Positions 1 to 45,164 of a stretch of DNA of 45,164 bases are shown here, piece by piece (position 1 is the first letter of the stretch; every line of letters starts with the position of its first letter). The position numbers were made by a program, and so were the translations under genes. The notes under the pieces were generated by a model. It had not been told where the DNA came from and searched no databases. It saw nothing but the letters and a program-made list of their open reading frames with translations. This stretch comes from Longimicrobiales bacterium (lineage in GTDB: Bacteria > Gemmatimonadota > Gemmatimonadetes > Longimicrobiales > RSA9), in the NCBI GenBank assembly GCA_035764935.1, contig DASTYK010000185.1:1-45164 (forward strand), given 5' to 3'.

Positions 1-617
1 ACGACGGCGAGGATGGCCGCAAACAGGAACAGGATCGGCATGCCGATCCGCGCCAGCCGCTCGATGCCACCGGAAATCCCCCTGGATATGACCCAGATGT
101 TGATGCCGAGCGTGACCAGGAAGAAACCGTACGGCGTGTACCAGGCATGCTCACGCGTGGCCGCATCCCCGACACCCTGGAACGACTGCAGGTAGCCGGT
201 CATCTGCTCCTGCGAGGTGTGGCCGAAGTAGTCACCCGAGAGGGAGAACCACGTGAATGCGAGCGTCCAGCTCTCGATGTACGTGTAGTAGATCATCACG
301 ACGAGCGGGATGACCATGCCGACCACACCGATGTACTTCGCGGCGGGATGGTGCCAGACCGCCGCGAACATCCCGGGGATGTGACCCTTGCGGTAGCGCC
401 CTCCGTTCCGCCCGATGCCCCACTCGATCCACATCAGCGGGATGCCGAGCAGCAGCAGCGCGATGAAGTACGTGACCATGAACGAGCCGCCGCCGTTGCT
501 CGCCGCCTGCACCGGGAAGCGCAGGAAGTTGCCGAGCCCGACGGCGTTGCCCGCCATGGCGAGAATGAGCCCGATGCGGGTGCCCCAGGCTTCGTTGGAG
601 GTGCTGCCGGTTGTCAC
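1..617 (-). CDS. LeuT-like sodium:neurotransmitter symporter family transporter (partial, C-terminus outside window)
   Basis: This is a sodium-driven amino-acid or amine symporter of the SNF/LeuT family in the inner membrane; about 205 N-terminal residues are visible. The first membrane segment carries the family signature GNAVGLGNFLRFP, whose unwound backbone forms the sodium and substrate site in LeuT. It is followed by an NGGGSF stretch and a second helix ending in GIPLMWIEWGIGRNGG, very close to the LeuT sequence. The start is a GTG at 617, with GGGAGG upstream. It overlaps the TGA stop of the preceding exbD gene (GTGA), so translation is probably coupled and the transporter is the last visible gene of the TonB-ExbB-ExbD operon. 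Substrate cannot be read from this fragment. Family assignment is strong; the C-terminal half is outside the window. Confidence 0.93.
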   Translation of the reverse strand, partial: MTTGSTSNEAWGTRIGLILAMAGNAVGLGNFLRFPVQAASNGGGSFMVTYFIALLLLGIPLMWIEWGIGRNGGRYRKGHIPGMFAAVWHHPAAKYIGVVGMVIPLVVMIYYTYIESWTLAFTWFSLSGDYFGHTSQEQMTGYLQSFQGVGDAATREHAWYTPYGFFLVTLGINIWVISRGISGGIERLARIGMPILFLFAAILAV

Positions 618-1027
618 GATCGAGCCTCCCGTGGCAGAACGGCGCCGAGTACCTCGACGCCGGCCCCGCGCGCGGCGTCGAGTGCTCCGATGACTGTCTG
701 GTAGGGAACATCAGGGTCGGCCTTCACGAACAGCACGCGGTCCGGCCGGTCGCGGTAGATCTCGTCCAGCGTCGCCGCAAGCTGGCCCGGTGTGACCGCG
801 CGTGTGTTGATCGTCATCGCGCCCGCCGCGTCAATCTCGAGCACGATGCGGGCATTCGAAGCAGCCGATGTCGCCTTGTCGATCGGCAGCTGGACGTCGA
901 TGCTCTTCTGCAGCAGCGGCTGCGCGATCATGAAGATCACGAGCAGCACCAGCAGCACGTCGATCATCGGCGTCATGTTGATGTCCGCCATGGACGATCG
1001 TCCCGTGCTGCCCATCTGGATCGCCAT
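614..1027 (-). CDS. exbD: ExbD/TolR family biopolymer transport protein (second paralogue)
   Basis: A 137-aa inner-membrane protein of the ExbD/TolR family, the proton-channel partner of ExbB. A short cytoplasmic tail precedes one membrane helix (about residues 20-40). The helix contains the conserved pattern DINMTPMIDVLLVLLVIFM; Asp23 corresponds to the essential proton-carrying aspartate. The rest is the periplasmic domain, ending near VLFVKADPDVPY. The ATG at 1027 has AGGAGG five bases upstream. It follows another exbD (1036-1485) by 8 bp and overlaps the downstream symporter start by 3 bp. Having two ExbD proteins with one ExbB is known from some Ton and Tol-like clusters; which of the two pairs with TonB cannot be told from sequence. 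Confidence 0.93.
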   Translation of the reverse strand: MAIQMGSTGRSSMADINMTPMIDVLLVLLVIFMIAQPLLQKSIDVQLPIDKATSAASNARIVLEIDAAGAMTINTRAVTPGQLAATLDEIYRDRPDRVLFVKADPDVPYQTVIGALDAARGAGVEVLGAVLPREARS

Positions 1028-1035
1028 ACCGCCTC

Positions 1036-1485
<450 letters not shown>

Positions 1486-1491
1486 GCTGCC

Positions 1492-2214
1492 TCACACGCT
1501 GTGGCTGAGCGCAGAACCGTGCGCGCTCAGCGCGGTGGTCCCGCCGAGCCGGGCCTCGAAGCGCAGCAGGAAGTCCATGAACTCCTTCGTCGCGTACGTG
1601 ATCTCCATCGAGGTGAAGTCGATACGATTGATGAAGTAGTTGTACATCCACACGCCGGGCAGTGCGACGAGCAGGCCGATAGCCGTTGTGATCAGAGCTT
1701 CGGCGATACCCGCAGAAATGGCTGCCAGGCCGCCGCTGCCGGCACTGGCCATGCCCGTGAATGCATTCACCACGCCCATCGTCGTGCCGAGCAGACCGAC
1801 GAACGGCGCCGTCGCGCCGATGGTCGCCAGCACACCGAGCCCGCGGCGGAACCGCGAGAGCTGTTCGAGCGTGTTCAGCTCGATCATCCGCTGCACGGAC
1901 GCGACCTCCACCGGTGTGAGCGTGTGATCCTCGGAGTGCGCCTGCAGCGACGGAAATACGCGCCGGAACGCGTTCGCGAGGTGGCTGTTCGGGTACTGCT
2001 CCACCAGGCTCGCCGCGGCATTGAAATCCTCGCGCGCGAGCGCATCCGAGAAGCCGGGGGCGAAGCGCACCGTCTCCCGCTTCGAGCGCGCAAGCATGAT
2101 CAGCTTGCGGATCGACACGGTCGCGACCGCCAGCGACATACCCAGTAGCACGAATACGATGCCCTTGGCGAACCACCCCATGTGGCCCCAGAGCTCGATC
2201 AGCGACATGTTCAT
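1492..2214 (-). CDS. exbB: ExbB/TolQ/MotA family proton channel protein
   Basis: A 240-aa inner-membrane protein of the MotA/TolQ/ExbB family. Three membrane segments are visible, at about residues 15-38, 129-152 and 168-193, with the large cytoplasmic loop between the first and second. The second segment has the typical ATIGATAPFVGLLGTTMGVV pattern, which forms the channel lining in the ExbB pentamer. The third has the threonine pair of ALITTAIGLL, found in the proton pathway of this family. It starts 19 bp after tonB and is followed after 6 bp by exbD. With TonB and the two ExbD proteins it would convert proton-motive force into work at the outer membrane. The TonB neighbour favours ExbB over TolQ. 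Confidence 0.95.
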   Translation of the reverse strand: MNMSLIELWGHMGWFAKGIVFVLLGMSLAVATVSIRKLIMLARSKRETVRFAPGFSDALAREDFNAAASLVEQYPNSHLANAFRRVFPSLQAHSEDHTLTPVEVASVQRMIELNTLEQLSRFRRGLGVLATIGATAPFVGLLGTTMGVVNAFTGMASAGSGGLAAISAGIAEALITTAIGLLVALPGVWMYNYFINRIDFTSMEITYATKEFMDFLLRFEARLGGTTALSAHGSALSHSV

Positions 2215-2233
2215 TTTCGATATCCCTTGTTCG

Positions 2234-2986
2234 TCAGCGCGTCTGGAACTGGATCGGCAGTGCGACCCAGACCGGCACGTGATTATCCCTGTTCAGTGCG
2301 GGTGAGAACTCCATGATCCGGGCGACGTGCGTCGCCGCTTCATCGAGTGCCTCGTAACCGCTCGATTCCTTGACCTGCGTTCGCAGCACTGCACCCTGCT
2401 CGTCGATGAAGATCCAGACGAGTACGCTGCCGCCGATGCCGGCATCGCGCAGGAGTGGCGGATACTGCCGCTCCAGGGCGCGTGCGACCTCCGTCCGGTT
2501 CTTCAGCTCCGGCGCGACTGTGTAGGGCGTGAAGCGCGGCGCCGCCGCGATGTCCTCGGCCGTGATGGTGATCGTCGAATCGCCGTCGGCGCGACCACCT
2601 TCCACGCCGACACCGCTGAAATCCCGCACGTCAATGCGCAGCTGCGGCTGCGGGGGCGGAATGTCCGGCATCACCACGTCCGGCATCTCCAGGGTCTGGA
2701 ATCCGCGCGCGACGGGCTCGCTCGGCGGCGGCGGCGCAATGTCTTCCGGAGGCGGCGGCGGCGGCGGTGGCGGCGGTGGCGGTTCTTCCGCCACCGGAAT
2801 GAGCACCGTCACCACTTCCTTCACTTCCTGGCCGGCACTCATCGTGGCCCACGCGACGGCCACGATGACCAGCCCGTGTGCGACAAGGGACGCCAGGCCC
2901 GCTGCTATGCGTCCGCCGCCCTCGCTCCTCGGCCGGCTCGCCAGCAGCGTTCCTGACATCGGCGCACGCTCAGTCTCCGGTTTCAT
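2234..2986 (-). CDS. tonB: TonB family energy transducer
   Basis: A 250-aa TonB protein. A short cytoplasmic segment is followed by one membrane anchor (about residues 26-50). An almost pure run of twelve prolines follows (about 69-80), then a second proline-rich patch, which is the periplasm-spanning linker. The C-terminal TonB domain (about 160-250) carries the family pattern of YPPLLRDAGIGGSVLVWIFI and ends in VPVWVALPIQF. The start at 2986 is preceded by GAGG and overlaps the upstream 60-aa gene by 17 bp; an alternative ATG at 2959 would remove nine residues. It would carry energy from the adjacent ExbB-ExbD motor to TonB-dependent outer-membrane receptors, none of which is in this window. 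Confidence 0.93.
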   Translation of the reverse strand: MKPETERAPMSGTLLASRPRSEGGGRIAAGLASLVAHGLVIVAVAWATMSAGQEVKEVVTVLIPVAEEPPPPPPPPPPPPEDIAPPPPSEPVARGFQTLEMPDVVMPDIPPPQPQLRIDVRDFSGVGVEGGRADGDSTITITAEDIAAAPRFTPYTVAPELKNRTEVARALERQYPPLLRDAGIGGSVLVWIFIDEQGAVLRTQVKESSGYEALDEAATHVARIMEFSPALNRDNHVPVWVALPIQFQTR

Positions 2987-3152
2987 CGCGCGCCTCGTCG
3001 ATCGCCGGCGGCTTCCGGCTGCCGTACCAGATGAAGCCGATGAAGGCAAGCATCAGCACGTAAACGACGATCGCGCCGGCGTCGTGCGGCAGGTTGCGGA
3101 TCACGGCCTCGAACGTGAGGCCACCATCGGTCGTGTCCTGAATCAGCAGCAT
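2970..3152 (-). CDS. Small single-pass membrane protein at the head of the Ton operon
   Basis: A 60-aa protein with one hydrophobic segment (about residues 27-45, centred on VYVLMLAFIGFIWYG) followed by a basic then acidic tail. The ATG at 3152 has GGAG nine bases upstream. Its 3' end overlaps tonB by 17 bp, so the two are probably translated together. I do not recognise the family. The charged tail after the helix resembles small accessory subunits of membrane complexes such as CcoQ, but no diagnostic residue supports that. Position at the head of the operon suggests a structural or regulatory partner of the TonB complex; this is inference. Confidence 0.7.
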   Translation of the reverse strand: MLLIQDTTDGGLTFEAVIRNLPHDAGAIVVYVLMLAFIGFIWYGSRKPPAIDEARDETGD

Positions 3153-3346
3153 GGATTCGCTCCGTTTCCTGGTTGTGTTTCGGCGTTGTGGATTGGTCCG
3201 GCACGCGGCAAGGCGCGGATCAGCGGATCAGCGGATCCACGGATCGCGTACGTGCACGACGTGCTGGCGCCCTGTGTCAGGCGCGTGCGACGTCGCACCG
3301 GTGCGGCACAGCGTCCCGGGGACGCGCGCCGGCCGGGCCGGATCTG

Positions 3347-3775
3347 TCAGGAACGCGGAGCGGGCGGAGGCGTGCTGAAGCTGTGGAGGGTGCCGTTACT
3401 GGCGAACGCGCAGGTGATGTCGGTCGCCGCGTGCTGCCACAATGCGAGACGGACCCGCAACTGGCTCAGGGCGGCGGGACGAGCGTCCGAACCGTCGTCG
3501 ATGCTCTGATCGGGTCGGCCCGTTGCGCGCAGGTTGACGCGCGGGTTGATCTCGAGAAGTGTCTCGAGCGCGCCCTGCCCGGCGAGGAACGGGAGCGGGC
3601 GCTCGAAGCTGCGGTCGATGTGGTCCTGCGGCCGGGCGTCGGCGCCGACGTGCGATGCGGTGGCGTCGTGGCCGTCGGGCGTTGCCTGTGCCTGCGCATG
3701 CGAGGCCGTGCCCGGCGCGCAGAGCGCGACGAGTGCGAGGAGCAGTCCACGCAGGCCGGCAGTGATTCGACGCAT
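3347..3775 (-). CDS. Putative secreted protein of unknown function
   Basis: A 142-aa reading frame beginning with a good Sec signal peptide: a basic start (MRR), a leucine- and alanine-rich core and an SHAQA-type cleavage site near residue 29. The mature part is polar, with no recognisable domain and a single cysteine (in ITCAF). It diverges from actA (4049). The Shine-Dalgarno is weak and the frame competes with other open frames in this GC-rich stretch, so the signal peptide is the main reason to keep it. The 190 bp between it and the Ton operon hold no other gene, only a short run of GGATCAGC-like direct repeats at 3215-3248. Confidence 0.5.
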   Translation of the reverse strand: MRRITAGLRGLLLALVALCAPGTASHAQAQATPDGHDATASHVGADARPQDHIDRSFERPLPFLAGQGALETLLEINPRVNLRATGRPDQSIDDGSDARPAALSQLRVRLALWQHAATDITCAFASNGTLHSFSTPPPAPRS

Positions 3776-4048
3776 CGTCCGTTTGACTGGGAGCAGCAGC
3801 AGCTACTCTGCTCCTCAATCTGGGGCACTCCGACCCGGGTGGGAAGTGGGGAAGGCGCAGCGGGTTGCGGGGGGTGGGATGCGAGGGCAGATTGCCCCGG
3901 CTCCGCGCCCTGTGTTCGTCTTGCGGACGGGTTGAACCGCCACTATGCTGGCCGCCCGCCGGAACCCGACGACGATTGCGCGGCTGCTTTGCGCGTGGTC
4001 GAGTCCGCGTTGCGGCGACTCACGGTATTACGAACAGTCAGGTGCGCG

Positions 4049-4582
4049 ATGTCGAAAGCCAGGTGGGCGATCTTCGGAGTGGCGGGTGCGCTGGCACTGG
4101 CAGGCTCCGGTCTGATCGCAGCCTCAGCTGTCGGGCCGTTTGGTAAGAATGCGCCCGAGCAGCCGATAGCAAATTTCTCCCACGCATTGCACGCGGGCAC
4201 CCGCCAGATGCCCTGCATGTACTGCCACTCGTCGGCGGACAAGTCCGTCGACGCGGGCATTCCGGCGGTGCAGGTGTGTGCGGGCTGTCATATTCCGGGC
4301 GGTCAGCCGCTCGTGCGCGCGGATCGTCCCGGTGTGCAGCAGCTCGTGCAGTACTGGCGCGAGCAGCGCCCGATCCCGTGGGTGCGAGTTTACGACCTGC
4401 CTGACCACGCGCACTTCCCGCACATGCGTCACGTGAACGCCGGTCTCCAGTGCCAGGAGTGTCATGGCCCGGTCGAGACGATGGATGTGGTCGAGCAGGT
4501 GCCTCCACTGACGATGGGCTGGTGTGTCCAGTGCCACGAGCAGCGGCAGGCGCGCACGGATTGTACGGTCTGTCACTATTGA
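4049..4582 (+). CDS. actA: Alternative complex III subunit ActA, pentahaem cytochrome c
   Basis: A 177-aa periplasmic or membrane-anchored multihaem cytochrome c. It has an N-terminal signal or anchor helix (about residues 7-29), then five CxxCH haem-binding motifs starting at Cys56, Cys77, Cys135, Cys159 and Cys172. Five haems is the count known for ActA of alternative complex III. Several spare histidines (for example in HAHFPHMRH) can serve as distal haem ligands. It opens the actABCDEF operon and ends 12 bp before actB. In the complex, ActA carries electrons away from the iron-sulfur subunit ActB towards the next carrier. The ATG at 4049 is chosen because it directly precedes the signal helix; its ribosome-binding site is weak. 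Confidence 0.95.
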   Translation: MSKARWAIFGVAGALALAGSGLIAASAVGPFGKNAPEQPIANFSHALHAGTRQMPCMYCHSSADKSVDAGIPAVQVCAGCHIPGGQPLVRADRPGVQQLVQYWREQRPIPWVRVYDLPDHAHFPHMRHVNAGLQCQECHGPVETMDVVEQVPPLTMGWCVQCHEQRQARTDCTVCHY

Positions 4583-4594
4583 GTGTGAGCCGAC

Positions 4595-7500
4595 ATGGCT
4601 AATGGTTTGGAAAGACGCGAGTTCCTCAAGGTCATCGGCGCGACCGGCGCGGGCGCGGCGCTGACCGGTTGCGGCACGGCCGGCACGGAGCGGCTGATCC
4701 CGTATGTCGTGGGGCCGGAGGAGATCGTACCCGGCATCTCGACCTGGTATCGCACGACGTGCCGGGAGTGTCCGGCTGGCTGTGGCATGAACGTCCGCAC
4801 GCGTGAGGGGCGCGCGATCAAGGCGGAGGGCAATCCGCTCTCACCCGTTTCGCACGGTCACCTGTGCTCGCGCGGACAGGCTTCGCTGCACGGCCTCTAC
4901 AACCCTGACCGGGTGCCGCAGGCACTGGCGCGCGTGGGGACCGGCTGGGACAAGCTGTCGTGGGACGATGCCGAGAACCGGCTCGCACGCCAGCTCATGC
5001 AGCCGCAGGGTGAAACGGTCTTCCTGACGCACAGCTTTACGGGCAGTCTGGACCGGCTGATCGACGACTTCTGCGCCGCCTTCAACATCCGGCGCGTCCG
5101 CTACGAGCCGTTCGCCTACGAGCCGGTCCGTGCCGCGATGCGGATGATGTACGGCCGCGACGCGGTGCCGGTTCACTCGTTCGAGAACGCCGAGGTCGTG
5201 CTGACCTTCGGCGCCGACATCTTCGAGACATGGGTCTCGCCCGTCGACTACCAGCACGGGTGGGGTCAGGGCGTCAGCTACCGCAACGGCCAGCGCGGTC
5301 GCCTGATCTCCGTCACGCCGCACCAGTCGCTCACGGACATGAATGCCGACGAGTGGCTGCCGGTCAAGCCGGGCACCGAGCACCTCGTCGCGCTCGCGAT
5401 CGCGCGGATCATTGCCGACAACGGCGGTGATGCGGGACAGGGCGCGGCGATGCTCGCGAACGTCGACGTGGCGCAGGCCGCGGCGGCCGCGGGCGTCTCG
5501 CCCGAGCGCATCCGCCAGGTCGCAGCCGTGTTCGCGAACAACGGCCGCTCGCTCGCGGTCGGCCCGGGCGTGGCCTCCACGCACGCGGCCGCGACCGCGG
5601 TCGCGAGCGCCGTGATGCTCCTGAACCAGGTTGCCGGCAACATCGGCAGCACGGTGCACATCGATCGCGCCGAGGCGGCCGGCAACAATGCCGGCACCTA
5701 CCAGGAGATGCAGCAGCTCGTCCAGCGCATGGCCGGTGGGCAGGTTGGCGGGCTGCTCGTCTACGGGCCCAACCCGCTGTACGAGCTGCCGAATCGCGCC
5801 GAGGTGGAGAGCGCGATCGGACAGGTGCCCTTCGTCGCCTCCTTCTCGAGCTACCTCGACGAGACGAGCGCGCACGCGCACCTGCTGCTGCCGGATCACC
5901 ACTTCCTGGAGAGCTGGGGCGACTATCAGCCGCGTACCGGGCTCACGGGCATCGTCCAGCCGGTCATGATGCCGGTGTTCGACACCAAGCAGACGGGCGA
6001 CGTGCTGCTGTCCGTTGCGGTCCGCGCCGGTACGAACCTGCCGGACGCGCAGCCGACGTTCTACGACTACGTGCGCGCCCAGTGGCAGCGTGGCCCGTAC
6101 GCGAGCGCCGGCGGCGGCGCGGCCTTCGAGGACTGGTGGCGCGACGTGCTCCAGACGGGCTTCGTCGTGCAGGCGACGGCTGCCGCCGCGCCTGCAGCGG
6201 CCGCGACAGCCGGTGCCTCGCTGGCGCAGGTTCCCTTCGGTGAGCCGGAGATCAGCGGGCCGCAGGACGGCTACTACCTCGTCGTCTATCCGTCCAGCCG
6301 CTTCTTCGACGGCCGCAACGCGAACCGGCCGTGGCTCCAGGAGCTGCCCGACCCGGTCTCGAAGTTCTCGTGGTCGTCGTGGGTCGAGATCAGCCCGGTG
6401 GTGGCCGAGCAGCTCGACCTGGACACCGGTCACATCGTCGAAGTCGCGACCGACTTCGGCTCTGTCGAGGCGCCGGTCTGGATCCATCCGGGCACGCGCC
6501 AGGACACGATCGCGATCCAGCTGGGGCAGGGGCACACGCAGTTCGGCCGCTATGCGATGAACCGCGGCGTCAACCCGCTCGACCTGCTGGCGCCGCTCGC
6601 GGACCCGGTGTCCGGCGCATTCCTGTACATGCAGCAGCGCGCCACGCTGCGGCCCACCGGCCGCTGGGAGCGGCCGATCCAGTCCGGGCTGAACGCGGAC
6701 CAGGAGAACCGCGACGTCGCGCAGAGCATCTCGCTGGCCGAGGCGCGCGCCAGGGACACGGAGCGTGGCCTGCTCGTGGCCATGGCCATGACCGGCGCCG
6801 GCGGCGAGCATCTCTCGGAAATGCAGGAGGGACACCAGCCCGAGGCCGGCGCTCACGGCCACGACGTGCATCCGTTCGAGGCACGCGTGCACGAGCTGCA
6901 GGCGAGCGGTGGCTTCGCGCCCGCCGAGATCAACGCGTCACCGCAGGCGTGGCCGCCCGAGGGCACGCACTACGGCGAGTACTCCGAGGAACACCCGCGC
7001 TGGGGCATGTCGATCGACATGGAGCGCTGCACCGGCTGCAGCGCCTGCATCACGGCATGCTACGCGGAGAACAACATCGGCATCGTCGGCCCCGAGCAGG
7101 TGGCCAAGGGGCGTATCCTCCACTGGCTGCGCATCGAGCGCTACTTCGAGGGTGAGGCGGAGGATCTCCACACGACGTTCCTGCCGATGCTCTGTCAGCA
7201 GTGCGGCAACGCGCCGTGCGAGCCGGTCTGCCCGGTCTACGCGGCGTATCACACGCCGGACGGGCTGAACGGCCAGGTCTACAACCGCTGCGTGGGCACG
7301 CGCTACTGCGCGAACAACTGCCCGTACAAGGTCCGTACGTTCAACTGGTTCAGCTGGGAGTGGCCGGAGCCGCTCAACTGGCAGCTGAATCCGGACGTCA
7401 CGGTGCGCGAGAAGGGCGTGATGGAGAAGTGCACCTTCTGCGTGCAGCGGATCCGCGAGCAGCAGCACGTCGCGCGACTCGAGAACCGCGGTGTGCGCGA

Positions 7501-7693
7501 TGGCGAGATCGTGCCGGCGTGCGCGCAGACGTGTCCGTCGGACGCGATCGTGTTCGGCAACCTGAAGGATCCGAACGCCCGGGTCACGCGCGTCGCCGCA
7601 TCGGGTCGCGGCTACCGCGTGCTCGAGCAAATCAACACACAGTCCGCGATCACGTACCTGAAGCGGGTGCGGCCGGAAGGCGCGGAGGCATAA
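4595..7693 (+). CDS. actB: Alternative complex III subunit ActB (fused molybdopterin-like and iron-sulfur domains)
   Basis: A 1032-aa subunit. It begins with a twin-arginine motif (RREFLK, residues 7-12) and a lipobox-like LTGC at 23-26, suggesting Tat export with a lipid anchor. The first part (to about 760) is a molybdopterin-oxidoreductase-like fold, with an N-terminal cysteine set Cys56, Cys59, Cys63 and Cys91 that could hold a [4Fe-4S] cluster. In known complexes the molybdenum cofactor is absent. The last 240 residues are a ferredoxin-like domain of the PsrB/NrfC type with several cysteine groups: CTGCSAC from 812, CQQCGNAPCEPVCP, a CVGTRYCANNCP block and CTFC plus CAQTCP. An alanine-rich linker lies near residues 527-545. 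It sits between ActA and the membrane subunit ActC and passes electrons from quinol to the haems. Confidence 0.95.
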   Translation: MANGLERREFLKVIGATGAGAALTGCGTAGTERLIPYVVGPEEIVPGISTWYRTTCRECPAGCGMNVRTREGRAIKAEGNPLSPVSHGHLCSRGQASLHGLYNPDRVPQALARVGTGWDKLSWDDAENRLARQLMQPQGETVFLTHSFTGSLDRLIDDFCAAFNIRRVRYEPFAYEPVRAAMRMMYGRDAVPVHSFENAEVVLTFGADIFETWVSPVDYQHGWGQGVSYRNGQRGRLISVTPHQSLTDMNADEWLPVKPGTEHLVALAIARIIADNGGDAGQGAAMLANVDVAQAAAAAGVSPERIRQVAAVFANNGRSLAVGPGVASTHAAATAVASAVMLLNQVAGNIGSTVHIDRAEAAGNNAGTYQEMQQLVQRMAGGQVGGLLVYGPNPLYELPNRAEVESAIGQVPFVASFSSYLDETSAHAHLLLPDHHFLESWGDYQPRTGLTGIVQPVMMPVFDTKQTGDVLLSVAVRAGTNLPDAQPTFYDYVRAQWQRGPYASAGGGAAFEDWWRDVLQTGFVVQATAAAAPAAAATAGASLAQVPFGEPEISGPQDGYYLVVYPSSRFFDGRNANRPWLQELPDPVSKFSWSSWVEISPVVAEQLDLDTGHIVEVATDFGSVEAPVWIHPGTRQDTIAIQLGQGHTQFGRYAMNRGVNPLDLLAPLADPVSGAFLYMQQRATLRPTGRWERPIQSGLNADQENRDVAQSISLAEARARDTERGLLVAMAMTGAGGEHLSEMQEGHQPEAGAHGHDVHPFEARVHELQASGGFAPAEINASPQAWPPEGTHYGEYSEEHPRWGMSIDMERCTGCSACITACYAENNIGIVGPEQVAKGRILHWLRIERYFEGEAEDLHTTFLPMLCQQCGNAPCEPVCPVYAAYHTPDGLNGQVYNRCVGTRYCANNCPYKVRTFNWFSWEWPEPLNWQLNPDVTVREKGVMEKCTFCVQRIREQQHVARLENRGVRDGEIVPACAQTCPSDAIVFGNLKDPNARVTRVAASGRGYRVLEQINTQSAITYLKRVRPEGAEA

Positions 7694-7699
7694 CGAAGC

Positions 7700-9100
7700 A
7701 TGGCTACGGTCATTCGCTCCGAGACGCACCCGGACGTCGGCAGCTACGGCCAGGTCAACAAGGACCTGCTGAAGCTGCTCGGCAAACCGGGTCGCGCCTA
7801 CTTCATACTGCTCGCGGTGTCGATCGCCCTGGTCGGGCTGCTCGGCTTTGCCTGGGCGGGGCAGGTCATCCTCGGCATCGGCATGTCCGGCCTGACCAAC
7901 CCGGTCGGCTGGGGCGCATACATCACGACCTTCGTCTTCTGGGTCGGTATCGCGCACTCGGGCACGCTGATCTCCGCGGTGCTCTACCTGTTCCGCGCAC
8001 GCTGGCGGCAGTCGATCTACCGCGCGGCCGAGGCCATGACCGTCTTCGCGGTCATGACCGCGGGCCTCTTCCCGATCATCCACCTCGGGCGGCCCTGGCT
8101 GTTCTACTACCTGCTGCCGTACCCGAACCAGCGCGGCATCTGGCCGAACTTCCGCAGCCCGCTGGTGTGGGACGTCTTTGCGGTCAGCACCTACTTCACG
8201 GTGTCGGCGACGTTCTTCCTGATCGGCATGATCCCCGACATCGCGGCCGCACGCGACGCGACCACGGTGCCGTGGCGGAAGAAGCTGTACACGATCCTCT
8301 CGTTCGGATGGCGCGGTACCGACAACGAGTGGAAGCACTTCACGCGCGCGTACCTGTACCTGGCCGCGCTCGCGACACCCCTGGTGCTGTCCGTGCACTC
8401 GGTCGTGTCCTGGGACTTCGCCATGTCGATCGTGCCGGGCTGGCACACGACGATCTTTGCACCCTACTTCGTCGCCGGCGCGATCTTCTCCGGTCTCGCG
8501 ATGGTGCTCACGCTGGTCATCCCGATCCGCAAGATCTTCGGGCTCGAGGCGTACTTCACCCCGCGCCACATGGACGCGATGGGGAAGATGATCCTCGTCA
8601 CCAGCATGGTCGTCTTCTACGCGTACCTGAGCGAGTACTTCATCGCCTGGTACAGCGTCGAGGTGCCGGAGCGCGGCCAGTTCTGGTGGCGCGCATTCGG
8701 TGACTACTGGTGGGCCACGTGGATCATGCTCACGTGCAACGGCATCATCCCGATGCTGCTGTGGTCGCGGAAGGTGCGTACCTCGTACGCCGCCATGTTC
8801 GTGATCACCATCTTCATCAACATCGGGATGTGGTTCGAGCGCTTCGTGATCATCGTCGTGTCGCTCGCCCACGAGTACGAGCCCTGGCAGTGGCGCAACT
8901 ACATGCCGAGCTGGACCGAGATGGCGATCCTCGCCGGCAGCTTCGGCTGGTTCTTCATGTGGTTCCTGCTGTTCATGCGGATCCTGCCCGCGGTCTCCAT
9001 CGCGGAGCTGAAGGAAGTTCTGCCCGCACCGCTGCGTCGTTCGCGCGCGGGCGCGGGAGCGCAGGCGCAGGGCCGCGTCGGCTCTGCAGAGGAGCACTGA
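7700..9100 (+). CDS. actC: Alternative complex III subunit ActC, NrfD/PsrC-like quinol-binding membrane protein
   Basis: A 466-aa polytopic membrane protein of the NrfD/PsrC family, with about ten hydrophobic segments. Typical blocks are FWVGIAHSGTLISAVLYLFR in the second segment, the FPIIHLGRPWLFYYLLPYPN loop and SVVSWDFAMSIVPGWHTTIF. These shape the quinol site and a proposed proton path. The charged C-terminal tail is rich in arginine and alanine. It starts 6 bp after actB and is followed after 4 bp by actD. ActC is the main quinol-oxidising subunit and is paralogous to ActF at the end of the operon. Assignment by motif and gene order is secure. Confidence 0.95.
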   Translation: MATVIRSETHPDVGSYGQVNKDLLKLLGKPGRAYFILLAVSIALVGLLGFAWAGQVILGIGMSGLTNPVGWGAYITTFVFWVGIAHSGTLISAVLYLFRARWRQSIYRAAEAMTVFAVMTAGLFPIIHLGRPWLFYYLLPYPNQRGIWPNFRSPLVWDVFAVSTYFTVSATFFLIGMIPDIAAARDATTVPWRKKLYTILSFGWRGTDNEWKHFTRAYLYLAALATPLVLSVHSVVSWDFAMSIVPGWHTTIFAPYFVAGAIFSGLAMVLTLVIPIRKIFGLEAYFTPRHMDAMGKMILVTSMVVFYAYLSEYFIAWYSVEVPERGQFWWRAFGDYWWATWIMLTCNGIIPMLLWSRKVRTSYAAMFVITIFINIGMWFERFVIIVVSLAHEYEPWQWRNYMPSWTEMAILAGSFGWFFMWFLLFMRILPAVSIAELKEVLPAPLRRSRAGAGAQAQGRVGSAEEH

Positions 9101-9104
9101 TCCG

Positions 9105-9641
9105 ATGAGCGCGACAAGGAGCCCGGGTGTCCTGGGCATCTTCGATTCCGTCGATGCGACGGTCAAAGCGATCCATGAGCTGCGCGACCTGGGCGTGAAG
9201 CGACCGACCGTGTTCACACCGGCGCCGAACCACGACATCGAGCACGCGCTCGATACCGAGGAGAGCCCGGTCCGGCTGTTCACGCTCGTGGGCGGCCTGA
9301 CCGGCGCGGCCAGCGGTTTCGCGCTGGCCACCTGGACTTCGATGGACTGGCCACTGGTGACCGGCGGCAAGCCGATCATCTCGCTGCCCGCGTGGGTGAT
9401 CATCGCGTTCGAGCTGACGATCCTGTTCGGTGCGCTCTCGACGATCCTGGGCCTGTTCGTCAATGCACGGCTGCCGCAGCGCAGCCCCACGCTCGTCTAC
9501 GATCGCAGCTTCTCGGTCGACCAGTTCGGGGTCTACGTGGTCCCCTCGGCCGACCGCGCGGAGGAGGTTCGCAGGGTGCTCGCGGAGAGCGGTGCCGTCG
9601 AGGTCCGCCACGGCACACGGGAGGTGACCAGTGAAGTTTGA
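9105..9641 (+). CDS. actD: Alternative complex III subunit ActD (DUF3341)
   Basis: A 178-aa membrane subunit. A cytoplasmic N-terminal part resembles a small ferredoxin-like alpha/beta domain (residues 1-60, beginning with GVLGIFDSVDATVKAIHEL). Two membrane helices follow, at about 63-85 and 95-118, then a C-terminal stretch that includes FGVYVV. This layout, with two helices between ActC and ActE, is characteristic of ActD. GAGGAG lies upstream of the ATG at 9105, and the 3' end overlaps actE by 11 bp. It has no cofactor motif and is thought to have a structural role in the complex. Confidence 0.92.
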   Translation: MSATRSPGVLGIFDSVDATVKAIHELRDLGVKRPTVFTPAPNHDIEHALDTEESPVRLFTLVGGLTGAASGFALATWTSMDWPLVTGGKPIISLPAWVIIAFELTILFGALSTILGLFVNARLPQRSPTLVYDRSFSVDQFGVYVVPSADRAEEVRRVLAESGAVEVRHGTREVTSEV

Positions 9642-10284
9642 GCGCGCGTTCCGGCTGACTGCGCTGGCCATCACCCTGGCAGGCACCACCGCCTGCACGC
9701 AGATCGACAACGCGCTCGCGAGCGTGCCGGTCTTTGCATTCCTGCGCGAGGCGCCGTTCTTCGATCCCTACGAGATGCCGCGCATGGCGCCGCCCGGATC
9801 AGTCCCCTTCGAGAGCCCGCTCGGCCGCGCACTGCCGCCGATGGAGGCGACGGAGGCGGGGCTCAACGAGTTCGCCGCCAGCGAGTACGGCCGCAACCCG
9901 TACACCGGCGTTGCGAACGACTCCGCCTGGATCGCCTACGGCCAGGAGATGTACACGCGGCACTGCTTCGTCTGCCACGGAACGGAGGGCGCCGGTGACG
10001 GACCGGTCATCGGGCCCGACGTGTTTCCGATGGGCATGTCGCTCATCACCGGCAACGCGCCCGGCCGCTCCGACGGCTACATCTACGGGATCATCCGCGT
10101 CGGTCGCGGACTGATGCCGGCGTACGGCGGCCGCACCACGGACGCCGAGCGCTGGGCCATCGTGAACTACGTCCGGCACCTGCAGCAGGCCGGCGGCGCC
10201 GCGGCACCCGCGGCGGCCCAGCCCGCTGCGACACAGCCGGCAACGACGGATACCGCGGTGCAGGACACCGCAGGCCTGGAATAA
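9631..10284 (+). CDS. actE: Alternative complex III subunit ActE, monohaem cytochrome c
   Basis: A 217-aa exported cytochrome c. The N-terminus has a signal sequence ending in TTAC (Cys22), consistent with a lipoprotein. The single haem motif CFVCH starts at Cys112, with His116 as proximal ligand; Met162 in the GRGLMPAYGGR loop is the likely distal ligand. The C-terminal 30 residues are a low-complexity alanine/proline/threonine tail. Translation starts at a GTG that overlaps the actD stop by 11 bp, which implies coupled expression. ActE probably hands electrons to the downstream acceptor. Confidence 0.94.
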   Translation: MKFERAFRLTALAITLAGTTACTQIDNALASVPVFAFLREAPFFDPYEMPRMAPPGSVPFESPLGRALPPMEATEAGLNEFAASEYGRNPYTGVANDSAWIAYGQEMYTRHCFVCHGTEGAGDGPVIGPDVFPMGMSLITGNAPGRSDGYIYGIIRVGRGLMPAYGGRTTDAERWAIVNYVRHLQQAGGAAAPAAAQPAATQPATTDTAVQDTAGLE

Positions 10285-10287
10285 AGC

Positions 10288-11595
10288 ATGGCGCACTCGT
10301 CTCATTCACACGAGATCCCGCTCCGCCGCCTGGATCCGCTGCCGAACGGGCTGCGGCTCGCAGGGCCGGTGCTCACCATCATCGGGCTGCTCGTGTTCAT
10401 TGCAGCGCTGCTGGTCGACCCGGCACGCGCGTGGCACTCGTACCTGTTCAACTGGATCTGGGCCTTCGGCATCGCCCAGGGCGCCGTGATCCTGGCCGCC
10501 GTGACGACGATCGCCAAGGGGCTCTGGGCCCGGCCGATCCGCCGTTTCGCCGTGTCATGGGCCGCCTTCCTGCCGATCGCGTTCGTGCTGATGCTGCCGA
10601 TCCTCATCTTCGGCGCCGATCACATCTTCCCGTGGATCGAGCATCCGGTGCCCGGCAAGGAAGCGTACCTGAACATGCCGTTCCTCGCGGTGCGCAACGT
10701 CCTGGCACTCGCAGCACTGATCGGCGTGTCACTGTACTTCGCGTACGTCACGCTGCGCCCTGACCTCGGCATGATGCGCGACGGGGTCGATGCGCGGCTG
10801 CACCCGCTGTACATGCGCCTCACGCGCGGCTGGCGCGGCCAGGAGCCCGAGGAGTTCCGCGCGTACAAGAAGCTGACCGTGCTCGCGCCCGTGCTGGTGC
10901 TGCTGTACGCACTCGGGATGACGTTCGTCGGCTGGGACTTCTTCATGTCCCTCGAGCCGCACTGGTTCAGCACGCTGTTCAGCCCGTTCCTGTTCATGGG
11001 CGCCTTCCTCGGCGGCATCACCCTCACGATCGTCGTCGCGGTGCTGTACTCGCGACAGCACGGCTTCGTGGGGATCGTACCGCCGAGCGGCTTCCACGAC
11101 CTGGGCAAGATGTTCCTCGGGCTTACGATCTTCTGGGCGTACCTGTTCTTCTCGCACTACATCGTGATCTGGTACGGCAAGCTGCCGCTCGAGCAGGAGT
11201 ACCTGATTCACCGGCTGGTGATGCCGTTCCGGGTCACGTCGTCGATCGTGTTCTTCATGATCTTCGTGATCCCGTTCTTCGGCATGCTGAGCGTGTCCGC
11301 CAAGCGGCACACCCGCATCCTGATGACGTTCGCGATCATCAGCCTGCTCGGACTCTGGCTCGAGCGCTGGACGCTCGTGTACCCTTCGCTCTACATCGGC
11401 ACGGACACGCTGCCGCTCGGCTGGCGCGAGATCGGGATGCTGCCCCTCTTCCTCGGGCTCATGCTCATGGCGCACAGCTGGTTCGCGAGCCGCTTCCCGA
11501 TGTTCCAGTCGTGGCAGCCGTTCAGCGAGGTCGAGCTGCAGGGCGTCGAATTCGATGCCGGCGTGCCACACGGGACCAGCGATCCCGTCGCCTGA
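10288..11595 (+). CDS. actF: Alternative complex III subunit ActF, membrane protein
   Basis: A 435-aa polytopic membrane protein with about ten hydrophobic segments, paralogous to ActC within the NrfD-like superfamily. Recognisable blocks are GWDFFMSLEPHWFSTLF (matching the SWDFAMSIVPGWHTTIF block of ActC) and FFSHYIVIWYGKLP. It starts 3 bp after actE and ends the operon; a strong terminator follows at 11614. In known complexes ActF is a second quinol-like membrane subunit that packs against ActC. In many bacteria the next genes encode a terminal cytochrome oxidase; here none follows. Confidence 0.94.
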   Translation: MAHSSHSHEIPLRRLDPLPNGLRLAGPVLTIIGLLVFIAALLVDPARAWHSYLFNWIWAFGIAQGAVILAAVTTIAKGLWARPIRRFAVSWAAFLPIAFVLMLPILIFGADHIFPWIEHPVPGKEAYLNMPFLAVRNVLALAALIGVSLYFAYVTLRPDLGMMRDGVDARLHPLYMRLTRGWRGQEPEEFRAYKKLTVLAPVLVLLYALGMTFVGWDFFMSLEPHWFSTLFSPFLFMGAFLGGITLTIVVAVLYSRQHGFVGIVPPSGFHDLGKMFLGLTIFWAYLFFSHYIVIWYGKLPLEQEYLIHRLVMPFRVTSSIVFFMIFVIPFFGMLSVSAKRHTRILMTFAIISLLGLWLERWTLVYPSLYIGTDTLPLGWREIGMLPLFLGLMLMAHSWFASRFPMFQSWQPFSEVELQGVEFDAGVPHGTSDPVA

Positions 11596-11613
11596 TCCCG
11601 CGCTGCTGCTGAA

Positions 11614-11655
11614 CGACGAGCGCCCGGCGGTCTGACAACCGCCGGGCGCTCGTCG
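11614..11655 (+). terminator. Strong hairpin terminator after the act operon
   Basis: A perfect 18-bp inverted repeat (11614-11631 and 11638-11655) with a 6-base loop CTGACA lies 18 bp after the actF stop and is followed by CTTTG. It sits between the convergent actF and trmJ genes and could work in both directions. It shows that the act operon ends without oxidase genes. Confidence 0.85.
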
Positions 11656-11687
11656 CTTTGCGCGACTGCCATTCGCTGCCGTGAACG

Positions 11688-12437
11688 CTACGTGTTCCGC
11701 TCGATGTACTTTCGCACCTCGATGGCCATCGCGCGCAGCAGCTTCGCTTCACGCGACGTCAGCTCGGCGCGACGCGTGACCGCACGCAGCGTCCGCATGA
11801 TCGCCTCCGGATCGCGCGCCTTGTAGAACTCGATCAGCTCCAGCGTCCGGCCCGCGTCGCCGAACCAGTCGTCCAGCTCAGCAGGAGTGGCCGGAGCCGC
11901 GTCGCGCTTGGGTCGCGGCAGCGCCGGCTGATCGGAAAGCGCGGCCAGGCGCAGCTCGTAGCTGACCAGCAGCACCGCCTGCGCCAGGTTGAGCGACGAG
12001 TGCCGCTCGCTCGTGGGGATCACCAGCAGCTCGTTGCAACGGTCGAGGTCCTCGTTGCTGAGCCCCTTGTCCTCCCGGCCGAACAGTACGCAGACCGGTC
12101 CGGGCAGCCCGCTGGCATGGGCGATCAGACGCGGCGCCGCTTCGCGCGGATGCGCCCACACGTACGCAGCCGTCCGCCGCCGTGCCGTGGTCCCGACGAT
12201 GTGGCCCGCGTCCGCGACCGCCTCATCCAGCGTATCGAAGAACTCGACCCGCTCCAGCAGCCACTCCGATCCGTGGGCGATGCCCGCGATGCGATATGCG
12301 TCGAAGAGGTCCGGTGCGACCAGCCGCAGCCGGGAAAGTCCCATGTTCATCATCGCGCGCACCGTGCCCGCGATGTTGACGAGGTCCTGCGTCCGATGGA
12401 GCACGACCACAACGTTGTCCAGCGCGTTCTCTGCCAT
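11688..12437 (-). CDS. trmJ: TrmJ-type SpoU family tRNA/rRNA 2'-O-methyltransferase
   Basis: A 249-aa SPOUT-class RNA methyltransferase. The SpoU motifs are in order: an N-terminal VVLHRTQDLVNIAGTVRAMMN block, the central VCVLFGREDKGLSNEDL block and the C-terminal SSLNLAQAVLLVSYEL knot motif. The central and C-terminal motifs build the trefoil-knot SAM site. An extra C-terminal helical segment (about 180-249), with DWFGDAGRTLELIEFY, is typical of TrmJ, which methylates the ribose of residue 32 in tRNA. I chose the ATG at 12437 because the conserved part begins just after it; a TTG at 12473 would add twelve residues. It converges on the act operon. SpoU membership is certain, TrmJ specificity likely. 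Confidence 0.88.
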   Translation of the reverse strand: MAENALDNVVVVLHRTQDLVNIAGTVRAMMNMGLSRLRLVAPDLFDAYRIAGIAHGSEWLLERVEFFDTLDEAVADAGHIVGTTARRRTAAYVWAHPREAAPRLIAHASGLPGPVCVLFGREDKGLSNEDLDRCNELLVIPTSERHSSLNLAQAVLLVSYELRLAALSDQPALPRPKRDAAPATPAELDDWFGDAGRTLELIEFYKARDPEAIMRTLRAVTRRAELTSREAKLLRAMAIEVRKYIERNT

Positions 12438-12603
12438 GCGCAGGAGTCTGCCGGTACGGGTGCGACCCGTCAACGCGTGAGCCGGGCCCCGGCCGTGACG
12501 GATTCTGCCGCCTTTTCACCCGCAGGGACCCATTCTTGCTCTCTGGCGGGGCAGGGAGGGCGCGGATGACCGCCTGCGGGCGGCCGAAGCAGAAGGGGGT
12601 AGC

Positions 12604-13044
12604 ATGACGACGATGGCACTGGTGTTCGCCACCGCGCTGCATGCGTTCCCCGGCGCGCCGGTGGAGTCGGAGAGCCCGGCGTGCCGCGGCGAACTGCAGG
12701 GCAACGAGCTGCGCACGACGATTGAGTTCGAGGACGGATCCAGTTTGATCGGCCCGTGGCGCGTCGCGCACGTTGCCGGTACGGCGGATCATCGGGTGAC
12801 TGGGATTCTGGATCGAGTGATCGAGGTAGACAGTCGCGGCATGACCGCGACGACGCCGTTCCCCCATGGTGTCGCGGTGCTGTTCGAGGGGCGGAGCGAG
12901 CGGGACATGATCGAAAATGCGGCGCAGGTCTGGTGCTCGACCGTGAAGCGGGCCCGGAGCGCCCGTTCCGTGGAATGGAGCATGCAACAGCCGGTGCGCG
13001 TTACAACCGGACCCGGCAGCACAGCAGACCGTCTGTTGTCGTAG
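12604..13044 (+). CDS. Hypothetical protein, possibly exported
   Basis: A 146-aa frame with a good ribosome-binding site (AAGGGGG, 4 bases before the ATG). The first 18 residues are weakly hydrophobic and could be a short signal sequence (ALVFATALHAF), followed by a polar region with two cysteines (in SPACRGE and VWCSTV) that might form a disulfide. No known domain is recognised. It stands alone between the divergent trmJ and the PLP-enzyme gene. Kept because of the ribosome-binding site and its isolated position; other functions or a false frame cannot be excluded. Confidence 0.55.
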   Translation: MTTMALVFATALHAFPGAPVESESPACRGELQGNELRTTIEFEDGSSLIGPWRVAHVAGTADHRVTGILDRVIEVDSRGMTATTPFPHGVAVLFEGRSERDMIENAAQVWCSTVKRARSARSVEWSMQQPVRVTTGPGSTADRLLS

Positions 13045-13211
13045 CACGCGGCGGACACGTCGCAGGACACCGTCGCCCGGGCTCCGCCCTCACGGGGCAC
13101 GCGAGGGAATGGAGCAGACGCCTGGAGTCCCGGGCACGGTTGCCCCCTCACTCGACGCTGGCGCTGCACTCGCCTACCTTGCCGGTGAACCCGCACCGCC
13201 GGCACTGATTG

Positions 13212-14234
13212 ATGACAGCAGCATCCAACGCACTGCTCGACCGCTATCCTGCACTGAACGACCGACTGCCGTGGGTCTCGCTGGGCGTGGAGCGAACACC
13301 GCTCACCACGCACGGGCTGGGGGGTCGGGAGGTGATGCTCAAGCGTGATGACCTGGCCGCCCGGCCGTATGGCGGCAACAAGGTGCGGAAGCTGGAGTTT
13401 CTCCTGGCGCGGGCGCGCGCCGAAGGTGCGACCCGCATTGTCACGGCGGGTGCCACCGGCTCGCACCACGCGCTTGCCACGACCATCTACGGCCGCCGCC
13501 TCGGCTTCGACGTCACGACGCTTCTGTTCCCGCAGCACCGCACCGATCACGTTCGCGACGTCCTGCTGTGCATTGCGGACACCGGCGCCGACCTGCGGTT
13601 TCTGTCGCGGATGGAGATGGTGCCGTACGGGATGTGGCGTGCGCGGCGCGCGCTGGGCGACCAGACCTACCTGGTCCCGCCCGGCGGCTCCGACGCGACG
13701 GGCACACTGGGCTACGTTGCCGCCGCCCTGGAGCTGGACGAGCAGATCGGCGCGGGCCCCGAACCCGACGCGATCTATGTTGCAGCAGGGACACTGGGCA
13801 CGGTCGCCGGTATCGCTTTGGGGCTCGCGCTCGCCGGCCGCACGATCCCGGTGCGCGGTGTGCGCATCACGTCGCGGCTGGTCACCAACCGGCGGATGCT
13901 GCGCCGGCTGCTGCAGGGAGCGGCCGCGCTGCTGGAGCGCGCCGGCGTCGACGTGGGCGACGCGCCGATGCGCGCCGAGGCGGCCGTGCGCATCCTGGAC
14001 GACCAGGTCGGCGCCGGCTACGGTCACGAAACCGAGGCGGGCGTTGCAGCAACCAGACGCTTTGCCGACCTGGGAATCACGCTCGACCCGACGTACACGG
14101 CCAAGGCCGCCGCGGCCGTGCTTTCGGCATCGGACTCGCGTCCCCTGTTCTGGCACACACTCAGTGCGACGATGCCGCCGGTCGGCGCGATGCCGGCCCT
14201 GCCCGCCGCATTCGCGCAGTACCTGAGCAGCTAG
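13212..14234 (+). CDS. PLP-dependent enzyme of the D-cysteine desulfhydrase / ACC deaminase family
   Basis: A 340-aa fold-type II pyridoxal-phosphate enzyme. The PLP lysine is Lys57 in YGGNKVRKLEFLL, the hallmark of 1-aminocyclopropane-1-carboxylate deaminase and D-cysteine desulfhydrase. The phosphate-binding loop is probably AAGTLGTVAG, and the family pattern VPPGGSDATGTLGYV lies near residues 155-170. These enzymes remove ammonia from D-cysteine, ACC or related small amino acids in the cytoplasm. The substrate loop after TAGATGSHH differs from classical ACC deaminases (usually QSNH), so D-cysteine desulfhydrase or another beta-eliminase is more likely. The start is the ATG at 13212, directly after an in-frame TTG. 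The next gene begins 33 bp after its stop. Confidence 0.88.
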   Translation: MTAASNALLDRYPALNDRLPWVSLGVERTPLTTHGLGGREVMLKRDDLAARPYGGNKVRKLEFLLARARAEGATRIVTAGATGSHHALATTIYGRRLGFDVTTLLFPQHRTDHVRDVLLCIADTGADLRFLSRMEMVPYGMWRARRALGDQTYLVPPGGSDATGTLGYVAAALELDEQIGAGPEPDAIYVAAGTLGTVAGIALGLALAGRTIPVRGVRITSRLVTNRRMLRRLLQGAAALLERAGVDVGDAPMRAEAAVRILDDQVGAGYGHETEAGVAATRRFADLGITLDPTYTAKAAAAVLSASDSRPLFWHTLSATMPPVGAMPALPAAFAQYLSS

Positions 14235-14267
14235 CTGGCAGTGCAATTCAACCGCATGGAACCTGTC

Positions 14268-16496
14268 ATGAAAGCCAAGCCATTCTTCCCGATCCTGCTC
14301 CTCGCCGCAGTGGCCGGGCTGAGCGCGTGCGCCTCCGCCGCCCCGGCAACAACGACCCCGACACCCTCCACTCCGGCCACCGGCACCCCGACGGCGCAGC
14401 CACCGGCAGCGACGGGCGCGCTCGTTCCGTCGGAAGCGGCGCTGCGCGCCTCGGAGACGATCGAGCTCACCGGCCGGGAGCTGGGCACGATGTGGACGTT
14501 CGAGAACGCGCCGCTCGAGTACTGGCGAACCACGTACGGCTTCTCGGCCGACCAGCAGTGGCTCGACCAGGTGCGCCTCGCGTCGGTGCGGGTGGGCACG
14601 TTCTGCTCCGGCTCCTTCGTCTCGCCCGAGGGACTGGTGATGACCAACCATCACTGCGCGCGCGAGTGCGTCGAGGCGCAGTCGACGGGCGATACCGACT
14701 ACGTGGAGCAGGGCTTCTACGCGGGTAGCCGCGAGGACGAGGCGCTCTGCCCCGGACTGTACCTGGACCAGCTCGTCGGGATCGATGACGTGACCGCACG
14801 CGTTCAGGGAGCAGCACCCGCGGGTGCCAGCGCGACGGCGGTCACGGAGGCGATGGACGCGGAGATCGAGCGAATAGAAAGCGAGTGTGAGAGTGCGGGT
14901 GACAACGAGTGCCAGGTCGTTTCGCTCTTCCATGGCGGGCAGTACCAGCTCTACCAGTACCACCGCTTCCAGCCGGTGAAGCTCGTCTGGGCGCCCGAGC
15001 TGCAGGCCGGTTTCTTTGGCGGCGACCCGGACAACTTCACCTATCCGCGCTACGCTCTCGACGCGGCGTTCCTGCGCGCATACGACGGGGACGAGACGAC
15101 GCCGGCGCAGACGCCGTACTTCCCCTGGCGCCGGGCCCCGATCGCCGACGGTGAGCTGGTGTTCGTCACCGGCAATCCGGGCTCGACCAGCCGCATGATC
15201 ACGGTGTCGGAGCTGATGTACGAGCAGCGCTTCCGGCATCCGTTCCTGGTGCAGCTGCTGCGTGGCCAGCGCGATTTCCTGCAGTCGCTCGCGGAGGCGA
15301 ATCCGCAGATGGAGCAGCAGGTGCGCCAGCAGCTCTTCTCCGTCGAGAACAGCCTCAAGGCATACAGCGGCCAGCTCGCCGGACTGCGCGACACCACTCT
15401 GGTCGCACGCAAGATCCGCTGGGAGCGTGAATTCCGCGATGCGGTGAACCGCGATGCCGCACTGCGCGCCGAGTACGGTGACGTGTGGGATCGCCTCGCG
15501 GCGATTCACCAGCGCAAGCTCGCTGTCGCGCCGCGCGTGAACATCACGAACCCGGAGTTCGTCGGCGCCCCGCACATCATGTACGCGCGCAACCTGGTGG
15601 ACTACGTACAGCAGGCGGCCCTGCCGGAGGCGCAGCAGTCCGAGGCGTTCCGGGAGAACCGGGCGCAGATCGAGCAGATGCTGAACGCGCCTTCGCAGGT
15701 GGACCCGCGCATCGCGAGTGCCCTGCTCGAGCTGTACCTGGAGCTCGCCTGGGAGTGGCTGCCCGCCGGTGATCCGCTGCGTGCCGCACTGTTCGATGCA
15801 GGCGAGGATCCGACGGCCGCAGCACGCAGGATCACGGCTGCGTCGCGCGTGCTCGATCAGGCGTACCGCCGACAGGTCATGGACGGCGGCGCGGCGGCGC
15901 TCGCGAATACGACCGATCCGCTGCTCCGGTTTGCCGCAGCCGCGGGTCCGCTCTTCCCGGAGCTGACCGCCGAGCTCGAGCAGCTCAACGCCGACGAGGC
16001 AGTACAGGAGGAGCGTCTCGCCAAGGCACTCTTCGCCGTCTACGGCGCGGACCTGCCGCCGGACGCAACGTTCACGCTGCGCATCACCGACGGCGTCGTG
16101 AGCGGCTATCCGTACAACGGCACGCAGGCGCCACCGTTCACGACCTTCTATGGCATGTACAACCTGGCCGCGGGATTCGATAACGAGTTCCCCTGGGAGC
16201 TGCCGGCCTCGTTCGCGCAGCGCGCGCAGCAGCTCGACAAGTCCGTGCCCCTCGACTTCGTCTCGACCAACGACATCACCGGAGGCAACAGCGGCAGCCC
16301 CCTGATCGACCGGGAGATGCGCGTCGTCGGACTCGCGTTCGACAGCAACATCGAGGGCCTGCCGAACGAGTTCCTGTTCCGGCCGGACTCGGGCGGTCGC
16401 ACGGTCAGTGTCGCGGCCGCCGGCATTCTGGAAGCACTCCGCAGCGTCTACCAGGCGACCGCGCTGGTGAACGAGATCCTCGCAACCGCACGCTGA
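14268..16496 (+). CDS. S46 family dipeptidyl-peptidase (DPP7/DPP11 type), lipoprotein
   Basis: A 742-aa secreted serine peptidase that removes dipeptides from the N-terminus of peptides. It has a lipoprotein signal with lipobox LSAC (Cys21), then a Pro/Thr-rich linker to about residue 50. The chymotrypsin-like N-terminal catalytic part shows GLVMTNHHC with His128/His129. The S46 helical insertion follows, and the C-terminal catalytic part has NDITGGNSGSPL with Ser675 as nucleophile. Length and both motifs fit S46 closely. The start at 14268 directly precedes the signal peptide, with GGA upstream; a GTG at 14241 or ATG at 14256 are alternatives. It is followed after 2 bp by an M20 dipeptidase, so the two probably form an operon for peptide degradation. 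P1 preference cannot be read here. Confidence 0.94.
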   Translation: MKAKPFFPILLLAAVAGLSACASAAPATTTPTPSTPATGTPTAQPPAATGALVPSEAALRASETIELTGRELGTMWTFENAPLEYWRTTYGFSADQQWLDQVRLASVRVGTFCSGSFVSPEGLVMTNHHCARECVEAQSTGDTDYVEQGFYAGSREDEALCPGLYLDQLVGIDDVTARVQGAAPAGASATAVTEAMDAEIERIESECESAGDNECQVVSLFHGGQYQLYQYHRFQPVKLVWAPELQAGFFGGDPDNFTYPRYALDAAFLRAYDGDETTPAQTPYFPWRRAPIADGELVFVTGNPGSTSRMITVSELMYEQRFRHPFLVQLLRGQRDFLQSLAEANPQMEQQVRQQLFSVENSLKAYSGQLAGLRDTTLVARKIRWEREFRDAVNRDAALRAEYGDVWDRLAAIHQRKLAVAPRVNITNPEFVGAPHIMYARNLVDYVQQAALPEAQQSEAFRENRAQIEQMLNAPSQVDPRIASALLELYLELAWEWLPAGDPLRAALFDAGEDPTAAARRITAASRVLDQAYRRQVMDGGAAALANTTDPLLRFAAAAGPLFPELTAELEQLNADEAVQEERLAKALFAVYGADLPPDATFTLRITDGVVSGYPYNGTQAPPFTTFYGMYNLAAGFDNEFPWELPASFAQRAQQLDKSVPLDFVSTNDITGGNSGSPLIDREMRVVGLAFDSNIEGLPNEFLFRPDSGGRTVSVAAAGILEALRSVYQATALVNEILATAR

Positions 16497-16498
16497 CG

Positions 16499-17866
16499 AT
16501 GGCAGGCACGAGAGAGTACATCGAAACGAACAGGGAGCGGTTCCGCGACGAGCTGTTCGAGTTCCTGCGTATCCCGAGCGTCTCCGCACGACGGGAGCAC
16601 CGGGCCGACACACGCGAAGCTGCCGAGTGGCTGAAGCACAAGCTCGACGAGCTCGGCATGAAGACGTCGCTGCACGAAACGCCGGGACATCCGATCCTGC
16701 TCGCGGAGTACCGCGAGGCAGGACCGGATGCGCCCACAGTTCTCGTCTACGGCCACTACGACGTGCAGCCCGCCGAGCCGCTCGAGCTGTGGACGACGCC
16801 GCCCTTCGAGCCCGCGGTGCGCGACGGCCGCATCTACGCCCGCGGCTCCGTCGACGACAAGGGACAGCTCTACCTGCACGTCAAGGCCGTCGAGGCACAT
16901 CTGAAGACCAGCGGCCGGCTGCCCGTCAATCTCGTCCTGCTGTTCGAAGGGGAGGAGGAAGTCGGCAGCGAGAACCTGATGCCGTTCGTCGAGCAGAATG
17001 CCGAACGGCTGCACTGCGACGCGATCGTCATCTCGGATACGACGATGATCGGGCCCGGGCTCCCCACCATCGGCGCATCGCTGCGCGGCCTCGCCTACTT
17101 CGAGATCAACGTGCAGGGGCCCGGTCAGGACCTGCACTCCGGCAGCTACGGCGGCACCGTGATCAACCCGGCCACTGCGCTCGCGCGGATCATTGCCTCG
17201 TTCCATGACGGGGACTGGCGCGTCGCGATCGACGGCTTCTACGACGATGTGCTGCAGGCGGAGGACTTCCGGGCGGCGATGAAGAAGCTGCCCTTCGAGG
17301 AGAAGACCTTTCTCGCAGAGACCGGCGCGCCCGCGCTCGCTGGCGAGACGGGGCAGACCACGCTCGAGCGCATCTGGGTGCGCCCGACCTGCGAGGTCAA
17401 CGGGCTGCTCTCGGGCTACACGGGCGAGGGCTCCAAGACCGTGCTGCCATCGAAGGCCATGGCCAAGGTGAGCTGCAGACTGGTGCCCGACCAGGACCCG
17501 AAGCGCATCGCAGAGCTGTTTCGTGCACACGTCGAGAAGCACGCACCGGACGGCGTGAAGGTCGAAGTCGAATACCTGCACGGCGGCCGACCGTGGCGCG
17601 CGAAGCTGGAGGGCAGGCTCGTCGATGCCGCGGCTGCTGCCCTCGAGAGTGCGTACGGCCGCGAGGTCGTGTATGCAGGCGAGGGCGGGTCGATCCCGAT
17701 CGTGCCGGAGTTCGAGCGCGTGCTCGATGCGCCCGCACTGCTCCTCGGCTTCGGACTGCCGGGCGAGAATGCACACGCCCCCGACGAGTGGATGAGCGTG
17801 GAGAACTTCGAGAAGGGCATGATCGCAGCGGCCGAGCTGCTGGACCGTCTCGCAGCGAAGGCGTAG
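16499..17866 (+). CDS. M20 family metallodipeptidase (CNDP-like)
   Basis: A 455-aa cytoplasmic zinc dipeptidase of the M20 family, closest to carnosine dipeptidase/PepV-like forms. Metal-site blocks are visible in order: GHYDVQP (His86), RGSVDDKGQ (Asp119 bridging), EGEEEVGS (Glu153 as probable general base, Glu154 metal), SDTTMIGPG, and a C-terminal NAHAPDEW histidine. The dimerisation domain spans about 210-370 with DLHSGSYGG at its start. It begins 2 bp after the S46 peptidase stop, so cleavage of dipeptides released by that enzyme is a reasonable inferred role. A strong terminator follows at 17913. Confidence 0.94.
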   Translation: MAGTREYIETNRERFRDELFEFLRIPSVSARREHRADTREAAEWLKHKLDELGMKTSLHETPGHPILLAEYREAGPDAPTVLVYGHYDVQPAEPLELWTTPPFEPAVRDGRIYARGSVDDKGQLYLHVKAVEAHLKTSGRLPVNLVLLFEGEEEVGSENLMPFVEQNAERLHCDAIVISDTTMIGPGLPTIGASLRGLAYFEINVQGPGQDLHSGSYGGTVINPATALARIIASFHDGDWRVAIDGFYDDVLQAEDFRAAMKKLPFEEKTFLAETGAPALAGETGQTTLERIWVRPTCEVNGLLSGYTGEGSKTVLPSKAMAKVSCRLVPDQDPKRIAELFRAHVEKHAPDGVKVEVEYLHGGRPWRAKLEGRLVDAAAAALESAYGREVVYAGEGGSIPIVPEFERVLDAPALLLGFGLPGENAHAPDEWMSVENFEKGMIAAAELLDRLAAKA

Positions 17867-17912
17867 GACCCGGCGGGACGGTTCCGCGACCGGAACGGTT
17901 GGCAAAACGACC

Positions 17913-17980
17913 GGGGCATCCGGACATCCGCTGAGAGTGACCGCTCTCTGTGAGGATGTCGGGATGCCCCGTCTGTTTTC
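17913..17980 (+). terminator. Intrinsic terminator after the peptidase operon
   Basis: A 17-bp inverted repeat with one mismatch (17913-17929 and 17954-17970) encloses a second small GAGAG/CTCTC stem and is followed by GTCTGTTTTC. It lies 46 bp after the M20 stop and between convergent genes. Confidence 0.8.
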
Positions 17981-18025
17981 GTATCGTGGATGATGCAGCG
18001 TCAGTGCGTCATCCCGCTCGCGTGC

Positions 18026-18799
18026 TCAGGGTGCTGCCGCGCGTCCCGCAGTCCGGGCGCGTGCCCGCGCATTGCTCAGCTCGCGTTCGATCTGGACGCG
18101 CACGCGCTGGATCTTGTCCGGATAGGTGTGGCAGTTCGGCGTGTTCGTGCCGCGCACGCAGCCGTTGTAGCCCAGCAGTGCGCGCCGCTCGTCGCCGCCG
18201 AAGCGGTCGTAGTAGTACTCGAGGATGCGCGTGCCGTTGCACAGGTTGGCATTGATGTCGTACAGGTCGGTGCCGCACGCGCGCCAGTGGCCCGACCAGA
18301 ACGGCATGATCTGCATCAGGCCGCGCGCACCGACCGGACTCGTCGCCCTGGGCCGGCCGCCGCTCTCGATCAGGATCACCGAGATCACGGTCTCGATGGG
18401 CAGCCCCTGCGCCGACGCATGCTCGACAAGTGGCCACGCGATCTGCCGCGCGTTCTCCTGGGGAATCCCGCGGTTGCGCAGCACGCGCTCGACAGGCTCT
18501 ACGTGCTCGCGGTAAGCGGAGATGTAATCCTCCGTCACCGACCCGCTCGAGCGCACGCCCCGCAGCCGGTCGCTGAGTGCACGCAGCTCGATGCGCGTGC
18601 CCTCGCTGAGCACGATCTCACCCGACTCCGGCACATCGAGCTTGCTGCCCGTCAGGTTGCCGACACCAAGGCCCGCAAACAGCAGCACCGGCGCGACCAG
18701 CGGCAGCGCGCGAACACGCCGCCACAGCCGCTCCAGGTCGTCGACCAGGGTCGTGCGCTGGCTCAGCCCCTCTTCGGACGTTTTCCGTTTCAGCAGCAT
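18026..18799 (-). CDS. Membrane-anchored lytic transglycosylase (SLT domain)
   Basis: A 257-aa murein lytic transglycosylase that would cleave peptidoglycan to 1,6-anhydro products in the periplasm. A basic cytoplasmic start (residues 1-30) is followed by one membrane anchor (about 32-48). The SLT domain lies in the C-terminal half: catalytic Glu145 in VILIESGGRP, then GARGLMQIMPFWSG and LLGYNGC. Two pairs of cysteines (ACGT/NLCN and NGC/NCH) may form disulfides. It is monocistronic and convergent with the peptidase operon. A second, longer transglycosylase is encoded at 39073-41181. Confidence 0.9.
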   Translation of the reverse strand: MLLKRKTSEEGLSQRTTLVDDLERLWRRVRALPLVAPVLLFAGLGVGNLTGSKLDVPESGEIVLSEGTRIELRALSDRLRGVRSSGSVTEDYISAYREHVEPVERVLRNRGIPQENARQIAWPLVEHASAQGLPIETVISVILIESGGRPRATSPVGARGLMQIMPFWSGHWRACGTDLYDINANLCNGTRILEYYYDRFGGDERRALLGYNGCVRGTNTPNCHTYPDKIQRVRVQIERELSNARARARTAGRAAAP

Positions 18800-19115
18800 T
18801 GCGTTTCGGTCAGGGTGATCCGGGACGTCGGAAAATGCCAGCGGCGGGGTTCAGGCACAACCTTTTTCTGTGTAAAAGCCGGGGCCGCAAGCATTTACGA
18901 GGCATTTCGCACCCTTCTTCCGCCTGCGCTCACGCACGGCGCGTGAACATTGTTCCGGAGCCCGCTACCCTTTTCACGACGTCGCGTCCGGCGACGTGTC
19001 ACGGAGAAAATGCGTGTGCCGCCGCTGCGAGCGAGGCACGGAGGGTGGCGCCCTGCTTGCAATGCCGCAAGGGTGGCAGGCCGAACCGCGACCGGATCAC
19101 GCAAAGAGGTACAGC
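18800..19115. other. Divergent intergenic region
   Basis: About 316 bp between the divergent transglycosylase and metallopeptidase genes. I see short T-rich patches (near 18862 and 18972) that could belong to promoters for either side, but no pair of boxes with good spacing, no repeat and no credible small ORF. Confidence 0.5.
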
Positions 19116-19952
19116 ATGAGGTGGAGAGGCGGGCGCCGCAGCACGAACGTGCAGGATCGGCGCGGGATGCGGGTTGGGCTGGCGGGTGGTGGAATCGGCG
19201 CCGTCGTTCTCACGATCGTGGCACTGCTGCTCGGCGTCGACCCGAACGACATCGCGATGCCGGAGTCCGGGCCGTCTGCCTCCGCGCCACCGCCCGGCGC
19301 CGGTACGCCGGCCGATTCGCTCGCGGAGTTCGTCCAGGTCGTGCTGGGCAGCACGGAGGACGTGTGGGGGGAGTTGTTCCCGGGGGCCTTCAACAGCGCG
19401 TATCCGGAGCCGACGCTGGTCCTTTTCAGTGGCGCTACGCAGTCCGGCTGCGGCTTCGCCCAGTCGGCGGTCGGGCCGTTCTACTGCCCGCTCGATCAGA
19501 CCGTGTACATCGATCTCTCGTTCTATGACGACCTGCACCGGCGACTTGGCGCGCCTGGCGATTTTGCGCAGGCGTATGTCATCGCCCACGAGGTCGGCCA
19601 CCACGTGCAGAACGTGCTGGGCGTGATGGACCAGGTCGAATCGATGAAGCAGCAGGGCTACGACGCCAACGAGCTGAGCGTCCGGACCGAGCTCATGGCG
19701 GACTGCCTGGCAGGCGTGTGGGCCTACCACGGGAACCGGCAGCGCAGCTTCATCGAGCCGGGCGACGTGGAGGAGGCACTCGGCGCGGCTGCCGCGATCG
19801 GAGACGACCGGCTGCAGCGTCAGTCACAGGGGTACGTGGTGCCGGACTCCTTCACGCACGGCTCGTCCGAACAGCGAGTCCGCTGGTTCCGACAGGGGCT
19901 GGGGAGCGGCGACATCAATCGCTGTGACACGTTCGCGGCCGCGTCGCTGTAG
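19116..19952 (+). CDS. YpfJ-type putative neutral zinc metallopeptidase
   Basis: A 278-aa protein of the zinc_peptidase/YpfJ family (Pfam PF04228). An arginine-rich cytoplasmic tail precedes one membrane anchor (about residues 19-41) and a short linker. The catalytic domain has the family's GCGFAQSAVGPFYCP block (about 111-125), the metal motif HEVGHH with His158, Glu159 and His162, and the downstream RTELMADCLAGVW helix that supplies a third ligand (Glu192). The ATG at 19116 is preceded by AGAGG; upstream in-frame codons are rejected because they precede no conserved sequence. The natural substrate of the family is unknown. It converges on the ADOP permease, leaving 17 bp between stops. Confidence 0.9.
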   Translation: MRWRGGRRSTNVQDRRGMRVGLAGGGIGAVVLTIVALLLGVDPNDIAMPESGPSASAPPPGAGTPADSLAEFVQVVLGSTEDVWGELFPGAFNSAYPEPTLVLFSGATQSGCGFAQSAVGPFYCPLDQTVYIDLSFYDDLHRRLGAPGDFAQAYVIAHEVGHHVQNVLGVMDQVESMKQQGYDANELSVRTELMADCLAGVWAYHGNRQRSFIEPGDVEEALGAAAAIGDDRLQRQSQGYVVPDSFTHGSSEQRVRWFRQGLGSGDINRCDTFAAASL

Positions 19953-19969
19953 TCTGGCCGCGGATGATG

Positions 19970-22648
19970 TCACTCCGCCTTGAGCGCCTCCATCGGTCGC
20001 ACGCGTGCCGCCCGCATGGCGGGCAGCCAGCTTGCGAACGCCGCAACCAGCAGCAGCACGCCCGCGACGACGGCGTACGTCAGGGTATCCCTGCCTGACA
20101 CGTGGAAGAGCAACGGCTCGATCCGTCCTGCGAGCAGCACGGCGACGAGCAGTCCCGCCGCGATGCCGGCCATGGTCACCCGTATCCCCCGACCGACGAT
20201 CATGGCGAGGAGCCGGGAATGCTGCGCGCCCAGGGCGGTGCGCAGCCCCAGTTCGCGCGTGCGCTGCGCGACGTCGAATGCGAGCACCGAATACAATCCC
20301 ACCGCAGCAACGAGCAGCGCCAGCAGCCCGAATGCAGTGAACAGCGTGGCGCCCAGCTGCCAGGAGCGGGTGAGCGGCTCCATCCGCTCGGCGAACGGAT
20401 GGATGTCGACGAAGCTGATTCGATTGTCCAGTGCGAGGATCTCGCGACGGACGGCCGCCATCACCGCCGCCTCGTTCCCGGCCGCGCGCAGCATGAGCGT
20501 GGCGCCTGCGAACTGCTCCGCGACCTCGGCGCCGGCCGGCAGCGTGACGTAGTACTGCATGTAAGGATCCTCGTCGAACTCGGCCGCCGTGGCGTCCTCG
20601 ACAACGCCGGCGATCTCGATGCACGGCGTCTCCTCACCGCTGACGCTCATGTAGATGCAGCGACCGATCGGGTCGCCGTACGAGCCGATCTCGCGGGCCA
20701 TCGTCTCGTTCACGACGGCAGCGTACGCGCTCCCGTCGCCGAGACCCCGGCCACGTACCACATCCATCCGCGTGGTCTCCAGGTATCCCGGTGAGACCAC
20801 GTGCACGTGCGCACCGCCGGTCGGCAGAGACCGCAGCGAGTCCACGCCATCGATCCGGATGCCGTAGACGAGGTACGACCAGAACGGCATCGACGAGGTG
20901 AACGCGGCGCTCTCGACGCCCGGCAGCTGCCCGACACGCTCGAGGATCTGTCGCTCCAGGCGAAGCTGCTCCGCCGGTGGGATCGCGTTGCGCGGTGTGC
21001 TCATGTTCGCGTACAGCAGCCCTTCCGGCTCGTAGCCGTGGTCGACACCGCCCGCGTTCGCCATGCTGCGCACGAACAGCCCCGCCCCGATCAGCAGCAG
21101 CACGGACAGCGCAGCCTGCGCAAAGGAGAGCGCCGTTCGCACACGGAGCGCGCTGCGCGTGATGCCCCCGGCACTCGTCCGCAGCACGTCGACCACGTCG
21201 CGCCGGGCCGCCTGCAGCGCAGGCACCACGGCCGACAGGACGCCGGCGAGGAGAGCGAGCGCCCCGGTCGCGAGGAGCACCGTCGTGCTGAGGCCCAGGT
21301 CACTCCATGCGACGTCCGGCAGCAGCAGCCTGCGCAGCGCGCCGCCGCCCCACCACGCGACCGCCAGGGCCGCCGCGCCGCCGAGCAGGCCGAGCAGCGC
21401 ACCCTCGAGCAGGATCCGCCCCACCAGCCGGCCGCGCCCGACGCCGAGCGCCAGCTGGATCCCGATCTCGCGCTGCCGACGCAGCATGCGCGCAAACAGG
21501 AGGTTCGCAACGTTGATGCATGCGATCAGCAGCACGACGAGCGCGACACCGGCCAGCCAGCGTGCGACTGCCGGCTCGCTGCCGACACCCGGGCGCTCCG
21601 CAACCACCAGCGGATACGCCTCGATGCGTGTGTCCGCACCGTAATTGCCCTCCGCGATCTGCGACTCGCGTCCCGCGACGTGCAGCGCCGTGGCCTCCGC
21701 ACCGGCCTGCGCGGGCGTCACGCCTTCCGCGCGCCGCACGAGTGTCCGCATCCACCACCAGTTGCGCGAGTCGGCCCAGCCCTCGGGAGCGAGGTCGCCC
21801 TGCGCGACCTCGAGCGGGAACCACAGCTCTGCCGGCGTCAGGTCGATCGTCGTCAGACCCTGCGGTGCGACTCCGATGATGGTGTACGGATTGCCGGCGA
21901 GCTGCACTGTTCGGCCAAGAACGTCCGATGCACCACCGAGCTGGCGTTGCCAGTAACCGTATCCGACCACGGCTACGCGCTCACCGCCCAGGCGCGACTC
22001 CTCGTCCGTGAAGAACCTTCCGACGTGCGGACGGACACCGATCAGGTCGAAATAGTCGCCCGTCGCAAGCACCGTCCGGGCCAGGTGCGCCGATTCGCCA
22101 TGGCCGATCGTCAGCTCGCGCGGCGCGTACCCTGCAACGGCGGAGAACGACTTCGCCCCATGCAGGTCCCTGTAGTCCGGGTACGTCATGTACTCCGTCT
22201 GCGAGCGTTCACCACGCGGTTCGTCGAGCCGGTCGATGACGACCCGGTTCACGTCATCCGCCGCAACGACATGATCCGGCGGACGCAGCATCAGTCGATC
22301 GATGATCTGCAGAATCGTCGCATTCGCGCCCACACCGAGGGCGAATACGACGACGATGCCGATCGTCATGCCCGGCGTGCGCGTGAGCCCTCGCACCGCC
22401 TCCCGCACCGCCTCGCCTGCAGCTCCCAGTCGCCCGCTCCAACGCATACGCCGCTCCCGGCTACGGTTCAGGTTCAGCAGCTCCCGGCGATAGCGCGTCT
22501 CGTCACCAAAGCGGCGGTGTACCTCCGACTCCGCCGCCGGTCGCGTCCAGCCGCGACGCACCAGGTCGTCCACCGCTTCCGCGAAGTGGAACGCCAGCTC
22601 CTCGCTGACATCGCGCTCCACACTGCCGAGACGCAGCATTGGCCTCAT
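19970..22648 (-). CDS. ADOP-type duplicated FtsX/MacB-like ABC transporter permease
   Basis: An 892-aa permease. An N-terminal soluble segment (1-52) has the ADOP hallmark of a charged helix pair and RRFGDE. The first membrane helix (about 55-78) leads to a large MacB-like periplasmic domain (with SFSAVAGY and GRFFTDEESRLGGERVAVVG). Three helices of an FtsX domain (about 360-490) follow, then one further helix, a second periplasmic domain and a final FtsX triplet ending in LPAMRAARVRPMEALKAE. Duplicated orphan permeases of this kind are frequent in Acidobacteria and Gemmatimonadota. They usually lack an adjacent ATPase, as here. The start has GAGGA 6 bases upstream and lies 37 bp after padR, so the two form an operon. 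Substrate is unknown; efflux or lipoprotein/lipid handling is possible. Confidence 0.92.
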   Translation of the reverse strand: MRPMLRLGSVERDVSEELAFHFAEAVDDLVRRGWTRPAAESEVHRRFGDETRYRRELLNLNRSRERRMRWSGRLGAAGEAVREAVRGLTRTPGMTIGIVVVFALGVGANATILQIIDRLMLRPPDHVVAADDVNRVVIDRLDEPRGERSQTEYMTYPDYRDLHGAKSFSAVAGYAPRELTIGHGESAHLARTVLATGDYFDLIGVRPHVGRFFTDEESRLGGERVAVVGYGYWQRQLGGASDVLGRTVQLAGNPYTIIGVAPQGLTTIDLTPAELWFPLEVAQGDLAPEGWADSRNWWWMRTLVRRAEGVTPAQAGAEATALHVAGRESQIAEGNYGADTRIEAYPLVVAERPGVGSEPAVARWLAGVALVVLLIACINVANLLFARMLRRQREIGIQLALGVGRGRLVGRILLEGALLGLLGGAAALAVAWWGGGALRRLLLPDVAWSDLGLSTTVLLATGALALLAGVLSAVVPALQAARRDVVDVLRTSAGGITRSALRVRTALSFAQAALSVLLLIGAGLFVRSMANAGGVDHGYEPEGLLYANMSTPRNAIPPAEQLRLERQILERVGQLPGVESAAFTSSMPFWSYLVYGIRIDGVDSLRSLPTGGAHVHVVSPGYLETTRMDVVRGRGLGDGSAYAAVVNETMAREIGSYGDPIGRCIYMSVSGEETPCIEIAGVVEDATAAEFDEDPYMQYYVTLPAGAEVAEQFAGATLMLRAAGNEAAVMAAVRREILALDNRISFVDIHPFAERMEPLTRSWQLGATLFTAFGLLALLVAAVGLYSVLAFDVAQRTRELGLRTALGAQHSRLLAMIVGRGIRVTMAGIAAGLLVAVLLAGRIEPLLFHVSGRDTLTYAVVAGVLLLVAAFASWLPAMRAARVRPMEALKAE

Positions 22649-22685
22649 GCACGTTCCTCGATCTGTCGATGAACCGCCGCATCAC

Positions 22686-23036
22686 TCACGTACTGGCAAT
22701 CTCCGCCGGCGCGTGCAGCACCTTCGAGACGGCTTCCGCGTACCGCTTCCACGCACTCGCCTTCCGCTCCAGCTGGTCCCGGCCACGTGCCGTCAGCGTG
22801 TAGTACTTCGCACGCCGGTTGGACTCGGACAGCCCCCACTCCGCCGCAACCCAGCCGCGTCGCTCGATCCGGTGCAGTGCGGCGTACAGGGCGCCGTCCT
22901 CGATCTCCAGCACGCCGTCCGTCGCGTCCCGCACCCAGCGCGCTACGGCATAGCCGTGGCGCGCGCCGAAGATCAGCGCCTTCAGTACGAGCAGGTCAAG
23001 TGTGCCCTGGAGCAGGTTCAGATCCTCGTCGCGCAT
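22686..23036 (-). CDS. PadR family transcriptional regulator
   Basis: A 116-aa winged-helix repressor. The PadR domain covers most of the protein: NLLQGTLDLLVLKALIFG as first helix, the HGYAVARWVRD helix-turn-helix, then the DGALYAALHRIERRGWV recognition region and the RRAKYYTLTARG wing. A short C-terminal helix (about 90-116) serves dimerisation. The ATG at 23036 is chosen because GAGGGG lies upstream and the PadR fold begins directly; longer upstream frames are not conserved-looking. It precedes the ADOP permease in one transcript, the usual arrangement for this pair. A palindrome overlapping its own ribosome-binding site suggests autoregulation. Confidence 0.93.
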   Translation of the reverse strand: MRDEDLNLLQGTLDLLVLKALIFGARHGYAVARWVRDATDGVLEIEDGALYAALHRIERRGWVAAEWGLSESNRRAKYYTLTARGRDQLERKASAWKRYAEAVSKVLHAPAEIAST

Positions 23037-23041
23037 CGCCG

Positions 23042-23063
23042 TTCCCCTCAAGTGTTGAGGGAA
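23042..23063 (-). promoter_or_regulatory. Palindrome over the padR ribosome-binding site
   Basis: CCCTCAA-GTG-TTGAGGG forms perfect 7-bp arms (23045-23051 and 23055-23061), with flanking TTC/GAA offset by one base. On the minus strand it contains the GAGGGG Shine-Dalgarno of padR. It could be a PadR operator or an mRNA hairpin hiding the ribosome-binding site. Confidence 0.5.
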
Positions 23064-23157
23064 GGATGCCGCCAGGTGCCGGGTGTGGAACAGGGACGTG
23101 GGACGAACGACGGGAGAGGCAGGGCGAGAGGTCGGCAGGTTCGGTCGGAGCTGTGCT

Positions 23158-23229
23158 GGCGGGGCGGCGCCAGCGAGGTCCGCCCTGCAGGCGATCATGC
23201 GGGGCAGGGCCTGCGATCACCGCCCCGCC
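23158..23229 (-). terminator. Possible terminator hairpin downstream of hsp33
   Basis: A 10-bp inverted repeat (23158-23167 and 23220-23229) encloses a smaller GCAGGC/GCCTGC pairing directly after the hsp33 stop. No T-run follows, so it may be a structured 3' end without classical intrinsic termination. Confidence 0.35.
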
Positions 23230-23234
23230 GCCGG

Positions 23235-24128
23235 TCAGGCGGCGCGGCGCGCGAGCTCCCTCAGCTCTTCGTCGGTGAAGGAGTAGGCCCTGAGGCAGAA
23301 CTCGCACTTCAGTTCGGCGCCCGTGTCGTCGGGGCGCTCGCGCAGCTCCTCGATCTGGTCGGCGCCGAGCAGCAGCAGGGCGCGCTCGGCGCGTTCGCGG
23401 CTGCACGGGCAGTGGAAGCTGACAGGCTTCCGGTCGAGGACGGTGAAGCCGGCGTCGCCGAAGATCCGGTCGAGGATGTTTTCCGGAGTCTCGTGCTGCC
23501 TGAGCATGGTGGTGGGGTGCGGCATCGCCCGCACCGCAGTCTCGATCGCGATCGCATCGCGGTCGCTCATGCCGGGCATGAGCTGCACGATGTAGCCGCC
23601 CGCGGCCTCGATGGACTCGTCGGGCTGCACGAAGACACCGATGCCGACGGCGGACGGGACCTGCTCGCTGGTCGCCAGGTAATGCGCCAGGTCTTCACCG
23701 ATCTCGCCGCTCACGATGCCGACGGTCCCGCTGTACGGCTGGCGCATTCCGAGATCCTTGGTGACGGTGAGCCGGCCATCGGTGCCCACGGCGCCGCGCA
23801 CGTTCAGCTTGCCGTTGCGGACCTGCTCGACGTTGGGGCGCGGTGTAGCGACCAGGCCGCGCACCTCGCCTTTGCCGTTCGCGGATGCGAGCAGGGTCCC
23901 CGCGGGCCCGTCGCCCTGCACACGGATGGTTACGAGCTGGTCGTCCTCCTTCAGCATGGCGCCGAAGAGAAGTGCGCCCGTCGAGAGGCGCCCGAGGGCG
24001 GCGCTCACCGCGGGCTCCGTCTGATGCCGTGACGTGAGCTCACCCACGACGTCCGTCGCATCGACGGCGAACGCGCGCACGAGCCCGTCATAGGCGGAAG
24101 CGCGGACGAGGTAGTTCCGGTTCTGCAT
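23235..24128 (-). CDS. hslO: Hsp33 redox-regulated chaperone
   Basis: A 297-aa cytoplasmic holdase chaperone activated by oxidation. The N-terminal substrate-binding domain is recognisable from RNYLVRASAYDGLVRAFAVD and the conserved GALLFGAMLK and GEIGEDLAHYL blocks. The C-terminal redox switch has the zinc cysteines Cys240 and Cys242 (HCPC) and Cys275 and Cys278 (CEFC). The first pair is CxC and the second CxxC, as in the family. All four cysteines are present, so the switch should work. The start at 24128 has GAGGG upstream. It follows groES by 67 bp, with a hairpin terminator in between, so part of its expression is probably set by read-through from groES. Confidence 0.95.
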   Translation of the reverse strand: MQNRNYLVRASAYDGLVRAFAVDATDVVGELTSRHQTEPAVSAALGRLSTGALLFGAMLKEDDQLVTIRVQGDGPAGTLLASANGKGEVRGLVATPRPNVEQVRNGKLNVRGAVGTDGRLTVTKDLGMRQPYSGTVGIVSGEIGEDLAHYLATSEQVPSAVGIGVFVQPDESIEAAGGYIVQLMPGMSDRDAIAIETAVRAMPHPTTMLRQHETPENILDRIFGDAGFTVLDRKPVSFHCPCSRERAERALLLLGADQIEELRERPDDTGAELKCEFCLRAYSFTDEELRELARRAA

Positions 24129-24141
24129 GCTGCCCTCATTC

Positions 24142-24172
24142 AAAACGAACCGGCCCCGATATGCGGGGCCGG
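24142..24172 (-). terminator. Intrinsic terminator/attenuator between groES and hsp33
   Basis: On the minus strand a perfect 8-bp GC stem (CCGGCCCC/GGGGCCGG, 24150-24157 and 24165-24172) with a 7-base loop is followed by TTCGTTTTG. It lies 13 bp before the hsp33 start and 23 bp after the groES stop, so it may limit transcription into hsp33. Confidence 0.7.
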
Positions 24173-24195
24173 CAGATATCACGGCTGTGTGCCGC

Positions 24196-24588
24196 CTACC
24201 AGCGGTCTTCGGGCGGCGGTTCACGTACGAGCCCGAGGATCGCCGCCTGTGGCACGACGAGGAATTTCCTGCCTTCGAACGTGATCTCGACAGCGGCGCG
24301 TCGGAAGAAGATCGCGTAGTCGCCGACCTGCGCCTGTACCGGCAGGAACCGCGGTTCGCCGCCGGACATCTTCCACGGCTCGTCGCCGAGGTCGGTCGGA
24401 GCGGAGATGGGCGTGCCCGGCCCGACCGCTACCACCGTGCCCGTCTGCACGGCCTGCGCATCCACCGCCGATGGCGGCAGGTACAGGCCCACGCGGCTGC
24501 GGTCCTCGCCTTCCTCGGGGGAAATCAGGACGCGATCGCCAACGACGATCAGCCGCTTGGATCCGGAGTCTGAGTTGTTCGCTGTCAT
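24196..24588 (-). CDS. groES: Divergent GroES-like co-chaperonin
   Basis: A 130-aa Cpn10/GroES-like protein. The core is present: VVGDRVLISPEE at the start, the mobile-loop tip region RVGLYLPPSAV, the GTVVAVGPG strand, VGDYAIFFRRAAVEI and a final VVPQAAILGLV. Compared with the usual 95-100 residues it is about 30 residues longer. Much of the extra length is a hydrophilic insertion after VAVGPG (about residues 60-85) where the roof loop normally is. No groEL is adjacent; the next gene is hsp33. It may be a specialised co-chaperonin or serve a GroEL encoded elsewhere. The ATG at 24588 opens the transcript. Confidence 0.87.
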   Translation of the reverse strand: MTANNSDSGSKRLIVVGDRVLISPEEGEDRSRVGLYLPPSAVDAQAVQTGTVVAVGPGTPISAPTDLGDEPWKMSGGEPRFLPVQAQVGDYAIFFRRAAVEITFEGRKFLVVPQAAILGLVREPPPEDRW

Positions 24589-24627
24589 GGCCGACTAATA
24601 ACCCCGTGTGCGTGACAAGTTTCGGCG

Positions 24628-24650
24628 TCCGCGAACGCGATAATCGCGGA
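24628..24650 (-). promoter_or_regulatory. Dyad upstream of groES
   Basis: TCCGCG...CGCGGA arms enclose a second small palindrome CGCGAT-A-ATCGCG, 40-60 bp before the groES start. It does not match the CIRCE element. It may be an operator; the short arms and the GC-rich context leave this uncertain. Confidence 0.3.
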
Positions 24651-24795
24651 TGGCAGCCGGTCGATGCCGCCTCGCGCGACCGGTCACGCGCGCCGCGTCG
24701 TCCATCGTGGTTCGCCGTGACGGCCGCTTGGGCCATGGGCGCGCGCGGATCCGCGTCGCAGCTTGCCGTGCGGTCTCAGCCACGAGGAGGCGGGA

Positions 24796-24984
24796 ATGCG
24801 GCAGGACGAGGACGACCGGCGCGCCTACACGTTCCTGCTCGACCCGGTGCTGGTCGAGCGCGCGCGACGGGAGGTCGGCGAGAACGACGTCGTTCGCAGC
24901 ATCGAGGCGGCCTTGGCGGCGGCCATCGACTACCACATGTGGGTGCGCGAGGTCGCGGCCGGAAAGCGGGACGTGCTGTCCTGA
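24796..24984 (+). CDS. Small antitoxin-like (ribbon-helix-helix type) protein
   Basis: A 62-aa protein preceded by an ideal ribosome-binding site (AGGAGG, 6 bases before the ATG). The sequence AYTFLLDPVLVERARREVG followed by DVVRSIEAALAAAIDYHMW resembles the strand-helix-helix layout of VapB/RHH antitoxins. No toxin gene sits next to it: downstream is the convergent TPR gene after 58 bp. It could be an orphan antitoxin or a small DNA-binding protein. Coding status is well supported by the ribosome-binding site; function is inference. Confidence 0.65.
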   Translation: MRQDEDDRRAYTFLLDPVLVERARREVGENDVVRSIEAALAAAIDYHMWVREVAAGKRDVLS

Positions 24985-25042
24985 CGAGGCGCCGCCGTCG
25001 GTCCGGCTCGCGGCGCCCCGGAAGGAGCCTGGCGTGTCCTGC

Positions 25043-26332
25043 TCAGCGCCGCGCCTGCGTCACGACGCGCAACGCGCCCGCCGCGATCTCCGCCGCAAGC
25101 TCGCGCGTATCGTCGGCCGGCGCCGGGGGATGGTGCAGCCCCGCCAGGATGACGCCGTCGTGGTGCGCGGCGGCCACGGTGCACAGCTCCTGGGCGCGGC
25201 TCTTCAGGCGCGGGTCACCGTGCGCGTCGGCCAGGTTCAGCGTGGCGTTCGCGTGTGCGAGGCCGCGCTCGGCATCGCCGGCCAGCACGCAGGCGCGGCC
25301 CAGCTCGAGCAGGAAGCCGGCGCGCTGACCATCGTGCAGCTCCAGAACCTCGCGCATTGCACGATCGTGGCGATCCCGGAACCCGGCGGCGTCGCCGCTC
25401 TCGGCGGCGGAGACGGCGGCGCGCGTGAGCGGTGCCGCCCGCTCTGCCGAACCGATGGCGGACTGCGCGAGGGCGCCGTAACACGCGTCGGCGCCGTCGT
25501 AGAGGCGGAGCAGGCGCAGCCCATCCGCAATGCTGATCAGCAGTCGCCGGCGACGCTCGATGTCATTGATCCGGTGCAGCGCAAACCACCCCTCGTGCAC
25601 GGCCACTTCGGTGTGACCCGCCGCCAGTGCGGTTGCAGCGAGCGCTTCGGCTCCGTCGGCCAGCAGCAGCTCGTCCTTCCATTCGGCGACGCGCTTGCGC
25701 ACGCCGGCCAGGAGTCGTGCCGCCTCGTTCTGATCGCCGCGCACGTGGTACAGTGTGGCCAGCTCGGTCACGGCGTTCGCCCATGCCGCGCGGAAGCTGG
25801 GTGGCGCGGCGCGCTCTGTCGCCTGCGTGCTCCACTCCTCGGCCTCGTGCCAGCGGCCGCTCTTGCGGGCGAGTCGTGCGAGCGACGTACACGCCCGCGC
25901 CTCCACGCCCGGATTCGCGTGCGCGCCAGCCGCGAGTGCGGTATGCGCGAACTCCGTCGCTGCTTCGTAATGGGAGCGCGCCTCCGCCATTGCCGAAACA
26001 TCGAGCGCCGCGAGCGCCACGCGCTCGGGGACGCGCGTGCCCACGGCGTTCAGAAACGAGCGCAGGCGCGCCTGCTCGAGCGCACTCGCCGGCATGGTGT
26101 CGAGCACCGCACGCACGGCAGCGATCTGTCGGTCGTGCGAGTCGAACGGCACGTCGAAGCCGCGATCGACCAGGCGGCGCACCGGCCGGAGAGCGAGGAA
26201 GAAGAGGCGCATCCGGTTCGCGAGCTCGGTGTCGCGCTCGCGACCGTTCAGCTCGCGCAGCACGCACCATCCCGGGATCGCCTGTGTGCGAGGCGGCAGC
26301 GGGAGCGCAGCAATCCGATCGTAGCGGGCCAT
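25043..26332 (-). CDS. TPR-like helical repeat protein
   Basis: A 429-aa soluble protein made almost entirely of paired helices rich in alanine, leucine and arginine, consistent with tetratricopeptide-like repeats from about residue 100 to 400. Examples are SHYEAATEFAHTALAAGAH, GRWHEAEEWSTQATERA and AGDAERGLAHANATLNLADA. The N-terminal 90 residues form a distinct region. No signal peptide or catalytic motif is seen. AGGAGG precedes the ATG, and the start codon overlaps the stop of the upstream regulator gene (TGATG), so the two proteins are made together. A role as partner or sensor for that regulator is likely by context. Confidence 0.85.
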   Translation of the reverse strand: MARYDRIAALPLPPRTQAIPGWCVLRELNGRERDTELANRMRLFFLALRPVRRLVDRGFDVPFDSHDRQIAAVRAVLDTMPASALEQARLRSFLNAVGTRVPERVALAALDVSAMAEARSHYEAATEFAHTALAAGAHANPGVEARACTSLARLARKSGRWHEAEEWSTQATERAAPPSFRAAWANAVTELATLYHVRGDQNEAARLLAGVRKRVAEWKDELLLADGAEALAATALAAGHTEVAVHEGWFALHRINDIERRRRLLISIADGLRLLRLYDGADACYGALAQSAIGSAERAAPLTRAAVSAAESGDAAGFRDRHDRAMREVLELHDGQRAGFLLELGRACVLAGDAERGLAHANATLNLADAHGDPRLKSRAQELCTVAAAHHDGVILAGLHHPPAPADDTRELAAEIAAGALRVVTQARR

Positions 26333-27108
26333 CAGGGACCTCCTCTCGGCCGGGCGTGGCACTCGACTGCAAAGCTCTCGAGGGCCTGATCGAATGCCTC
26401 GGGGTTGCGCAGCGGCGTCGGTCGACCGCCGATCGTCGCCTTGATCGCACGACGGAACGCCGCGCCGGACGAGTAGCCGAGCTGTGATGCGACGCTCTCG
26501 ACGCTGCGTCCCTCCTCGAGCAGCCAGCGCAGGCCGAAGAGAACGCGCAGCCAGAGCAGCAGCCGCCCCGGCGTGGGGAGCTGCATCACCTCGCAGCGCC
26601 GCTCCAGCGTCGAGATCGAGTAGCGGAACGACGCGGCGAGCTCGGGGACCTGGATCCCGTCCGGAATCCGCTCGGCCGCGGTCGTGATCAGCTCCAGCCC
26701 ACTCTCGTCGATCCGCCCCTGCAGCCGATCACGCAGCAGGTGCGGCAGCGTTGCCTGCAGCGACGCATCGATCACTTCGGAAATGAGCGCGGCATCGGTG
26801 GCATCCTGCGTCAGCACGATCTCGCGCGCACCCGCCTTGCCGATGCGGAACAGCTCGCGTCCATCCGGATCGCCCCAGCTCACGAGCGGCGTGAGCGGGA
26901 ACCGCTGGGCGAAGCGGTACACGCGCAGCGCGCCATCCTTGCGCGGCTCGGCGTGCAGGTCGGTCACGACGACGGCAACAGGACGGTCGCGGACCAGCGC
27001 GTTCAGGCCGCGCCAGGAATCCGCCCAGAGCAGACGATGCTCACCGGCCGCGTGCATCAGCGCACTGCGATCGGCTTCGTTCGGAAGAAGCGCTGCGATG
27101 AACGCCAT
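26332..27108 (-). CDS. AraC-like DNA-binding regulator with receiver-like N-terminal domain
   Basis: A 258-aa predicted transcription factor. Residues 1-120 look like a degenerate receiver or sensor domain: one aspartate in VAVVVTDLHAE at the place of a phospho-acceptor, but without the usual acidic pair and lysine. The C-terminal part carries an AraC-type helix-turn-helix: a first helix set near GIQVPELAASFRYSISTLER and the second near RSVESVASQLGYSSGAAFRR. It is followed in coupled fashion by the TPR gene. The start at 27108 has only a weak ribosome-binding site. Targets are unknown. Confidence 0.82.
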   Translation of the reverse strand: MAFIAALLPNEADRSALMHAAGEHRLLWADSWRGLNALVRDRPVAVVVTDLHAEPRKDGALRVYRFAQRFPLTPLVSWGDPDGRELFRIGKAGAREIVLTQDATDAALISEVIDASLQATLPHLLRDRLQGRIDESGLELITTAAERIPDGIQVPELAASFRYSISTLERRCEVMQLPTPGRLLLWLRVLFGLRWLLEEGRSVESVASQLGYSSGAAFRRAIKATIGGRPTPLRNPEAFDQALESFAVECHARPRGGP

Positions 27109-27248
27109 GCGAATCGTCCGTGCTCACGGGCACACAATGCGCCGCCCCACGGGAGTGTGGAGCGGCGCCCTGCACCGGGAATAATGAGATGACCCGCCCG
27201 AGTTGCTCCTGCTGCGCCGGGGCGGACGGCGATGTCGGACCGCAGGCG

Positions 27249-29111
27249 TCAGTCCGCCACGTCGCTCTCCAGCCAGCGATACCTGCCGTCCAGCACGTCC
27301 TGCGCTAGACGGTAGGCGAACCGGTCATGATTGCTGAATGTGTTCCGGAACGACGAGGCGATCCGCTTGCGCGCCTGGCGACAGAACAGGTCAGCGAGCC
27401 GAAGCGGTGTGCGGTCCGACGGGTTCCTTTCCACCATGGCGTGCGCGTACACGCACACGGCCGACATCGCGAACAGCTCCGCACCGACATCGACCAGCCG
27501 GAACAGCACCGACTGCCGCTTCTCCAGCTTCGGGCCGAACCGCGCCATCGCGTACAACAGCGTGCGCCCGAGCTTGCGCGACGTCCGCTCGACGTAACGC
27601 AGGTGCTCCGCGAGCACACCATAGCCGCCGAAGCGCGGCCAGCGCCCCCAGCCGGCAACAAGACCCGGCACCCAGCCGGCAAAGTGCGCGCCCAGGCTGG
27701 CCGCGCCCTTCACCTTGTCACCCAGCTCCGCCTTCGGATCGATCATGCCGCCGGCGCGCTGCAGGTGCGGATCCACCGCCTCACGTGCGATGAACAGACG
27801 CATGATCTCGCTGGACCCCTCGAAGATCATGTTGATCCGCAGATCGCGCATCACACGCTCCAGCGGAACGCCCTCCTCACCGCGCGACTTCAGCGACGCC
27901 GACGTTTCATAGCCGCGGCCGCCACGGATCTGCATCGTCTCGTCGACGACGTGCCACGCAGCCTCGGAGTTGAACATCTTCGCAAGCGCGGCCTCCAGGC
28001 GGATGTCGCTCTTGCCGGCATCCGCGAGGCCCGCGGCAAGTGTGTTCACCGCATCCATGGCGAACGAGTACGCCGCAATGTCCGCGAGCTTCTGCGCAAC
28101 TGCGTCGTGCTTGCCGACCGGCGCGCCCCACTGCACGCGCTCCGCTGCAAACTCGCGCGCGACACGAAGACACCAGCGCCCCGCTGCAGCAGACGTGGCA
28201 GGAATCGTCAGACGACCGGTGTTCAGCGTGATCAGCGCGAGCTTGAGACCGCGGCCCTCGCCCCAGAGCACGTTCTCCTTCGGAACACGCACGTCGCGGA
28301 ACCGGAGCAGCGCGTTCTCGATGCCGCGCAGCCCCATGAACTCCAGCCGGTGCGTGACCTCCACGCCGGGCATGTCACGCTCGACGATGAAGGCGGTGAT
28401 GCCCGGCCGCTTGCCGTCGCGCGCCGGCGTGCGCGCCATCACGACCATGATCTCCGCGATCGGGCCGTTGGTGCACCACAGCTTCTCGCCGTTCAGGATG
28501 TACGCGTCCCCATCCGGCGTGGGCTCGGCCGTCGCTTCCATGCGCGCCGGGTCGGAACCGACGTCCGGCTCCGTCAATGCAAACGCGGAAACGGCACCGG
28601 CCGCCAGGCGCGGCAGGTACTTCTGCTTCTGCGCCTCCGTGCCGAACATCTTCAGCGGCTGCGGCACGCCGATCGACTGGTGCGCAGAAAGCAGCACGCC
28701 CAGCGCGGAACACGCCGTGCTCAGATACGCGATCGCCGCGTTGTAGCTTGTCTGGGATAGCTCGAGACCGCCGTACTTCTGCGGGATCTTGATGCCGAAC
28801 GCGCCGATCGCAGCAAGGTCGGAGAGGATCTCGTCGGGAACACGGCCGGTGCGGTCCACCTCGTCCGCGTCGACCTTCGCGGCGACGACCTTCAACTTCT
28901 CCATGAAGGCGGCCGCACGCTCCCGCTCCGCAGGATCCGTCGGGCCCGGCAACGGGTGAATCAGATCGAGACGCAGTCGCCCGAGGAACAGCTCACGCAC
29001 GAAGCTCGGCTTCGACCACTCGGTTTCGCGCGCCGCCTCGGCGACCTGTCGCGCCTCCTGCTCGGAAACACCACGACGCGGCGCTTCCACCGCCTGCCTG
29101 GTCGCACTCAT
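27249..29111 (-). CDS. Acyl-CoA dehydrogenase, long form with C-terminal extension
   Basis: A 620-aa flavoprotein that would introduce a trans-2 double bond into acyl-CoA. After an about 90-residue N-terminal extension the canonical domains follow: helical N-domain (FGIKIPQKYGGLELS), beta-domain with ALTEPDVGSDPARM and LNGEKLWCTNGPIAEIMVVM, and a C-terminal helical domain. The catalytic-base region is INMIFEGSSEIMRLF. A further 150 residues beyond this resemble the extra domain of very-long-chain/FadE-like dehydrogenases. GGAGG precedes the ATG at 29111. A GC-rich inverted repeat separates it from the second acyl-CoA dehydrogenase upstream. Long-chain substrate is suggested by the extension only. 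Confidence 0.93.
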   Translation of the reverse strand: MSATRQAVEAPRRGVSEQEARQVAEAARETEWSKPSFVRELFLGRLRLDLIHPLPGPTDPAERERAAAFMEKLKVVAAKVDADEVDRTGRVPDEILSDLAAIGAFGIKIPQKYGGLELSQTSYNAAIAYLSTACSALGVLLSAHQSIGVPQPLKMFGTEAQKQKYLPRLAAGAVSAFALTEPDVGSDPARMEATAEPTPDGDAYILNGEKLWCTNGPIAEIMVVMARTPARDGKRPGITAFIVERDMPGVEVTHRLEFMGLRGIENALLRFRDVRVPKENVLWGEGRGLKLALITLNTGRLTIPATSAAAGRWCLRVAREFAAERVQWGAPVGKHDAVAQKLADIAAYSFAMDAVNTLAAGLADAGKSDIRLEAALAKMFNSEAAWHVVDETMQIRGGRGYETSASLKSRGEEGVPLERVMRDLRINMIFEGSSEIMRLFIAREAVDPHLQRAGGMIDPKAELGDKVKGAASLGAHFAGWVPGLVAGWGRWPRFGGYGVLAEHLRYVERTSRKLGRTLLYAMARFGPKLEKRQSVLFRLVDVGAELFAMSAVCVYAHAMVERNPSDRTPLRLADLFCRQARKRIASSFRNTFSNHDRFAYRLAQDVLDGRYRWLESDVAD

Positions 29112-29220
29112 CGATCCACCTCCAGTGCGCGGAGCCGCACGCGGCCCGCACACATTGACCCCACCCCCGTATCCGGCCCCTCGTCCAAAATTAGGTCGAA
29201 GAGCGTCACGATACAATGAA

Positions 29221-29436
29221 GGTGAGAGGCGGGCCCGGGGCCCGGGGCCCTGGGCCTGGGCGGGGGAACGAGCTGGACGGGCCGGCGGGGCCGTCTGGGC
29301 GAAATTGGTATCCGCCCACATCCCGCCGTTCAGACGCCCCGACGGCCCCAACGGCCCCAACGGCCCGCCTCTCCACCGCGAAACCCGGGCCCTGGGCCCT
29401 GGGCCCTGGGCCCTGGGCCCCGGCCCGCCTCTCACC
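29221..29436. repeat. GC-rich nested inverted-repeat element between two acyl-CoA dehydrogenase genes
   Basis: Outer arms of 15 bp match perfectly (29221-29235 and 29422-29436). Inside are further GGGCCC-rich complementary stretches, a 7-bp tandem, an inner 9-bp pair (29287-29295 and 29341-29349), and a degenerate third copy of the outer arm at 29362-29377. The right arm covers the stop codon of the upstream dehydrogenase, so the whole 216 bp can fold in the mRNA just after translation ends. It may act as terminator/processing structure or be a small mobile repeat. No coding function is likely. Confidence 0.8.
29387..29421. repeat. GGGCCCT short tandem repeat
   Basis: Four perfect copies of GGGCCCT and one variant copy (GGGCCCC) in a row, inside the right half of the inverted-repeat element. 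Such a 7-bp array is prone to length variation by slippage. Confidence 0.9.
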
Positions 29437-30601
29437 TCAGGATATACTTCGCGATCGTCTGCTTCTGCATGTTCGTGGTACCCTCGTAGATCGTGCCGAT
29501 CTTGGCGTCGCGGTAGAACTTTTCGACCGGGTACTCACGCGTGAAGCCGTTGCCGCCGAAGAGGTCGATGCAGGTCGAGGCGATCTTCTGCGCGGCTTCG
29601 GAGGCGAACAGCTTGGCGATTGCGGCTTCCACGACGAACGGCTGGCCGGCGTCCTTCAGGCGCGCGGCGTTGTAGACCAGCAGGCGGGCGGCCTCGAGCT
29701 GCGTCCGCATCTCTGCGAGCTGGAACTGCACCCCCTGGAAGTCACCGATCGGGTGGCCGAACTGCTCGCGCTCCTGGACGTAGCGCAGCGTGTGGTCGAG
29801 CGCGCCCTGCGCGAGGCCGACCATCTGGGCACCGATCCCGATGCGCCCCTCGTTGAGGGTCTCGATCGCAATCTTGTAGCCCTTGCCGACCTCGCCGAGC
29901 ACGTTGCCCTTCGGCACGCGGCAGCCGTCCAGGATCAGCTCGGTCGTGGACGACGCACGGATGCCGAGCTTGTCCTCCTTCTTGCCGACCGCGAAGCCGT
30001 CGAAGTCGCGCTCGACCAGGAAGGCGGTGATGCCGCGGTAGCCGGCGTCGGGATCGACGTTGGCGAAGATGATGAAGAGGCCCGCCTCGCCGCCGTTGGT
30101 GATCCAGAGCTTGCGGCCGTCGAGCACCCAGTGGTCCCCGTCGTCGCGCGCCCGGGTCTGCAGTGCAAATGCGTCGGAGCCGGAGCCTGCCTCGGACAGT
30201 GCGTACGCGCCCACGGTGTCGGAGGCGAGGGCAGGCAGGTACTTCTCCTGCACATCGGCGTTGCCGTACCGGATGACCGCGTTGTTGACCAGTGTGTTCT
30301 GCACGTCGACGAACACGCCGACGCTCGGATCGATGCGCGACAGCTCCTCGACGACGAGGACGGCAGTGAAGAACGAGGCACCCGCACCGCCCATTGCATC
30401 GGGAATCTCGATACCCATGAGTCCGAGCTCGAAGAGCTGCGGAGCCAGGTCGGCATCGAGGCGCGCCTGCTCGTCCATGTGCATGACGCGGGGGGCGATG
30501 GTGTCTTCCGCGAACTGGCGCACGGTTTCGCGGAACATCTGTTCTTCTTCCGTCAGCACGGTGAGCGGCGGACGAGTAAGATCGGGGAGTACGCTCGACA
30601 T
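29432..30601 (-). CDS. Acyl-CoA dehydrogenase (short/medium-chain type)
   Basis: A 389-aa acyl-CoA dehydrogenase of standard length. The N-terminal helical domain begins at LTEEEQMFRETVRQFAEDTI. The beta-domain carries ALSEAGSGSDAF and LDGRKLWITNGG, the classic FAD/substrate blocks. The C-terminal domain ends in IGTIYEGTTNMQKQTIAKYI, with Glu373 as catalytic base in the short-chain/butyryl-type position. It would catalyse the first step of beta-oxidation in the cytoplasm. The ATG at 30601 has a weak purine-rich site upstream. Its stop lies within the GC-rich repeat; the longer dehydrogenase follows on the same strand but is separated by that element, so co-transcription is uncertain. Confidence 0.95.
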   Translation of the reverse strand: MSSVLPDLTRPPLTVLTEEEQMFRETVRQFAEDTIAPRVMHMDEQARLDADLAPQLFELGLMGIEIPDAMGGAGASFFTAVLVVEELSRIDPSVGVFVDVQNTLVNNAVIRYGNADVQEKYLPALASDTVGAYALSEAGSGSDAFALQTRARDDGDHWVLDGRKLWITNGGEAGLFIIFANVDPDAGYRGITAFLVERDFDGFAVGKKEDKLGIRASSTTELILDGCRVPKGNVLGEVGKGYKIAIETLNEGRIGIGAQMVGLAQGALDHTLRYVQEREQFGHPIGDFQGVQFQLAEMRTQLEAARLLVYNAARLKDAGQPFVVEAAIAKLFASEAAQKIASTCIDLFGGNGFTREYPVEKFYRDAKIGTIYEGTTNMQKQTIAKYILR

Positions 30602-30692
30602 TTCGGATCACTCAGGGTTGACAGGCCAAAGCGGGGCAAATGTAGCGGGGGGAAACGAGGCGGGCGAGCGCCCGCGCATCCCGGAAAGGAAT

Positions 30693-30722
30693 CGGCGCCG
30701 CCGGATGACTCCGACGGCGCCG
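30693..30722 (-). terminator. Hairpin at the end of a small minus-strand unit
   Basis: A 12-bp stem with one mismatch and a 6-base loop; on the minus strand it is followed by ATTCCTTTCC. It lies 82 bp after the micro-ORF and 92 bp before the acyl-CoA dehydrogenase start. It could terminate a short transcript or act as a leader attenuator for the dehydrogenase. Confidence 0.5.
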
Positions 30723-30804
30723 TTCAACTGTTACCGCAAGCCCGACGCGATGCCGCGAAGGCAGCCGTCGTCAGATGCGGACAGAGGTGTTCGCTCGACT
30801 CGGC

Positions 30805-30864
30805 TCAGATGCCGGAGCGGCGATCGCTTGCCCGTGCCGGGTTGCGGAAACTGGTACTGGCCAA
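30805..30864 (-). CDS. Putative 19-residue micro-ORF with a perfect long Shine-Dalgarno
   Basis: A TTG-started ORF encoding MASTSFRNPARASDRRSGI, with four arginines. It is preceded at optimal 7-base spacing by the 13-nt sequence AAGGAGGTGATCC, which pairs with the entire 16S anti-Shine-Dalgarno tail. It lies in the 537-bp gap between the acyl-CoA dehydrogenase and the DHp-domain gene. Upstream are a perfect palindrome and promoter-like boxes; a hairpin lies downstream. It may be a leader peptide or a free small protein. Coding status rests only on the ribosome-binding site. Confidence 0.4.
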   Translation of the reverse strand: MASTSFRNPARASDRRSGI

Positions 30865-30865
30865 G

Positions 30866-30878
30866 GGATCACCTCCTT
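30866..30878 (-). promoter_or_regulatory. Full-length (13-nt) Shine-Dalgarno sequence
   Basis: AAGGAGGTGATCC on the minus strand is complementary to the conserved 3' end of 16S rRNA over its whole length, longer than any other ribosome-binding site I noted in the window. It decides the TTG start at 30864. Confidence 0.65.
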
Positions 30879-30984
30879 CGTTGAGTGGACGCAAGGGCGT
30901 GGACGCCGGCGGGCCCGGAGCCAGTGGCTGCTCCCTCCCGCGGTCCGCGCGCCGGCCCGACCTGGCGGCACCGGCTGCGGCCCT

Positions 30985-31002
30985 GACTCACCGCGGTGAG
31001 TC
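30985..31002. promoter_or_regulatory. Perfect 18-bp palindrome (operator candidate)
   Basis: GACTCACCG-CGGTGAGTC is an uninterrupted perfect palindrome. It lies where transcription from the minus-strand promoter-like boxes at 31009-31037 would start, and about 80-100 bp upstream of the plus-strand promoter of the DHp gene, so it could control either side. Confidence 0.5.
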
Positions 31003-31008
31003 GCATGG

Positions 31009-31037
31009 AACGTAACCACGCCGGCCGGATGCTTCAA
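31009..31037 (-). promoter_or_regulatory. Promoter-like boxes reading leftward
   Basis: On the minus strand TTGAAG (31037-31032), a 17-base spacer and TACGTT (31014-31009). The boxes match the sigma-70 consensus only moderately; the spacing is ideal. The predicted start is at the edge of the palindrome. Confidence 0.35.
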
Positions 31038-31079
31038 GCCCGTTGCGGCCAAGGAGTTGCTCCATTCGAGCGGCACTGG

Positions 31080-31109
31080 TTGGCCAACGGCTGGCGGGGC
31101 GTGTACAAT
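31080..31109 (+). promoter_or_regulatory. Promoter of the DHp-domain gene
   Basis: TTGGCC, an 18-base spacer and TACAAT (31104-31109, five of six consensus bases), 30 bp upstream of the ATG at 31139. Confidence 0.5.
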
Positions 31110-31138
31110 GGCGTCTTCACTGTCGGAGACGAAGAGGA

Positions 31139-31375
31139 ATGGAAGAGCAGCAGTATCGCGAGGTCGTCGACCTGGTTCGGCGCGTTCGCCATGACGCAAA
31201 CAACCCGATCACGGCCGCACTGGGCCATGTCCAGTTGCTGCTCGAGGATCCGAGCGTGCCGGCCGGCGATACGCGTGAATCGCTCCGCGTGATCGAGAGC
31301 GAGCTGAAGCGACTGATCGATATCCTGCGGCGTCTGCAGAAGGTGCAGTACGATGACGGTGCGTCCGCGGATTGA
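31139..31375 (+). CDS. Free-standing histidine-kinase dimerisation (DHp/HisKA-like) domain protein
   Basis: A 78-aa protein that is almost only a two-helix DHp domain. The first helix carries an H-box-like RRVRHDANNPITAALGHVQL with His18 followed by Asp and Asn-Asn-Pro, as in HisKA kinases (HE/DxxNP). The second helix is ESLRVIESELKRLIDILRRL. There is no sensor, no HATPase domain and no receiver. It cannot be a kinase alone. It may be a phosphotransfer or dominant-negative partner for a kinase elsewhere, or a structural relic. GGAG lies 11 bases before the ATG, and a good -10 box lies upstream. The stop overlaps the -35 box of the gcvH promoter. Confidence 0.75.
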   Translation: MEEQQYREVVDLVRRVRHDANNPITAALGHVQLLLEDPSVPAGDTRESLRVIESELKRLIDILRRLQKVQYDDGASAD

Positions 31376-31401
31376 CGGGTCGCGCGCGTGAGATCTATTC
31401 T
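31372..31401 (+). promoter_or_regulatory. gcvH promoter
   Basis: TTGACG (31372-31377), an 18-base spacer and TATTCT (31396-31401), 62 bp before gcvH. The -35 box contains the TGA stop codon of the DHp gene. Confidence 0.6.
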
Positions 31402-31463
31402 CCCGCGCATGTGACGGCTCGCCCTGCGGCCGTTCCGATCAACCGACCTGGAGGCGTGGCAAC

Positions 31464-31853
31464 ATGTCCGAGACACCGAACGATCTGCTCTATTCGGAGG
31501 AGCACGAGTACCTGAAGAAGAGCGACGAGGCGGGCGTCTATTTCGTCGGAATCACTGATTACGCGCAGGGTGAGCTGGGCGACGTCGTGTACGTCGAGCT
31601 GCCTTCGGTCGGAGAGACCTTCGGCAAGGCGGACGTCTTCGGCACGGTGGAAGCCGTGAAGGCGGTCAGCGATCTCTTCTGTCCGATCTCGGGCGAGATC
31701 GTGGCAGTCAACGAGGCGCTGGCGGACGACCCCAGTGTCGTCAACCGCGACCCGTATGGCGCGGGCTGGATGATCAAGCTGCGCGTCGAGGACGAGGGCC
31801 AGCTCGACACGCTGCTCGGCGCTGAAGAGTACCAGAAGCACACCGAGGCGTAG
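31464..31853 (+). CDS. gcvH: Glycine cleavage system H protein
   Basis: A 129-aa lipoyl carrier protein of the glycine cleavage system. The lipoyl-binding lysine is Lys66 in FGTVEAVKAVSDLFCPISGE, the standard motif. The rest is the typical all-beta H-protein fold, starting with YSEEHEYLKK and ending near GWMIKLRV. In the cytoplasm it shuttles the aminomethyl group between the P, T and L proteins; none of those genes is adjacent. GGAGG lies 9 bases before the ATG. Separate promoter and absence of partners suggest a single-gene transcript. Confidence 0.97.
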   Translation: MSETPNDLLYSEEHEYLKKSDEAGVYFVGITDYAQGELGDVVYVELPSVGETFGKADVFGTVEAVKAVSDLFCPISGEIVAVNEALADDPSVVNRDPYGAGWMIKLRVEDEGQLDTLLGAEEYQKHTEA

Positions 31854-32026
31854 CGGCACCCTTGCACGGGGCGCATACGCTCCTTCCTCCGCCCGCCCAC
31901 AACGCGCCGTGGTCCGGCACCTCTCTTGCGCGCGCGTGCCCGGCGCCCGCGGCCTGAGCGGCTGCTCCTGCCGGGCCGCCGGCGCGCTGATGGTACTGCA
32001 TTCGGAAAACTCCAGGGAGGAACGGG

Positions 32027-33631
32027 ATGGTTCGCAGCAAGATGACCCTGCGCACTGCGGCGGCCGCGGCCACGCTCGCACTGGTCACGGGGTGTGGCGG
32101 GGGCGACGGCGCCGGGGGCACGGGTGGTACCATCGTCGTGGGCATGCGTTCGGACTTCGGCGGGTTCAACCCGATCACGAGCGACGCGCTGTACTCGATG
32201 GAGCTGATGAACTATGCCCTTTTCACGCCGCTGATCCAGTACGACGAGAACCTGCAGCCGCGGCCCTGGCTCGCGGAATCCTGGCAGGAAGAGGGGGACA
32301 CGGCGGTCGTGTTCCGGCTGCGCCGCGACGTCACCTGGCATGATGGTCAGAGGGTGACCGCCGAGGACGTCAAGTTCACGTTCGACCGGGCCAAGCTGCC
32401 CGAGTCCGCATCGCTCGTGGGCTCCGCGTTCCTCTCGAACGTGGAAAGCGCGACAGTGGTCGACAGCTTCACGATCCGGTTCGACTATGCCATGCCGCAC
32501 GCGCAGGCGCTCGAGGATTTCTGGTGGGCCCCGGCGCCGAAGCATCTGCTCGAGGGCATCGCGCCGGCGGATATGCGCAATGCACCGTACAATCGTGCCC
32601 CGGTCGGCAGCGGGCCCTACCGGTTGACGGCGTGGGAGGCCAACCGGCAGCTCGTCATCGAGCCGTACGAGCAGTTCCCCCAGTCGCTGGGCGGCCCGCC
32701 GTCCGCGCGGCGTATCGTGTTCCGGATCATCCCCGAAGCGTCCACGCTGCTGACGGAGCTGATGACGGGCGGCGTGCACGTCGACATCCCGGTGATGCCC
32801 GACCAGGTGAACCAGGTCCAGGAAGGTGCGAGCACGAACCTGCTCTCCTTCCCGGGTCGCACCGTCTACTTCATCGGCTGGAACAACCAGCGTGCGCCGT
32901 TCGACGACGCCCGCGTTCGTCGCGGGCTGGCGCTGGCACTCGACCGCCAGGAGATCATCGACGCGCTGCTGTACGGGCAGGGCCAGGTCGCGACCAGCAC
33001 CGTGCCGCCCTGGCATCCGCTGTATCCCGAGAACACGGAACCGCTGGCGCATGATCCGGCCGCGGCAGCGGCACTGCTCGAGGAGGCGGGCTGGACGGAT
33101 GCGAATGGCGACGGCATCCGTGACAAGGACGGCCAGCCGCTCGAGTTCGAGCTGCTGGTGAGCGACGATGCGCTGCGGCGCGCGGTCGCGGAGGTCGTAC
33201 AGGCGCAGCTGCGCGAGGTGGGCGCACGGGCGAACATCCGTGTCACGGAGTTCCAGACGATGCTGGCGGCGCATCGCGGGCGCGACTTCGATGCCGTCTT
33301 CACGAACTGGGTGCTCGACAACTTCCAGGTCGCCTCGGCGCCCAACGCGCTGCTGCACTCCTCGCAGGCGGATATCGAGAACTCGGCCAACCGCAGCAGT
33401 GTGCGCATCCCGGAGCTGGACGCTCTCATGGAGCGTGCGTCCGTCGCCAGCGATCCGGAGGCCGCCCGCCAGGCCTGGGGCGAGTTCACGCGCGTCGTGC
33501 AGCAGGAGCAGCCGATGACGTTCATGTTCTGGCTGAACGAGCTGGCCGGCGTGCGTGACGACGTGGGCGGCGTCGAGATGGACCCGCGCGGCGAGTTCCA
33601 GACCATTCGCGACTGGTCACTGGGCCGCTAG
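32027..33631 (+). CDS. Peptide/nickel ABC transporter substrate-binding lipoprotein
   Basis: A 534-aa solute-binding protein of the SBP_bac_5 (DppA/OppA) family. It has a lipoprotein signal with lipobox VTGC (Cys23) and a Gly-rich linker. The mature domain begins at GTIVVGMRSDFGGFNPI and includes the family blocks LAESWQEE, VTWHDGQRVTAEDVKFTFDR and VRRGLALALDRQEIIDALL. It would bind peptides in the periplasm and deliver them to the membrane permeases encoded directly downstream. GGGAGG lies 6 bases before the ATG. It opens a five-gene operon. Nickel or other oligo-substrates cannot be excluded, but peptides fit the neighbouring peptidases. Confidence 0.95.
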   Translation: MVRSKMTLRTAAAAATLALVTGCGGGDGAGGTGGTIVVGMRSDFGGFNPITSDALYSMELMNYALFTPLIQYDENLQPRPWLAESWQEEGDTAVVFRLRRDVTWHDGQRVTAEDVKFTFDRAKLPESASLVGSAFLSNVESATVVDSFTIRFDYAMPHAQALEDFWWAPAPKHLLEGIAPADMRNAPYNRAPVGSGPYRLTAWEANRQLVIEPYEQFPQSLGGPPSARRIVFRIIPEASTLLTELMTGGVHVDIPVMPDQVNQVQEGASTNLLSFPGRTVYFIGWNNQRAPFDDARVRRGLALALDRQEIIDALLYGQGQVATSTVPPWHPLYPENTEPLAHDPAAAAALLEEAGWTDANGDGIRDKDGQPLEFELLVSDDALRRAVAEVVQAQLREVGARANIRVTEFQTMLAAHRGRDFDAVFTNWVLDNFQVASAPNALLHSSQADIENSANRSSVRIPELDALMERASVASDPEAARQAWGEFTRVVQQEQPMTFMFWLNELAGVRDDVGGVEMDPRGEFQTIRDWSLGR

Positions 33632-33637
33632 ACCCTC

Positions 33638-34621
33638 ATGGGTACGTTCATCCTGCGGCGCGTGCTCGGTGCGATCCCGCTCCTGCTCGGGATCGCAACG
33701 CTCGTGTTTTTCGTGCTGAACCTCGCGCCCGGCGATCCCGCTGCGGCGTACATGAACCCGAACATGCCGCCGGAGATCATCGAGCAGCTCCGCGTCAACC
33801 TCGGGCTGGATCAGCCGGTGCACGTGCGGTACGTGAAGTGGATGATGTCGTTCTTCACCGGCGACTGGGGCTACTCGTTCGCACAGAGCCGCCCGGTCGC
33901 CGCGATCCTGCTCGATGCGCTTCCGAACACGCTGATCCTGGCCGCGATCTCGCTCGTGCTCGTGTTCCTGATCGGTGTGGTGGTCGGCGTGTTCCAGGCG
34001 GTGCGGCAGAATTCGCTGACCGACAGCTCGCTCAGCGTCGTCGGCCTGTTCTTCTATTCCATGCCGTCCTTCTGGCTCGGCCTCATGCTGATGCTCGTCT
34101 TCTCGCTCAAGGCGAGCGAGTGGGGCTGGCCCTTCTCGCTGCCGCCGACCGGCGTAACGAGCGTCGACTACGATTTCATGACCGCGGGCGAGCAGATCCG
34201 CGACCGCATCGCGCACCTCGTGCTGCCGGTCGCGACACTGACGCTCGCACTCGCCGCTGGCGTCGCGCGCTACACGCGCGGGCAGATGCTCGAGGTCGTC
34301 CGCCAGGACTACATCCGCACGGCGCGCGCGAAAGGGCTGCCGGAGCGCACCGTCATCTTCAAGCATGCGCTCCGCAACTCGATGATCCCCGTGATCACGC
34401 TGCTCGGGCTGAACCTGCCGTACCTGTTCAGTGGCGCGGTGTTCATCGAGTACATCTTCGCATGGCCCGGCATGGGCCGGGTGATCGTCGACGCGATCTA
34501 CCAGCGCGACTACCCGCTGGTCATGGCGACCAGCTTCCTGTTCGCCACCATCGTCGTGATCGGCAACCTGGTGGCGGACGTGCTGTACGCCGTCGCCGAC
34601 CCGCGCATCCGCTATGACTGA
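33638..34621 (+). CDS. dppB: Peptide ABC transporter permease DppB
   Basis: A 327-aa inner-membrane permease with six predicted helices. The N-terminus (FILRRVLGAIPLLLGIATLV) and the long first periplasmic loop with LGLDQPVHVRYVKW are typical of DppB/OppB. The EAA coupling loop is YIRTARAKGLPERTVIFKHA, which docks onto the ATPases. It starts 6 bp after the binding-protein gene and overlaps dppC by 8 bp. Confidence 0.95.
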   Translation: MGTFILRRVLGAIPLLLGIATLVFFVLNLAPGDPAAAYMNPNMPPEIIEQLRVNLGLDQPVHVRYVKWMMSFFTGDWGYSFAQSRPVAAILLDALPNTLILAAISLVLVFLIGVVVGVFQAVRQNSLTDSSLSVVGLFFYSMPSFWLGLMLMLVFSLKASEWGWPFSLPPTGVTSVDYDFMTAGEQIRDRIAHLVLPVATLTLALAAGVARYTRGQMLEVVRQDYIRTARAKGLPERTVIFKHALRNSMIPVITLLGLNLPYLFSGAVFIEYIFAWPGMGRVIVDAIYQRDYPLVMATSFLFATIVVIGNLVADVLYAVADPRIRYD

Positions 34622-35885
34622 GCGAGATCGCAACCTCGACCCGAGTGACCGCAGGGACGCGCCGCCCGATCCCGAATCCGGCGCGCCGCTCGACGTGCCT
34701 GTCGCGTTCGGCGTCGACGAAGCCGTGCAGGCGCCGCCGCCGGGTGCAGCCGTGGCTGCGCCGCCATCCAGGCCGGGGCCTCTGTCGTACCTGCTCGCGA
34801 TCGTGCTGCCGGGCGTGCCGCAGCTCAGGACCGGGCGCACCGGGCTCGGCGTGGTGCTGCTGCTCACCTGGCTGGTCGTGATCGGGGTCGTCGTGCTCGC
34901 ATGGGAGCGGATCGTGGCCGTGACCGGCACCGGCTCGCTCGACGACCAGGTCGCGGTCGCGACGCTCGCAGTGCTGGTGCTGGTGGCGTGGTTCGTCGGT
35001 ATTCGTGACCTGCGACGCCCGGCGGAAACAGGTGCGGGGGACTCGCAGTGGAGCATCGCCGCCCGCCATTTCCGGAAGAATCGCGTTGCCGTGGTCGGCC
35101 TGGGCGTGATCGCGCTGTTCTACCTGATCGCAATGATTGCGCCGCTGATCGCGCCGTACGACCCGATCGCGCAGCAGGACATCGCGCGCACCTCGTTCCT
35201 GCCGCCCTCATCGGAGCACTGGCTGGGCACGGACCGCTTCGGCCGCGACGTGCTCAGCCGGATCCTGTACGGCGCGCGTATCTCGCTCTCGATCGCGTTT
35301 GTCGCCACCGCGATCTCCATCACACTGGGGACGCTGATCGGCGCGATCGCGGGTTACGCAGGCGGCAAGGTCGACACGATGCTGATGCGCTTCACGGACA
35401 TGGTGCTCGCGTTTCCACGCCTCGTGCTGCTCATCATGATCGTCGCGCTGTTCAGTCCTTCGATCGCGGTGATCATCACGGTGCTCGGCCTCACGCAGTG
35501 GCCCAGCACCACGCGCATCGTGCGTGGTGACGTGCTCAGCCTGCGTGAGCGCGAGTTCGTGCAGGCGGCTCGCGCACTCGGCTTCTCGTCGCGTCGCATC
35601 CTGCTGCGCCACCTGATCCCGAACGTGCTCGCTCCCGTCATCGTTGCCGCGACGCTCGGCATCGGCAACACGATCGTGCTCGAGGCCGGTCTCTCCTTCC
35701 TCGGCCTGGGCGTCTCCGCACCGACGCCGACCTGGGGCAACATGGTCAACGAGGGACGCGACAACCTGCTCGGCGCATGGTGGCTCGCGACGTTCCCCGG
35801 CCTCACGATCGTTTTCGTCGTGCTCGCGTTCAACCTGGTCGGCGACGGCCTGCGCGACGCGCTCGACCCGCGCCTGAGGTCCTGA
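34614..35885 (+). CDS. dppC: Peptide ABC transporter permease DppC with an unusual N-terminal extension
   Basis: A 423-aa permease. Residues 145-423 are a normal DppC ([42 protein letters not shown] loop [20 protein letters not shown]). Before it stands an extension of about 143 residues: an acidic/proline-rich cytoplasmic stretch (1-56), then a TM2-like pair of hydrophobic segments around [20 protein letters not shown] (about 57-97), and a further helix at 113-130. This adds two to three membrane segments not found in E. coli DppC. The ATG overlaps dppB by 8 bp and the stop overlaps dppD (TGATG), so the reading frame including the extension is well supported. Confidence 0.93.
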
Positions 35886-36859
35886 TGCCGCTGCTCGAGG
35901 TCACAGACCTGCGCACGTACTTCCACACCGACCAGGGCATGGCGCGCGCCGTCGATGGTGTCAGCTTCACCGTCGAGAAAGGCGAGGTGCTCGGCATCGT
36001 GGGAGAAAGCGGCAGCGGCAAGTCCGTCACGGCACTGTCACTGCTGCGGCTCGTCGCGACGCCGCCCGGCGAGATCATGGAGGGCAGCAGTGTGCGCTTC
36101 GACGGACGCGAGCTGCTGGATCTCCCGGCGCGCGAGATGCGCGCGGTGCGCGGCAACGACATCGCGATGATCTTTCAGGAGCCGATGACGTCGCTCAACC
36201 CGGTCTACACGGTGGGCGACCAGATTGCCGAGGCGGTGCGGCTGCATCGCGACGTCTCGCGCAGGGAAGCACGTGAGCAGGCCGTCAGGATGCTGCGGCT
36301 GGTCGGGATCCCGTCACCGGAAGAGCGCGTCGACGTCTACCCGCACCAGCTCTCGGGCGGACAGCGTCAGCGCGTGATGATCGCGATCGCGCTGTCGTGC
36401 GAGCCCGACCTGCTCATTGCAGACGAGCCGACGACCGCGCTCGATGTCACGATCCAGGCACAGATCCTCGAGCTGATCGCGGGCCTGCGCGAACGGCTCG
36501 GTATGGCCGTGGTCCTGATCACCCACGACCTCGGTGTCGTCGCGGAAGTCTGCGACCGCGTCATCGTGATGTACGGCGGGCAGGTCGTCGAGCAGGGCAC
36601 CGTGCAGCAGATCTTCACCGACGCAAGGCATCCGTACACGCAGGGGCTGCTGCGTGCGATTCCCAGGCTGGGTACGCGTACCGAGGAGCTCGCCGTGATC
36701 CCCGGGCGCGTCCCGCCACCCACCGCGTGGCCGCAGGGCTGTCGCTTCCGCGGACGCTGCCCCTTCGAGTTCGAGAAGTGCCCCGAGCACCCGCCGCTCT
36801 TTCAGACTGGGGCCGGTCACCTTTCACGCTGCTGGCTCGAGGAGGAGGACGCACGATGA
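35885..36859 (+). CDS. dppD: Peptide ABC transporter ATP-binding protein DppD
   Basis: A 324-aa ATPase of the Opp/Dpp family. Walker A is GESGSGKS (40-47), the signature is LSGGQRQR, and Walker B is [12 protein letters not shown], followed by the H-loop ITHDLGVV. The C-terminal oligopeptide-binding extension has the cysteine-containing [14 protein letters not shown] block; in relatives it binds an iron-sulfur cluster. The ATG at 35885 overlaps the dppC stop (TGATG); a longer frame upstream is a different reading of dppC and is rejected. Its stop overlaps the dppF start (ATGA). Confidence 0.95.
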
Positions 36860-38052
36860 GCGATCCTCGCGGGCCGCGACCGCCGCGGGCGACGTCGTAT
36901 GACGACACTCCCGTGAACGGTGCAGGCGTGCCCTCGGAAGGGTTGACTGCGCCGGCCGACGCCGAGCCCGACTCGGTGCTTCCGCCCGCAAAGGGCGACT
37001 CGGATACCGGCTGCCGCGTGCTCGAGGACGTGGAGCCGCCGCCGGATGCGCTGCTCCACGTGCGCGGCCTCAAGGTGCACTTCCCGCTGCGCCGCGGACT
37101 GTTCCCGCGCCTCGTCGGCCACGTCAAGGCAGTCGATGGCGTGACCTTCTGGGTACGTCGCGGAGAGACACTCGGGCTGGTCGGCGAGTCCGGCTCCGGG
37201 AAGACGACGACCGGGCGTGCAGTGCTCCGCCTGATCGAGCCGACCGACGGCAGTGTCCGCTTCGCCGGTGTGGATGTGCGCGCGATGGACGACGACGCGC
37301 TGCGTCGCCTGCGGCGCCGCGCACAGATCGTGTTCCAGGACCCGTACGGCTCGCTCAACCCGCGGCTCACGGTCGGTGACACGCTGCGCGAGGTGCTGCG
37401 CGTGCATGGCATCGCCCGCGGCGCAGACGCGAAGCGGCGGATCGACGAGCTGCTCGAGACGGTCGGGCTGCGGTCCTTCCATGCAGCGCGCTACCCGCAC
37501 GAGTTCAGCGGCGGGCAGCGCCAGCGGATCGGCATCGCGCGCGCGCTCGCTGTCGAACCGGATTTCATCATCTGCGACGAGCCGGTCTCCGCGCTGGACG
37601 TCTCGGTCCAGGCGCAGGTGCTCAACCTCCTGGCAGCATTGCAGGAGCGCCTTGGTCCCGCGTACCTCTTCATCGCGCACGACCTGAGCGTGGTCGAGCA
37701 CATGAGCGACAGGGTGGCCGTGATGTACCTGGGACGCATCGTGGAGACAGGACCCACTGCGCAGATCATCGAGCGCCCGCGCCATCCCTACACGCAGGCC
37801 CTGCTCTCGGCGGTGCCGGTGCCGGACCCGGCGGCACAGCGCGAACGGATCGTGCTGCCGGGCGATGTGCCGAGTCCCTCGAATCCGCCCTCGGGCTGCC
37901 CGTTTCATCCCCGCTGTCAGCACCCGCTGAAGGATGCCGATTGCGCGCAGATCGTTCCTCCCCTTGCCGAGAAGGCGCCGGGGCAGTTTGCAGCATGCAT
38001 CAAGGAACCATCACTCGGGAACGGGTCCGGGACCCGGCAGAACCGCTCTTGA
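36856..38052 (+). CDS. dppF: Peptide ABC transporter ATP-binding protein DppF
   Basis: A 398-aa ATPase, the second motor of the peptide importer. A polar, proline-rich N-terminal extension (about 1-64), longer than usual, precedes the ATPase fold. Walker A is GESGSGKT (110-117), the signature FSGGQRQR, Walker [13 protein letters not shown], and the H-loop [10 protein letters not shown]. The C-terminal extension carries the [16 protein letters not shown] cysteine block. The ATG at 36856 overlaps the dppD stop by four bases. The TGA stop lies inside the -35 box of the next gene's promoter. Confidence 0.95.
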
Positions 38053-38077
38053 CACCCCCGGAGGCGCCCGGTAGAAT
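38049..38077 (+). promoter_or_regulatory. Near-consensus sigma-70 promoter of the solo exbB gene
   Basis: TTGACA (38049-38054), exactly 17 bases, then TAGAAT (38072-38077). The perfect -35 hexamer contains the dppF stop codon TGA. This is the best sigma-70 promoter I see in the window and implies strong, separate expression of the gene at 38158, with a leader of about 75 nt. Confidence 0.75.
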
Positions 38078-38157
38078 CGGGCGTTCATTCGCCGACAATT
38101 CAATTCCCCTGTTCCCGCGCAAGCTGGGCCGCATAGCGCCATACGACGGAGGTTACT

Positions 38158-38856
38158 TTGGCTGGTCTGAGCGCAATCTCTCTGTTCATGCTCCAGATTC
38201 CTGGTATGGAGGCCCCCGACCTCTCGTTCGGCGAGCAGATGGCTCAGCTGTGGCGCGACGGCGGCTGGATGATGTGGCCGCTGGGGCTGTGCGCCCTCAT
38301 TGGTCTCATCGTCATCGTCTGGAAGTTGATCGACCTCACATCCAAGTCGGCACGTACGAAGAAGTTCCTGAACGAGGCCGACGAGCTGATCGCACAGCGC
38401 AAGATCGACTCGGCGCTCACGCTCGCGCGTGATTCCAATGCGCCGGCCGCCCGCGTCCTCGCCGCCGGCCTCGAGCGCCGCAACGAGGGCACCGAGCGTG
38501 TCATGAAGGCGATCGAGAACGTCGGCGTCATCGAGATGGCGAGCCTCGAGAGCGGTCTCGTCTGGCTCGCGACGGTGTCCAACGTCGCACCGCTGCTCGG
38601 CTTCCTCGGAACGGTCATCGGCATGATCGAGGCGTTCCAGGCGATCGAGCTGGCCGGTGAGGTGGAGGCGACGCTGGTCGCCGGAGGCATCAAGGTCGCG
38701 CTGATCACGACCGCCGCCGGTCTCGCGATCGCGATCCCGGTCAACATCGCGCACAACTACTTCGTCAGCCGCATCGACCGCCTGGTCCTCGACATGGAGG
38801 AGTCGGCGCAGAAGATGGTCGACGCGCTGCACGCGTCGGAGGTCCGCTCGGCCTGA
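38158..38856 (+). CDS. Solo MotA/TolQ/ExbB family proton channel protein
   Basis: A 232-aa membrane protein of the MotA/TolQ/ExbB family. Three membrane segments are visible at about 37-57, 136-160 and 175-200, with APLLGFLGTVIGMIEAF in the second and ALITTAAGLAIAIPVNI in the third, the proton-channel signature. Translation starts at a TTG with GGAGG 5 bases upstream; the nearest ATG would remove ten residues and has no such site. Unlike the cluster at 1492 it has no ExbD or TonB next to it; a terminator follows directly. Which ExbD/TolR partner it uses is unknown. Confidence 0.93.
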   Translation: MAGLSAISLFMLQIPGMEAPDLSFGEQMAQLWRDGGWMMWPLGLCALIGLIVIVWKLIDLTSKSARTKKFLNEADELIAQRKIDSALTLARDSNAPAARVLAAGLERRNEGTERVMKAIENVGVIEMASLESGLVWLATVSNVAPLLGFLGTVIGMIEAFQAIELAGEVEATLVAGGIKVALITTAAGLAIAIPVNIAHNYFVSRIDRLVLDMEESAQKMVDALHASEVRSA

Positions 38857-38885
38857 TCGCCGGCCGGTCCGCAGTTTGCGCTCGG

Positions 38886-38916
38886 AGGGCCGCCCAAAAG
38901 GCGGCCCTCTTTGCTT
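38886..38916 (+). terminator. Intrinsic terminator after solo exbB
   Basis: A perfect 9-bp stem AGGGCCGCC/GGCGGCCCT (38886-38894 and 38900-38908) with loop CAAAA, followed by CTTTGCTT. It closes a single-gene transcript from the promoter at 38049. Confidence 0.85.
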
Positions 38917-39072
38917 GACCCGAATGCATCCATGATGAGCTTCGCACTGCCTCTCGTATCAGCACGGCCCGCAGCACTCGCGGTCCGGTCGCTCACCGCT
39001 CTGCCGGGCCTCACGCGCGGTGCCGCACCGCGGGTACACGGACCGGTTCATGCACGGGCGTGTAGTTCGAGC

Positions 39073-41181
39073 ATGCGCTATCTGATTCTGCTGTTCGCGG
39101 CTGCGGTGCTCGGCATCGTGTTCTATCTCGTGCAGCCTTCGCGCGAGATCGTGAGCGTGTCCAGCAATGGCGGACCCGCTGATGCCGCGCTGTTGCTGGC
39201 CGCTGATACACTGGACGCCGTGCAGCTCGCCAGTGCACCGCAGGATACGACCCGTCGTGGCCGTGGCCTCGCGCTTCTCGCGCGCGCCGATGCCCACGCC
39301 AGGGCCGGCCGCGGCAGCGCCGCGATCGCCGCCTACGACAGTGCCGCGGCGCTGCTCCCCTCGATCGAACGATGGATCGCGCTGCGCGCGGCAGACGCCG
39401 CTGCAGCGGCAGGCGATACGACCGCGGTGAACCGGCGGCTCGGTGCGGCGGGCAGCGTGCTCGTCAACCGGTACGGCCGCTTCACCCGCGTACGCGCCCT
39501 CGAGGAGGCAGGTGCGCTGGTGGATGCCATCGAGGAGGCCAAGGCGATCGCGGCTGCATCCAGTGGATCGACAAAGGCCACGGCGCTCACCACCGTGGGT
39601 CGCCTGCGCCTGCTGCGCGGCGACACGGCCCGCGCGATGAGCGCATTCCGTGAGGCGATCGAGGCGTCCAGTTCAGCTTACGACGCCGCGCGCCTGCTGA
39701 GTGAGCTGCCGGGCATCACGCTCGACGACCAGCTCGCGATCGGGCAGGTGTACCTGCGCGGTGGCAACATGGCCCGCGCGAGCCGCGGCATCCGTGCGTG
39801 GCTCGATGCGGGACGGGGCACCGCCGCAGAGCGTCGTAACCTGCATCTCGCGCTCGGTCGCGGGTTCTTCCGCGCGGGCGATTACGCCGACGCGGAGCGC
39901 GAGCTGCGCGGGGGCGCGGAGGGAGCATCGGCCGGCGTCGCTGCACCTGCCCTCTATGACGCTGCACGCGCACGCTACCGGCGTGGGCAGGTCAGCGAAG
40001 CACGCAGCGCGCTGCGATCACTCGCGCAGCAGTATCCGGGCAGCGCAACCGCCGCGCGCGCATGGTACCTGCTCGGCGACCTCGACCAGGACGAGAAGCG
40101 GTTCGACGACGCCCGCGCCAATTTCCGCCGCGCGATCGACACCGGTGCGGACTCCGAAGAGGTCGGCCTCGCGTACATGCGCATCGCCGGAATCGACTTC
40201 GCCGCGGGCGACTACGCGGCGGCGCGTGAGCGGTTCGACGCATACCGCACACGCTACCCGACCGGCCGGCGTACCCAGCAGGCCACGTACTGGTCCGGCG
40301 TCGCAAGCCTGCATCTCGGCGATTCCGCCGCCGCACGCGCCCGCTTCCAGGAAGCGATGCGCATGGATCCGATGGACTACTACGGGGTCCGCGCCGCCGA
40401 ACGACTCGACACCACGCCAGGCGACGTGATTGCGCTCGGAGCGGCGCCCGCCAGGGTGCCGCTCTCGGCCGCAACGGCGGCAGCGCTCGACGTCGTCGAC
40501 CTCCTGCGAGATGCCGGCTGGAGCGACGCGGCCTCCTTCGAGATGGACCGCGCGCGCGACTCCTTCGGCAGCGACGTGGCATCACTGTACGCTCTCGCCG
40601 AAGCGCTCAACGAGCGCGGATATACGTCGCAGGGCATTCGCATCGGCCTGGACCTGCGACGCCGTGCGGGAGAATGGAACGGCCGCCTGCTCCGCATCGT
40701 CTATCCGATGCCGTACCGCGACGCAATCGCGGCCGAGGCCGCGCGCCATGGCATCGATCCGTACCTCGCCGCCGGCCTGATCCGTCAGGAGTCGCTGTTC
40801 AACGCGCGGGCTGTCAGTCCAGCCGGCGCGATGGGGCTCATGCAGGTCATGCCCGCAACCGGCGAGCGACTGGCCCGACGACTCGGCATCAGCGGCTTCG
40901 AGCCAGCCATGCTCCACGACCCGCTGATCAACATCCGGCTCGGCATGCAGTTCCTGGCCGACATGATCGCCGAGTACGACGGCCGCGTGGATGCGGTCCT
41001 CGCCGCGTACAACGCCGGCCCGAGCCGCGTGGATCGCTGGATGGAGTTCCCCGAATGGGCGGATCCGGAGCTGTTCAGCGAGCGAATCCCGTTTGCAGAG
41101 ACACGCGAGTACGTGAAGATCGTCCAGCAGAACGCACGGTTGTACGATGCCCTCTACGGCACATCGGCAGCGGTGGACTGA
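39073..41181 (+). CDS. Slt70-like soluble lytic transglycosylase with TPR superhelix
   Basis: A 702-aa exported murein transglycosylase. One hydrophobic anchor/signal helix (residues 1-18) is followed by a long alanine-rich helical superhelix (about 25-520). This part contains TPR-like repeats such as GDYADAERELRGGAEG and RFDDARANFRRAIDTGAD. The C-terminal SLT domain has catalytic Glu573 in LIRQESLFNARAVSP, then GAMGLMQVMPATG and VLAAYNAGPSRV. This domain order matches Slt70. The ATG at 39073 is chosen because it begins the signal helix; an upstream extension to 38911 would be arginine/proline-rich and unconserved in character. It would recycle or remodel peptidoglycan in the periplasm. Confidence 0.92.
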   Translation: MRYLILLFAAAVLGIVFYLVQPSREIVSVSSNGGPADAALLLAADTLDAVQLASAPQDTTRRGRGLALLARADAHARAGRGSAAIAAYDSAAALLPSIERWIALRAADAAAAAGDTTAVNRRLGAAGSVLVNRYGRFTRVRALEEAGALVDAIEEAKAIAAASSGSTKATALTTVGRLRLLRGDTARAMSAFREAIEASSSAYDAARLLSELPGITLDDQLAIGQVYLRGGNMARASRGIRAWLDAGRGTAAERRNLHLALGRGFFRAGDYADAERELRGGAEGASAGVAAPALYDAARARYRRGQVSEARSALRSLAQQYPGSATAARAWYLLGDLDQDEKRFDDARANFRRAIDTGADSEEVGLAYMRIAGIDFAAGDYAAARERFDAYRTRYPTGRRTQQATYWSGVASLHLGDSAAARARFQEAMRMDPMDYYGVRAAERLDTTPGDVIALGAAPARVPLSAATAAALDVVDLLRDAGWSDAASFEMDRARDSFGSDVASLYALAEALNERGYTSQGIRIGLDLRRRAGEWNGRLLRIVYPMPYRDAIAAEAARHGIDPYLAAGLIRQESLFNARAVSPAGAMGLMQVMPATGERLARRLGISGFEPAMLHDPLINIRLGMQFLADMIAEYDGRVDAVLAAYNAGPSRVDRWMEFPEWADPELFSERIPFAETREYVKIVQQNARLYDALYGTSAAVD

Positions 41182-41255
41182 GCACCCCGTGGCGCCGTAA
41201 CCCGGTACTATTCTGTCAGCTAGCGGAAAGCCCTACTGCCACAACAAGATTTTTC

Positions 41256-41285
41256 TTGACACTGCGGAACACTGTGGTGTAGCTT
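41256..41285 (+). promoter_or_regulatory. Promoter of the cold-shock gene
   Basis: Perfect TTGACA (41256-41261), an 18-base spacer and TAGCTT (41280-41285), giving a leader of about 50 nt before the ATG at 41344. A T-run lies just upstream of the -35 box. Confidence 0.6.
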
Positions 41286-41343
41286 CGTTCGCGCAGGGGT
41301 GGTGGTACTGCTGCCGGGACCAACCTTCGTAGGAGGCAGTTCG

Positions 41344-41550
41344 ATGGCCAGAGGTAAGGTGAAGTGGTTCAATGACGCCAAGGGCTATGGCTTCATTGAG
41401 CAGAGCGACGGCGAGGACGTGTTCGTGCACTTCTCCGCGATCACCATGGAGGGATTCAAGACGCTCGCCGAGGGGGAGGATGTGGAGTTCGAGATTCGCC
41501 AGACGGACAAGGGGCTTCAGGCCGCCAACGTTGCGCGGCCCTCGACCTGA
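41344..41550 (+). CDS. Cold-shock protein (CspA family)
   Basis: A 68-aa single-strand nucleic-acid binding protein, an RNA chaperone. The family motifs are complete: [15 protein letters not shown] (RNP1 KGYGFI) and DVFVHFSAI (RNP2), then the [14 protein letters not shown] block. AGGAGG lies 7 bases before the ATG. It is a single-gene unit with its own promoter and a strong terminator. Confidence 0.97.
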
Positions 41551-41582
41551 CCTCCCGGCCACGAATTCCGCAGGACAACGAG

Positions 41583-41614
41583 CGCCCCGCCTTGACAGGC
41601 GGGGCGTTTTCGTT
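41583..41614 (+). terminator. Intrinsic terminator after the cold-shock gene
   Basis: A perfect 9-bp stem CGCCCCGCC/GGCGGGGCG (41583-41591 and 41598-41606) with loop TTGACA, followed by TTTTCGTT. Confidence 0.9.
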
Positions 41615-41679
41615 GACAGTCCCGCGCACCTCCCGGTGTCGCCGTGGTTCCGGGCGGATGCGCCACCGGAAGAGAATCA

Positions 41680-44430
41680 ATGGTCGACAAGCCATCCAAG
41701 ACACACCCCCGCCTGTTCCTGATCGACGGGTACGCGCTGATCTACCGGGCGTACTTCGCCATGATCAACCGGCCGCTCGTCACGACGAAGGGCGAGAACA
41801 GCTCCGCCGCGTTCGGCATTGCGCGGTTCCTCATGAAGATCCTGGCGGAGCATGAGCCGGATTACATCGGCGTCGTGCTGGATGCGGGCTCGAGCCAGCG
41901 CGAGGAACTGTACCCGGCGTACAAGGCAACGCGCGAGAAGATGCCGGACGACCTCGCCACGTCGCTCTGGCGGATCCGCCAGATCATCGAGGCGTTCCGC
42001 ATCCCGGTGATCGAGCTTCCCGACCATGAGGCTGACGACGTGATCGGTACGCTCGCGCTGGCAGCGGTGGAGCAGGGACTCGAGGCGGTGATCGTGTCCG
42101 GGGACAAGGACTTCTACCAGCTGATCCGGGACCGGGTGTGCCTGCTGAACCCGGGACGCGGCGGCGCCGCGGGCGTGGAGGAGGAGTGGGTCGACACGAA
42201 GAATGCGCGTGAGCGGCTCGGCGTCGAGCCGACACACGTCATCGACTACCTCGCACTCATCGGCGACTCGTCGGACAACGTCCCCGGCGCGCGTGGCATC
42301 GGCCCCAAGACGGCGATCCAGCTCATCGAGCAGTACGGCGACGTGGAGTCCATCCTGGCTGCCGCTCCGGAGATCAAGGCAAAGCGCGCGCGCGAGTCGT
42401 TGCTGAGCGGAGCGGACGACGTCCGGCTCTCGAAGCGACTCGTCACGATCATCACCGACCTGCCCGTCGAGCTCGACCTCGAGGCGCTGCGCGTCTGCGA
42501 GCCCGATGCCCGCGCGCTGCGCGATGTCTTCCTCGACCTCGAATTCCATTCGCTGCTGCGCGAGGTCGAGGATGCGACGGGCGCGGCAGAGGTGGAGCTG
42601 AAGCAGACGTACAGCGTCGTTTCGAGGGCTGCCGAGCTCGCGCCGATCATCGAGGCAGCGCGTGCGGCGGGCCGTGTGGCCATTGCCGTGATCGGTGAGG
42701 GCGACGGCGCCATGCGGGCCCACATGGTGGGTATTGCACTGTCCGTGGAGCCGGGCACTGCCTGGTACCTGCCGCTCGGTCATCGCCGGCCGGGCGAGCT
42801 GGACCTCGGCGACGCGAGCGGCATTGCGAACCTGCCTCCACTCTCGGATCCCTCCCTCCGGCCGCTGGTCGAGCTGCTCGAGGACGCTTCGATCCTGAAG
42901 ATCGGTCAGGACCTCAAGTTCGATCTTCTCATGCTGCGCCGTGCAGGGGTGGCGATGCGGGGCATCGATTACGACGTCACCATCGCGTCCTACGTGATCG
43001 ATCCAGGGCGCCGCGATCACAGCGTGAGCGGCCTCGCAATCGAGTACATGAAGTACCGCACGCGCACGCTGGAAGACGTCGCAGGGAAGGGACGCGACTC
43101 ACGGCCGCTGTCGGAGGTCACGCCCGCGCAGGCCATGGACTTCGCCTGCGAAAAGGCCGACCTGTCGCTCCGGTTGCAGCAGCGCACGGCCGAGGAGCTG
43201 GAGAGCTACGATCTGATGCGGCTGTTCCGCGAGATCGAGATGCCGCTGCTGCCCGTGCTCGCCGAGATGGAATGGCACGGCATCCTGATCGATCGTGACT
43301 TCTTCGCTTCCATGAGCCGGGAGCTGTCGCATGCCCTGCAGCTCACGACCGAGGAGATCTTCAAGATCGCCGGCGAGGAGTTCAACATCAGCTCGACACC
43401 GCAGCTGCGTACCATTCTGTTCGAGAAGCTCGAGCTGCCCATCATTCGCAAGACCAAGACGGGGCCCTCGACGGACGCGAGCGTGCTCGAAGAGCTCGCC
43501 ACTCAGGGACACGCCATCCCGCGGCTCATCCTCGAATACCGCGAGCTCGACAAGCTCAAGGGCACGTACGTGGATGCACTGCCGCAGGCGGTCAACCCGC
43601 TGACCGGGCGCATTCACACCACTTTCCAGCAGACCGTCGCCGCGACCGGCCGCCTTTCATCCGCGGATCCCAACCTGCAGAACATCCCGATCCGCACCGA
43701 CCAGGGACGCCGCATCCGCAAGGGCTTTATTCCGGATGCCGGTAATGTATTCGTCACGGCGGACTACTCGCAGATCGAGCTGCGCATCCTGGCACACATG
43801 AGCGGTGATCCGGCCTTCGTCGAGGCGTTCCGCAGCGGCGCGGATATCCACCGACAGACGGCCGCAATCATGTTCGGCATGGACCTCGACAACGTGACCG
43901 CCGACATGCGTGCCGCAGCGAAGACGGTCAACTTCGCCACGATCTACGGCATCGGCGCATTCGCGCTCTCGCATCAGCTCGGCACGAGCGTCGCCGAGGC
44001 AAAGGAGTTCATCGAGAACTACTTCCAGCGCTTCCCGGACGTGCGCCGCTACCTCGATACGCAGGTCGAGAAGGCGCGCGACTGCGGCTACGTCGAGACG
44101 CTGTCGGGCCGGCGCCGCTACATCCCGGAAATCCGCAGCAGCAACTACAACATCCGCCAGTTCGGCGAGCGAGCCGCGACCAATGCGCCCGTGCAGGGAA
44201 GTGCGGCAGACATCATCAAGATCGCCATGATCCGCATCCACGACGCACTCGCGGACTCCGGTGCCCGCATGCTGCTGCAGGTGCACGACGAGCTCGTGTT
44301 CGAGGCGCCACGCAATTCCGCCGACGAGGTGCGTGCCATGATCGAGCGCGAGATGACCGGCGCGTTTCCGCTGGACGTGCCGCTGGAGGTCGTGACCGGG
44401 GTGGGCGAGAACTGGTACGAGTGCAAATAG
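41680..44430 (+). CDS. polA: DNA polymerase I (5' nuclease active, 3'-5' exonuclease probably inactive)
   Basis: A 916-aa family A polymerase. The 5' nuclease domain (about 10-295) has LFLIDGYALIYRAYF, PDHEADDVIGTLA, VSGDKDFYQL and GDSSDNVPGARGIGPKTA, so its metal site looks intact. The 3'-5' exonuclease domain (about 325-505) is eroded: the DxE of motif I is missing (the place reads AIAVIGEGDG), motif III has Phe488 and Lys492 where E. coli has Tyr497 and Asp501, and only motif II (Asp415) remains. The polymerase domain is complete: motif A DYSQIELR (Asp695), motif B with Lys748 and Phe752, motif C VHDELVFE (Asp870). GGAAGAG precedes the ATG at 41680. It would replace RNA primers and fill repair gaps, probably without proofreading. 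Confidence 0.96.
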   Translation: MVDKPSKTHPRLFLIDGYALIYRAYFAMINRPLVTTKGENSSAAFGIARFLMKILAEHEPDYIGVVLDAGSSQREELYPAYKATREKMPDDLATSLWRIRQIIEAFRIPVIELPDHEADDVIGTLALAAVEQGLEAVIVSGDKDFYQLIRDRVCLLNPGRGGAAGVEEEWVDTKNARERLGVEPTHVIDYLALIGDSSDNVPGARGIGPKTAIQLIEQYGDVESILAAAPEIKAKRARESLLSGADDVRLSKRLVTIITDLPVELDLEALRVCEPDARALRDVFLDLEFHSLLREVEDATGAAEVELKQTYSVVSRAAELAPIIEAARAAGRVAIAVIGEGDGAMRAHMVGIALSVEPGTAWYLPLGHRRPGELDLGDASGIANLPPLSDPSLRPLVELLEDASILKIGQDLKFDLLMLRRAGVAMRGIDYDVTIASYVIDPGRRDHSVSGLAIEYMKYRTRTLEDVAGKGRDSRPLSEVTPAQAMDFACEKADLSLRLQQRTAEELESYDLMRLFREIEMPLLPVLAEMEWHGILIDRDFFASMSRELSHALQLTTEEIFKIAGEEFNISSTPQLRTILFEKLELPIIRKTKTGPSTDASVLEELATQGHAIPRLILEYRELDKLKGTYVDALPQAVNPLTGRIHTTFQQTVAATGRLSSADPNLQNIPIRTDQGRRIRKGFIPDAGNVFVTADYSQIELRILAHMSGDPAFVEAFRSGADIHRQTAAIMFGMDLDNVTADMRAAAKTVNFATIYGIGAFALSHQLGTSVAEAKEFIENYFQRFPDVRRYLDTQVEKARDCGYVETLSGRRRYIPEIRSSNYNIRQFGERAATNAPVQGSAADIIKIAMIRIHDALADSGARMLLQVHDELVFEAPRNSADEVRAMIEREMTGAFPLDVPLEVVTGVGENWYECK

Positions 44431-44527
44431 GGGCGGAGGCCGGGCGTCGGGCTGCGGGGCGGGCGGGCTCGGGAACGGGGTATCTACCACAGAGAACGCA
44501 GTGGACATGGAGTGCGCCCCGGCCGCT

Positions 44528-44710
44528 GGATAATCACAGGCAACGTTGCTTTGTTCGCCGTCGTGGGCGATGCGCGCAACGTTGGCTTGAATAATCACAG
44601 ACAACGTTGCTCTGGTCGCGGGCGTGGCCAATGCGAGCTACATTGCCTTGGATAATCACAGGCAATGTTGCTCTGGTCGCGGGCGTGGCCGATGCGAGCA
44701 ACGTTGGCAT
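44528..44710. repeat. 61-bp tandem repeat, three copies, with hairpins at the unit junctions
   Basis: Units begin at 44528, 44589 and 44650, each with GATAATCACAG or a close variant (first base A in the second copy, AGACAA for AGGCAA), and a degenerate fourth start follows at 44711. The end of each unit pairs with the start of the next around a 13-base loop: 44576-44586 with 44600-44610, and 44637-44647 with 44661-44671, ten of eleven pairs each. One G-C pair in the first hairpin is an A-T pair in the second, a compensatory change. Confidence 0.9.
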
Positions 44711-44900
44711 AGTCAACGTGGCTGACGATGCCGGCCGTGTCAGCCGAAAGCCGGCCGCCTCTCCCGAGAGCCCGTCCCCCCACGGGCGAAGCCCCCTCGC
44801 CGTCCAGTCGCCCATCAGTCAGCCAGCGGGAGTAGATTCATCTCCGTCTGCCAGCATCGAGTTCACCTTCACGGCAAGTCACTCCCATCTCCGCCCCGAA

Positions 44901-45093
44901 CCAGCCTCTGTTCTCCCGGTGCTCCGTGGTAGACCCCAAAGACCCATCCAGCCTCTGTGCTCCCGGTGCTCTCCGTGGTAGACCGAACAAACCCATCCAG
45001 CCTCCGTGCTCCCGGTGCTCTCCGCGGTAGACCGAACAAACCCATCCAGCCTCCGTGCTCCCGGTGCTCTCCGTGGTAGACAAAAAAGACCCA
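44901..45093. repeat. 49-bp tandem repeat, about four copies
   Basis: Units start at 44901 (47 bp), 44948, 44997 and 45046, each with CCAGCCTC, GTGCTCCCGGTGCTC and CGTGGTAGAC or a close variant. Read on the minus strand the core is CCACGGAGAGCACCGGGAGC. Because 49 is not a multiple of three, the array gives three overlapping minus-strand frames of repetitive peptide, which are not real genes. Confidence 0.92.
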
Positions 45094-45152
45094 CCGAGCT
45101 ATTCGGATGCGCGAAACACTCATGTATCTCTCGCTATCAAACTCACACCAGC

Positions 45153-45164
45153 GGAGGCATTCAT
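45153..45164 (+). promoter_or_regulatory. Possible ribosome-binding site of a gene starting at the window edge
   Basis: GGAGG (45153-45157) is followed after five bases by AT at the last two positions; an ATG would result if the next base is G. Confidence 0.3.

Follow-up and report, generated by a model that had tools for sequence, protein, structure and literature searches.

A probable stand-alone small-RNA gene with a very long Shine-Dalgarno sequence and a micro-ORF, conserved across Gemmatimonadota

Comparative sequence analysis of an intergenic region from a Longimicrobiales bacterium identifies a stand-alone structured small-RNA gene of a new family that is conserved across Gemmatimonadota. 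Comparison with relatives gives it a promoter region, two 5' hairpins, a 10–13 nt complement of the 16S rRNA tail, a short open reading frame (ORF), three helices, and a terminator. The gene lies in 538 bp of intergenic DNA between a divergent HisKA-domain gene (31139+) and an acyl-CoA dehydrogenase gene (30601-29432). An Rfam search of the window, by which we mean the whole 45,164-nt stretch of DNA that was analysed, returned nothing at threshold, including no tmRNA and no rRNA match, and our literature searches found no description of such a unit. Judged from sequence, the family is new and is unusual in the length of its Shine-Dalgarno sequence (SD) and in its pattern of selection.

Layout of the unit and its spread in the phylum

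The original prediction, made from this DNA alone, had proposed a transcription unit with a promoter, a very long SD, a short ORF, and a terminator hairpin, of a kind that gene callers would miss. A sequence check found all of its named elements in place on the minus strand, and the recurrence of the unit in relatives indicates that it is real; it is also, as proposed, a gene of the kind that callers overlook. Of the tests by which it proposed to be refuted, those on conservation and on the frame were run, and both the SD and ORF and the upkeep of the frame proved to be conserved in relatives. The features of the window are as follows.

31032..31037, minus strand: -35 element TTGAAG, aligning with GGCTTGCGC or GGGTTGC upstream of the -10 element in relatives
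31009..31014, minus strand: -10 element TACGTT; the corresponding position in relatives reads TATCTT, TATCGT or TATACA
Roughly 31002-30693, minus strand: small-RNA unit of about 310 nt
30985..31002, minus strand: 5' stem-loop formed by the palindrome GACTCACCGCGGTGAGTC, with a predicted 7-bp stem and 4-nt loop, beginning at about +1
30901..30947, minus strand: second hairpin, GGACCGCGGG...CCCGCCGGCGTCC, from sequence and predicted fold and visible in relatives
30889..30902, minus strand: conserved box, CGCCCGATGTC in relatives, from the alignment of 30 loci
30866..30878, minus strand: 13-nt SD AAGGAGGTGATCC, complementary to the entire 16S 3' tail
30805..30864, minus strand: micro-ORF with a TTG start, peptide LASTSFRNPARASDRRSGI, and a TGA stop, from the start-to-core distance and the stops in relatives
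30836..30846, minus strand: helix 1, 5' strand, inside the ORF; 4 of 9 pairs changed on both sides
30819..30830, minus strand: core CAAGCGATCGCC, the 5' strand of helix 2, also complementary to the SD and start (GGTGATCNCTTG)
30799..30816, minus strand: hairpin 3, whose loop holds the stop codon; 3 of 6 pairs changed on both sides
30747..30756, minus strand: helix 2, 3' strand GCGGCATCGC, from covariation analysis
30734..30746, minus strand: helix 1, 3' strand, from covariation analysis
30693..30722, minus strand: intrinsic terminator hairpin, from the sequence and terminator-like sites in relatives
29387-29420, 44530-44708 and 44901-45081: tandem repeats in the window sequence

The promoter-like boxes, TTGAAG (31037-31032) and TACGTT (31014-31009), are separated by a 17-bp spacer and have aligned counterparts in relatives, where GGCTTG(C/A) is followed by TATCTT or TATACA. 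The predicted transcription start falls near 31002, so the RNA would begin with the palindrome as its first stem-loop. The palindrome itself is present and perfect over its 18 bp, but its sequence is not conserved among the relatives compared, several of which show another stem-loop there. Stems of differing sequence occupy its place in L008 (GCACCGCG/CGCGGTGC), L009 (CACTGC/GCAGTG), L010, L012 (GCCCGCGA/TCGCGGGC), L013, L021, and L024, and because of these other stems an RNA hairpin is favoured over a protein operator, which is disfavoured; the palindrome is best read, on this comparison, as the RNA's 5' stem-loop. The conserved box (also in L002-L030) lies between the second hairpin and the SD, is partly complementary to the 3' segment (CATCG, TCGGG), and is a possible third pairing partner.

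The SD is unique in the window, where 0.02 occurrences would be expected with up to one mismatch, and a pattern search of the 3.83-Mb genome found it twice. Since the other copy is the 16S 3' end read on the reverse strand, the sequence complements the organism's own 16S tail; the predicted complementarity to the whole tail is exact and unique in the genome apart from 16S itself, and a complement of 10–13 nt is kept across the phylum. Among the 102 units that passed an SD-plus-core screen, which itself selects for SD and core, GGAGGTG was invariant (102/102), ATC was kept in at least 97%, position 13 varied among C, T, and A with no case of G, and the start codon followed at 13 or 14 nt, counted from the SD's first base. 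Typical units read GGAGGTGATC and then, at a fixed distance, a TTG, GTG, or ATG start. Eight of 110 loci failed the screen, and in three of these (L018, L171, L176) the failure was in the core, with the SD kept.

With the 538-bp intergenic DNA as query, matches were found in 48 of 61 relatives, and the beginning of many of these matches coincided exactly with that of the 13-mer (query 262), a motif that had not been supplied to the search. The loci closest to the window's acyl-CoA dehydrogenase belong to Gemmatimonadetes MAGs, which assigns the window to that group. Thirty loci of the unit were aligned. Of 395 Gemmatimonadota genomes searched with a covariance model, 196 carried the unit, with few exceptions as a single copy. 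Within the same order it was present in 107 of 120 genomes (hand count of the listing), and in fewer genomes of other families; these conservation counts are inflated by shared ancestry. Model R1 gave no convincing match in 21 genomes of other groups, including Acidobacteriota and Myxococcota, and matched all four Gemmatimonadota controls.

Translation of the micro-ORF and pairing of the RNA

The predicted 19-codon ORF is present, opening with TTG at 30864 and closing with TGA at 30807-30805, and its frame is kept open in relatives. The distance from start to core was 33, 36, or 39 nt in 100 of the 102 screened units, the two exceptions (L174, L179) having the frame shifted relative to the core. 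The screened units start with TTG (90), GTG (10), or ATG (2), and ORF lengths in relatives range from 16 to 23 codons with any of the three stops; at codon 20, for instance, TAA was counted 24 times, TAG 20, and TGA 29. The dN/dS ratio before the core (codons 2-11) was 1.03 over all pairs and 0.98 over close pairs, against 0.97 in the core and 0.66 to 1.11 in shifted frames, values to be read with the relatedness of the sequences, the shortness of the ORF, and the constraint of RNA pairing on all positions in mind. The least variable codon positions in the ORF were the third; in the core, wobble positions were invariant (GCA in 87/87) and second positions varied (AGC/AAC, GAT/GGT). On these comparisons the act of translation appears to be conserved and the peptide product does not.

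Three helices tie the ORF to itself and to a 3' segment, GCGGCATCGCGTCGGGTTGCGG. They were paired in 95.1% of cells, as against at most 48% when slid, and contain nine pairs with double changes, with covariation of 0.199 versus 0.100 in shuffles (0/500). An alternative pairing of the core with GGTGATCNCTTG, which would cover the SD and start, is kept in 99.7% of cells but is invariant and, being nearly without variation, lacks covariation support; we regard it as a possibility only. It is weaker in families with ATG or GTG starts, and in family f5 the core forms a local hairpin instead, such as ACGGTC-ACCC-GACCGT in L159 (read by eye).

Gene context, alternative explanations, and a proposed mechanism

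The predicted stable hairpin at the end of the unit is present, and a terminator-like hairpin follows the unit in 89 of 101 relatives, compared with 11 in upstream control stretches. Some members of the same family (L003, L006, L012) have the dehydrogenase downstream, and elsewhere the downstream gene varies; convergent downstream genes encode a SEC-C protein (L008), an amidohydrolase (L016), a protein kinase (L144), and ApaG (L150). Because downstream genes vary or converge and a terminator follows, the unit is taken to be its own gene and not a leader. On the other side, the gene at 31139-31375 (+) encodes a 78-aa protein consisting of a HisKA phospho-acceptor domain only, and a similar short protein adjoins the unit in L006 and L012. 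A GGGCCCT tandem repeat at 29387-29420 separates the two acyl-CoA dehydrogenase genes, and near the end of the window lie two longer arrays, at 44530-44708 and 44901-45081, with repeat units of 61 and 49 bp.

Several other explanations of the unit were weighed. The original prediction had offered a leader peptide controlling the acyl-CoA dehydrogenase at 30601, and such an attenuator would agree with the shared downstream gene in L003, L006, and L012; outside that family the flanking genes differ between genomes or converge, with a terminator in between, and we reject this reading on gene context as very improbable. Even less credible is chance, or a stray 16S rRNA fragment. The plus-strand GGATCACCTCCTT is indeed 16S tail sequence, but the Rfam search detected no rRNA homology beyond the 13-mer, which refutes a fragment, the flanks are unlike 16S, and the unit is conserved phylum-wide with covariation; its recurrence across the phylum likewise argues that the 13-mer is not due to chance. 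The prediction's other proposal was a regulated small protein. In a small-protein gene of this kind the unit would be the mRNA of a 16-23 aa peptide carrying the motif [RW]A[SN][DG]R, and the RNA helices would only tune its expression. The kept start, frame, and stop, the phylum-wide recurrence of the core residues RASDR/WANGR, and the exceptionally strong SD would all suit a small-protein gene, but dN/dS is near 1 both in codons 2-11 and in the core, third positions vary least, and invariant wobble positions beside changing second positions fit a constraint on RNA and not on peptide. A conserved functional peptide is therefore unsupported, a functional microprotein is disfavoured by both dN/dS and codon-position variability, and we consider a small-protein gene distinctly unlikely.

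Our best guess, to which we give about even weight for and against, is that the unit acts in trans as a regulatory RNA responsive to ribosome status. 30S subunits would dock via the very strong SD, and translating or terminating ribosomes would melt the helices formed by the ORF, so that the RNA would switch between two forms. In the ribosome-loaded form the 3' segment would be exposed; in the unloaded form the ORF would be paired to that segment, or the core to the SD and start. As the output we would suggest either the 3' segment, once exposed, or the RNA in its ribosome-bound state. An ordinary dual-function sRNA in the manner of SgrS, Spot 42, and Pos19, that is, an RNA that regulates by base pairing, encodes a peptide besides, and uses its SD only for peptide yield, would likewise be an independent sRNA-like unit with an ORF and terminator. 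There are precedents for this, as dual-function sRNAs are known with ORFs down to 15 codons (PMC10339803), and regulation by the Rhodobacter sRNA Pos19 is independent of its peptide (PMC5036791). We nevertheless think it rather unlikely here, as the peptide is not selected and a phylum-wide 10–13 nt 16S complement exceeds what peptide yield would need. Alternatively, the RNA might sequester ribosomes, with a 13-nt 16S duplex holding the 30S subunit, as happens in hibernation or when translation is inhibited, and the short ORF letting ribosomes recycle; the complementarity does cover the free tail in full, with hardly any variation, but a conserved start, frame, and stop would be unneeded for sequestration alone, leaving this an improbable account. 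The unit couples an extreme 16S complement with an ORF apparently conserved for translation and not for its peptide, and does so without being a leader. Structured, nearly single-copy RNAs common to a phylum are usually important, and this combination could be used to test whether an RNA senses the supply of ribosomes or the 16S 3' end.

Units in other phyla and likeness to known RNAs

The motif AAGGAGGTGATCNNNTG was found in 11 of 149 Acidobacteriota, 20 of 141 Myxococcota, and 1 of 97 Bdellovibrionota genomes. Micro-ORF units of the same design account for three of the matches in Acidobacteriota and for most of those in Myxococcota, and stricter patterns also found such units (L248-L254 in Acidobacteriota; L255-L266, L269-L271, L273, and L274 in Myxococcota). 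These analogous units share the 13-nt SD, a TTG or GTG start, and an ORF of mostly 13-24 codons (e.g., LNSLSFRSVEVASS, VSSDCTHTAGEVVSC) and are stand-alone, with a terminator directly visible in several, but their core is GAGGTGGCG or GGTGAGGTGG (GAGGTGG), and model R1 had no match in the Acidobacteriota and Myxococcota genomes searched with it. ORF-to-3' complementarity, assessed by a single pair search in both phyla, was mostly not significant individually, although L249-L254 share one ORF-to-3' helix, in which an end pair shows compensation. In the Bdellovibrionota genome (G941, L275-L279), five copies of AAGGAGGTGATCCTATG precede similar Cys/Arg-rich proteins of 28-43 aa, some with a hydrophobic end, and a complementary CCTCCTTT that precedes could hide the SD; there the motif marks something other than a Gemmatimonadota-type unit.

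Among established RNAs, 6S RNA (RF00013) was rejected, as no match was found in 21 Gemmatimonadota genomes, including loci with the unit, and control genomes did match. The unit resembles tmRNA (RF00023) in being a structured RNA whose short internal ORF engages ribosomes, but carries an SD with a start codon and lacks a tRNA-like domain; tmRNA identity was rejected, with tmRNA absent from the window and found separately above cut-off in 18 of 21 such genomes. Leader-peptide attenuators likewise translate a short ORF inside mutually exclusive RNA helices, whereas the Gemmatimonadota unit has no conserved same-strand downstream gene and is closed by a terminator. With the dual-function sRNAs Spot 42, SgrS, and Pos19 it shares a small stand-alone transcript, a terminator, and a short ORF, and comparative genomics (promoter, terminator, varied neighbours) supports independent transcription; the difference is that its ORF is kept with dN/dS of about 1, its peptide being unselected, and that its 16S complement is kept phylum-wide.

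The closest likeness is to the Caulobacter sRNA CC2171 (RF01867), the best sub-threshold match in several loci, with 26.3, 23.3, and 18.8 bits in L022, L001, and L006 (23.3 bits in the genome studied here) and 22.3 bits in one Myxococcota unit; the best of these falls short of the gathering score of 75 bits. The likeness is one of layout only: the model alignment shows a 13-nt SD, a start codon, an ORF-spanning helix, and a terminal hairpin, with AAAGGAGGUGAUCC followed at equal distance by the start codon (AGUG) of a short potential ORF and a long-range helix joining that ORF to a segment before the terminator. The CC2171 consensus begins AAAGGAGGUGAUCCAGUGUCU, and one Gemmatimonadota family reads AAGGAGGTGATCCAGTGTCT, which is nearly CC2171's string, but the consensus is without the conserved core GGGCAAGCGATCGCC of the Gemmatimonadota unit. 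We tentatively raise the idea, which we hold to be more doubtful than the regulatory role itself, that the RNA of Gemmatimonadota, the units of Acidobacteriota and Myxococcota, and CC2171 might be branches of a single ancient class of RNAs that dock ribosomes, with a brief act of translation, and not the peptide, as the signal, each a free-standing ribosome sensor. The unit described here may also help to explain an uncharacterised sRNA family of Caulobacter.
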